From: an uncultured Alphaproteobacteria bacterium
Lineage (GTDB): Bacteria; Pseudomonadota; Alphaproteobacteria; Bin95
DNA: 36,200 nucleotides
Assembly (NCBI GenBank): GCA_938084065.1
Contig: CALKDI010000100.1
Location: forward strand, 1 to 36,200
Reading direction: 5' to 3'
Below the pieces are notes generated by a model. The model worked only from the letters and a program-made list of their open reading frames with translations. It did not search any database and was not told the DNA's origin. Positions within the stretch are counted from its first letter, which is position 1; every line of letters begins with the position of its first letter. Both the position numbers and the translations under genes were made by a program. Positions 1 through 36,200 of the stretch are shown piece by piece.

Positions 1-651
1 CTGCCAGCAAACAGGCGGCCCAAGATCGGGATCCTCCCGCTTGCCTCCTCGCCCTTGCGGACCTTGCCAGTGGATGTAGTCCACGGGATCGTTGCCGCTT
101 TATCGGACCATGGCGACCTGACCATCTGCCTGAACAGCAACCAGGGCCAAGGACGAATTTTGGCCGAATCGCTCGCGCCGCAGCAGCAGACCCTGCGCAT
201 TCTCGACAATTTCCCGTCGATTGCCGCTCTAGTCTCCGCTGTTCGGGAATTCGACTATGCCGTCTTCGCCGACAGCGGCCCGGCGCACATCGCCAAGCTG
301 TTCGGCACCCCCGGTGTCGCCATCTACACCTCCGCCCCCAGTCACGTGCTGCAAGGCCGCTTTCGCAACCTCACCGCATACAACGTGCCTTATAGCGGGC
401 CTCACTGCACCGCACCTTGCGGTCTGGCCAAAGTGCGCCAAGCCGCGGATGGGCAGGTGGGGTGCATGGGCAGCCTAAAGCTCTCGCTGGCCGATCTGCC
501 TAATGTACCGCGCGGGCCGAATCTAGCAGCCGTGCAGCGCCTAATCGATGCCCCGGTGCCTTGTGTGAAGGCGTTAACAGCCAATCGCGATCAGCTCGCG
601 GCCTTTATCGCGGCTGATTTCTGCGGGCGGCTCGGCGTGAGCCCACCATAG
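1..651 (+). CDS. Glycosyltransferase family 9 / heptosyltransferase-like protein, 5' end cut by window edge
   Basis: Frame 1 is open from base 1 (LPANRRPKIGILPLASSPLRTLPVDVV...), so the listed start at 55 is probably internal. 'FADSGPAHIAKLFGTPGVAIYTSAP' resembles the GT9 acceptor/nucleotide motif. Confidence 0.75.
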   Translation: MPANRRPKIGILPLASSPLRTLPVDVVHGIVAALSDHGDLTICLNSNQGQGRILAESLAPQQQTLRILDNFPSIAALVSAVREFDYAVFADSGPAHIAKLFGTPGVAIYTSAPSHVLQGRFRNLTAYNVPYSGPHCTAPCGLAKVRQAADGQVGCMGSLKLSLADLPNVPRGPNLAAVQRLIDAPVPCVKALTANRDQLAAFIAADFCGRLGVSPP

Positions 652-653
652 AA

Positions 654-1319
654 TCAAGGCTCTGCCCATAGTCGGGTCAAATTATTCAATACCTTCTGCA
701 ACAGTCGTGTTGAGTCCGCATCTGGCTGCGTCGGCGCGATTTCGTTGAACGCTTGGCGCAAGTCAAACAGCGTGCGCCGCTGCACCGGATCGGTCACCAG
801 GCTCTGAAACCACGTTACCAGCCCCAACCGCTCGCCGCGGGTCACCTCTGCCACCCAGTGATAATTTTCCGTGTCATAGACAACGGCGTCGCCCGCCGGC
901 AGCTTGACCTGGTGCAGGCCATAGTCCGTTTCCAAACTCAACTCGCCACCGTCATAACTCTCCGGTGGATTGATGAACACGGTCATCGACATATCGGACC
1001 GCACCGTCATATTGCCAGCGAACAGCAACGGCGTATCCAAGTGCCGACCGTAATTCATACCTTTGACATATCGGGACAGGATTGGCGGCTTGGCAGCCTT
1101 TGCCATGACAAAGTCCTGCAATTCCTGGCACCCGCCAACTGCAGTCCGAAATATCCGGTCCACCTCCTGGCGATTGCCGGCGAATTCCTGGTTCTGCTTG
1201 ACCGAGCGCAGATCGCCGCCGACGGTCTTATCACCGGTGACAAACTCGCCAGACGCCGCGATCTTGCGCAAGACAGCGCAATCAGCCTCGCTGATGAGAT
1301 TTCTGAAGATCCTGAACAT
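654..1319 (-). CDS. 2OG-Fe(II) oxygenase, PKHD-type hydroxylase-like
   Basis: 221 aa, ATG start; HLD (HxD) iron motif in 'YGRHLDTPLL', 'DGGELSLETDYG', distal His in 'YHWVAEVTRGERLGLVTWFQS'. Confidence 0.85.
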   Translation of the reverse strand: MFRIFRNLISEADCAVLRKIAASGEFVTGDKTVGGDLRSVKQNQEFAGNRQEVDRIFRTAVGGCQELQDFVMAKAAKPPILSRYVKGMNYGRHLDTPLLFAGNMTVRSDMSMTVFINPPESYDGGELSLETDYGLHQVKLPAGDAVVYDTENYHWVAEVTRGERLGLVTWFQSLVTDPVQRRTLFDLRQAFNEIAPTQPDADSTRLLQKVLNNLTRLWAEP

Positions 1320-1334
1320 GTGCGCGCTTTCCTT

Positions 1335-1553
1335 ATGATTGCTGCCACAGTACCAAAGATTCGCTATGGCCCCAGTCCAAGCGCATGCTCAACTAACGCC
1401 CGACCCCTTGCACCGCTGCCAGCACAGTGGCAGGACTTGTGGCTAGGCATCGTCCACCCCAAATCCAACCCCTGGACCACTAGCCAGAAAGAAGGCCGCT
1501 ATGGCGATCGTATGGCGTACCACCTGGCCGCTGAGCCTGATGGCCGGAAGTGA
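1335..1553 (+). CDS. Possible small hypothetical protein (MIAATVPKIRYG...WQDLWLGIVHPKSNPWTTSQKEGRYGDRMAYHLAAEPDGRK)
   Basis: C-terminal part of ORF 753..1553 lies outside the antisense of the hydroxylase gene and has protein-like composition; ends 6 nt before yggS start. Confidence 0.3.
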   Translation: MIAATVPKIRYGPSPSACSTNARPLAPLPAQWQDLWLGIVHPKSNPWTTSQKEGRYGDRMAYHLAAEPDGRK

Positions 1554-1559
1554 AGCAGC

Positions 1560-2264
1560 ATGACCGAAACCGCATCTCCCACCCCGGAAATCATCGCCAC
1601 ATTGCGCGCCAATCTGGCTGACGTACAGGCTAAGATCGCCCAGGCCGCCAAAGATGCCGAACGCGATGCTGCCGACGTCAATCTGATCGCCGTCAGCAAG
1701 GTTCAACCGGCAGAGCGAATCCAGGCAGCCTTACTGGCTGGCCACCGCGTCTTTGGCGAAAATCGCATTCAGGAGGCGGAGGGGCGCTGGTCGCAGCACC
1801 GTGAGCAATACTCGGACCTAACGCTCCACCTGATCGGCCCGCTACAGACCAACAAAGCCCGCAACGCCATAACTCTGTTCGACGTCATCCATACGCTGGA
1901 CCGCCCCCGTCTTGCTTCAACGCTGGCGCGGCTGTTCGATGAGATGGGGCGGCAATTGCCCTGTTATATTGAAGTGAACACGGGCTCAGAGCCGCAAAAG
2001 GCTGGCGTACTGCCACAGGATGCCGACGCCTTCATCAAGGCGTGCCGCGAGGAATACCAGCTGCCCGTCATCGGCCTGATGTGCATCCCGCCCGCGGATG
2101 ACGTGCCCGCGCCGCACTTCGCCTTCCTGGCCGACATCGCCAAACGCAATGGCCTGGAGAAGCTCTCCATGGGTATGAGCGCCGATTACGCTCAAGCCGT
2201 CGCCCTTGGTGCGACAGACGTCCGCGTCGGCAGCGCCATATTCGGCGAACGCGTCTATACGTGA
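1560..2264 (+). CDS. yggS: YggS/PLPBP family pyridoxal phosphate-dependent homeostasis protein
   Basis: 'LIAVSKVQPAERIQAALLAGHRVFGENRIQEAEGRW', 'LHLIGPLQTNKARNAI', 'LSMGMSADYAQAVALGATDVRVGSAIFGER' are YggS hallmarks. Confidence 0.95.
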   Translation: MTETASPTPEIIATLRANLADVQAKIAQAAKDAERDAADVNLIAVSKVQPAERIQAALLAGHRVFGENRIQEAEGRWSQHREQYSDLTLHLIGPLQTNKARNAITLFDVIHTLDRPRLASTLARLFDEMGRQLPCYIEVNTGSEPQKAGVLPQDADAFIKACREEYQLPVIGLMCIPPADDVPAPHFAFLADIAKRNGLEKLSMGMSADYAQAVALGATDVRVGSAIFGERVYT

Positions 2265-2866
2265 CAGACCTGCCTGCTCTACTGGAAGAGGTGCGCACCT
2301 GCCGGCTGTGCGCGGCGCACCTGCCGCTTGGGCCACGGCCAGTGGTGCAATTGCACACAGCCGCACCGATTCTCATCATCGGCCAGGCGCCAGGCACCAA
2401 GGTGCATGAGACCGGGATACCCTTCAACGACCCCAGCGGCGACCGATTGCGTGATTGGCTGGGTGTGGATCGCGAGACCTTCTACGACCCAACCAAGATT
2501 GCCTTGATGCCCTCCGGTTTCTGCTATCCGGGCCGCTCCCTCAAAGGTGGCGATCTGCCGCCGCGCAAGGAATGTGCGCCGCACTGGCACCCGCGCCTGC
2601 GCCCGCATCTGGCCGGGGTCAGGCTCACCCTGCTGGTCGGCCAATACGCCCAGGCACTTTATCTGGGCAAAGCGCGAAAACGCACCCTGGGCGAAACCGT
2701 CCAGGCGTGGCAAGACTATCTGCCAGACGTCTGGCCGACGCCGCATCCCAGCTGGCGCGTCAACCTCTGGCTGAAAAAGAACCCCTGGTTTGAGGCTGAC
2801 GCCCTGCCAGCGCTGCGCACCCGCGTTCGCGACCTCTTGGCTGACCTAGTGAAAGACACACCATGA
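2261..2866 (+). CDS. Uracil-DNA glycosylase family protein
   Basis: 'ILIIGQAPGTKVHETGIPFNDPSGDRLRDWLGV' motif and 'PTPHPSWR'; GTG start overlaps yggS stop by 4 nt. Confidence 0.85.
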   Translation: MTDLPALLEEVRTCRLCAAHLPLGPRPVVQLHTAAPILIIGQAPGTKVHETGIPFNDPSGDRLRDWLGVDRETFYDPTKIALMPSGFCYPGRSLKGGDLPPRKECAPHWHPRLRPHLAGVRLTLLVGQYAQALYLGKARKRTLGETVQAWQDYLPDVWPTPHPSWRVNLWLKKNPWFEADALPALRTRVRDLLADLVKDTP

Positions 2867-4050
2867 CCGACCTGCCGCGCATCACCGTTCTGGCCGGCAA
2901 GCACAAGCGCGCCAAAGGCGGCCACCCCTGGGTCTATGCCAACGAAATCGAGATGTCGCCAGAGACCAAAGCTTTGCCCGCCGGCACGCTGGTCTCGGTC
3001 TATAACAGTGGTGGCGAGCCAATGGGCACGGCGTTCTGCACGCCGCAGACCCTGGCCGTTGCCCGTATGCTGGACCGCCGCCCCCACGTTCCCTTCACGG
3101 TGGAGTTCGTGGCAGAGCGCGTGCAGCGTGCCGCCGCCTGGCGCGCCAAACTCTTTACCGAGCCCTACTACCGCCTGATCCATGCGGAGGCCGACGGCCT
3201 GCCCGGCCTGATCGTTGACCGCTATGGCGATGGGCTGGTCTGCCAACTCAACACCGCCGGCCTGGAACTCCACCGCGATGTGGTGCTGGACGGCCTGCGC
3301 AAAGTTCTGAACCCGACCTGGATCGTGCTGCGCAACGACTCTAACCAGCGTGGGCTGGAGCGTCTGCCGCAAATGGTTGAAACCGTATTGGGCGAACCGC
3401 CGAGCCCGCAGGAAGTGCTGGAGAATGGCGTCGCCTACCTGGCCGATGTCGCCGGTGGGCAAAAGACCGGTTGGTTCTACGATCAACGCCTGAACCGCGC
3501 CATGATGGCGGAGCTGGCCCCCGGCGCTCGCATGTTGGATGCGTACTGCTATCTGGGCGGCTTCGGCCTGCTAGCCGCCAAATCCGGCGCGAAACACGTG
3601 ACCCTTCTGGATCGTTCGGAGCCGGCCCTGAAGCTGGCAGCGGAGGCAGCCGCCTACAACGAACTCTCCGACCGCATTGCCATCGAACAGGGGGAGGTGT
3701 TTGAAACATTGGAGGCCTACGCTCAGAAACAGCGGACGTTCGACGTCGTCGTGATCGACCCACCTGCCTTTGCCAAGTCCAAGAAAGACCTGCCGGCAGC
3801 GCTGCGCGGTTATCGCAAGCTGGCACGGCTGGCGACCAAGGTCGTGGCACCCGGCGGCTTCCTGCTAGCGAACTCCTGCTCGCACACGGTCGACCTGGCC
3901 GCTTTCACCACCGAGACCACGCGCGGCATCGCCGAGGCCGGCCGCAACGCCCGCATCCTGCGCACCACCGGCGCCAGCCCCGACCACCCAACCCACCCAC
4001 AACTGCCCGAAAGCGCGTACCTAAAGGCGCTGCTGCTGAACTTGGACTAG
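2863..4050 (+). CDS. rlmI: Class I SAM-dependent rRNA methyltransferase, RlmI family (PUA + MTase)
   Basis: N-terminal 'KHKRAKGGHPWVYANEIE', 'DGLPGLIVDRYGD', 'VIDPPAFAKSKKDLPAALRGYRKL', 'SCSHTV'; 4-nt ATGA overlap with the upstream CDS. Confidence 0.9.
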   Translation: MTDLPRITVLAGKHKRAKGGHPWVYANEIEMSPETKALPAGTLVSVYNSGGEPMGTAFCTPQTLAVARMLDRRPHVPFTVEFVAERVQRAAAWRAKLFTEPYYRLIHAEADGLPGLIVDRYGDGLVCQLNTAGLELHRDVVLDGLRKVLNPTWIVLRNDSNQRGLERLPQMVETVLGEPPSPQEVLENGVAYLADVAGGQKTGWFYDQRLNRAMMAELAPGARMLDAYCYLGGFGLLAAKSGAKHVTLLDRSEPALKLAAEAAAYNELSDRIAIEQGEVFETLEAYAQKQRTFDVVVIDPPAFAKSKKDLPAALRGYRKLARLATKVVAPGGFLLANSCSHTVDLAAFTTETTRGIAEAGRNARILRTTGASPDHPTHPQLPESAYLKALLLNLD

Positions 4051-4061
4051 GGAGCCCGTCC

Positions 4062-4874
4062 ATGCCCGACCCCAGCCCGATCAAATCCCGCTTCGACCGC
4101 GATGGCTTCGTCACGCCGCTGACCGCGATGCCTCCTCGGCAGGCCAGGGGCTATCGCGCGTCGCTGGAGGCCGCCGAAGCCCGCTTTCAGGCTGAGCCAG
4201 AGTTGCGCAAATGCCTGCGCCGCTATGCCAACCTGGTGCTGCCGTTCGTTGACGAGATCAGCCGCCTGCCGGCCATCACCAACGCCGTCTCGCAGATCCT
4301 CGGGCCTGATCTTCTGGTGCTGGATACGCCATTTTTCATCAAAGAACCGCAGAGCCCGCACTTTGTCTCCTGGCACCAGGACTTGCACTATTGGGGGCTG
4401 GAGGGTGATGAGGAGGTGACGGCCTGGGTGGCGCTGACCCCGGCCAATATCGAGAACGGCTGCATGCGCTTCGTTGCCGGCTCCCACACCCGAATCGTCG
4501 AGCATGTGGACACCCACGCCGCCGAGAACCTGCTGACCCGCGGCCAGGAAGTGACGGTGGAGGTCGATGACTCCAACGGCACCGACGTCGTGTTGGCACC
4601 GGGTGAGTTCTCGCTGCACCATGGCCGGGTGTTTCATGCCAGCCACGCCAACAGCTCCGACGACCGCCGCATTGGCCTCGCCATCCGCTATATCCCCGCC
4701 AGCATGCGCCAGATCGAAGGCGGCAACATGGCGGCCATGTTGGTGCGCGGCGAGGACCGTTTTCACCATTTCCGCGAATGCCACCGCCCATCTGGCGTGT
4801 TCCAACCGGACGACCTGGAGCATTGGCGCGACATGCAGGGTGCCCGCGACAAGGTGATGTACCGGCCGACCTGA
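4062..4874 (+). CDS. Phytanoyl-CoA dioxygenase (PhyH) family protein
   Basis: 'FVSWHQDLHYWGLEGDEEVTAWVALTPANIENGCMRFVAGSH' (HxD) and 'LHHGRVFHASHANSSDDRRIGLAIRY'. Confidence 0.92.
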   Translation: MPDPSPIKSRFDRDGFVTPLTAMPPRQARGYRASLEAAEARFQAEPELRKCLRRYANLVLPFVDEISRLPAITNAVSQILGPDLLVLDTPFFIKEPQSPHFVSWHQDLHYWGLEGDEEVTAWVALTPANIENGCMRFVAGSHTRIVEHVDTHAAENLLTRGQEVTVEVDDSNGTDVVLAPGEFSLHHGRVFHASHANSSDDRRIGLAIRYIPASMRQIEGGNMAAMLVRGEDRFHHFRECHRPSGVFQPDDLEHWRDMQGARDKVMYRPT

Positions 4875-4965
4875 CCTGCGGCTCCAGCGGGATTGCGCTG
4901 AACTGCTGGCGGCGGCACACTGGCCGGCAGTACATTCCATCGCTGCCACAAGGGAAACCGCCGCC

Positions 4966-6576
4966 ATGACCGCCAAACCGCGCCGCAAATTCTGGGGCTG
5001 GGGCCATGTCGGCCAGGGCTATTCCGACGCCGACATGCTGCCGTTCGAGGCCGAGTTTGCCGAAGCGTTCGGCACTGACCGCTTCACCGCCGACCCCTTT
5101 CCCAAGGCCGAGGACATCACCCTCGCCGCCCCGCGTCTTGCCATCCCCAACTCACTGAAAGACGTCTGCACCCACGACCATTGGGAGCGGTTGGTCCACA
5201 CCTATGGTCAGAGCTTCCACGAACAGTTGCGTCGCATGGCCGGCGATTTCGCCGGCGCGCCAGACGTGGTCGCCTTCCCCCGGAACGAGCAGGATGTGGC
5301 CGACCTGCTGGATTGGTGCGCCAGGAGTGACGCGGCGGCGATCCCCTTTGGCGGAGGCTCCAGCGTCGTCGGCGGCGTGCATCCAGCCGTGGGCGATGGT
5401 TTCAAAGCCACGGTCTCCATCGACATGGCCCGCATGGATCAAGTGCTGGAGGTCGATCCGATCTCGCTCGCGGCCCGCATCCAGGCCGGCGTCTATGGCC
5501 CGCATCTGGAAGCGCAGCTGAAGCCGCACGGCCTGACCATGCGCTACTACCCCCAAAGCTTCGAGTTCTCGACCCTGGGTGGCTGGCTCGCGACCCGCGG
5601 CGGCGGCCATTTCGCCACCGGCTGGACCCATATCGACGACCAGACCGAGAGCATCCGCGCCGTCACGCCCGCCGGCACCCACGATAGCTTCCGCCTGCCG
5701 GGCAGCGGTGCCGGCCCCAGCCAGGACCGGCTGTTTCTGGGCTCGGAAGGCTCGCTCGGCATTATCACCGAGGCCTGGATGAAGGTGGTCAAGCGCCCGA
5801 CCTTCCGCAACAACGCCGCCGTGCATTTCACCAACTATTGGGACGGCGTGCAGGCGGTGCGGGCCATCAGTCAATCCGGGCTCAATCCGGCCAACGTGCG
5901 GCTGTTGGACCACAACGAGTGCAAATACTCCGGCACCGGCGACGGCTCCACCGCCGTGCTGATCTTAGGGTTTGAGAGCGCCGATCACCCGATGGACGCC
6001 CGCATGGCCCGCGCCATGGAATGCGCGCTGGACCATAAGGGTTTCCTCCCCGACGAAAGCAAGGCGGCACAGGACGACCCACGCGCCGGAGCCGCCGGCC
6101 GCTGGCGCGAGGCCTTCATCAAGGGCGGTTACCTCCGCGAAATGCTGACCGCCCGCGGTATCATCAAGGAAACGTTCGAAACCGCCACCACCTGGGACCA
6201 GTTCGAGGGCTTCTACAACGCGGTTCACGATGCAACTCGTGAGGCTGTAGAACGGGTGACGGGCCAGGGTGCTGCGGTCGCCTGCCGCTTTACCCATGTC
6301 TACCCCGATGGCCCCGCGCCCTATTTTACCTTCATCGGCCAGGGCAAGCGCGGCCAGATGCGCGAGCAGTACGACGCGGTCAAGAATGCAGCCTCGGACG
6401 CGATCATCAAGCACCGCGGCACCATCACCCACCACCACGCCGTCGGCCGCGATCACATGCCTTGGTATGAGCAGCAGGTCTCGCCCGTGTTTACCGGGGC
6501 GTTGACCGGCGCGAAACGGGCGGTGGACCCTGCCGGCATCATGAACCCTGGCGTGTTGCTGCGGCCACAACGCTAG
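4966..6576 (+). CDS. FAD-binding oxidase, alkyldihydroxyacetonephosphate synthase-like
   Basis: PCMH FAD-binding 'PFGGGSSVVGGVHP', 'FSTLGGWLATRGGGHFATGWTHIDD', 'GSEGSLGIITEAWMKV', and 'THHHAVGRDHMPWYEQ' (HHH motif of AGPS-type enzymes). Confidence 0.88.
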   Translation: MTAKPRRKFWGWGHVGQGYSDADMLPFEAEFAEAFGTDRFTADPFPKAEDITLAAPRLAIPNSLKDVCTHDHWERLVHTYGQSFHEQLRRMAGDFAGAPDVVAFPRNEQDVADLLDWCARSDAAAIPFGGGSSVVGGVHPAVGDGFKATVSIDMARMDQVLEVDPISLAARIQAGVYGPHLEAQLKPHGLTMRYYPQSFEFSTLGGWLATRGGGHFATGWTHIDDQTESIRAVTPAGTHDSFRLPGSGAGPSQDRLFLGSEGSLGIITEAWMKVVKRPTFRNNAAVHFTNYWDGVQAVRAISQSGLNPANVRLLDHNECKYSGTGDGSTAVLILGFESADHPMDARMARAMECALDHKGFLPDESKAAQDDPRAGAAGRWREAFIKGGYLREMLTARGIIKETFETATTWDQFEGFYNAVHDATREAVERVTGQGAAVACRFTHVYPDGPAPYFTFIGQGKRGQMREQYDAVKNAASDAIIKHRGTITHHHAVGRDHMPWYEQQVSPVFTGALTGAKRAVDPAGIMNPGVLLRPQR

Positions 6577-6613
6577 AGCAGATCCCGATCCGTTTGGATC
6601 GGGATCTGCTCTA
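6574..6613. repeat. Perfect 18-bp inverted repeat, 4-nt loop, overlapping the stop codon of the upstream CDS
   Basis: TAGAGCAGATCCCGATCC-GTTT-GGATCGGGATCTGCTCTA read directly. Confidence 0.95.
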
Positions 6614-6624
6614 AATCTAATAGT

Positions 6625-6687
6625 TAGAGCATCTTATTCCGACAAATTGATCGCGATAGCGATTCATTTTGATCGGAAGATGCTCTA
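6625..6687. repeat. Second inverted repeat with the same TAGAGCA/TGCTCTA termini
   Basis: TAGAGCATCTT-att-CCGA ... TCGG-AAGATGCTCTA, with inner TCGCGATAGCGA. Confidence 0.85.
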
Positions 6688-6720
6688 GGCCGCGGATGCG
6701 GGGCGGCCGGGCCTCGGGTC

Positions 6721-6897
6721 TTAGCCGTCCAGCTTACGGGCTTCATCCACCAGCATAATCGGGATGCCGTCGCGGATTGGGAAGGCCAGCTTGCCGGCCT
6801 CACTGATCAATTCCTGCGTGGCTCGATCATAGCGCAGCGGCTTTTTTGTCACCGGGCAGACCAGAATTTCCAGCAATCTTGGGTCGATATCGCTCAT
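6721..6897 (-). CDS. Trm112 family protein (58 aa; below the supplied ORF cutoff)
   Basis: Reverse-strand translation [58 protein letters not shown]; matches the Trm112/UPF0434 pattern ([14 protein letters not shown]...[11 protein letters not shown]). Confidence 0.92.
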
Positions 6898-6911
6898 GAT
6901 CGCTGGTGTTC

Positions 6912-7574
6912 CTAATGCAATGCGCGGGGGGAGTTATCGTTGGCGGTCGTGCCAGCTTCCATATCGCAAAGCGCCTGCAGCAACAGAGCCCGCGCGCCCA
7001 GATCCTCGGCTTCCAGCAATGCCTGCTTTTCCTGCGGTCCAAACGGGCAGGCGACGGCCAGGCTATTGACCACCATCTCGTCCGATGCCTGCAAAACATC
7101 GTCCCAATTCGCCTGCATGTTGCGGCGCGCTAGGAAACCCTTCATCGAAGCCAACAACGCTTTACGGTCTACAGCCGCAGCTGGATTGGTATCGTCTAGG
7201 TCGTGGCGGTAGGGCGCATAGTCCGCCTCAACCCGCCGATAGCCCTCCAGCAGTGGCAATTCCGATGTAACTGACAGCCGGCATACGCCGCGCAGCACAA
7301 TATTGTAGCGGCCATCTTCCAAGGTGTTGGACCCAACAATTTTCCCCAGGCACGCGGTGCGGAAGATTGGTTGGTTCATCGGGTCATCACCGGGTTCACC
7401 GCTCGGCTGGATCATGGCGATATACCCATCCGCAGCGATAGCGTCCCGCACCATGGCCCGGTACCGCGGCTCGAATATATGCAAAGGCAGCGGCGCTCGT
7501 GGCAGTAACAGCACGCCAGCCAGCGGAAAAATCGGCACGATAGTGGGTAGGTCAGCTACAGATATTGGCGCCAT
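6912..7574 (-). CDS. LON peptidase substrate-binding (N-terminal) domain protein
   Basis: '[35 protein letters not shown]' is the Lon N-domain signature; no protease domain. Confidence 0.92.
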
Positions 7575-7587
7575 TGAGCCCCCGCTC

Positions 7588-8490
7588 CTAGCTAAACATC
7601 AGCGACGACAGCCGTCGCCGGGTCTGGAGCGTCAACTTATCCGTCGGGCCCCAGGCTTCAAAGAACTTCACCAATTGCTGGCGCGCGCCGTCGTCGTCCC
7701 AGGTACGGTCGCGACGTACAATCTCTAACAGCGCATCGGCGGCTTCCTGGTGCTGCCGTGCACCGAACAGTGCCATGGCTAGGTCAAAGCGTGCCTGATG
7801 GTCATCCGGATCGGCATCGACGGCCCTCTGCAACCCGGCCATATCCCCGACTTCGCCCGACTGCTCCGCCAATTCCACAGCGCTGACGGCGCCTGCCACG
7901 AACTGGTCCTTGCGAGCGTCGGCGGGGATTTGGTCCAGCAGTTCGCGCGCAGTCGGCAACTCGTCTTTTGCCACCAGCACAAGGATCAGGCCGGCTTTGG
8001 CGATAACGTTCTCCGGCTCGTGCTGCAGCACCTGGCTGAAGATAGCGCCGGCGTCATCCAATTCACCAGCTTCCAGCGCTTCCTTGGCTTGGGCAATGGC
8101 CTCGTCGATCGGCGAGTCGACACTGTCGCCCACCAGTTTCTCAACAAAGGATTTCACCTGGCTTTCCGGCAATGCGCCCATGAAGCCATCGACCGGACGG
8201 CCATCCTTGAAGGCGTAGACCGCCGGGATTGACTGGATGCGCAGTTGCTGGGCGACCTGCGGGCTCTGATCAATATCGATTTTGACCAGTTTGACCTTGC
8301 CGCCGGCACCGTTGACCACCTTTTCCAGGACCGGGCCAAGTTGCTTGCAGGGGCCGCACCATGGCGCCCAGAAATCAACGATAATCGGCACATCTTTACT
8401 GGCCTCGATGACATCCACCATGAAGGTCTGGTCGCTGCTGTTGGATATCAAACCGGTTGCGGCAGGTTGAGCCTCTAACATAGATCGCAT
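7588..8490 (-). CDS. Thioredoxin with C-terminal TPR region (YbbN/CnoX-like)
   Basis: 'VDFWAPWCGPCKQLGPVLEKV' thioredoxin active site, tandem helical C-terminus. Start trimmed to MRSMLEAQ from the listed ORF start 8661. Confidence 0.92.
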   Translation of the reverse strand: MRSMLEAQPAATGLISNSSDQTFMVDVIEASKDVPIIVDFWAPWCGPCKQLGPVLEKVVNGAGGKVKLVKIDIDQSPQVAQQLRIQSIPAVYAFKDGRPVDGFMGALPESQVKSFVEKLVGDSVDSPIDEAIAQAKEALEAGELDDAGAIFSQVLQHEPENVIAKAGLILVLVAKDELPTARELLDQIPADARKDQFVAGAVSAVELAEQSGEVGDMAGLQRAVDADPDDHQARFDLAMALFGARQHQEAADALLEIVRRDRTWDDDGARQQLVKFFEAWGPTDKLTLQTRRRLSSLMFS

Positions 8491-8587
8491 TCCTTGCATC
8501 GTTGGCGATGCGCATTGTGTGGCAAATCTGGAAGCCAGAAGATGGACTGGCACCCGCCCAAGTGCAAGTGCAGCAGTGGCGCGGGGC

Positions 8588-9268
8588 TCAGAACAAGCTG
8601 CCCTGACTTGGCTGCAACGGCGTCGGTTCCAGTAGATCCGCCCCCTCAGCTCGTGCACCATTCACCTTGGTTGAGACGGGGTGTGTTGCCCATTGAAACG
8701 GCGTCGGCTGTCGCAGCAGCTCTTGCGCCAACGGTGCAGGCCCGGAGAGCCAGTCGTCAAAATTATCAGGCTTCACCACCACCGGCATGCGTGCATGCAG
8801 CCAGGAAATGCTCTGGTCGGCGGCGCGGGTCAGCACGGTGAAGGTCTCCAGCGGTTGCTCCGGGTCGCCCCAGCGCTCCCACAGGCCGGCGAAGGCAAAT
8901 GGCTGCCGGTCCTCCGCATAAATCGCGTAGGGCTGCTTTGGTGGTTTCTCGCCCTGCCACTCATAAAACGCGGAGGCTGGGATCAGGCAGCGCCGCTGCT
9001 GCAACGCCTCACGAAACGCCGGCTTTTCCGCCGCCGTCTCGCTGCGGGCGTTGATCATCTTGTAGGCAATGGCTGGGTCCTTGGCCCAATGCGGAACCAG
9101 TCCCCAACGTGCAGTCGCTGGCACTGGCCCCGCTTCCCCAGCGCGCAGCGTCAGCGAGAACTGACCCGGCGCAATGTTGAAGCGATCCGGCGGCGCGGCA
9201 TCGACGCTAAGCCCGAACAGCTTGAGCATCGCATCAGCCGTCGAGGTAAAAACATACCGGCCACACAT
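8588..9268 (-). CDS. SOS response-associated peptidase (SRAP / YedK-HMCES family)
   Basis: Starts MCGRY (catalytic Cys2), 'INARSETAAEKPAFREALQQRRCLIPASAFYEW', 'LHARMPVVV'. Confidence 0.95.
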   Translation of the reverse strand: MCGRYVFTSTADAMLKLFGLSVDAAPPDRFNIAPGQFSLTLRAGEAGPVPATARWGLVPHWAKDPAIAYKMINARSETAAEKPAFREALQQRRCLIPASAFYEWQGEKPPKQPYAIYAEDRQPFAFAGLWERWGDPEQPLETFTVLTRAADQSISWLHARMPVVVKPDNFDDWLSGPAPLAQELLRQPTPFQWATHPVSTKVNGARAEGADLLEPTPLQPSQGSLF

Positions 9269-9282
9269 CGCCCAGGCTCCCG

Positions 9283-11172
9283 CTATTCGCCGGCTGAAGC
9301 CTCCATCACCTTGGCCATGCGCTGGGCAAACGCGACGGGGTCGGGCAGGCTTTCGCCTTCGACAATCCGCGCCTGATCTAGCAGTAACCAGGCGTAATCC
9401 TCCATCCGGTCCACCGCATCTGGCCCAGCGTCGACGCTATCGGACAGCCGCTTGATCATGCTGTGACGCGGGTTCAGTTCCAGGATACGCGGCGCTTTAT
9501 CGACCTTTTGCCCGTGTTGGCGCATCAGGCGCTCCAGGTGCAGGTCCATATCGTTTTCATCCGCCACCAGACAGCAGGCGGAGTCGGTCAGACGGTCGGA
9601 GACGCGCACATCCTTTACCGCCTCGCCCAGCGCCAGCTTCACCGCTGCAATCAAGCCGCCGATAGCGCCCTCGGGCTCTTGGTCTTTTGGCCCGTCGGTA
9701 TCCGCGGCTTTGATCCCGGAGAGATCGGCACCAGCGCGGGTGACACTCTTCAGCGGCTTGCCTTCGTACTCCTGCACGGTAGAGGTCCAGAACTCGTCCA
9801 CCGGGTCGGTCAGCAGCAGCACCTCACCCCCCTTGGCGCGGAAGCCCTCCAGTTGTGGCGAGCGTTTCAGCGCCGCCAGATCGTCGCCGGCGATGGTGTA
9901 GATCGCGGTCTGGTTCTCCGCCATCCGCTCCACATATTGCGCCAGGCTGACCCAGCCATCGTCCTTTGTGGTGCGGAAGCGCGCCAGTTTCAGCAGCGCA
10001 TCTTTGTGGGCGGCGTCTTCGTAAAGGCCCTCTTTAACGACCGGCCCGAAATTCTCCCAAAAGTCGGCATAGGCCTCCGCGTCCTTATCCGCTTTCTGCT
10101 GCAACTCATTCATCACGCGGCGGGTCAAACCGTTGCGGATTTGGCGCAGAACGGGGTTGTTCTGCAACATCTCGCGACTGAGATTCAGCGGCAGGTCCTC
10201 CGAATCGACGACGCCGCGCAGGAAGCGCAGCCAGCCGGGCAGCAATTCCTCAACGCCCTCGGTGATGTAGACCCGGCGCACATACAGCTTCAGGCTGTTC
10301 TTGCGCTCTGGCTGAAACAGGTCGAACGGTTTTGAGCTCGGGATAAACAGCAGGCCGGTGTATTCGATATTGCCTTCTGCCCGCCAATGCAGCGTTGCCC
10401 ACGGATCATCCATGGCATGGCCGACATGGTGGTAGAATTCGTTGTACTGCTCCTCCGTGATCTCATTGCGGGGCCGTGCCCACAGAGCCGAGGCCGCATT
10501 CACCGTCTCCGGTTCCGCCTCCGCATCTTCGATCAGGGCCACCGGAATGGCGATATGGTCGGAGTATGTCTTGATGATCTGGCGCAGGCGGTGGGGCTCC
10601 AGCCACTCATCCTCACCCTCACGCAGGTGCATAGTGATGGTCGTACCGGTCGCTTCTCGCTCGGCCAACGCGACGGTGAACCGGCCGCGGCCATCAGATT
10701 CCCAGGAGTGGGCCACTGTCTCCCCCGCCTTGCGGCTGACCACGGTCACCCGTTCGGCTACCATGAAGGCAGAATAGAAGCCGACGCCGAACTGCCCGAT
10801 CAGTCCCGAATCCTGCTTGGCATCGCCGGAGAGCTGCTCGACGAACGCCGCCGTGCCAGAGCGCGCAATGGTGCCCAAATTCTCCACCAACTCCGTCCGG
10901 CTCATGCCGATGCCGTTGTCAGTCAAGGTTAGGGTGCGGGCGTCTTTATCCGGCTGCACCGTAATGCGAAAATCCGTCGCCTCGCCGGCCAAAGCGGCAT
11001 CGGTCAGTGCGCCGTAGCGCAGCTTGTCGCAAGCATCAGAGGCATTCGAGATCAACTCCCGCAGAAACACCTCCTTCTCGGAATACACCGAGTGCACCAT
11101 CAGATCGAGCAGTCGCCCGACTTCGGCTTGGAAGTCCATAGACTCAGATGATGACTCTGCGGTGGCATTCAT
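9283..11172 (-). CDS. htpG: Molecular chaperone HtpG (Hsp90)
   Basis: 'EVGRLLDLMVHSVYSEKEVFLRELISNASDACDKLRY', 'LTDNGIGMSRTELVENLGTIARSGT', 'GQFGVGFYSAFMVA'. Start chosen at MNATAES. Confidence 0.97.
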   Translation of the reverse strand: MNATAESSSESMDFQAEVGRLLDLMVHSVYSEKEVFLRELISNASDACDKLRYGALTDAALAGEATDFRITVQPDKDARTLTLTDNGIGMSRTELVENLGTIARSGTAAFVEQLSGDAKQDSGLIGQFGVGFYSAFMVAERVTVVSRKAGETVAHSWESDGRGRFTVALAEREATGTTITMHLREGEDEWLEPHRLRQIIKTYSDHIAIPVALIEDAEAEPETVNAASALWARPRNEITEEQYNEFYHHVGHAMDDPWATLHWRAEGNIEYTGLLFIPSSKPFDLFQPERKNSLKLYVRRVYITEGVEELLPGWLRFLRGVVDSEDLPLNLSREMLQNNPVLRQIRNGLTRRVMNELQQKADKDAEAYADFWENFGPVVKEGLYEDAAHKDALLKLARFRTTKDDGWVSLAQYVERMAENQTAIYTIAGDDLAALKRSPQLEGFRAKGGEVLLLTDPVDEFWTSTVQEYEGKPLKSVTRAGADLSGIKAADTDGPKDQEPEGAIGGLIAAVKLALGEAVKDVRVSDRLTDSACCLVADENDMDLHLERLMRQHGQKVDKAPRILELNPRHSMIKRLSDSVDAGPDAVDRMEDYAWLLLDQARIVEGESLPDPVAFAQRMAKVMEASAGE

Positions 11173-11213
11173 GATGCGGCTTCCCCTGCAATGAAAAATG
11201 GAATTGCACCGCA

Positions 11214-11241
11214 ATATGGTCAGATGTGAGGGGAGATCAAG
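11214..11241 (-). promoter_or_regulatory. Candidate heat-shock (RpoH-type) promoter for htpG
   Basis: Minus strand CTTGAT - 16 nt - CCATAT about 40 nt upstream of the htpG ATG; resembles the alphaproteobacterial RpoH pattern. Confidence 0.4.
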
Positions 11242-11272
11242 TCAGGTGTGATCAATCTATAGCAGAAGCGCT

Positions 11273-11383
11273 CCCCGGAGGTGGCGGAGCCGCCATCCGG
11301 GGCCGGTGTCATCCTTCGAACACCCAGGCGGCGGTGCTCGAAGGGTATGGCGATCCCGGCTCACCGCTCTGCGGCGGCCGGGA
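11273..11383. repeat. Cluster of three consecutive hairpins between tetR-type gene and htpG
   Basis: 11273-11302 (CCCCGGA..TGGCGG/CCGCCA..TCCGGGG), 11313-11344 (CCTTCGAACACC/GGTGCTCGAAGG), 11354-11383 (TCCCGGC/GCCGGGA). Confidence 0.85.
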
Positions 11384-11391
11384 AGCGAACA

Positions 11392-12009
11392 TCAATCTCC
11401 GTTACTGCCACGCAACCCGGCGCACAGCAGGTCCAGCGTCACGGCCAGGTCTGGCTCAACCCGGTCCAGTCCGTGTTGAGCGATCGCGAACGGGATGTGA
11501 AAGAATTTTGTGCCGAACTGTACGGCCCGCGCCGCTAGTGCCGGGTTGGCTACCCGGAACTCGCCATTCGCCACGCCCTCTTCGATCAAGGCGGTCAGGC
11601 GCACCAGGTAGCGTTGCACGTGTGCACCGACCACCGCCATGCCTTCGTCAGTTTCACAAATCATCTCCGACAGCTCGACGATCTTTGGCGCTTGCCGCAA
11701 TTCTTGCACGGTGTGAGCCACACCCTCGGTGATCGCGAACCGGATACGTGCCTCAGCCGACACCGATGGGTCGAGGCCGCGCTCAATGCAGGCATCCAAC
11801 TCGTCAAAGAAACTGCCGACCACCGCATGGCCAATGGCCTGCTTGTTGCGGAAATAGCGGTAGAGGTTACCGGCGGACATCTCGCACGCCTGGGCGATAT
11901 CGCCGATATTTGTTTTCGAATAGCCATAGTGGGCGAACAGCTCCGTAGACTGCCGCACAATCTGGTCGCGGGTTTCGTCCGCCGCCTCTGTTACCTGAAC
12001 GCGCACCAT
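11392..12009 (-). CDS. TetR/AcrR family transcriptional regulator
   Basis: 'RDQIVRQSTELFAHYGYSKTNIGDIAQACEMSAGNLYRYFRNKQAI' TetR HTH. ATG at 12009 preferred over the TTG at 12027. Confidence 0.93.
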   Translation of the reverse strand: MVRVQVTEAADETRDQIVRQSTELFAHYGYSKTNIGDIAQACEMSAGNLYRYFRNKQAIGHAVVGSFFDELDACIERGLDPSVSAEARIRFAITEGVAHTVQELRQAPKIVELSEMICETDEGMAVVGAHVQRYLVRLTALIEEGVANGEFRVANPALAARAVQFGTKFFHIPFAIAQHGLDRVEPDLAVTLDLLCAGLRGSNGD

Positions 12010-12020
12010 GTCCGCCCTGC

Positions 12021-13265
12021 TCACCAAAAATACGACAGTTTGAGCCGCACAAAGCTGTCACGCCGCAAATCATACTCTAAGTCGGAGCGCTGCGGGTTGA
12101 CGAAGACCTGCGCTTCAACCTCCGCCTTCCAACTGCCGAACACGCGCCGCTCAGCCTCCAACCGAACTGAGGTGCCGCCGCTCACCACGTCGGTAGTACC
12201 GATCAGCAGGACAGAGGTATCGCTCTCGTCGTTCAGCGCCAGGCGCATGCCGTAGATGGCGTCTTCCTCAAATGGCGTCAGTGCGGCGTCGCCGCGGCTA
12301 TCCCATGATCCTTCCAGGATCAGTCCCAGGTCGGCATTGGAATCCGCCACGCCAAACAGTGTGTATTCCAGACCGCCCGTGATCGCCACATAGTTGGTGG
12401 CCTCGCCATTGCGATCCAATTGGCCCTGCCGTCCAATCGCCTCCAGCTTCCACAAAGTTGCATCGCTGGTGTACTGGCCGTCAAAGCCGACCTGCGCAAT
12501 CGTGTCATAGACCGGTTTCAACGCGGTTGGCTGGCCCAGAGCGGTAAAGTTCGTTGGCTCGAACGCCGCATCGCGGCTGGTGCCATAAAAGCCGGAGATC
12601 CCGAAATCCACGTCGCCGATGACATGCGCCCAGCGCAGTGCGAAAGATGGCGCCCACTCGTCGCCATCGTTGCGAAAGTCCACAGCGCCCATATCCACCG
12701 GCAATTGCCCACGCAACCGCCCGTCCACGCCAGGAAAAGTCGGTTTGCGGAAATACGGCAGGTAATAGAGTGAGAACGCGCCAAAATCGCTGAAGCGCGT
12801 CGCCCGCAGCATCGGCTGACCGAGCTTATCCTCCAGGTCCAGACTTTCAACGCCGTCATCGCTGTTGATGATATCAACCAGATGCACCGCCTCGGTCTTG
12901 CCCCAGAAAACGAAATCCGCGCCTACCGTGAAGGCCCAGTTATCCGTGCGATAGTCCAGTTTGGCCTCGCGCACGTCAAAGTGGGTGCGGCGGTCGTCGG
13001 CGGCGTCCAACCGCAGGAACGGCGTTAGCTTGAACGCCAGATTACCATCCAGCCATTCGGCCAACAGCGTGGGCCGCAAGGCGACAGAGGCATCATGGTG
13101 GGCCTGACCGGCAAAGGCTGGTGATTCTGCAAACGCCGTCAGCTCCACCTCTGCCTGGCCAAAGAATTCCCAATGGCCTGGCACAAGCCCGCCCGTCGGT
13201 TTTTCAGCAGAAGCCGGCGCAGCGGCACACAGGGCCAGACTGGCGAGCGCAATTCTCCGCCACAT
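12021..13265 (-). CDS. Predicted outer-membrane beta-barrel/porin-like protein associated with RND system
   Basis: Signal peptide MWRRIALASLALCAAAPASA, alternating amphipathic strands, C-terminal aromatic 'RLKLSYFW'; 4 nt downstream of the RND gene. Confidence 0.65.
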   Translation of the reverse strand: MWRRIALASLALCAAAPASAEKPTGGLVPGHWEFFGQAEVELTAFAESPAFAGQAHHDASVALRPTLLAEWLDGNLAFKLTPFLRLDAADDRRTHFDVREAKLDYRTDNWAFTVGADFVFWGKTEAVHLVDIINSDDGVESLDLEDKLGQPMLRATRFSDFGAFSLYYLPYFRKPTFPGVDGRLRGQLPVDMGAVDFRNDGDEWAPSFALRWAHVIGDVDFGISGFYGTSRDAAFEPTNFTALGQPTALKPVYDTIAQVGFDGQYTSDATLWKLEAIGRQGQLDRNGEATNYVAITGGLEYTLFGVADSNADLGLILEGSWDSRGDAALTPFEEDAIYGMRLALNDESDTSVLLIGTTDVVSGGTSVRLEAERRVFGSWKAEVEAQVFVNPQRSDLEYDLRRDSFVRLKLSYFW

Positions 13266-13269
13266 CACC

Positions 13270-16200
13270 CTAACGCGCCATACGCGGCAGCACCTGGCTG
13301 TCGAAATCGCGCTCCTTCAGGCCAGTGCGGAATTCGTAATTCTCCCAGACCAGATCAGTGGATTTGCCGGTCTGCTGGTTTTCCATTCGCAGCACGTCAG
13401 CCCGCCAATACTGGTTCAGATACTGCTTATAGCCAGCGAAGGTCAGAGTCTTTTCCTGTTCACCGCGGCGATTGTAAAAGTCGATTTTGTATAGGCGATA
13501 ATGGTCCGTATCAATCCATCCGACCCGCTTAGAATAGCCAGACCGCGGGTTTTTTGGATAGCTCTCGACCACAAAGCAAGTCAGGCCTGCCTCACCCGGG
13601 CACGGCTCATCTTTGAGGTGTTTGTAGTCATAGTCACCAACCTCCTGACTGCCCAAATCCTCGTACGAGAACTCTGACGATACGAACTTGCCGGTGCGGT
13701 TCGATGAAGAAATGCGCTTCACCCGCTTGATGGCAGGCAAAAACAGCCATTGGTCATCATCTGCCGGCTCGATCTTGGAGTGGGTCAGCAAGGCAGTGCC
13801 ACGGATATCACGCGGTGTGCTGAAGACGATGATGCCCTTATCGCCATTTCCAGGAGACTGATCCTCCAAATTCAGCGACCGAAACTCCCGGCGGCTTTCG
13901 GTGCCGCGGGCATCGCGCAATACCATCGCGCCATTCACCGTCTGGTCGCCCCAGCCCAAATCGCGTTTGTCCGCCTCAACCGCAATCGCCAGGCCTTTTG
14001 CTTCAGCCGTCTGCGCTTCCGCTTTTCCGCTCAAGAGCGCAACGACAGCCGCAGTCACCAGTACGGCGACAGCCGCGGCACCTTTTTTCGCAACACCATT
14101 CGTCATCATCTTGGCTCCCGTCTTTCGTGACATGTTGTCGAGGGGGATTAGCAGCGCCGGTAGCAAGAAGAAGTCCGCTATCAGCGCAAAGGCAATCGTG
14201 ATCAGCGTCAGCTTGGCCAGATCGCCATTCACGGCAAAACCGCTGAACGACAGCACAAAGAAGCCAGCGACCAATGCCAGTGTTGTCACCAGCAGGGCCA
14301 TACCGACCCGGTCAAACACATAGCGCACCGAATCCTCTGGGGAGAGGCCTTTGCGCCGGGCAGTCTTGTACTTCATCAGGAAATGCACCGTGTCATCGAC
14401 GACAATGCCCAGCGTTGCCGCAATCACCACGGCAATCGCCAAGGTGACATAGCCAACGCTATAACCCCACAGGCCAAAGCCCATCAGCGCCGGCACCAGA
14501 TTCGGCACCAGAGAAATCAGGCCTATGCGCCAATCCCATAGCACCAGCAGAATCACGCCGGAAATCAGCACCAGCGCCACCACCGTGCCGCTCAACATTG
14601 CCCGCACATCCCGGTGAGAGATCAGCGAGAACACATAGCTGAGTCCCGTCGGCGTCGTCTGCAACTCAGGCGCGTTCGCGGCGAACCAAGCATCCGCTCG
14701 GGCCATGATGCCCCGCATTTGCTCCGTCGTCACAAACGGCATCGCCGCGTTGATCCGCAAGGCAGAGCGGGTGACGTTGATCTGGTCGGTTAAGTCCATG
14801 CCATAGTTCAGCGACAGCTCATAGAGGAACAGATATTGCGAGGCTTCTTCTCGCGTTTCTGGCAGCCGCAGATAGGCCGGGTCATCGCCATGCATGTTCA
14901 TGTTCAGGCGCTTGATTGTGTCGGTGACACTGCGGACATAGGTTACCTCCGGCTGTGCCCGCAACCAATCGGCAAAGGCGGCAACCTTGGCCAGATAGTC
15001 AGGATTGTTGATCCCCTGGTCCTCGCCGGAATCGACAGGCCATTCCAGCAGGTTCAATCCGGTCAGGTTCTCCTCAATAAAGTCCGTGTCGGTGCGGAAC
15101 TCATACCGTTCGTCGAAATAGCGGATGAAGTCGTCTTCGGCGACCAGTTTGGTCACACCAAAGCCCAGCCCGGCAACAACGAACAGCGAGACCGGCAGCA
15201 CCGCCTTGTGGTTCACCACAACGAACTCACCCAACGCCACCATCCACTTGCGCGCTGACGACGTATCCTGGCGCTGCTTCATCGGCAGGAAGGTGATCAT
15301 TGCCGGCAGTAGGGTCAGGTTCAGGAACCACGATACCAGCACGCCAAAACCGACCACATTACCCAACTCGCGGAAGGGCGGTGAGATCGAGAAGTTCAGC
15401 GAGAAAAAGCCGATGGCCGTCGTGATGCAGGCGACAGAGATTGCCGCCATATGCTCAGACAAGGCCCGCCGGGCCCATTCCTTGCGGTCTGCCGTCTCCG
15501 CCATCGTCTGGCGCACGCTAGCCAGCACATGCACCGCGCTCGCCACTGCCAGGATGGAGATCATCAGCGGTGCCAGGATGGTCACAGAGTTCAACGCCGT
15601 GCCGGTCCAGCCCAGCGAGGCCATGCCACAGAGCGCCGAAACCACGATCACAATCAAAGTCATCGCCACGCCAACCACACTGCGCAGCATCAGCCCGACA
15701 ATGAGCAGGATCGCGATAAACATCGCCGGCGTCAGGGTTGAGCCGTCTTCAGCACCCGAAACGGCAAACTGATTGTTGATCACCGTGCTGCCTGAAAGCT
15801 TTACGTCAACATTCGGGTAGGCTGCCTCAATGGCATCGCGCAGGACGAATGCCTCGCGCACCACCGTCGGCACTTCGACGGCTTTGTCGACTTGCGGCAG
15901 CTTGAACAGCACCTGAACCTGGGCCACATGGCCGGTGGCGGAGGTCATGCTGTTGACCAATTCCACCCGACTTGTCGCGATCTCCCGCGCAGCAGCCGCG
16001 GTCTCAGGCGATACAGCACTGGCATCAACCGAGGCCAGATCGCACGCGGCACCTGGCTGTTGGGCGCCATAGGGGAGGTCTGGCACCAGATCCCGCACCA
16101 GCATGTCGTCGCCCTCGGCCGACGTATTCTGGAAGTTGGTCAGCGAATTGACCCGGCGCACATAGGGCAATTGCCAGGCGCACTCGGTAATCCGGCCTTG

Positions 16201-16506
16201 CAGCGCCAGCATTTCCGGTGTGAAGACGTCGCCATCCTTTGGGACCAGCACGATCATCACATTATCGTCTTTGGAGAACTCCGCCTCGAAGGCATCCAGT
16301 GCAACGCGATCCGGATTTTCCTCGGAGAAAAACTGGCGCGCGCTGGGGTCAAAGCTGATCTTGGTAAGGCCGATAAACGCCACAGCTAACAGGGCCAACG
16401 TCACCACCGGCCAGACCCAGCGCATCGCCACAATCAGGCTGGCGAGGCGCTGAGCCTTGCCAGTTCCAACTGCCAGTGGCGCTTCAGTGTTGAGATCATC
16501 TGCCAT
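13270..16506 (-). CDS. RND/MMPL superfamily transporter fused to a C-terminal outer-membrane lipoprotein-sorting (LolA-like) domain
   Basis: 1078 aa. Residues ~1-799 have RND features ('AVVIAATLGIVVDDTVHFLMKYKTARRKG'). From M800 there is a signal-peptide-like segment, then 'IIVFSTPRDIRGTALLTHSKIEPADDDQWLFLPAIKRVKRISSSNRTGKFVSSEFSYEDL', typical of LolA-like lipoprotein-sorting proteins. Confidence 0.85.
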   Translation of the reverse strand: MADDLNTEAPLAVGTGKAQRLASLIVAMRWVWPVVTLALLAVAFIGLTKISFDPSARQFFSEENPDRVALDAFEAEFSKDDNVMIVLVPKDGDVFTPEMLALQGRITECAWQLPYVRRVNSLTNFQNTSAEGDDMLVRDLVPDLPYGAQQPGAACDLASVDASAVSPETAAAAREIATSRVELVNSMTSATGHVAQVQVLFKLPQVDKAVEVPTVVREAFVLRDAIEAAYPNVDVKLSGSTVINNQFAVSGAEDGSTLTPAMFIAILLIVGLMLRSVVGVAMTLIVIVVSALCGMASLGWTGTALNSVTILAPLMISILAVASAVHVLASVRQTMAETADRKEWARRALSEHMAAISVACITTAIGFFSLNFSISPPFRELGNVVGFGVLVSWFLNLTLLPAMITFLPMKQRQDTSSARKWMVALGEFVVVNHKAVLPVSLFVVAGLGFGVTKLVAEDDFIRYFDERYEFRTDTDFIEENLTGLNLLEWPVDSGEDQGINNPDYLAKVAAFADWLRAQPEVTYVRSVTDTIKRLNMNMHGDDPAYLRLPETREEASQYLFLYELSLNYGMDLTDQINVTRSALRINAAMPFVTTEQMRGIMARADAWFAANAPELQTTPTGLSYVFSLISHRDVRAMLSGTVVALVLISGVILLVLWDWRIGLISLVPNLVPALMGFGLWGYSVGYVTLAIAVVIAATLGIVVDDTVHFLMKYKTARRKGLSPEDSVRYVFDRVGMALLVTTLALVAGFFVLSFSGFAVNGDLAKLTLITIAFALIADFFLLPALLIPLDNMSRKTGAKMMTNGVAKKGAAAVAVLVTAAVVALLSGKAEAQTAEAKGLAIAVEADKRDLGWGDQTVNGAMVLRDARGTESRREFRSLNLEDQSPGNGDKGIIVFSTPRDIRGTALLTHSKIEPADDDQWLFLPAIKRVKRISSSNRTGKFVSSEFSYEDLGSQEVGDYDYKHLKDEPCPGEAGLTCFVVESYPKNPRSGYSKRVGWIDTDHYRLYKIDFYNRRGEQEKTLTFAGYKQYLNQYWRADVLRMENQQTGKSTDLVWENYEFRTGLKERDFDSQVLPRMAR

Positions 16507-16523
16507 GGGCTCGGCTCTCTATA

Positions 16524-16571
16524 GAATAGTGATTAATGAATTTTTTTGAAAATATTCATTAATCACTATTC
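16524..16571. promoter_or_regulatory. Perfect 18-bp inverted repeat (12-nt spacer), candidate operator
   Basis: GAATAGTGATTAATGAAT-ttttttgaaaat-ATTCATTAATCACTATTC, 18 bp upstream of the RND gene ATG. Confidence 0.85.
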
Positions 16572-16578
16572 GAGTCAA
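16549..16578 (-). promoter_or_regulatory. Candidate sigma70 promoter for the RND operon
   Basis: Minus strand TTGACT - 18 nt - TATTTT, largely inside the inverted repeat. Confidence 0.5.
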
Positions 16579-16631
16579 GTCCATTCCTAGCCCAAGAAAC
16601 CGATTGGGTGAGGGTTACGCAGAAATGGGCG

Positions 16632-16670
16632 AAAAAAAAGGGTTGGGACGCCATACGGACGCCCCAGCCC
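16632..16670 (-). terminator. Rho-independent terminator for the DUF35/thiolase-like operon
   Basis: Minus strand GGGCTGGGGCGTCC..GGCGTCCCAACCC (one mismatch, one G-U) followed by TTTTTTTT. Confidence 0.75.
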
Positions 16671-16698
16671 CAAAACCAGTGACACAGCAGGCTGTCTG

Positions 16699-17142
16699 TT
16701 ACACTACTTTCCAGTGCGCCAGCGTATAGGCCGGATCGTTGTCGCTGTGATGCTCAAACACCACCTCGACCTTGGAGCCGATCACCACGTCCTGGTGCGG
16801 ATCGCCCATCAGATTGCCGATCATCCGCACATTGCCGGCGCCAGCTAGTTCCACCAGCACAACGATATATGGCTCTTCTCGGGCGCGCAGGGCCGGATGC
16901 ACTGGGTGCCATGCACGCTCCCACGAGTAGATCGTGCCTTTGCCCTCGGCCTCGACCCAGCTGATGTCGAACGAATGGCACTTGTGGCAGATCCACTCCG
17001 GACCAAACTGGTGCGTGCCGCAGCCATTGCACTTCTGCACCATCAGCTTTTCGGCTTTCAGCCCCTCCCAATAGGGGGTGGAAAGACCGTCGCCCTCGGG
17101 TATCGGCGCTGGCAGGCCTTCTGGCAGATACGACTGGCTCAT
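16699..17142 (-). CDS. Zn-ribbon/OB-fold protein (DUF35 family), partner of thiolase-like protein
   Basis: 'VQKCNGCGTHQFGPEWICHKCHSFD' zinc ribbon followed by OB-fold. Start MSQSYLPEG overlaps the thiolase-like stop by 4 nt. Confidence 0.9.
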   Translation of the reverse strand: MSQSYLPEGLPAPIPEGDGLSTPYWEGLKAEKLMVQKCNGCGTHQFGPEWICHKCHSFDISWVEAEGKGTIYSWERAWHPVHPALRAREEPYIVVLVELAGAGNVRMIGNLMGDPHQDVVIGSKVEVVFEHHSDNDPAYTLAHWKVV

Positions 17143-18317
17143 AGGGTTGCCTCCGATCCGAATACGCAACTGGACACCGGCGTCACCATCGGCCCGGCAC
17201 AGACAAGAGAAACATCCACCTTTGGCACCTGCGCGGTGGAGGTGCCACGTATCTGCCGCACCGCCTCAATCTGCAATTCTAAGCCGTGCATGTAGCACTC
17301 CGCCAGATTGCCGCCGGATGTGTTGAGCGGCAGCTTGCCGCCGTCCGCCACCAGGTTTTCCAACTTCAAGAACTCGTTGGCTTCCTCGGCTTTGACCAGA
17401 TCGTGCTCAACCAGGCTCATCAGAACGCCGCCGGTGAAGTTCTCGTACGATTGCACCACATCCACATCGCCCGGCTTGATGCCCGCATTCTCATAGAGGC
17501 GCGGCGCGACACTGGTAAAGCTAGAGCTGGCATAGGTTGGCGCGTTGTGCGCCGGCGCTGCATTGCGATACTCAGAGCCCTGGGCCGCTCCCAGCAGATA
17601 GGTTGGCTTGTGCTGCATGTCCTTGGCCCGCTCTGCCGACACCAGGATTAGCGCCGCAGCGCCGTCATTCTCCAGGCAGCAATCGAACAGCCGGAAGGGC
17701 TCAACGATCCAGCGGGAGTTGTCGTACTTTTCCTCCGTCAGCGGACGGCCATGCATGACAGCGCGCGGGTTGGCCTGGGCATGATGATAGCTGGCCATCG
17801 ACAGCGCGCGCAGCGCCGGGCGCTCAATCTTGTGGTCGTGCATGAAGCGCATGGTCTTCATCGCAAACCGCTGTGCCGGCGAGAATAGGCCGTAGGGGAA
17901 GAGGTAGGCGTTATCGCCCTGCACCGTCTTCGCCGGAGCCGCTGCGCCAAAGCGCTGGAATTGCCCTTGCGCTAGGGATCGGAACACGACGACGCAATCG
18001 GCGTAGCCAGCGGCAATCGCCGCCGCCGCCGTGCCAACCGCAGCAGCGCCACCGCCCCCGCCGCCGCCCCATTGCATCACAGAATACTTCAGGTCCTTGA
18101 TGCCCAGCGCCGCCGACAAGCGCGAAGGCTCGTTGCGGTCGTTAGAGTAGGAGCAGAAGCCGTCGATTTCGCGGGCGTCGATGCCGGCGTCTTCCGCCGC
18201 CGCCAGGATAGCCATCAGCGCCAGCTTGAACTCGCTGTCGGGCGCTTGGCCGTGCTTATAATAGGTGGTCTCGCCTATGCCGGCGATGGCCACCTTGCCT
18301 CGAATTCCGTTGGTCAT
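17139..18317 (-). CDS. Thiolase-like / lipid-transfer (SCP-x/Ltp-type) family protein
   Basis: 'KVAIAGIGETTYYKHG', 'AAAAIAAGYADCVVVFRSLAQGQ', 'DVVQSYENFTGGVLMSLVEH', 'LPLNTSGGNLAECYMHGLELQIEAVRQIRG'. Confidence 0.88.
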   Translation of the reverse strand: MTNGIRGKVAIAGIGETTYYKHGQAPDSEFKLALMAILAAAEDAGIDAREIDGFCSYSNDRNEPSRLSAALGIKDLKYSVMQWGGGGGGGAAAVGTAAAAIAAGYADCVVVFRSLAQGQFQRFGAAAPAKTVQGDNAYLFPYGLFSPAQRFAMKTMRFMHDHKIERPALRALSMASYHHAQANPRAVMHGRPLTEEKYDNSRWIVEPFRLFDCCLENDGAAALILVSAERAKDMQHKPTYLLGAAQGSEYRNAAPAHNAPTYASSSFTSVAPRLYENAGIKPGDVDVVQSYENFTGGVLMSLVEHDLVKAEEANEFLKLENLVADGGKLPLNTSGGNLAECYMHGLELQIEAVRQIRGTSTAQVPKVDVSLVCAGPMVTPVSSCVFGSEATL

Positions 18318-18322
18318 TTGGG

Positions 18323-19132
18323 TTATGCTCCTATGAACTTGGCGTCGCGCTTTTCGCGGAAGGCGGCGACGCCTTCCTCATTGTCCTTGCTCAAGCCTGC
18401 CTTTTTCTGAAGGTCGGACTCCAGTTGCATCTGGTCAGCATAATTGTTTTCCAGGCTGGCCCAATACATCTGCCGGATCAGACCCAGCGCCATCGGTCCA
18501 TCAGCCAGCCGACGGGCGAACGCCAGCGCCTCATCCATGACCGCATTGTCCTCGACCGCCTTGTTGATCATGCCCCACTCCGCCGCTTTCTCCGCCGGCA
18601 GCCGCTCCGCCAGCATGGAGAGTTCCATGGCCCGGCTCATGCCGATCAACCGCGGCAGGATCCAGGACGAGCCGCCGTCCGGCACCAGGCCGATGCGGGC
18701 GAAGGCCTGCAAGAAGAAGCCAGACTTGGCCATCACTTTGAAATCACACGACAGCGCCAGGCTCATGCCGACACCGGCAGCGACCCCGTTGATCGCAGCA
18801 ACCGTCGGGATCGACAGTTCGCGCAGGCGGATCAGCGTCGGGTTGTACCATGACTCAAGCTCTGTCTGCGCCTCGCCCCGCGCCTCTGCCTCACGGTCGC
18901 GCGGCGGCTTATCTGGGTCGTTCAGGTTCGCCCCGGACGAAAACCCGCGGCCCGCACCTGTGATCACCAGGCAGCGGGCAGAGCGGTCAGCAATCGCCGC
19001 ATCCAGCTGATCAAGCGCGACGCTCATATCCTGCTTCAGCTTATAGCCAAAGGCGTTCAGCGCCTCCGGATGGTTCAGGGTCATTGTTGCAATGCCATTT
19101 TGGACATCAAGCAATACGCGGGAGCCGGACAT
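18323..19132 (-). CDS. Enoyl-CoA hydratase/isomerase family protein
   Basis: 'MTLNHPEALNAFGYKL', 'CLVITGAGRGFSSGANL', 'AAINGVAAGVGMSLALSCDF'; start MSGSRVLL. Confidence 0.93.
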   Translation of the reverse strand: MSGSRVLLDVQNGIATMTLNHPEALNAFGYKLKQDMSVALDQLDAAIADRSARCLVITGAGRGFSSGANLNDPDKPPRDREAEARGEAQTELESWYNPTLIRLRELSIPTVAAINGVAAGVGMSLALSCDFKVMAKSGFFLQAFARIGLVPDGGSSWILPRLIGMSRAMELSMLAERLPAEKAAEWGMINKAVEDNAVMDEALAFARRLADGPMALGLIRQMYWASLENNYADQMQLESDLQKKAGLSKDNEEGVAAFREKRDAKFIGA

Positions 19133-19250
19133 GGGCAGTTTCCTCTGGAGTTGATGGTCGTTGGCCAAAACTCTAACCGCCCAAAAGCAAAGCTGCCAGC
19201 CCCTCTCCATAAAGTGCTAGAATTTGCGGCACACAATTCGGCTGCTAGCA

Positions 19251-20027
19251 ATGAGAAAGTTCCGCCAAATGCACAACCTGATGAAAGCCAAAATTGCCCG
19301 CGGCGAGCCCGCCCTCGGCGTCTCCGTCATGTTCTCCTCACCGCAAATCGTGGAGATGATCGGCCATGCGGGTTTTGACTGGGTGCTGCTGGATTGCGAG
19401 CACGGCTCCATCGGCCTCGCAGACCTGGAGCTAATGGCGATGGCTGCTGACGCTGTCGGTATCACGGCGATTGCCCGCCCGCGCAGCAATGCCAGTGCGG
19501 ATATTCAGGCGGTCATGGACCGCGGCGTCAAAGGCGTCCAAATCCCCCACATCATCACCCGCGCCGATGCAGAACGCGCGGTCGCTGCCGTCAAGTTCGG
19601 GCCAGAGGGCAGCCGCGGCCTCGCCGCCGGCACACGGCCGGACCGCTGGGGGATGGGTGCAAAGATGACAGACTTTGTAGCAGATGCGAACGCGAACTCG
19701 CTGGTCTGCATTCAGATTGAGGACCGTGAGGCCCTGCCGAACGTCGAGGAAATACTGACCGTGCCCGGCATAGACGTGGTCTTCATCGGCCCCTCCGACC
19801 TCTCCCAATCTCTGGGCTTCCCCGGCAACCCCAAAGCCCCACCGGTTGCCGAAGCCATAGCCGAGACCCTCACCAAAATCCGCGCTTCCAGCAAAGCCCC
19901 CGGCATGCCCGCCACCACCGAGGCCCTACCGGAAGCAATCGCAAACGGCTGCCTCTACATCTACAACCACCTGCCGCGGCTGCTGGGGGCAGGGGCCGCT
20001 CAGTATCTGGCCAAAGCGCGGGGGTGA
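19251..20027 (+). CDS. HpcH/HpaI aldolase/citrate lyase family protein
   Basis: 'GFDWVLLDCEHGSIGLADLELM', 'DRGVKGVQIPHIITRADAERAV', 'CIQIEDREALPNVEEILTVPGIDVVFIGPSDLSQSLG'. Confidence 0.93.
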   Translation: MRKFRQMHNLMKAKIARGEPALGVSVMFSSPQIVEMIGHAGFDWVLLDCEHGSIGLADLELMAMAADAVGITAIARPRSNASADIQAVMDRGVKGVQIPHIITRADAERAVAAVKFGPEGSRGLAAGTRPDRWGMGAKMTDFVADANANSLVCIQIEDREALPNVEEILTVPGIDVVFIGPSDLSQSLGFPGNPKAPPVAEAIAETLTKIRASSKAPGMPATTEALPEAIANGCLYIYNHLPRLLGAGAAQYLAKARG

Positions 20028-20040
20028 GGTTCTGAGAACA

Positions 20041-20060
20041 GGGCCGTCACAAGTCGGCCC
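20041..20060. terminator. Short hairpin between convergent genes
   Basis: GGGCCG-tcacaagt-CGGCCC, no U-tract. Confidence 0.35.
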
Positions 20061-20063
20061 GCC

Positions 20064-21467
20064 TCAAACAACCTTGCCAGGGTTCATCAGTCTACCCGGA
20101 TCAAAGATGTCCTTAATTGCGCGCATCAGGTCCATCTCCACCGGGCTTTTCACCTCGGCGAGCTCGGCGCGTTTTAGCTTGCCTATGCCGTGCTCAGCGC
20201 TGATTGAGCCATGCAGCGCCAGCACGATCTCGTGCACCACGTGGTTCAGGTCTTTCCATTTTGCCAGATAGACCTGCTTATCCATATCGACGGGCTGGCT
20301 GACGTTGTAATGAATGTTGCCGTCACCAGCATGGCCGAATGCACAGGGCCTGCAGCCGGGAATCGCTTTGGCAACGGCCACGTCAGCCAGCGCAATGAAC
20401 TCCGCCACTTTGGAGACCGGCACGGAGATGTCGTGTTTGATGCTGCCGCCTTCTGGGATCTGGCCTTCGACGATGCCTTCGCGGATGCGCCAGAAATCCT
20501 TCGCCTGCTGCTCGCTTTCGGCCAGGGCCGCATCCAGCACCAGGCCTTCTTCGATAGCTTGGCCCAACGTCTCCTCGACACACTCCCGCAGGCCGGCATT
20601 CTCGCGGCCAGCAGAGCAGCGCATGAGGGCGTAATGCTCATACCGGTCCGACAGCGGATCACGCACGCCGTGCACGTGCTTGATCGCCAGGTCGATGCCG
20701 AAGCGCTCCATAAACTCAAACGCCGTCACTTGATCGCCCGTGGCGAGGCGCAGGCGGGAGAGCAGTTCGATCACACCTGGCACATCGCGCACCGCGGCGA
20801 TCGCCGTGACTTCCTCCCGCGGCTTGGGAAACAGCTTCAGCGTCGCGGCGGTGATAATGCCGAGCGAGCCTTCCGCGCCAATGAACAAATGCTTCAGATC
20901 ATAGCCGGTGTTGTCTTTGCGCAGCAGCCGCAAGCCGTTCCAGATCTGGCCGTCGGGCAACACCACCTCCAGCCCCAACACCAGGTCGCGCGCATTGCCA
21001 TAGCGCAGCGTGTTGATGCCGCCGGCGTTCGTTGAGAGATTACCGCCAATCTGGCACGAGCCCTCTGCGCCCAGCGACAGCGGAAACAGCCGGTCCACAT
21101 CACTGGCCGCCTGCTGAATATTCTGCAGCACACATCCGGCCTCCACCGTAACGGTGTAATCCAGTGCATCCAGCGCTCGTACTTTGTTCATACGGCTGAG
21201 CGACAACAGGATTTGGCTGCCGTCCGCATCGGGCGAGGCGCCGCCGCACAGGCCGGTATTGCCGCCTTGTGGCACCAGAGCGATACCGGCGGCTCGGCAC
21301 GCGCCCACGATGGCGGCGACCTGCGCGGTCGTCTCCGGGCGCAGCAGCAGCGGCGACGCGCCTTCATAGAGCCCACGGGGCTCTACCAGCAGCGGGGCAA
21401 GAGTGTTGGGATCGTCGGACCAGCCTTTCGGTCCAACAATCGCCTTCAATGCAGAAAGGTCGGCCAT
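20064..21467 (-). CDS. FAD-binding oxidoreductase, D-2-hydroxyacid/glycolate dehydrogenase-like (GlcD family)
   Basis: 'GIALVPQGGNTGLCGGASPDADGSQILLSLSRMNKV', 'GGNLSTNAGGINTLRYGNARDLVLGLEVVLPDG', 'HAGDGNIHYNV', 'SAEHGIG'. Confidence 0.93.
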   Translation of the reverse strand: MADLSALKAIVGPKGWSDDPNTLAPLLVEPRGLYEGASPLLLRPETTAQVAAIVGACRAAGIALVPQGGNTGLCGGASPDADGSQILLSLSRMNKVRALDALDYTVTVEAGCVLQNIQQAASDVDRLFPLSLGAEGSCQIGGNLSTNAGGINTLRYGNARDLVLGLEVVLPDGQIWNGLRLLRKDNTGYDLKHLFIGAEGSLGIITAATLKLFPKPREEVTAIAAVRDVPGVIELLSRLRLATGDQVTAFEFMERFGIDLAIKHVHGVRDPLSDRYEHYALMRCSAGRENAGLRECVEETLGQAIEEGLVLDAALAESEQQAKDFWRIREGIVEGQIPEGGSIKHDISVPVSKVAEFIALADVAVAKAIPGCRPCAFGHAGDGNIHYNVSQPVDMDKQVYLAKWKDLNHVVHEIVLALHGSISAEHGIGKLKRAELAEVKSPVEMDLMRAIKDIFDPGRLMNPGKVV

Positions 21468-21673
21468 TGTTTGCTCACGGAACAACGGAAAAACAGAGAG
21501 GCTCTAGGTTAGTCCCTAATCGCGGGGGTTGGTCAAGGCCCAGACACGCAAGGCTGATGTCTACCGCATGCATGCCTAGGAATGATGGGCGGGCAATTGG
21601 GCCATTTGCGTTGCATAGCCCGTCCATTCGTGGTTCAATTTGCCCTCTGCAACCCATTGAGGAGGTTCGCGCG

Positions 21674-22090
21674 ATGACCGAAGCAAATATGATTGCGGTG
21701 GAATTTTGGTGGCTAGCCGTCACCGGCATCGTGATGGCCGTGACGTCGCTGCCCTACGTAACGGATCGCCTGCTCACCGCTGGCATCGGCAAATCATTCG
21801 GCAACCCACAGAACAACGACACGGCTCAATCGGCTTGGGCCGTCCGCATGAAGGCCGCACACTACAACTGTGTCGAGAACCTGGCTGTATTCGGGCCGCT
21901 CTGCGTTGCAGTCGTCGTAGCCGGCGCGACTGACGAGCTGACCGCTATGGCCGCCGCCGCGTTCTGCCTGTCGCGGATCGCCTATGTCTTGGTCTACACG
22001 CTGGGCATTCCCGTCTTGCGCACGCTGGCCTTTTTGGTCGGCTGGCTCAGCACGTTAGCGCTGGCGCTTAGGTTGCTGGGTTTTCTCTGA
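21674..22090 (+). CDS. MAPEG family membrane protein
   Basis: 138 aa after GAGGAG RBS; 'AWAVRMKAAHYNCVENLAVFGPLCVAVV', 'AFCLSRIAYVLVYTLGIPVLRTLAF'. Confidence 0.88.
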   Translation: MTEANMIAVEFWWLAVTGIVMAVTSLPYVTDRLLTAGIGKSFGNPQNNDTAQSAWAVRMKAAHYNCVENLAVFGPLCVAVVVAGATDELTAMAAAAFCLSRIAYVLVYTLGIPVLRTLAFLVGWLSTLALALRLLGFL

Positions 22091-22100
22091 CAGCAAGTAA

Positions 22101-22124
22101 CCCGGCCCTACGTTGAGGGCCGGG
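22101..22124. terminator. Hairpin between convergent MAPEG and usp genes
   Basis: CCCGGCCCT-acgttg-AGGGCCGGG, perfect 9-bp stem. Confidence 0.6.
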
Positions 22125-22138
22125 CTCTGCTCGGGCCG

Positions 22139-23002
22139 TTAGTGCATCATTAGCACAGGTCTGCCAGCGACCTGCAAAATGTGGCGAGTCACACCGCCCA
22201 GGATCATTTCGCGCAGACGCGAATGGCTGAAGGCCCCCATCACGATCAGGTCGGCCTCGATCTCCCAAGCAGCATCGATCAACGCAACGGCAGCGGAGCG
22301 TCCATCGGCCTCCACCAGGCGTGCAGACGCATTGACGCCATGCCAGGCGAGCGATGCCGCAAAGGCCTTGACCATCTCCGGATCCACAGAGTCATCGTCC
22401 ACAGCTGTAATCTGCACAATTTCAGCCTGTTTCAGGAATGGCATTGCGGCCTGCGCGGCCCGGCTGGCCTCGACTGTATCATTCCAGAACACCGACACCC
22501 GCTTGCCCAGGCTCTTCAATTCCTTGCGCGGTGAGAACAGCACAGGTCGACCCGTGTCGTAGAGTGCGGCCTCTGCCGCCGGCGACAGACCACCCCGGTC
22601 CAGTGACGGGGCAGGCAAAACGATCAAGTCCGCCAGCTTCCCCAGCGTCGCCACCATTGACGCGGTCTCGCCAGTGACATCGACGAGGCGTGCCGACGCC
22701 TTGCCATCAGCGGTTGGGTCGGACACCAGCGGGATGTTGCCGCTGGTACACCAACGACCAAAGACATCGCGACAACTGGCGGCGATGCCTTCTTCTTCCT
22801 CTGCGACCTGGTTTTGCACCATGTCGATCAAGTCGGCGGACAATCCTTCGCCGACCATGGGCATGACGCTGCGAGCATCGCGGCGCACATGCAGAAGATC
22901 GACATGCGCAGGGAAGGCTTTCACCAACTGGCCCGCGGCCGCTAGGTCCACAACATCACTGTCGGCACCTTCTAGCATCGTCAGAACTGTACGAATGGTC
23001 AT
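22139..23002 (-). CDS. Universal stress protein family
   Basis: 'EIEADLIVMGAFSHSRLREMILGGVTRHILQVAGRPVLMMH' Usp C-terminal motif; two-domain length (287 aa). Confidence 0.92.
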   Translation of the reverse strand: MTIRTVLTMLEGADSDVVDLAAAGQLVKAFPAHVDLLHVRRDARSVMPMVGEGLSADLIDMVQNQVAEEEEGIAASCRDVFGRWCTSGNIPLVSDPTADGKASARLVDVTGETASMVATLGKLADLIVLPAPSLDRGGLSPAAEAALYDTGRPVLFSPRKELKSLGKRVSVFWNDTVEASRAAQAAMPFLKQAEIVQITAVDDDSVDPEMVKAFAASLAWHGVNASARLVEADGRSAAVALIDAAWEIEADLIVMGAFSHSRLREMILGGVTRHILQVAGRPVLMMH

Positions 23003-23129
23003 GAGAGCAGCCTCCTTCTTTAGCCCAAATTTCGTGGCTTCAATGCATCTTAGATAGGCGGCATTGGGCAGCTGCCATCTGACCTAAGTCAATACGCAGA
23101 AAAAAAATCTGGCCCTGACCTGGATCGAG

Positions 23130-23166
23130 AAACAGGGTATACCGGCCCAGTTCCCCGGCCCTGTTT
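23130..23166. promoter_or_regulatory. Imperfect dyad upstream of boxC-like gene
   Basis: AAACAGGG-tata-CCGG...CCGG-CCCTGTTT, ending 31 nt before the boxC ATG. Confidence 0.4.
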
Positions 23167-23197
23167 CCCTGCCCACCCGAAACTGCAACGGATTGTC

Positions 23198-24856
23198 ATG
23201 CATATTGATTGTCAGACTACCCCCGCTCAATACAAACATTGGCGGCTAGAGATTGATGGCCAACAAGCAACGCTGTGGCTGGATTTCGCCGAGGATGGCG
23301 GGCTGATGGGCGGTTATGAGTTGAAGCTGAACTCGTATGATCTGGGCGTTGACATCGAACTGGCCGACGCCCTGCAACGGCTGCGGTTTGAGCATCCGAC
23401 GGTCAAGGTTTGCGTGCTGCGCTCTGCCAAGGCGCGGGTGTTTAGCGCTGGTGCCAACATCCGCATGCTGGCCGGTGCTAGCCATGCGCATAAGGTCAAT
23501 TTCTGCAAGTTCACCAACGAAACCCGCAATTCGATGGAGGAGGCTAGCGAATCCTCTGGCCTGAAATTCTTGGCTGCCGTGGATGGGGCCTGCGCTGGCG
23601 GCGGCTATGAGTTGGCTCTGGCTTGCGACGAGATTCTGTTGGTGGATGACGGCACCTCCTCAGTTTCGTTGCCGGAGGTGCCGCTGTTGGGCGTGCTGCC
23701 GGGCACAGGTGGGCTGACGCGAGTGGTGGACAAGCGCCACGTGCGCCGCGACCGCGCCGATGTGTTCTCGACGACCGAAGAAGGCATCAGAGGCAAGCGC
23801 GCCGTGGAGTGGCGGCTGGTGGATCAGATCGCACCGCGCTCAGGCTTCGACGCCGCGGTGGCTGCGAAGGTTGAGGCCCTGGCGCTGGCCTCCACGCGGC
23901 CCAATCAGGGTGCTGGTGTTCTATTGCCACCGCTGGAGCGCACGGTCACGGAAGACGCGCTGACTTATCCGCATTTGAGCGTCGAAGTCGATCGTACTGC
24001 TGGCACTGCACGCCTGACCCTGTCCGGCCCCACCGCAACTCCGCCAGCAGAAGCGGCTGCGCTACATGCAGAGGGTGCTGCAAGCTGGAGCCTGGCCGCG
24101 GCGAGGGCTCTGGACGATGCGATCCTGCAATTGCGGATGAACGACCCGGAGATCGGCGTCTGGCTGCTGGAGACGCAGGGCGACCCAGCGCTGGTGCTGT
24201 CGCACGACGCCTTCCTGGCAAGCGAGGCAGCGGCTGGCGATTGGCTGGCGGCGGAAATCCGGCACTATTGGAAGCGGGTATTCAAGCGGCTGGACGTGAC
24301 CTCTCGATCCCTGGTGGCATTGATCGGCCCGGGCTCGTGTTTTGCTGGCCTGTTGGCGGAGTTGGCCTTTGCCAGCGACCGGGCCTACATGCTGATCGGT
24401 GGCCTGGAAGGCGACAACCGACCGGAAGCCACCATGACATTGTCGACCAGCAATTTCGGCGCGATGCCGATGGCCAACGGCCTCTCGCGGTTAGCCACAC
24501 GTTTCCTGGGTGATCCAGAGAGTTTGGCCGCGGCAGAGGCCTCTATTGGCGAGGCGATGGATGCAGAGGCGGCGGATGCGTGCGGCCTCGTCACCTTCGC
24601 CTATGACGACATCGACTGGGAGGACGAAATCCGCGTTTTCCTGGAAGAGCGCGCCAGCTTTTCCCCCGACGCGATGACCGGCCTGGAAGCCAACCTGCGC
24701 TTCGCGGGGCCGGAGACAATGGAAACCAAAATCTTCGCTCGACTCACTGCCTGGCAGAACTGGATCTTCCAACGCCCGAACGCGGTCGGGCCGGAGGGCG
24801 CATTGCAACGCTATGGCAGCGGCCAAAAGCCTAATTTCAACAAGACCAGGGTTTAG
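23198..24856 (+). CDS. boxC: 2,3-epoxybenzoyl-CoA dihydrolase (benzoyl-CoA-dihydrodiol lyase)
   Basis: 552 aa double crotonase; 'VFSAGANIRMLAGASHAHKVNFCKFTNETRN', 'LPEVPLLGVLPGTGGLTRVVDKRHVRRDRADVFSTTEEGIRGKRAVEWRLVD' recognised as BoxC-type. Confidence 0.88.
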   Translation: MHIDCQTTPAQYKHWRLEIDGQQATLWLDFAEDGGLMGGYELKLNSYDLGVDIELADALQRLRFEHPTVKVCVLRSAKARVFSAGANIRMLAGASHAHKVNFCKFTNETRNSMEEASESSGLKFLAAVDGACAGGGYELALACDEILLVDDGTSSVSLPEVPLLGVLPGTGGLTRVVDKRHVRRDRADVFSTTEEGIRGKRAVEWRLVDQIAPRSGFDAAVAAKVEALALASTRPNQGAGVLLPPLERTVTEDALTYPHLSVEVDRTAGTARLTLSGPTATPPAEAAALHAEGAASWSLAAARALDDAILQLRMNDPEIGVWLLETQGDPALVLSHDAFLASEAAAGDWLAAEIRHYWKRVFKRLDVTSRSLVALIGPGSCFAGLLAELAFASDRAYMLIGGLEGDNRPEATMTLSTSNFGAMPMANGLSRLATRFLGDPESLAAAEASIGEAMDAEAADACGLVTFAYDDIDWEDEIRVFLEERASFSPDAMTGLEANLRFAGPETMETKIFARLTAWQNWIFQRPNAVGPEGALQRYGSGQKPNFNKTRV

Positions 24857-25032
24857 TCGTCTTCAAGCTTGGCACCATCTAGCATAGTCCGGACTTTCTC
24901 TGCTTCCGCCTGGTCTTTCACGCGCTCCGCCTTGGTGCGGCCGTGTTTGGCGCGGTTAGTGGCAGCGGTCGCCTTTTTCTCCGCTTTGGCCTTGGCCTTG
25001 CGAGCGCGGTTCAGGTTGATGACGTCGGCCAT
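24853..25032 (-). CDS. DUF4169 family small basic protein (59 aa; below the supplied ORF cutoff)
   Basis: Translation MADVINLNRARKAKAKAEKKATAATNRAKHGRTKAERVKDQAEAEKVRTMLDGAKLEDD*; classic 'INLxRARK..AxNRxxHGRTKAE' pattern. Confidence 0.88.
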   Translation of the reverse strand: MADVINLNRARKAKAKAEKKATAATNRAKHGRTKAERVKDQAEAEKVRTMLDGAKLEDD

Positions 25033-25142
25033 GAGACGCTGGGCCTCCTCAACTCAGGGCGGAATGCAAATCGGCGATGGCGCGGAACTGCGAGGCCGAT
25101 ATACTCTGAAGCCAATCATACCAAAACCACGAGGGAAATCCC

Positions 25143-26000
25143 ATGGTCGGCGAAGTCTGGCGCATCGGCGCCGTGAAAATCACCCGGATCGTTGAGATTG
25201 AAGCGACCGGCGGCATGTCCCGCATTATCCCGGATGCAACCCGCGATAAGGTGCAGGATATTGGCTGGCTATTCCCGCACTTTGCCAGCGCTGATGGCAG
25301 GCTGCGCGGTGCGATCCACTCACTGATCATTGAAACGCCAGATCACAAGATCATCGTCGACACCTGCATCGGCAATGACAAGGAACGGGCGGTGCCGGTG
25401 TGGAACAACCTGCAGACGGCCTACCTCCAAGACTTGGCAGACGCCGGTTATCCAGCGGACAGCATCGATACGGTGCTCTGCACCCACCTGCACATTGATC
25501 ACGTGGGCTGGAACACCAAGTGGGACGGTGCCAAGTGGGTGCCCACATTCAAGAACGCGGAATACTTATTCGGCGAGGTCGAATATAATCACTGGATGAC
25601 CCACGACCGCGAAGGCCAGAGCCAGGTGATGACCGACTCGGTGACGCCCATCGTCGAGGCTGGCCTGCAAAAGCTGATCAGCCAGGATCATGTGATCTGC
25701 CCGGAAGTGCGCCTGATCCCAACGCCCGGTCACACACCCGGCCACCACAGCGTCATGATCGAGAGCGAGGGCCAGAGTGCGCTGATCACCGGCGACTTCC
25801 TGCACCACCCTTGCCAGTTCGCTCACCCGGAATGGCCGAGTGCGCCCGACTGGGACGTGCCGCAGGGCTATGCCACGCGGGTGGATATGTACAAGCGCCT
25901 GGCGGAGACGCTGACCCTGGTGATCGGCACCCACTTCCACACGCCGACGGCGGGGTATCTGAAGACCGACGGCAAGGCCTGGCGGTTGGATGTGGGGTGA
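25143..26000 (+). CDS. MBL-fold metallo-hydrolase
   Basis: 'TVLCTHLHIDHVGWNT' (HxHxDH), 'LIPTPGHTPGHHSVMIES', 'ITGDFLHHPCQ'. Confidence 0.95.
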   Translation: MVGEVWRIGAVKITRIVEIEATGGMSRIIPDATRDKVQDIGWLFPHFASADGRLRGAIHSLIIETPDHKIIVDTCIGNDKERAVPVWNNLQTAYLQDLADAGYPADSIDTVLCTHLHIDHVGWNTKWDGAKWVPTFKNAEYLFGEVEYNHWMTHDREGQSQVMTDSVTPIVEAGLQKLISQDHVICPEVRLIPTPGHTPGHHSVMIESEGQSALITGDFLHHPCQFAHPEWPSAPDWDVPQGYATRVDMYKRLAETLTLVIGTHFHTPTAGYLKTDGKAWRLDVG

Positions 26001-26008
26001 CGCCCCTC

Positions 26009-26035
26009 GCCCCTAGTGTCTAATCGCCTAGGGGC
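26009..26035. terminator. Hairpin between convergent genes, overlapping the methyltransferase stop codon
   Basis: GCCCCTAG-tgtctaatcgc-CTAGGGGC, perfect 8-bp arms; right arm contains the minus-strand TAG stop (26028-26030). Confidence 0.6.
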
Positions 26036-26897
26036 AGCGCGCCGAAATCAGGTTGATCATTGCGGGAATGCGGATGCCGTTGGACGTTTGGTAAGCCAAT
26101 AGAGTTGCGGCCACCGCATCTGCGATTGCCGCAGCGTCTTCCGCAGTGCCGTTCTTGGCAGCAATAATCCGCACCGCTTGGCCGACGTTGCAGGCGAGTT
26201 CAGCGGCTTCGGATGGACTATCGGGTGCCACCAATTCAACCGTCACGGCATCGACGGCGATGTCGGCAAACCCAGCGTCTCGCAGGATCCCAGATGCGTA
26301 ATCGCGATTGGCGAAGCCGAACGGCCCAGGCGTGTTCGGCTCCGCTTTCGGTACGCTACCAAGCCTGGCCATTGCCGCTTCACCTGCTATCGCAAACCAG
26401 GGGTTATTGCTGACAGGCGCCCATGCCGCGAGGTACACCCGTCCGCCCGACCGCAGCCCCGTGCGCATGTTTTCGAATGCCTCTACTGGTCCACCAAAAA
26501 ACATTGACCCGAACCGTGAGACCAGCAGATCAAACCTTCCTGGTTCAAACGCGTGGGTCTGTGCATCAGCCTCGACGAACCGCACATTCGCGCATTCGGC
26601 AGCAGCCGCGCGATCGCGCGCTATACCCAGCAATAGCGAGGAAATATCGATACCGACAACATCCCCTCCCGGGGCAACGCACGAAGCAAGCGCCAGGCTC
26701 GTCGCGCCGGTGCCGCATCCCAAATCGAGGACAGATTCGCCTGAGCCAGGTGCTGCCTCGCGGATCAGCAGCTCTGCGACCTCAGAGAACAGGCGGTCCA
26801 GCGATTGTTGGTAGTCGACCCATTTCTGGCCGCTCCGGGACGTCCAGTAGGCCGCCTCGCCAGCATTTGGAGTTTCAGTCTCCACCGAATTTGCCAC
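26028..26897 (-). CDS. Class I SAM-dependent methyltransferase
   Basis: 'GESVLDLGCGTGATSLALASCVAPGGDVVGIDIS' motif I; GTG start. Confidence 0.93.
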   Translation of the reverse strand: MANSVETETPNAGEAAYWTSRSGQKWVDYQQSLDRLFSEVAELLIREAAPGSGESVLDLGCGTGATSLALASCVAPGGDVVGIDISSLLLGIARDRAAAAECANVRFVEADAQTHAFEPGRFDLLVSRFGSMFFGGPVEAFENMRTGLRSGGRVYLAAWAPVSNNPWFAIAGEAAMARLGSVPKAEPNTPGPFGFANRDYASGILRDAGFADIAVDAVTVELVAPDSPSEAAELACNVGQAVRIIAAKNGTAEDAAAIADAVAATLLAYQTSNGIRIPAMINLISARCP

Positions 26898-26972
26898 AGG
26901 CTTGCCCTTTCAAATTGGTGAACCGGCCGGCACAGCCCTCACAGCAGGGCAGCGTCGGCCAGGTATCAAACG

Positions 26973-27392
26973 TCAGACCCAGCCGAGCTGGGCCAGGGCA
27001 TAGCCGTCGTTCCAGATCTTGGTCATCTGCGCGACCTTGCCGGCGCTATCCATCTTGATGGCATAGACATATTCAGAAGCAGCTGCCTTATTGGTGGCGG
27101 GCACCGGGCCGCCCTCGCCAGTGTGTGTGCCGTGGAATGTGGCGACAAACGTGGCAGTGCTGTTGGCCTCATCCCATGAATCTGCATGTAGGACGTAGCG
27201 TCCGTCCGGCAGTGGGCCATCAACCAGGCCCTTCATCCACTCGCAATAGACCTCCACCGATTTGACATCGGCCAGTGTGGCTGCCTGGCAGGCAAATGAT
27301 GCGCCGGCAGCGACATGGGCTTTGCAACCATCCCAGCCTTTACCTGTCTCGCAAGCATCGAAGAATTTTTGGGCGTTATCGAAAGCTGTCAT
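26973..27392 (-). CDS. NTF2/SnoaL-like protein
   Basis: 139 aa; 'CEWMKGLVDGPLPDGRYVLHADSWDEANSTATFVATFHGTHTGEGGPV...KMTKIWNDGYAL'-type SnoaL-like fold pattern. Confidence 0.75.
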   Translation of the reverse strand: MTAFDNAQKFFDACETGKGWDGCKAHVAAGASFACQAATLADVKSVEVYCEWMKGLVDGPLPDGRYVLHADSWDEANSTATFVATFHGTHTGEGGPVPATNKAAASEYVYAIKMDSAGKVAQMTKIWNDGYALAQLGWV

Positions 27393-27454
27393 TTATTCCA
27401 CCTGCTTGGTTATAGTGTTTACGGACGCAATTGGATTATTGCCTCGCAATACTA

Positions 27455-27804
27455 TCACACAATTTTGGTGTCGCCCAAATCCGCACGAGCGCGGGGTGGT
27501 TCGCCAAGCAAGCCAACGTCGCCCAATCCGCCGCCGATTACCCCCGGGGTGTTGAAGACAAGCTTGAGTATGGATGAGCCTGCCCCTCCGCCGCCAATCT
27601 GAAACAGCGACAGGTTGAGTTTGTCCGGCACACCGTCAATTACCGAATAGAACCAAGCTTTAGCGCAAAATTGTCAGCATGAAATTTACCCTGCCAGTAA
27701 CGACCATCGTCATCCAAACGTAAATCATATAGTACCGCGATGGCAACGGGGTTTGCGAAACTTAGTCGGTGTCGGTCGTGAGTTGCCGTCGTCTCCGGCT
27801 GCAT
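27455..27804 (-). pseudogene. Probable frameshifted small gene remnant (two abutting frames)
   Basis: Frame A 27804-27640: MQPETTATHDRHRLSFANPVAIAVLYDLRLDDDGRYWQGKFHADNFALKLGSIR*. Frame B open 27673-27455: QFCAKAWFYSVIDGVPDKLNLSLFQIGGGGAGSSILKLVFNTPGVIGGGLGDVGLLGEPPRARADLGDTKIV*. Frames overlap and could join by one indel. Confidence 0.45.
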
Positions 27805-27909
27805 TGTCCGCAACCCAATGGGGCTAGGCGAGGGGGCCCTTGGTCCTTATGAATAGACCATCTGCCGCGATCCAAGCCGCGGCCCGCCCCTATTGCGAAA
27901 GCGATCACC

Positions 27910-29058
27910 ATGGCTATCCCAAAATTGTTCGAGCCGTTGACCATCCGCGGCGTCACCATGAAAAACCGCGTCTGTGTGGCGCCAATGCACCAGTATGCCT
28001 CCGACCACGGCTTCGCCACCGACTGGCACCTGATGAATGTGGGCCGGTTCGCCGCCGGTGGTGCTGGCCTGACCTTCGTCGAGAGCACCAAATGCGACCG
28101 CCGCGGCTGTGGCACGGTCGGTGATCTGGCTTTGTGGGACGACAAGTTCATTCCGGGCGTCAAGAAACTGGCGGACTTCATCAAGTCGCACGACAGCGTC
28201 GCGGCCATCCAAATCGGCCATTCGGGCCGCAAAGCCAAACGCTTTCGCCCCTGGGAGGGCGGCGCGCCGCTGACCGAGAACCCCGGCGTCGATCAAGCCT
28301 ACTGGGATAGCTGGGAACTCGTAGCCCCTAGCGCAGAACCGGCTAGCCCGACGGACCCAACACCGCGCGCGCTCACCAACCAGGAAGTCAAAGATCTGGT
28401 GGAGATGTGGGGCCAGTCGGCCCGCCGGGCCAACGAATGCGGCTTTGACGTGTTCGAAATCCACGGCGCACACGGCTATATGATCCACCAATTCCTTAGC
28501 CCGATGGCGAACCTACGCAACGACGAATATGGCGGCTCTGAAGAGAACCGCATGCGCTTCTGCTCTGAAATTGTGGAAAGCGTGCGGGCGCACTGGCCGG
28601 ACGACAAGCCGCTGTTCCTGCGCCTCTCGTGCGAGGATCGGGCCGGATGGGATCTGGACGCCAGTGTGCGCCTGTCGAAGCAGGTGAAGGCACTGGGCGT
28701 GGACGTGATTGACTGCTCCGGCGGTGGCATGCAGGGCAGCCCGACCGAATTTGCGCCCTCCTATGGCTATCAGGTGCCCTATTCCGACAAGATCCGGCGC
28801 GAGGCCGATATCATGACTATGGCTGTCGGCCTGATCGTGCATGCGGAGCAGGCGGAGGAAATCCTGCAGAAAGGCCAGGCGGACATCATCGCCCTGGCTC
28901 GCGAGATTCTCTACAACCCGAACTGGCCAATGGATGCGGCGCGCAAGTTGGGCTTTGAAGGCCACTTAGAGACCGTGCCGAGCCAGCAGGCCTATTGGCT
29001 TGGCCGTCGCGACGCGACCGCGACTGAGGTGGTGCCCAGCACCTATGGCCGGGGTTAA
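27910..29058 (+). CDS. NADH:flavin oxidoreductase / old yellow enzyme family
   Basis: 'LFEPLTIRGVTMKNRVCVAPM', 'IQIGHSGRKAKRF', 'FEIHGAHGYMIHQFLSPMANLRNDEYGGSEENRMRF'. Confidence 0.95.
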   Translation: MAIPKLFEPLTIRGVTMKNRVCVAPMHQYASDHGFATDWHLMNVGRFAAGGAGLTFVESTKCDRRGCGTVGDLALWDDKFIPGVKKLADFIKSHDSVAAIQIGHSGRKAKRFRPWEGGAPLTENPGVDQAYWDSWELVAPSAEPASPTDPTPRALTNQEVKDLVEMWGQSARRANECGFDVFEIHGAHGYMIHQFLSPMANLRNDEYGGSEENRMRFCSEIVESVRAHWPDDKPLFLRLSCEDRAGWDLDASVRLSKQVKALGVDVIDCSGGGMQGSPTEFAPSYGYQVPYSDKIRREADIMTMAVGLIVHAEQAEEILQKGQADIIALAREILYNPNWPMDAARKLGFEGHLETVPSQQAYWLGRRDATATEVVPSTYGRG

Positions 29059-29063
29059 TGGTT

Positions 29064-29182
29064 GCTGTTCCCCGGAGCTCGCAGAGCGGGCATCCGGGGT
29101 CGGTCTCATCCTTCGAGCATTGGCTCCGACCTGGTTAACACTCAACTCGACTAGCGACCCCAGCTCAAAGCCGGGGAACAGC
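29064..29182. repeat. Intergenic palindromic repeat element related to 11273-11322
   Basis: Outer inverted repeat GCTGTTCCCCGG (29064-29075)/CCGGGGAACAGC (29171-29182); inner CCCCGGA..TCCGGGG (29070-29099); 50-bp similarity to 11273-11322. Confidence 0.8.
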
Positions 29183-29211
29183 GTTGTTGAGGGGGGCGGA
29201 CGCATATTCTC

Positions 29212-30402
29212 ATGAACCCTCTCGTCATCGTCGCCAGCGCCATGCTGGTGCAGCAGACGTTGATTACGTTTGCCACCAATGCTGTGCCAGTATTGCTGCC
29301 GCCGATCTCGGACGCGTTCCAGATCAATCCCGGCTGGCTGGGCGTTTTCACATCGTGCCTGTTCGCCGTTGGCATCGCCACGGCAGTCGCGAGCGGCGGG
29401 TTTATCCTGCGGTTTGGGGCGTTCCGAGTCAGCCAGTTCTGCCTAACGATGTCCGGGCTGGGCATGTTGCTGTGCGGACTAGGTTGGCTGTGGCTGTTTC
29501 CGGTGGCAGCGTTTTTTCTGGGCATGGGAATGGGGCCGTCAACGCCGGCCTCCAGCCATATTCTGTCGCGGTTTGCCTCCGTCAAGGCAGCGCCGCTGGT
29601 GTTCTCGATCAAGCAGACAGGCGTGCCGTTCGGCGGCATGTTTGCTGGCCTGTTCCTGCCCTGGGCCGTCGCAGTCAGTGGCTGGCAAGGCGGATTGATC
29701 GCCGGCGCGTTCATGTGCTGGGCGTTGGCGTTGCTGCTCTGGCCATTTCACTGGCGCTATGATGATGATCGCCAGCCAGACCGCCGACTGACACTGGCCG
29801 ATGTTGGACAGGCGTTGCGGACCGTCATCAGCAGCCGGTCCATGGCAGAGCTAGGCTTCGCCGGTTTTGCCTTCAGCGGCCTGCAAGTCGCCTTCACCTC
29901 CTACTTCGTAGCCTATTTGGTGACGGACGTGCGTTTGACCTTCGCTGAGGCCGGAGAGATGCTAGCCTGGGCCAGCGCCATTGCCATTGCTGGCCGCATT
30001 TTTTGGGGCCTGCTTGCCGGGCGCGTCCTGCCTTCGCGGCCTTTGCTGGCATTTCTGTCTTGGGCGATGGTTGCAGCGACCGTCGGCCTAGGCCTGGTCG
30101 AGCCAGAAACCGACCCTTTCTGGGTGATTGCAGCGGGGCTGGCGATGGGCGTGACGGCAGTCAGCTGGAACGGCGTGCATCTGGCCGAAGTCGCCCGGCT
30201 CGCGCCAAAGGGCAATGCCAGCCAGGCCACCGCCGGCGTGCTATTTTGTTGCTTTTCCGGCCTGTTGGTGCTGCCAGGGGCATTCGGCGCGATCGTGGCG
30301 CTGACCGGTAACTACGACCTTGGCTTCTATGTCGCGGCGGCACCCACGGTGCTTACAGGCATCATCTTATTGCGCCGCACCAATCCGCCGGAAGTTGCTT
30401 AA
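29212..30402 (+). CDS. MFS transporter (paralog 1)
   Basis: 396 aa, ~12 hydrophobic segments; 'FILRFGAFRVSQ', 'VFSIKQTGVPFGGMFAGL', 'GVHLAEVARLAPKGNASQATAG'. Confidence 0.92.
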   Translation: MNPLVIVASAMLVQQTLITFATNAVPVLLPPISDAFQINPGWLGVFTSCLFAVGIATAVASGGFILRFGAFRVSQFCLTMSGLGMLLCGLGWLWLFPVAAFFLGMGMGPSTPASSHILSRFASVKAAPLVFSIKQTGVPFGGMFAGLFLPWAVAVSGWQGGLIAGAFMCWALALLLWPFHWRYDDDRQPDRRLTLADVGQALRTVISSRSMAELGFAGFAFSGLQVAFTSYFVAYLVTDVRLTFAEAGEMLAWASAIAIAGRIFWGLLAGRVLPSRPLLAFLSWAMVAATVGLGLVEPETDPFWVIAAGLAMGVTAVSWNGVHLAEVARLAPKGNASQATAGVLFCCFSGLLVLPGAFGAIVALTGNYDLGFYVAAAPTVLTGIILLRRTNPPEVA

Positions 30403-30408
30403 CACCCT

Positions 30409-31608
30409 ATGTCAGCCCCACTCCTCATCGTCATTTTTGCCATGTTGCTTCAGCAGGCGTTTGCGTATTTCACCACGCTGGTGCTGCCGAATATGGCCCC
30501 AGTTGTGGCAGGCGCGTTGGATATCGACCCGCACCTAATTGGCTATTACACGGGCATACTCTACCTGTTCTCCAGCATCGGTCAGGTGTCGTGCGGCGGG
30601 TTCATTCTGCGGTTTGGTGCGGTGCGGATGAGCCAGATCTCGCTGGCAGCGATGGGCGCGGCCCTGATGACCGGCTATTTTGGCGAGGTCGCGGTGTTTG
30701 CTGCCGGTGCTGCCGTCATGGGGTTGGCGTCGTCGTTTTCGACCCCGTCAAGCTCGCATTTGCTGGCGCGCTATAGCCCGCCAAAGTACGCGCCGCTGAT
30801 TTTCTCGGTGAAGCAGACCGGCGTGCCGGTCGGTGGCCTGATGGCCGGGTTGATGGTGCCGGCGTTGTTGGCACTCCTCGATTGGCGCGGCACGTTTGTC
30901 GCCTGTGGCGTGCTCTGCATCGTCTTCGCTGTGATTTTGCAGCCGATCCGCCGCCAGTTCGATACCGACCGCGACCCGAAACAGTCGCTGAAACCAGGCT
31001 TCATCTGGCAGACGCTGAAGGGGGTGATGATGACGCCCAGCCTGCGCGATCTGGCCATCGGCATGTTCTGCTTCGTTGGCCTGCAGGGCCTGTTTGGCTC
31101 GTATTTCGTGACCTATATCTCAGAAGCTATGCATCGGCCCTTGGAGACCGCGAACTATTTCTTCTCCATCGCCATGGCCACGGCCATCTTCGCGCGCATC
31201 CTGTGGGGCTGGGTTGGCAGCGCGTTGATGCCGGCGCGGCGGCTAATCGCCTATCTCTCCGCGGTGATGGCGGTGGCGGCGGTCGGCATGGGCTCGCTGC
31301 GGCCTGAGTGGAGCGATCTGACCATTATCTGCGTCGCCATCCTCTATTGCATCAGCGCGATCAGCTGGCATGGCCTTATGATGGCGGAATTGGCGCGACT
31401 GGCGCCTAAAGGGCAGGTGGGCCCCGTCACCGGTGCGGCACTAGCTTGCGCCGGCGCTGGGATGATGAGCTATCCGATGCTCTATGCCGTATTGGTCAAG
31501 ACGACCGGAGATGAGAGTTTGGGCTTCTATATCGCTGCCTTGCCCGCCGTCGTGATGGCGGTCAAACTGTACCTGCCGCCGAAACACGTGGAAGGAGCCG
31601 CCGTATGA
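30409..31608 (+). CDS. MFS transporter (paralog 2)
   Basis: 399 aa; 'FILRFGAVRMSQ', 'IFSVKQTGVPVGGLMAGL', 'GLMMAELARLAPKGQVGPVTGA'. Confidence 0.92.
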   Translation: MSAPLLIVIFAMLLQQAFAYFTTLVLPNMAPVVAGALDIDPHLIGYYTGILYLFSSIGQVSCGGFILRFGAVRMSQISLAAMGAALMTGYFGEVAVFAAGAAVMGLASSFSTPSSSHLLARYSPPKYAPLIFSVKQTGVPVGGLMAGLMVPALLALLDWRGTFVACGVLCIVFAVILQPIRRQFDTDRDPKQSLKPGFIWQTLKGVMMTPSLRDLAIGMFCFVGLQGLFGSYFVTYISEAMHRPLETANYFFSIAMATAIFARILWGWVGSALMPARRLIAYLSAVMAVAAVGMGSLRPEWSDLTIICVAILYCISAISWHGLMMAELARLAPKGQVGPVTGAALACAGAGMMSYPMLYAVLVKTTGDESLGFYIAALPAVVMAVKLYLPPKHVEGAAV

Positions 31609-32075
31609 GCTTCACAGACCTATTGGAAAAATTCACCGCCGCTGTCGAAGCCGGCGATGGCAAGGCGCTGGCCGCCCTGTTCACCCCAGACGGCGTCTAT
31701 CACGACACCTTCTACGGCGCGTTCCAAGGCCGGGACGCCATTGCCGACATGCTGGAGAACCATTTCTGGCGCGATGCCAAGGCATTCCGCTGGGACATGA
31801 AAGAGCCGCTGCATCAGGACAACCTCGCCTACACCCATTGGCTGTTCAGCTATGAGAGCAAGCTGCCCGGCGTTCAGGGCAAGCGCGTCGCCTTCCGCGG
31901 CTTCAGCTGCTTTCACCTGAAAGACGGCCTGATCCAACATTATGGCGAACTGTTCGACCAGGGCATCGCATTGGCCCAAACCGGCTTCCCGGCAGAGCGC
32001 ATGGCCCGCCGCCTGAGCAAAGAAGCCGACGCCCAGCGCGAGCAAGCCACCGGCACCCGCCATCTGGCGGATTGA
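31605..32075 (+). CDS. NTF2/SnoaL-like polyketide cyclase-type protein
   Basis: 'FTAAVEAGDGKALAALFTPDGVYHDTFYGAFQGRDAIADMLENHF'; ATGA overlap with MFS paralog 2. Confidence 0.85.
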   Translation: MSFTDLLEKFTAAVEAGDGKALAALFTPDGVYHDTFYGAFQGRDAIADMLENHFWRDAKAFRWDMKEPLHQDNLAYTHWLFSYESKLPGVQGKRVAFRGFSCFHLKDGLIQHYGELFDQGIALAQTGFPAERMARRLSKEADAQREQATGTRHLAD

Positions 32076-32086
32076 GGAGCGATACG

Positions 32087-32722
32087 ATGGGACAGATGAC
32101 GCTTTGGGGCTCTAGCTCCAGCCGCGTGTTGCGGGTGCATTGGGCACTGATTGAGTTGGGCTTAGAATACAAAAGCATGCCCATCGGCTCCCGCACCGGC
32201 GAGACAGAGACGGCGGAATACGGCGACCTCAATCCCCGCCGCAAAATTCCGACGTTCCAAGATGGTGATCTGGTGCTGACCGAAAGCGCTGCCATCGTCA
32301 CCTATCTGGCAGAGACATACGGCACGCCAGAGCGCTCTCTAATCCCAACAGTTCAGCCAGCACGCGCCAAGTATTTTGAGTGGCTGTCGTTCGTCTCCAT
32401 GGAGCTGGACGCCACGTCGCTCTACGTGCTGCGCCGGCACGAGGGGCTACAGCACATTTACGGCGATGCCCCAGCTGCGAACAAGGTGGCCAGGGAATAC
32501 TTCGATAAGATGATCAAAGCCTCCGTGCGTGACATCGCTGATGGCCACCGTTTCCTGCTTGGCGAGCAATTCACCGGCGCCGATATCTGCATGACCACCA
32601 TCGTCGACTGGGCCGAGCGCTACGAATGCCCTCTACCGGCCGAATGGCTCGCCTATCGGGAGCGGGTGCGCGAACGGCCGAGCTATGCGGCAGCCATGGC
32701 GGCGAACCAGCCGCCGGGATAA
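32087..32722 (+). CDS. Glutathione S-transferase family protein
   Basis: 'TLWGSSSSRVLRVHWALIELGLEYKSMPI...LNPRRKIPTFQDGDLVLTESAAIVTYLAETYG'; ATG 32087 after GAGGAG. Confidence 0.93.
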   Translation: MGQMTLWGSSSSRVLRVHWALIELGLEYKSMPIGSRTGETETAEYGDLNPRRKIPTFQDGDLVLTESAAIVTYLAETYGTPERSLIPTVQPARAKYFEWLSFVSMELDATSLYVLRRHEGLQHIYGDAPAANKVAREYFDKMIKASVRDIADGHRFLLGEQFTGADICMTTIVDWAERYECPLPAEWLAYRERVRERPSYAAAMAANQPPG

Positions 32723-32727
32723 CCAGC

Positions 32728-33699
32728 CTACTCCATCGGTAGCCATAGCACGTCTTCGATATGCTCAGCCCCGGTCATCAGCATTACCAAACGGTCAAAC
32801 CCCAGGGCCATGCCAGAGGTGCGCGGCATGCCACGCTCCAGTGCCGCCAGCATGCTGTCCGGCAGAGGGTAAGAGGTGTTGTAGAGCAGCTGCTTCTCCG
32901 ATTGGTCGCGCGTGAACCGGGCGCGTTGCTCAACAGCGTCGGTTAATTCGCCAAAGCCGTTGGCCAGTTCCAGCCCACAGACATACAGCTCCACCCGTTC
33001 CGCCGTGCCAGGCTCGCTCGGGTCCATGCGCGCTAGAGCGGCCTGTTCGCGTGGATAGCCGGTGAGGAAGGTGGGTGCGCCGATGCCAAGCCAAGGCTCG
33101 ATCCGGTTCAGCAGCACGCGGAAGAAGATATCCTCCCAGGTATCAGAAGGATCACACGCCAGCCCGGCTTGAGACTGTACCGCCTCTGCCAGCGCGTCTC
33201 GGTTGCCAGCCACGGCGGCCAGTTCGATGCCGGCATAGCGATGAAAAGCGTCGGCGCAGGACAGCACCTCCGGGTCCGCCGCCAGATCGCAGCGCTCGCC
33301 ATGCCATTCGATCAACATAGGCCCGCCAGCGGAATGGCGAGCGCGGCGCAGTATTTCCAAGCAATCCTCGATCAACCGCCCGAGACCGTGGCCGACCCGG
33401 TACCATTCCAGCATCTCAAAGGCCGGATGATGGGTCGAGGATGCAGGCTCATCGCGATAGACTTTGGCGAACTGGTAAATGGAGCGACGCTCTCGCACCA
33501 CAAGCCGCTTCATCGCAAACTCAGGCGAGGTGTGCAGATACCGGCGTTTCCCCAGAACCTCCGCAGGCATGGCGGCCAGATGCACCTCCAGCCCGCCAGA
33601 GACCTGCAAGGCTGGGGTTTCCACCGCAGCTAGGCCCTCGTGCTCCAGAAAATTGGCAATCGCCCGGCGGATCGGCACACGTGCCACAACCGGTCTCAT
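32728..33699 (-). CDS. epmA: EF-P--(R)-beta-lysine ligase EpmA (GenX/PoxA), class II LysRS paralog
   Basis: 'HTSPEFAMKRLVVRERRSIYQFAKVYRDEPASSTHHPAFEMLEWYRVG', 'PRTSGMALGFDRLVMLMTGAEHIEDVLWLPME'; no anticodon-binding domain. Confidence 0.93.
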   Translation of the reverse strand: MRPVVARVPIRRAIANFLEHEGLAAVETPALQVSGGLEVHLAAMPAEVLGKRRYLHTSPEFAMKRLVVRERRSIYQFAKVYRDEPASSTHHPAFEMLEWYRVGHGLGRLIEDCLEILRRARHSAGGPMLIEWHGERCDLAADPEVLSCADAFHRYAGIELAAVAGNRDALAEAVQSQAGLACDPSDTWEDIFFRVLLNRIEPWLGIGAPTFLTGYPREQAALARMDPSEPGTAERVELYVCGLELANGFGELTDAVEQRARFTRDQSEKQLLYNTSYPLPDSMLAALERGMPRTSGMALGFDRLVMLMTGAEHIEDVLWLPME

Positions 33700-33765
33700 T
33701 GCGTTTGGGTCCAGTAGCGGCTACACCGCGCAGTAGTTCTCAAATTACACCCGCGAGTCAAATCC

Positions 33766-34332
33766 ATGAAGGTTCAGGCCAATACCATCCGCCCCGGCAA
33801 TGTGATCGAGTCCGAGGGACGGCGCTGGATTGTGATCAACTACGAACTGATTACGCCTGGCAAGGGCAATGCGTTTATCGCTGTCGAAATGCGGGATGTC
33901 ACTACGGGCACCAAGACCAATGCTCGCTTCCGCACCGCCGATTCGGTAGAGCGGTTGATGACGGATAATCGCGAATGCCAGTTCCTGTTCGTTGACGGCG
34001 AAAATCTGACATTCATGGACAATGAAACTTTCGACCAATTCCTGGTCCCAACGGAACTGGTGGGGGAGCCTGCTGTGTTTTTGCAGGAAGGCATGACGGT
34101 TGTCGTGACCCTTGTTGAGGACTCTGCCATAGGCGTGGAAATGCCGAAGAGCGTGACGCTGGAAATCACTGAGGCGGACCCGGTGGTCAAGGGCCAGACG
34201 GCCTCATCCTCCTACAAGCCGGCGATCCTGGAAAACGGCGTGCGCGTGATGGTGCCGCCGCATATTTCAACCGGCACGCGTGTCGTCGTGAGCCCGATTG
34301 ACCGGACGTATATGGAACGTGCGAAGGACTAA
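33766..34332 (+). CDS. efp: Elongation factor P
   Basis: 188 aa; 'RPGNVIESEGRRWIVINYELITPGKGNAFIAVEMRDVTTGTKTNARFRTADSVE', C-terminal 'VPPHISTGTRVVVSPIDRTYMERAKD'. Confidence 0.95.
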   Translation: MKVQANTIRPGNVIESEGRRWIVINYELITPGKGNAFIAVEMRDVTTGTKTNARFRTADSVERLMTDNRECQFLFVDGENLTFMDNETFDQFLVPTELVGEPAVFLQEGMTVVVTLVEDSAIGVEMPKSVTLEITEADPVVKGQTASSSYKPAILENGVRVMVPPHISTGTRVVVSPIDRTYMERAKD

Positions 34333-34351
34333 CGCGCCTCTATCCGTCTTT

Positions 34352-34402
34352 AGAGTTTGATACCGGCCAAAGTCTGATACTGGCCAGAGTCTAGTACCGA
34401 GA
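34352..34402. repeat. Three tandem ~17-bp repeats upstream of rpiA
   Basis: AGAGTTTGATACCGGCC / AAAGTCTGATACTGGCC / AGAGTCTAGTACCGAGA. Confidence 0.8.
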
Positions 34403-34412
34403 GGCATTGCAG

Positions 34413-35084
34413 ATGTCGCTATCCAACGCCGATGCCCAAAAACGCGCGGCCGCAATGCAGGCGGTAAAATTGGTCGAGGACGGCATGACGCTCGGCCTTG
34501 GCACTGGCTCCACCGCAGCTTGGTTCGTGACCCTGCTGGGAGAGCGCGTCCAAGACGGCCTGCGCGTGCGCGGCGTACCAACCAGCGAAACGACGGCGGC
34601 ACTAGCCCGGCAATGCGGCATTGAGGTGATCGGTCTGGATCAGGTCGGCTTTGAGACAGGCGGCCGGATCGACCTCTGCGTCGACGGCGTGGACGAGGTC
34701 GATGGCCAGAACCGGGCCATAAAAGGCGGCGGCGGCGCTCTGCTGCGCGAGAAGATCGTAGCAGCCGGATCGGACCGAGTGGTCTATATCGCGGACGCCT
34801 CCAAACGGGTTGAGACGCTGGGCGCGTTCTCCCTGCCCGTTGAAGTCATCCCATTCGCGGTTGCATTCGTATCCAGCCGCATCGCGGCGTTAGGGTGCGG
34901 GCCTGTGCTACGCCAGACAGCAGACAGCGCCGAGTTCCGGACGGACGAGAACAACGTGGTGCTAGATTGCCCCTTTGCCGTGATCGACGACCCAGAAAGC
35001 CTAGCCGCCGAACTCGCCCTGATTCCGGGCGTGGTCGAGCACGGGCTATTCTTGGGGATGATAGACGAGATGCTGTTTGGGTGA
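34413..35084 (+). CDS. rpiA: Ribose-5-phosphate isomerase A
   Basis: 'GLGTGSTAAWFVTLLGERV', 'VDGVDEVDGQNRAIKGGGGALLREKIVAAGSDRVVYIAD', 'PGVVEHGLFLGMIDEMLFG'. Confidence 0.95.
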   Translation: MSLSNADAQKRAAAMQAVKLVEDGMTLGLGTGSTAAWFVTLLGERVQDGLRVRGVPTSETTAALARQCGIEVIGLDQVGFETGGRIDLCVDGVDEVDGQNRAIKGGGGALLREKIVAAGSDRVVYIADASKRVETLGAFSLPVEVIPFAVAFVSSRIAALGCGPVLRQTADSAEFRTDENNVVLDCPFAVIDDPESLAAELALIPGVVEHGLFLGMIDEMLFG

Positions 35085-35097
35085 ATTGGCGCTGGCG

Positions 35098-35283
35098 TCA
35101 GTCAGATTTGTTTACACCGATGACATACCACGCATCAGGAACCCGAATGATTTTCGCGCTCAACCCTTCACCGCGGAAACTGCCCTCTCTAACCAGGCAA
35201 ATATCGTAGTCGGAGTCCATGAGTTTATAACGTTCTTTGGCGTCTGCCTCAGTCTCGCACTTTACAATTTTTACTGTTGCCAT
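35098..35283 (-). CDS. Small hypothetical protein (61 aa)
   Basis: ATG preceded on the minus strand by AGAGGAGAAACGCCG (good RBS); follows the lipoprotein-like gene on the same strand. Confidence 0.65.
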   Translation of the reverse strand: MATVKIVKCETEADAKERYKLMDSDYDICLVREGSFRGEGLSAKIIRVPDAWYVIGVNKSD

Positions 35284-35301
35284 CGGCGTTTCTCCTCTGG
35301 T

Positions 35302-36060
35302 CTAGCTCAACATTTCGCTGATATTTTCAGCGCTCCACTCACCCTCATTTAACTCCACTCGAACGGCTTCACCGCTGCCTGTATTAATTTCTTCGGAAAG
35401 CACATCTTTTAAACCAGCGCTACGGCTAGATTTTTTTACCAGCGCTGTGCAAGCGCTTTTGTTTACAATACCGCCCGGCGCGCATTTCTTCATAAAGCTG
35501 TCAATTGCCTTACGTTGCGAGAGCTCCGCTTTCAGGACCTGATTTTCGGAGATCCCCAGCCGCGCACGCTCTTGTTCGCGCAACAGGTCGTTTGCTTCAC
35601 TGTCGCCTGACCGCACGCTGACAAGCCTAGCGCCACCTCTGTCGGCGAGTATCCGCGCTGCCAAACCTGTCGCAAAATATTGCGCTATCCCGCCGGACGC
35701 GCTTGCACCAGCTGTACCGGCGGTATTGGTCTCCGCGCCGCCCGAAAAGTCTGCTCCAAACGTGGCCAGAACCGAATATGTGTCTTGTTCGCCAGTGCCG
35801 GTTCCAACGAATTTCTTGCACGACTCACTCTGCGCATTTTCTGTGCAGGGAATCAATTTGCCTTCTTCATTCGCCACATTCGGCATCAGCGGCATCCAAA
35901 CCGCCTCCTGCCGTGTGTAGCCTACAGTGACGGACGGAGTCTGTTTGATTTGGTCGGCGGAGACGTCCAACGCAACCTTGGTATTCGTACCAAAAATCAG
36001 CGTGTTGCTGTGCCGTGGCGTTTCGCAGGCCGTCAGTGCCACAGCCGACAATGCGACCAC
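35302..36060 (-). CDS. Putative lipoprotein, hypothetical; N-terminus uncertain (see finding on possible frameshift)
   Basis: 252-aa ORF with lipobox-like 'VALTAC'; listed GTG start leaves no basic n-region, which lies further upstream in an ATG-less frame. Confidence 0.6.
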   Translation of the reverse strand: MVALSAVALTACETPRHSNTLIFGTNTKVALDVSADQIKQTPSVTVGYTRQEAVWMPLMPNVANEEGKLIPCTENAQSESCKKFVGTGTGEQDTYSVLATFGADFSGGAETNTAGTAGASASGGIAQYFATGLAARILADRGGARLVSVRSGDSEANDLLREQERARLGISENQVLKAELSQRKAIDSFMKKCAPGGIVNKSACTALVKKSSRSAGLKDVLSEEINTGSGEAVRVELNEGEWSAENISEMLS

Positions 36061-36200
36061 TAGCAGCCCGTTGAAAAAGGCTCTTATGGCCGGATTTCAT
36101 CCGTTAGCGAACCATAACGTGCTGAAGACGGCATCACCCTCGTTCGAGACGATGACGACGATCTGAGCGATCAGAACGGCTCCAGTGGGCGTAATGAGCA

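Follow-up and report, generated by a model that had tools for sequence, protein, structure and literature searches.

In the arrangement closest to the one described here, found in Vibrio and on Sulfitobacter plasmids, an MMPL pump, a LolA_like carrier and an outer-membrane barrel are encoded by separate genes of one operon, the pump and the carrier occupying two open reading frames that often overlap as ATGA. On the Sulfitobacter plasmids the adjacent pair is annotated as "MMPL family transporter" and "outer membrane lipoprotein-sorting protein". The RND fold is common to such pumps and to the HpnN, BstA and mycobacterial MmpL lipid transporters, and we know of no LolA_like fusion for any of the latter. 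A membrane protein joined to an exported one is familiar from the fbcH cytochrome b/c1 polyprotein of Bradyrhizobium, in which a polytopic membrane protein is linked to an exported protein via an internal signal peptide that is cut by signal peptidase.

Two experimental studies bear on the function of related systems. In the gammaproteobacterium Thalassolituus oleivorans, the pump TOL_3187 has been reported with MMPL and LolA-like domains and is up 42-fold on n-C28 alkane, and TOL_3188, a predicted porin adjoining it, was seen only on this alkane (PMC6304351). Its passages on TOL_3187 do not discuss the protein as a fusion (PMC6304351), and a search of the order around G399, covering 395 genomes, gave no fused gene. 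AmeABCD of Castellaniella defragrans combines an HAE3 RND pump, a LolA-superfamily periplasmic protein and an outer-membrane protein, and its deletion lowered growth and tolerance on monoterpenes; it is made up of four separate genes, with DUF1329/DUF1302 partners and the extra component AmeC (PMC6394551).

The locus studied here, in a window of 36,200 nucleotides (the whole stretch of DNA that was analysed), follows the same pump-carrier-barrel order as the separate-gene operons, but with pump and carrier in one open reading frame. The ORF at 13270-16506 on the minus strand encodes 1078 amino acids, as the first-pass annotation of this DNA had described, from an ATG start with zero internal stops, and it comprises in succession a 12-helix MMPL/HAE3-like RND pump, a complete predicted Sec signal peptide (M800-A831) and a LolA_like domain. 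The features of the operon are as follows.

16578-16551, minus strand: promoter-like TTGACT-16-AATATT (from the sequence)
16524-16571, minus strand: inverted repeat across the promoter-like site, probable TetR operator (22-bp arms)
14110-16506, minus strand: RND/MMPL (HAE3-like) pump part, residues 1-799 (Pfam MMPL, 12 hydropathy peaks, AF2 fold)
14115-14119, minus strand: internal Shine-Dalgarno-like GGGAG (sequence, duplex energy)
14014-14109, minus strand: embedded predicted Sec signal peptide, residues 800-831, MM...AEA before Q (small-x-Ala motif, AF2 low-confidence helix)
13273-14013, minus strand: mature LolA_like carrier domain, residues 832-1078 (PF17131; 3bk5 by sequence and fold)
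13270-13272, minus strand: stop codon of the fused ORF (sequence)
12021-13268, minus strand: outer-membrane beta-barrel gene with no Pfam family (AF2 model, Foldseek, neighbourhood in relatives)
11392-12027, minus strand: TetR-family regulator, final gene of the operon (PF00440, 8e-13)

The pump part matches Pfam MMPL over two stretches, above the cut-off (5e-23), and the HAE3 model TIGR00921 at 9e-39, short of that model's own cut-off. Its hydropathy plot shows 12 peaks, and Foldseek finds that its AF2 model resembles MmpL4, MmpL5 and HpnN, so that HpnN and MmpL are among its nearest solved structures. With MMPL domains, two six-helix halves and the RND fold, it belongs to the MMPL/HAE3-type RND transporters. 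More specific identities were rejected: the pump scores far under the NCBIfam cut-offs both for the hopanoid transporter HpnN (79 vs 752 and 44 vs 1100 bits) and for the sterol transporter BstA (18.5 vs 1400 bits). An AcrAB-TolC-type tripartite efflux pump was also discarded, as the operon has neither a membrane-fusion protein nor a TolC-type channel and its outer-membrane partner is an AlgE-like barrel.

The carrier matches PF17131 (LolA_like) over residues 889-1075 at 1e-55, with 188.6 bits against a cut-off of 30, and the C-terminal 279 amino acids searched alone give the same family at 8e-57. Its best solved relative by sequence is 3bk5 of Vibrio parahaemolyticus (1e-74), which the model of the domain also matches in fold (Foldseek TM 0.89). 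The carrier thus has both the gathering score and the fold of the LolA_like family, and the LolA-like part of the earlier reading stands; the canonical LolA family, however, is absent from the Pfam and NCBIfam matches of the fused protein. "LolA" is therefore to be taken as LolA-like, and nothing shows a lipoprotein cargo. An AmeABCD-type HAE3 cassette was likewise rejected: the first three kinds of component are present, but the carrier is mainly PF17131 (the DUF1329 match reaches 42 bits only) and the barrel is without a DUF1302 match. No AmeC-like gene was identified in the window operon.

Is the joining of the two genes real? The window genome is a 399-contig draft and separate pump and carrier genes are the rule, both of which would suit an assembly or sequencing artefact, either a frameshift or a missed stop. 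The stop-less fusion nevertheless occurs in ten further genomes (among them Neomegalonema-labelled MAGs and Limibaculum) at 59-67% identity, and these eleven genomes have diverged junctions with neither stop nor frameshift. Since further genomes carry the same fusion, an artefact is already refuted for the clade, and we regard it as scarcely credible for the window gene. A contig scan with one genome per species returned 80 relatives, nine of which are single open frames like that of the window (L032-L039 from Neomegalonema-labelled MAGs and L040 from Limibaculum sp. NKW23). The tenth, locus L196 of G1111, was found by searching at family level around Limibaculum, where the fused form was present in 4 of 298 sampled genomes. 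Exactly one PF17131 copy is present in the window genome and in each of the nine genomes behind L032-L040.

The fused genes form one clade with support of 1.0 in both the pump tree and the concatenated tree, which took in the ten fused genes known before L196; the carrier tree recovers the split too, but with negligible printed support. In some 80 other adjacent pump/carrier pairs, which range from Vibrio to Gemmatimonadetes, the two genes are separate. Furthermore, LolA_like copies were numerous in samples of 385 alphaproteobacterial genomes, 399 Pseudomonadota genomes and the 395 genomes of the order around G399, and no stop-less fusion beyond that of the window was found there, which rules out the fusion as a common arrangement. 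Hence, to the question raised at first pass of whether it is common or unique, the answer is neither: the ORF is a genuine, rare and clade-specific fusion of two genes that are adjacent elsewhere, often overlapping as ATGA. In four other loci (L129, L150, L171 and L172) pump and carrier share a frame split by one TAA or TAG, giving reported open frames of 1053-1107 amino acids with one stop inside the match; these are possible half-way states or read-through candidates. Limibaculum also has a second, unfused pump paralog (L195, 3704-6040; 52% identity), and the 10 kb examined there contained neither a carrier nor a barrel gene.

The probable origin of the fusion can be read from its unfused relatives. 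In Gemmatimonadetes, Latescibacterota, Binatia and Alphaproteobacteria the pump ends in ...LDRRKS-TGA or similar and the carrier begins inside that stop as ATGA, with the Shine-Dalgarno (SD) sequence AGGAGA lying inside the Arg-Arg codons of the pump end, 6 nt before the ATG. Fused L033-L040 and L196 retain the same layout with an SD-to-ATG spacing of 7, whereas the window gene and L032 have diverged further at the junction. Because of this difference in spacing, we infer that a net change of +1 nt at the ATGA stop/start overlap would have brought the carrier into frame with the pump and removed the stop. We appear to see a fused gene arising from an overlapping pair by a change of frame at the ATGA overlap, while constraint on the former start, ribosome-binding site and export signal is still visible.

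Several observations speak for that constraint. An ATG at the old carrier start is kept in all 11 fused genes, even though mean identity between the window and its fused homologs falls to 26% over residues 800-831, against 60% in the pump and 68% in the carrier. In the window, the GGGAG noted ahead of M800 is present (14119-14115), at a spacing of 5 nt rather than the 6 nt first given, and 8 nt ahead of the M801 ATG; its duplex energy of -6.6 is among the strongest 6% upstream of ATGs in the fused gene. Junction SD-duplex strength ranks high among the ATGs of its gene (combined p 0.004), and junction arginines are encoded by AGG or AGA in 10/14 cases vs 26/573 elsewhere in the same fused genes (Fisher p 2e-10; p 5e-5 with one gene per subclade), counts that leave out the window and L032, whose SD is built from other codons, and p-values that ignore shared ancestry except where subclades are stated. 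Unfused pumps with a downstream carrier show the excess likewise (38/71 vs 309/2358). It is absent from pumps that have no lolA nearby (8/47 vs 190/1647, p 0.17), and the nearest unfused paralog, the 52% Limibaculum pump with no adjoining carrier gene, has CGG CGC CGC at this spot. Codon choice therefore follows the ribosome-binding site and not the protein, and from their sequence context the AGG/AGA arginines mark a retained internal ribosome-binding site.

The persistence of the ATG and the SD, and the enrichment of rare AGG/AGA codons at the positions that form the SD, would also suit internal initiation as the main source of carrier, with read-through past the lost stop a neutral by-product. 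Indeed, by a rough estimate drift will often leave a short linker stop-free; selection for the fused product is therefore unproven, and the lack of new stops as evidence of such selection was set aside. However, several fused members have a weaker SD than unfused ATGA pairs do (about -5 vs a typical -7.4 kcal/mol), for which reason internal initiation may be minor, and with the stop gone each ribosome that completes the pump makes carrier too. We consider it quite improbable that internal initiation dominates.

What becomes of the carrier made by read-through depends on the segment between the two domains. The stretch from M800 to A831, recognised at first pass as resembling a signal peptide, reads as described, with a predicted AEA cleavage site after A831 and before Q832. 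In 11/11 fused genes the site carries Ala at -1 together with either Ala or Ser at -3, and the predicted mature start, QSAE/ETPEEKGL, agrees with unfused carriers. RND pumps have their C-terminus in the cytoplasm. Given such a cytoplasmic end, the Arg/Lys-rich linker and the hydrophobic segment after it, the predicted insertion is N-in/C-out with a periplasmic carrier, a topology that fits what the function of both parts requires. By sequence features alone, the gene has what marks an fbcH-type polyprotein: an internal signal peptide with a small-x-Ala site following a membrane protein with a cytoplasmic C-terminus. The likeness lies in this linkage; fbcH belongs to a respiratory complex with proven cleavage, whereas the window gene belongs to transport and its cleavage is predicted.

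An uncut signal peptide would instead form a thirteenth helix, leaving the carrier permanently on the pump and making loading intramolecular. The window segment is hydrophobic enough for this (KD19 2.25, with the pump helices at 1.7-2.7 and most relatives at 1.4-1.9), and since its length and hydrophobicity come close to those of a membrane helix, there is less certainty about cleavage here than for the relatives; conservation of the fusion within one clade is also in keeping with a tether. Yet in several relatives the segment is short and weakly hydrophobic (KD19 1.44-1.6), and the small-x-Ala site is kept in every fused gene while the remainder of the segment varies, indels included. The AF2 model of the full protein is confident for pump and carrier and drops below pLDDT 50 at 802-809 and 825-831, with a loose helix between; this pattern is as expected of a signal peptide rather than a packed thirteenth helix. 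The internal ribosome-binding site and ATG are retained, and the linker is so short that an attached carrier could presumably hardly reach the outer membrane. A permanent tether therefore seems unlikely to us.

From a read-through fusion, a tethered shuttle and a dual-product gene, the choices offered at first pass, the conserved in-frame fusion is thus borne out, and the conserved cleavage site and internal start favour a dual product over a tether; one gene probably yields two separate proteins. Ribosomes finishing the pump would run on through the cytoplasmic Arg/Lys-rich linker into the Sec signal peptide of the carrier, which would insert N-in/C-out after helix 12 and bring the LolA-like domain into the periplasm; there, signal peptidase I would cut after A831 and free it. 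The retained SD and ATG (M800/M801) may supply some additional free carrier. The pump would then load a hydrophobic, probably lipid-like molecule onto the carrier, the carrier would hand it over to the AlgE-like barrel, and the TetR regulator probably represses the operon. As a whole, we find this explanation, a processed polyprotein with a retained internal start, a reasonably probable one. A further-reaching reading, in which one ORF feeds two carrier pools (peptidase-released and internally initiated), co-translational processing replaces the stop codon, the pump:carrier dosage is fixed and the route carries lipid across the envelope, is put forward tentatively and strikes us as rather doubtful.

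The barrel completes the proposed route. Its 415-aa gene starts 1 nt past the fused stop and has no Pfam match, and its AlphaFold model (mean pLDDT 92.8) is an outer-membrane beta-barrel whose nearest solved folds by Foldseek are OmpM1, AlgE, OprD-family and other porins. The gene lies beside the pump/carrier genes in nearly all relatives examined. The adjacent barrel-like gene of the first reading is thus upheld by structure prediction and constant operon partnership, and the suggested trans-envelope path from pump to carrier to barrel for a hydrophobic molecule is reasonable. The fusion ties pump and LolA-like carrier together as partners in one route, and so supports this model for a widespread and barely studied envelope transport system. 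Within the fused clade TetR genes lie downstream; in several unfused loci they lie upstream. In the window, the promoter-like site ahead of the pump is overlapped by an almost perfect inverted repeat with 22-bp arms around a centre of 4 nt, and several fused relatives likewise have palindromes of the AATGAA/TTCATT type in their upstream regions; together these suggest that the regulator may control its own operon.

The operon may also have moved between lineages. The neighbouring htpG (window 9283-11214) shares 58-67% identity with its counterparts in the window's family relatives; of six fused-clade genomes searched, five gave no htpG match and the sixth gave a trace match. The relatives within the family have unfused pumps only, whose identity is at most about 43% over their length. 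This distribution hints at horizontal transfer.

It is tempting to consider what the system might carry. Upstream of the operon, at 16699-19210, lie ChsH2-like OB/zinc-ribbon, thiolase-like and enoyl-CoA hydratase genes, a set resembling those of steroid or acyl side-chain degradation. At L064 (5956-9537) a related RND pump shares one ORF with a CqsA/LqsA-type alpha-hydroxyketone autoinducer synthase (477.5 bits, cut-off 428); next to it are a second such synthase, scoring just under the cut-off, a histidine kinase and a LolA_like gene that stands alone. Apparently the same fusion recurs at L197 (G292:C86:20996-22489; 67%, open frame of 1207 amino acids). This suggests that such pumps may export long-chain signal lipids. 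Thalassolituus, AmeABCD, the upstream genes and the synthase fusion all point to lipid-like hydrophobes, and none identifies the substrate here. In addition, about 25 unfused MAG loci have an MPAB/Lcp (rubber oxygenase) family gene in the vicinity of the pump, as does L084 (4575-5825), where it is upstream.
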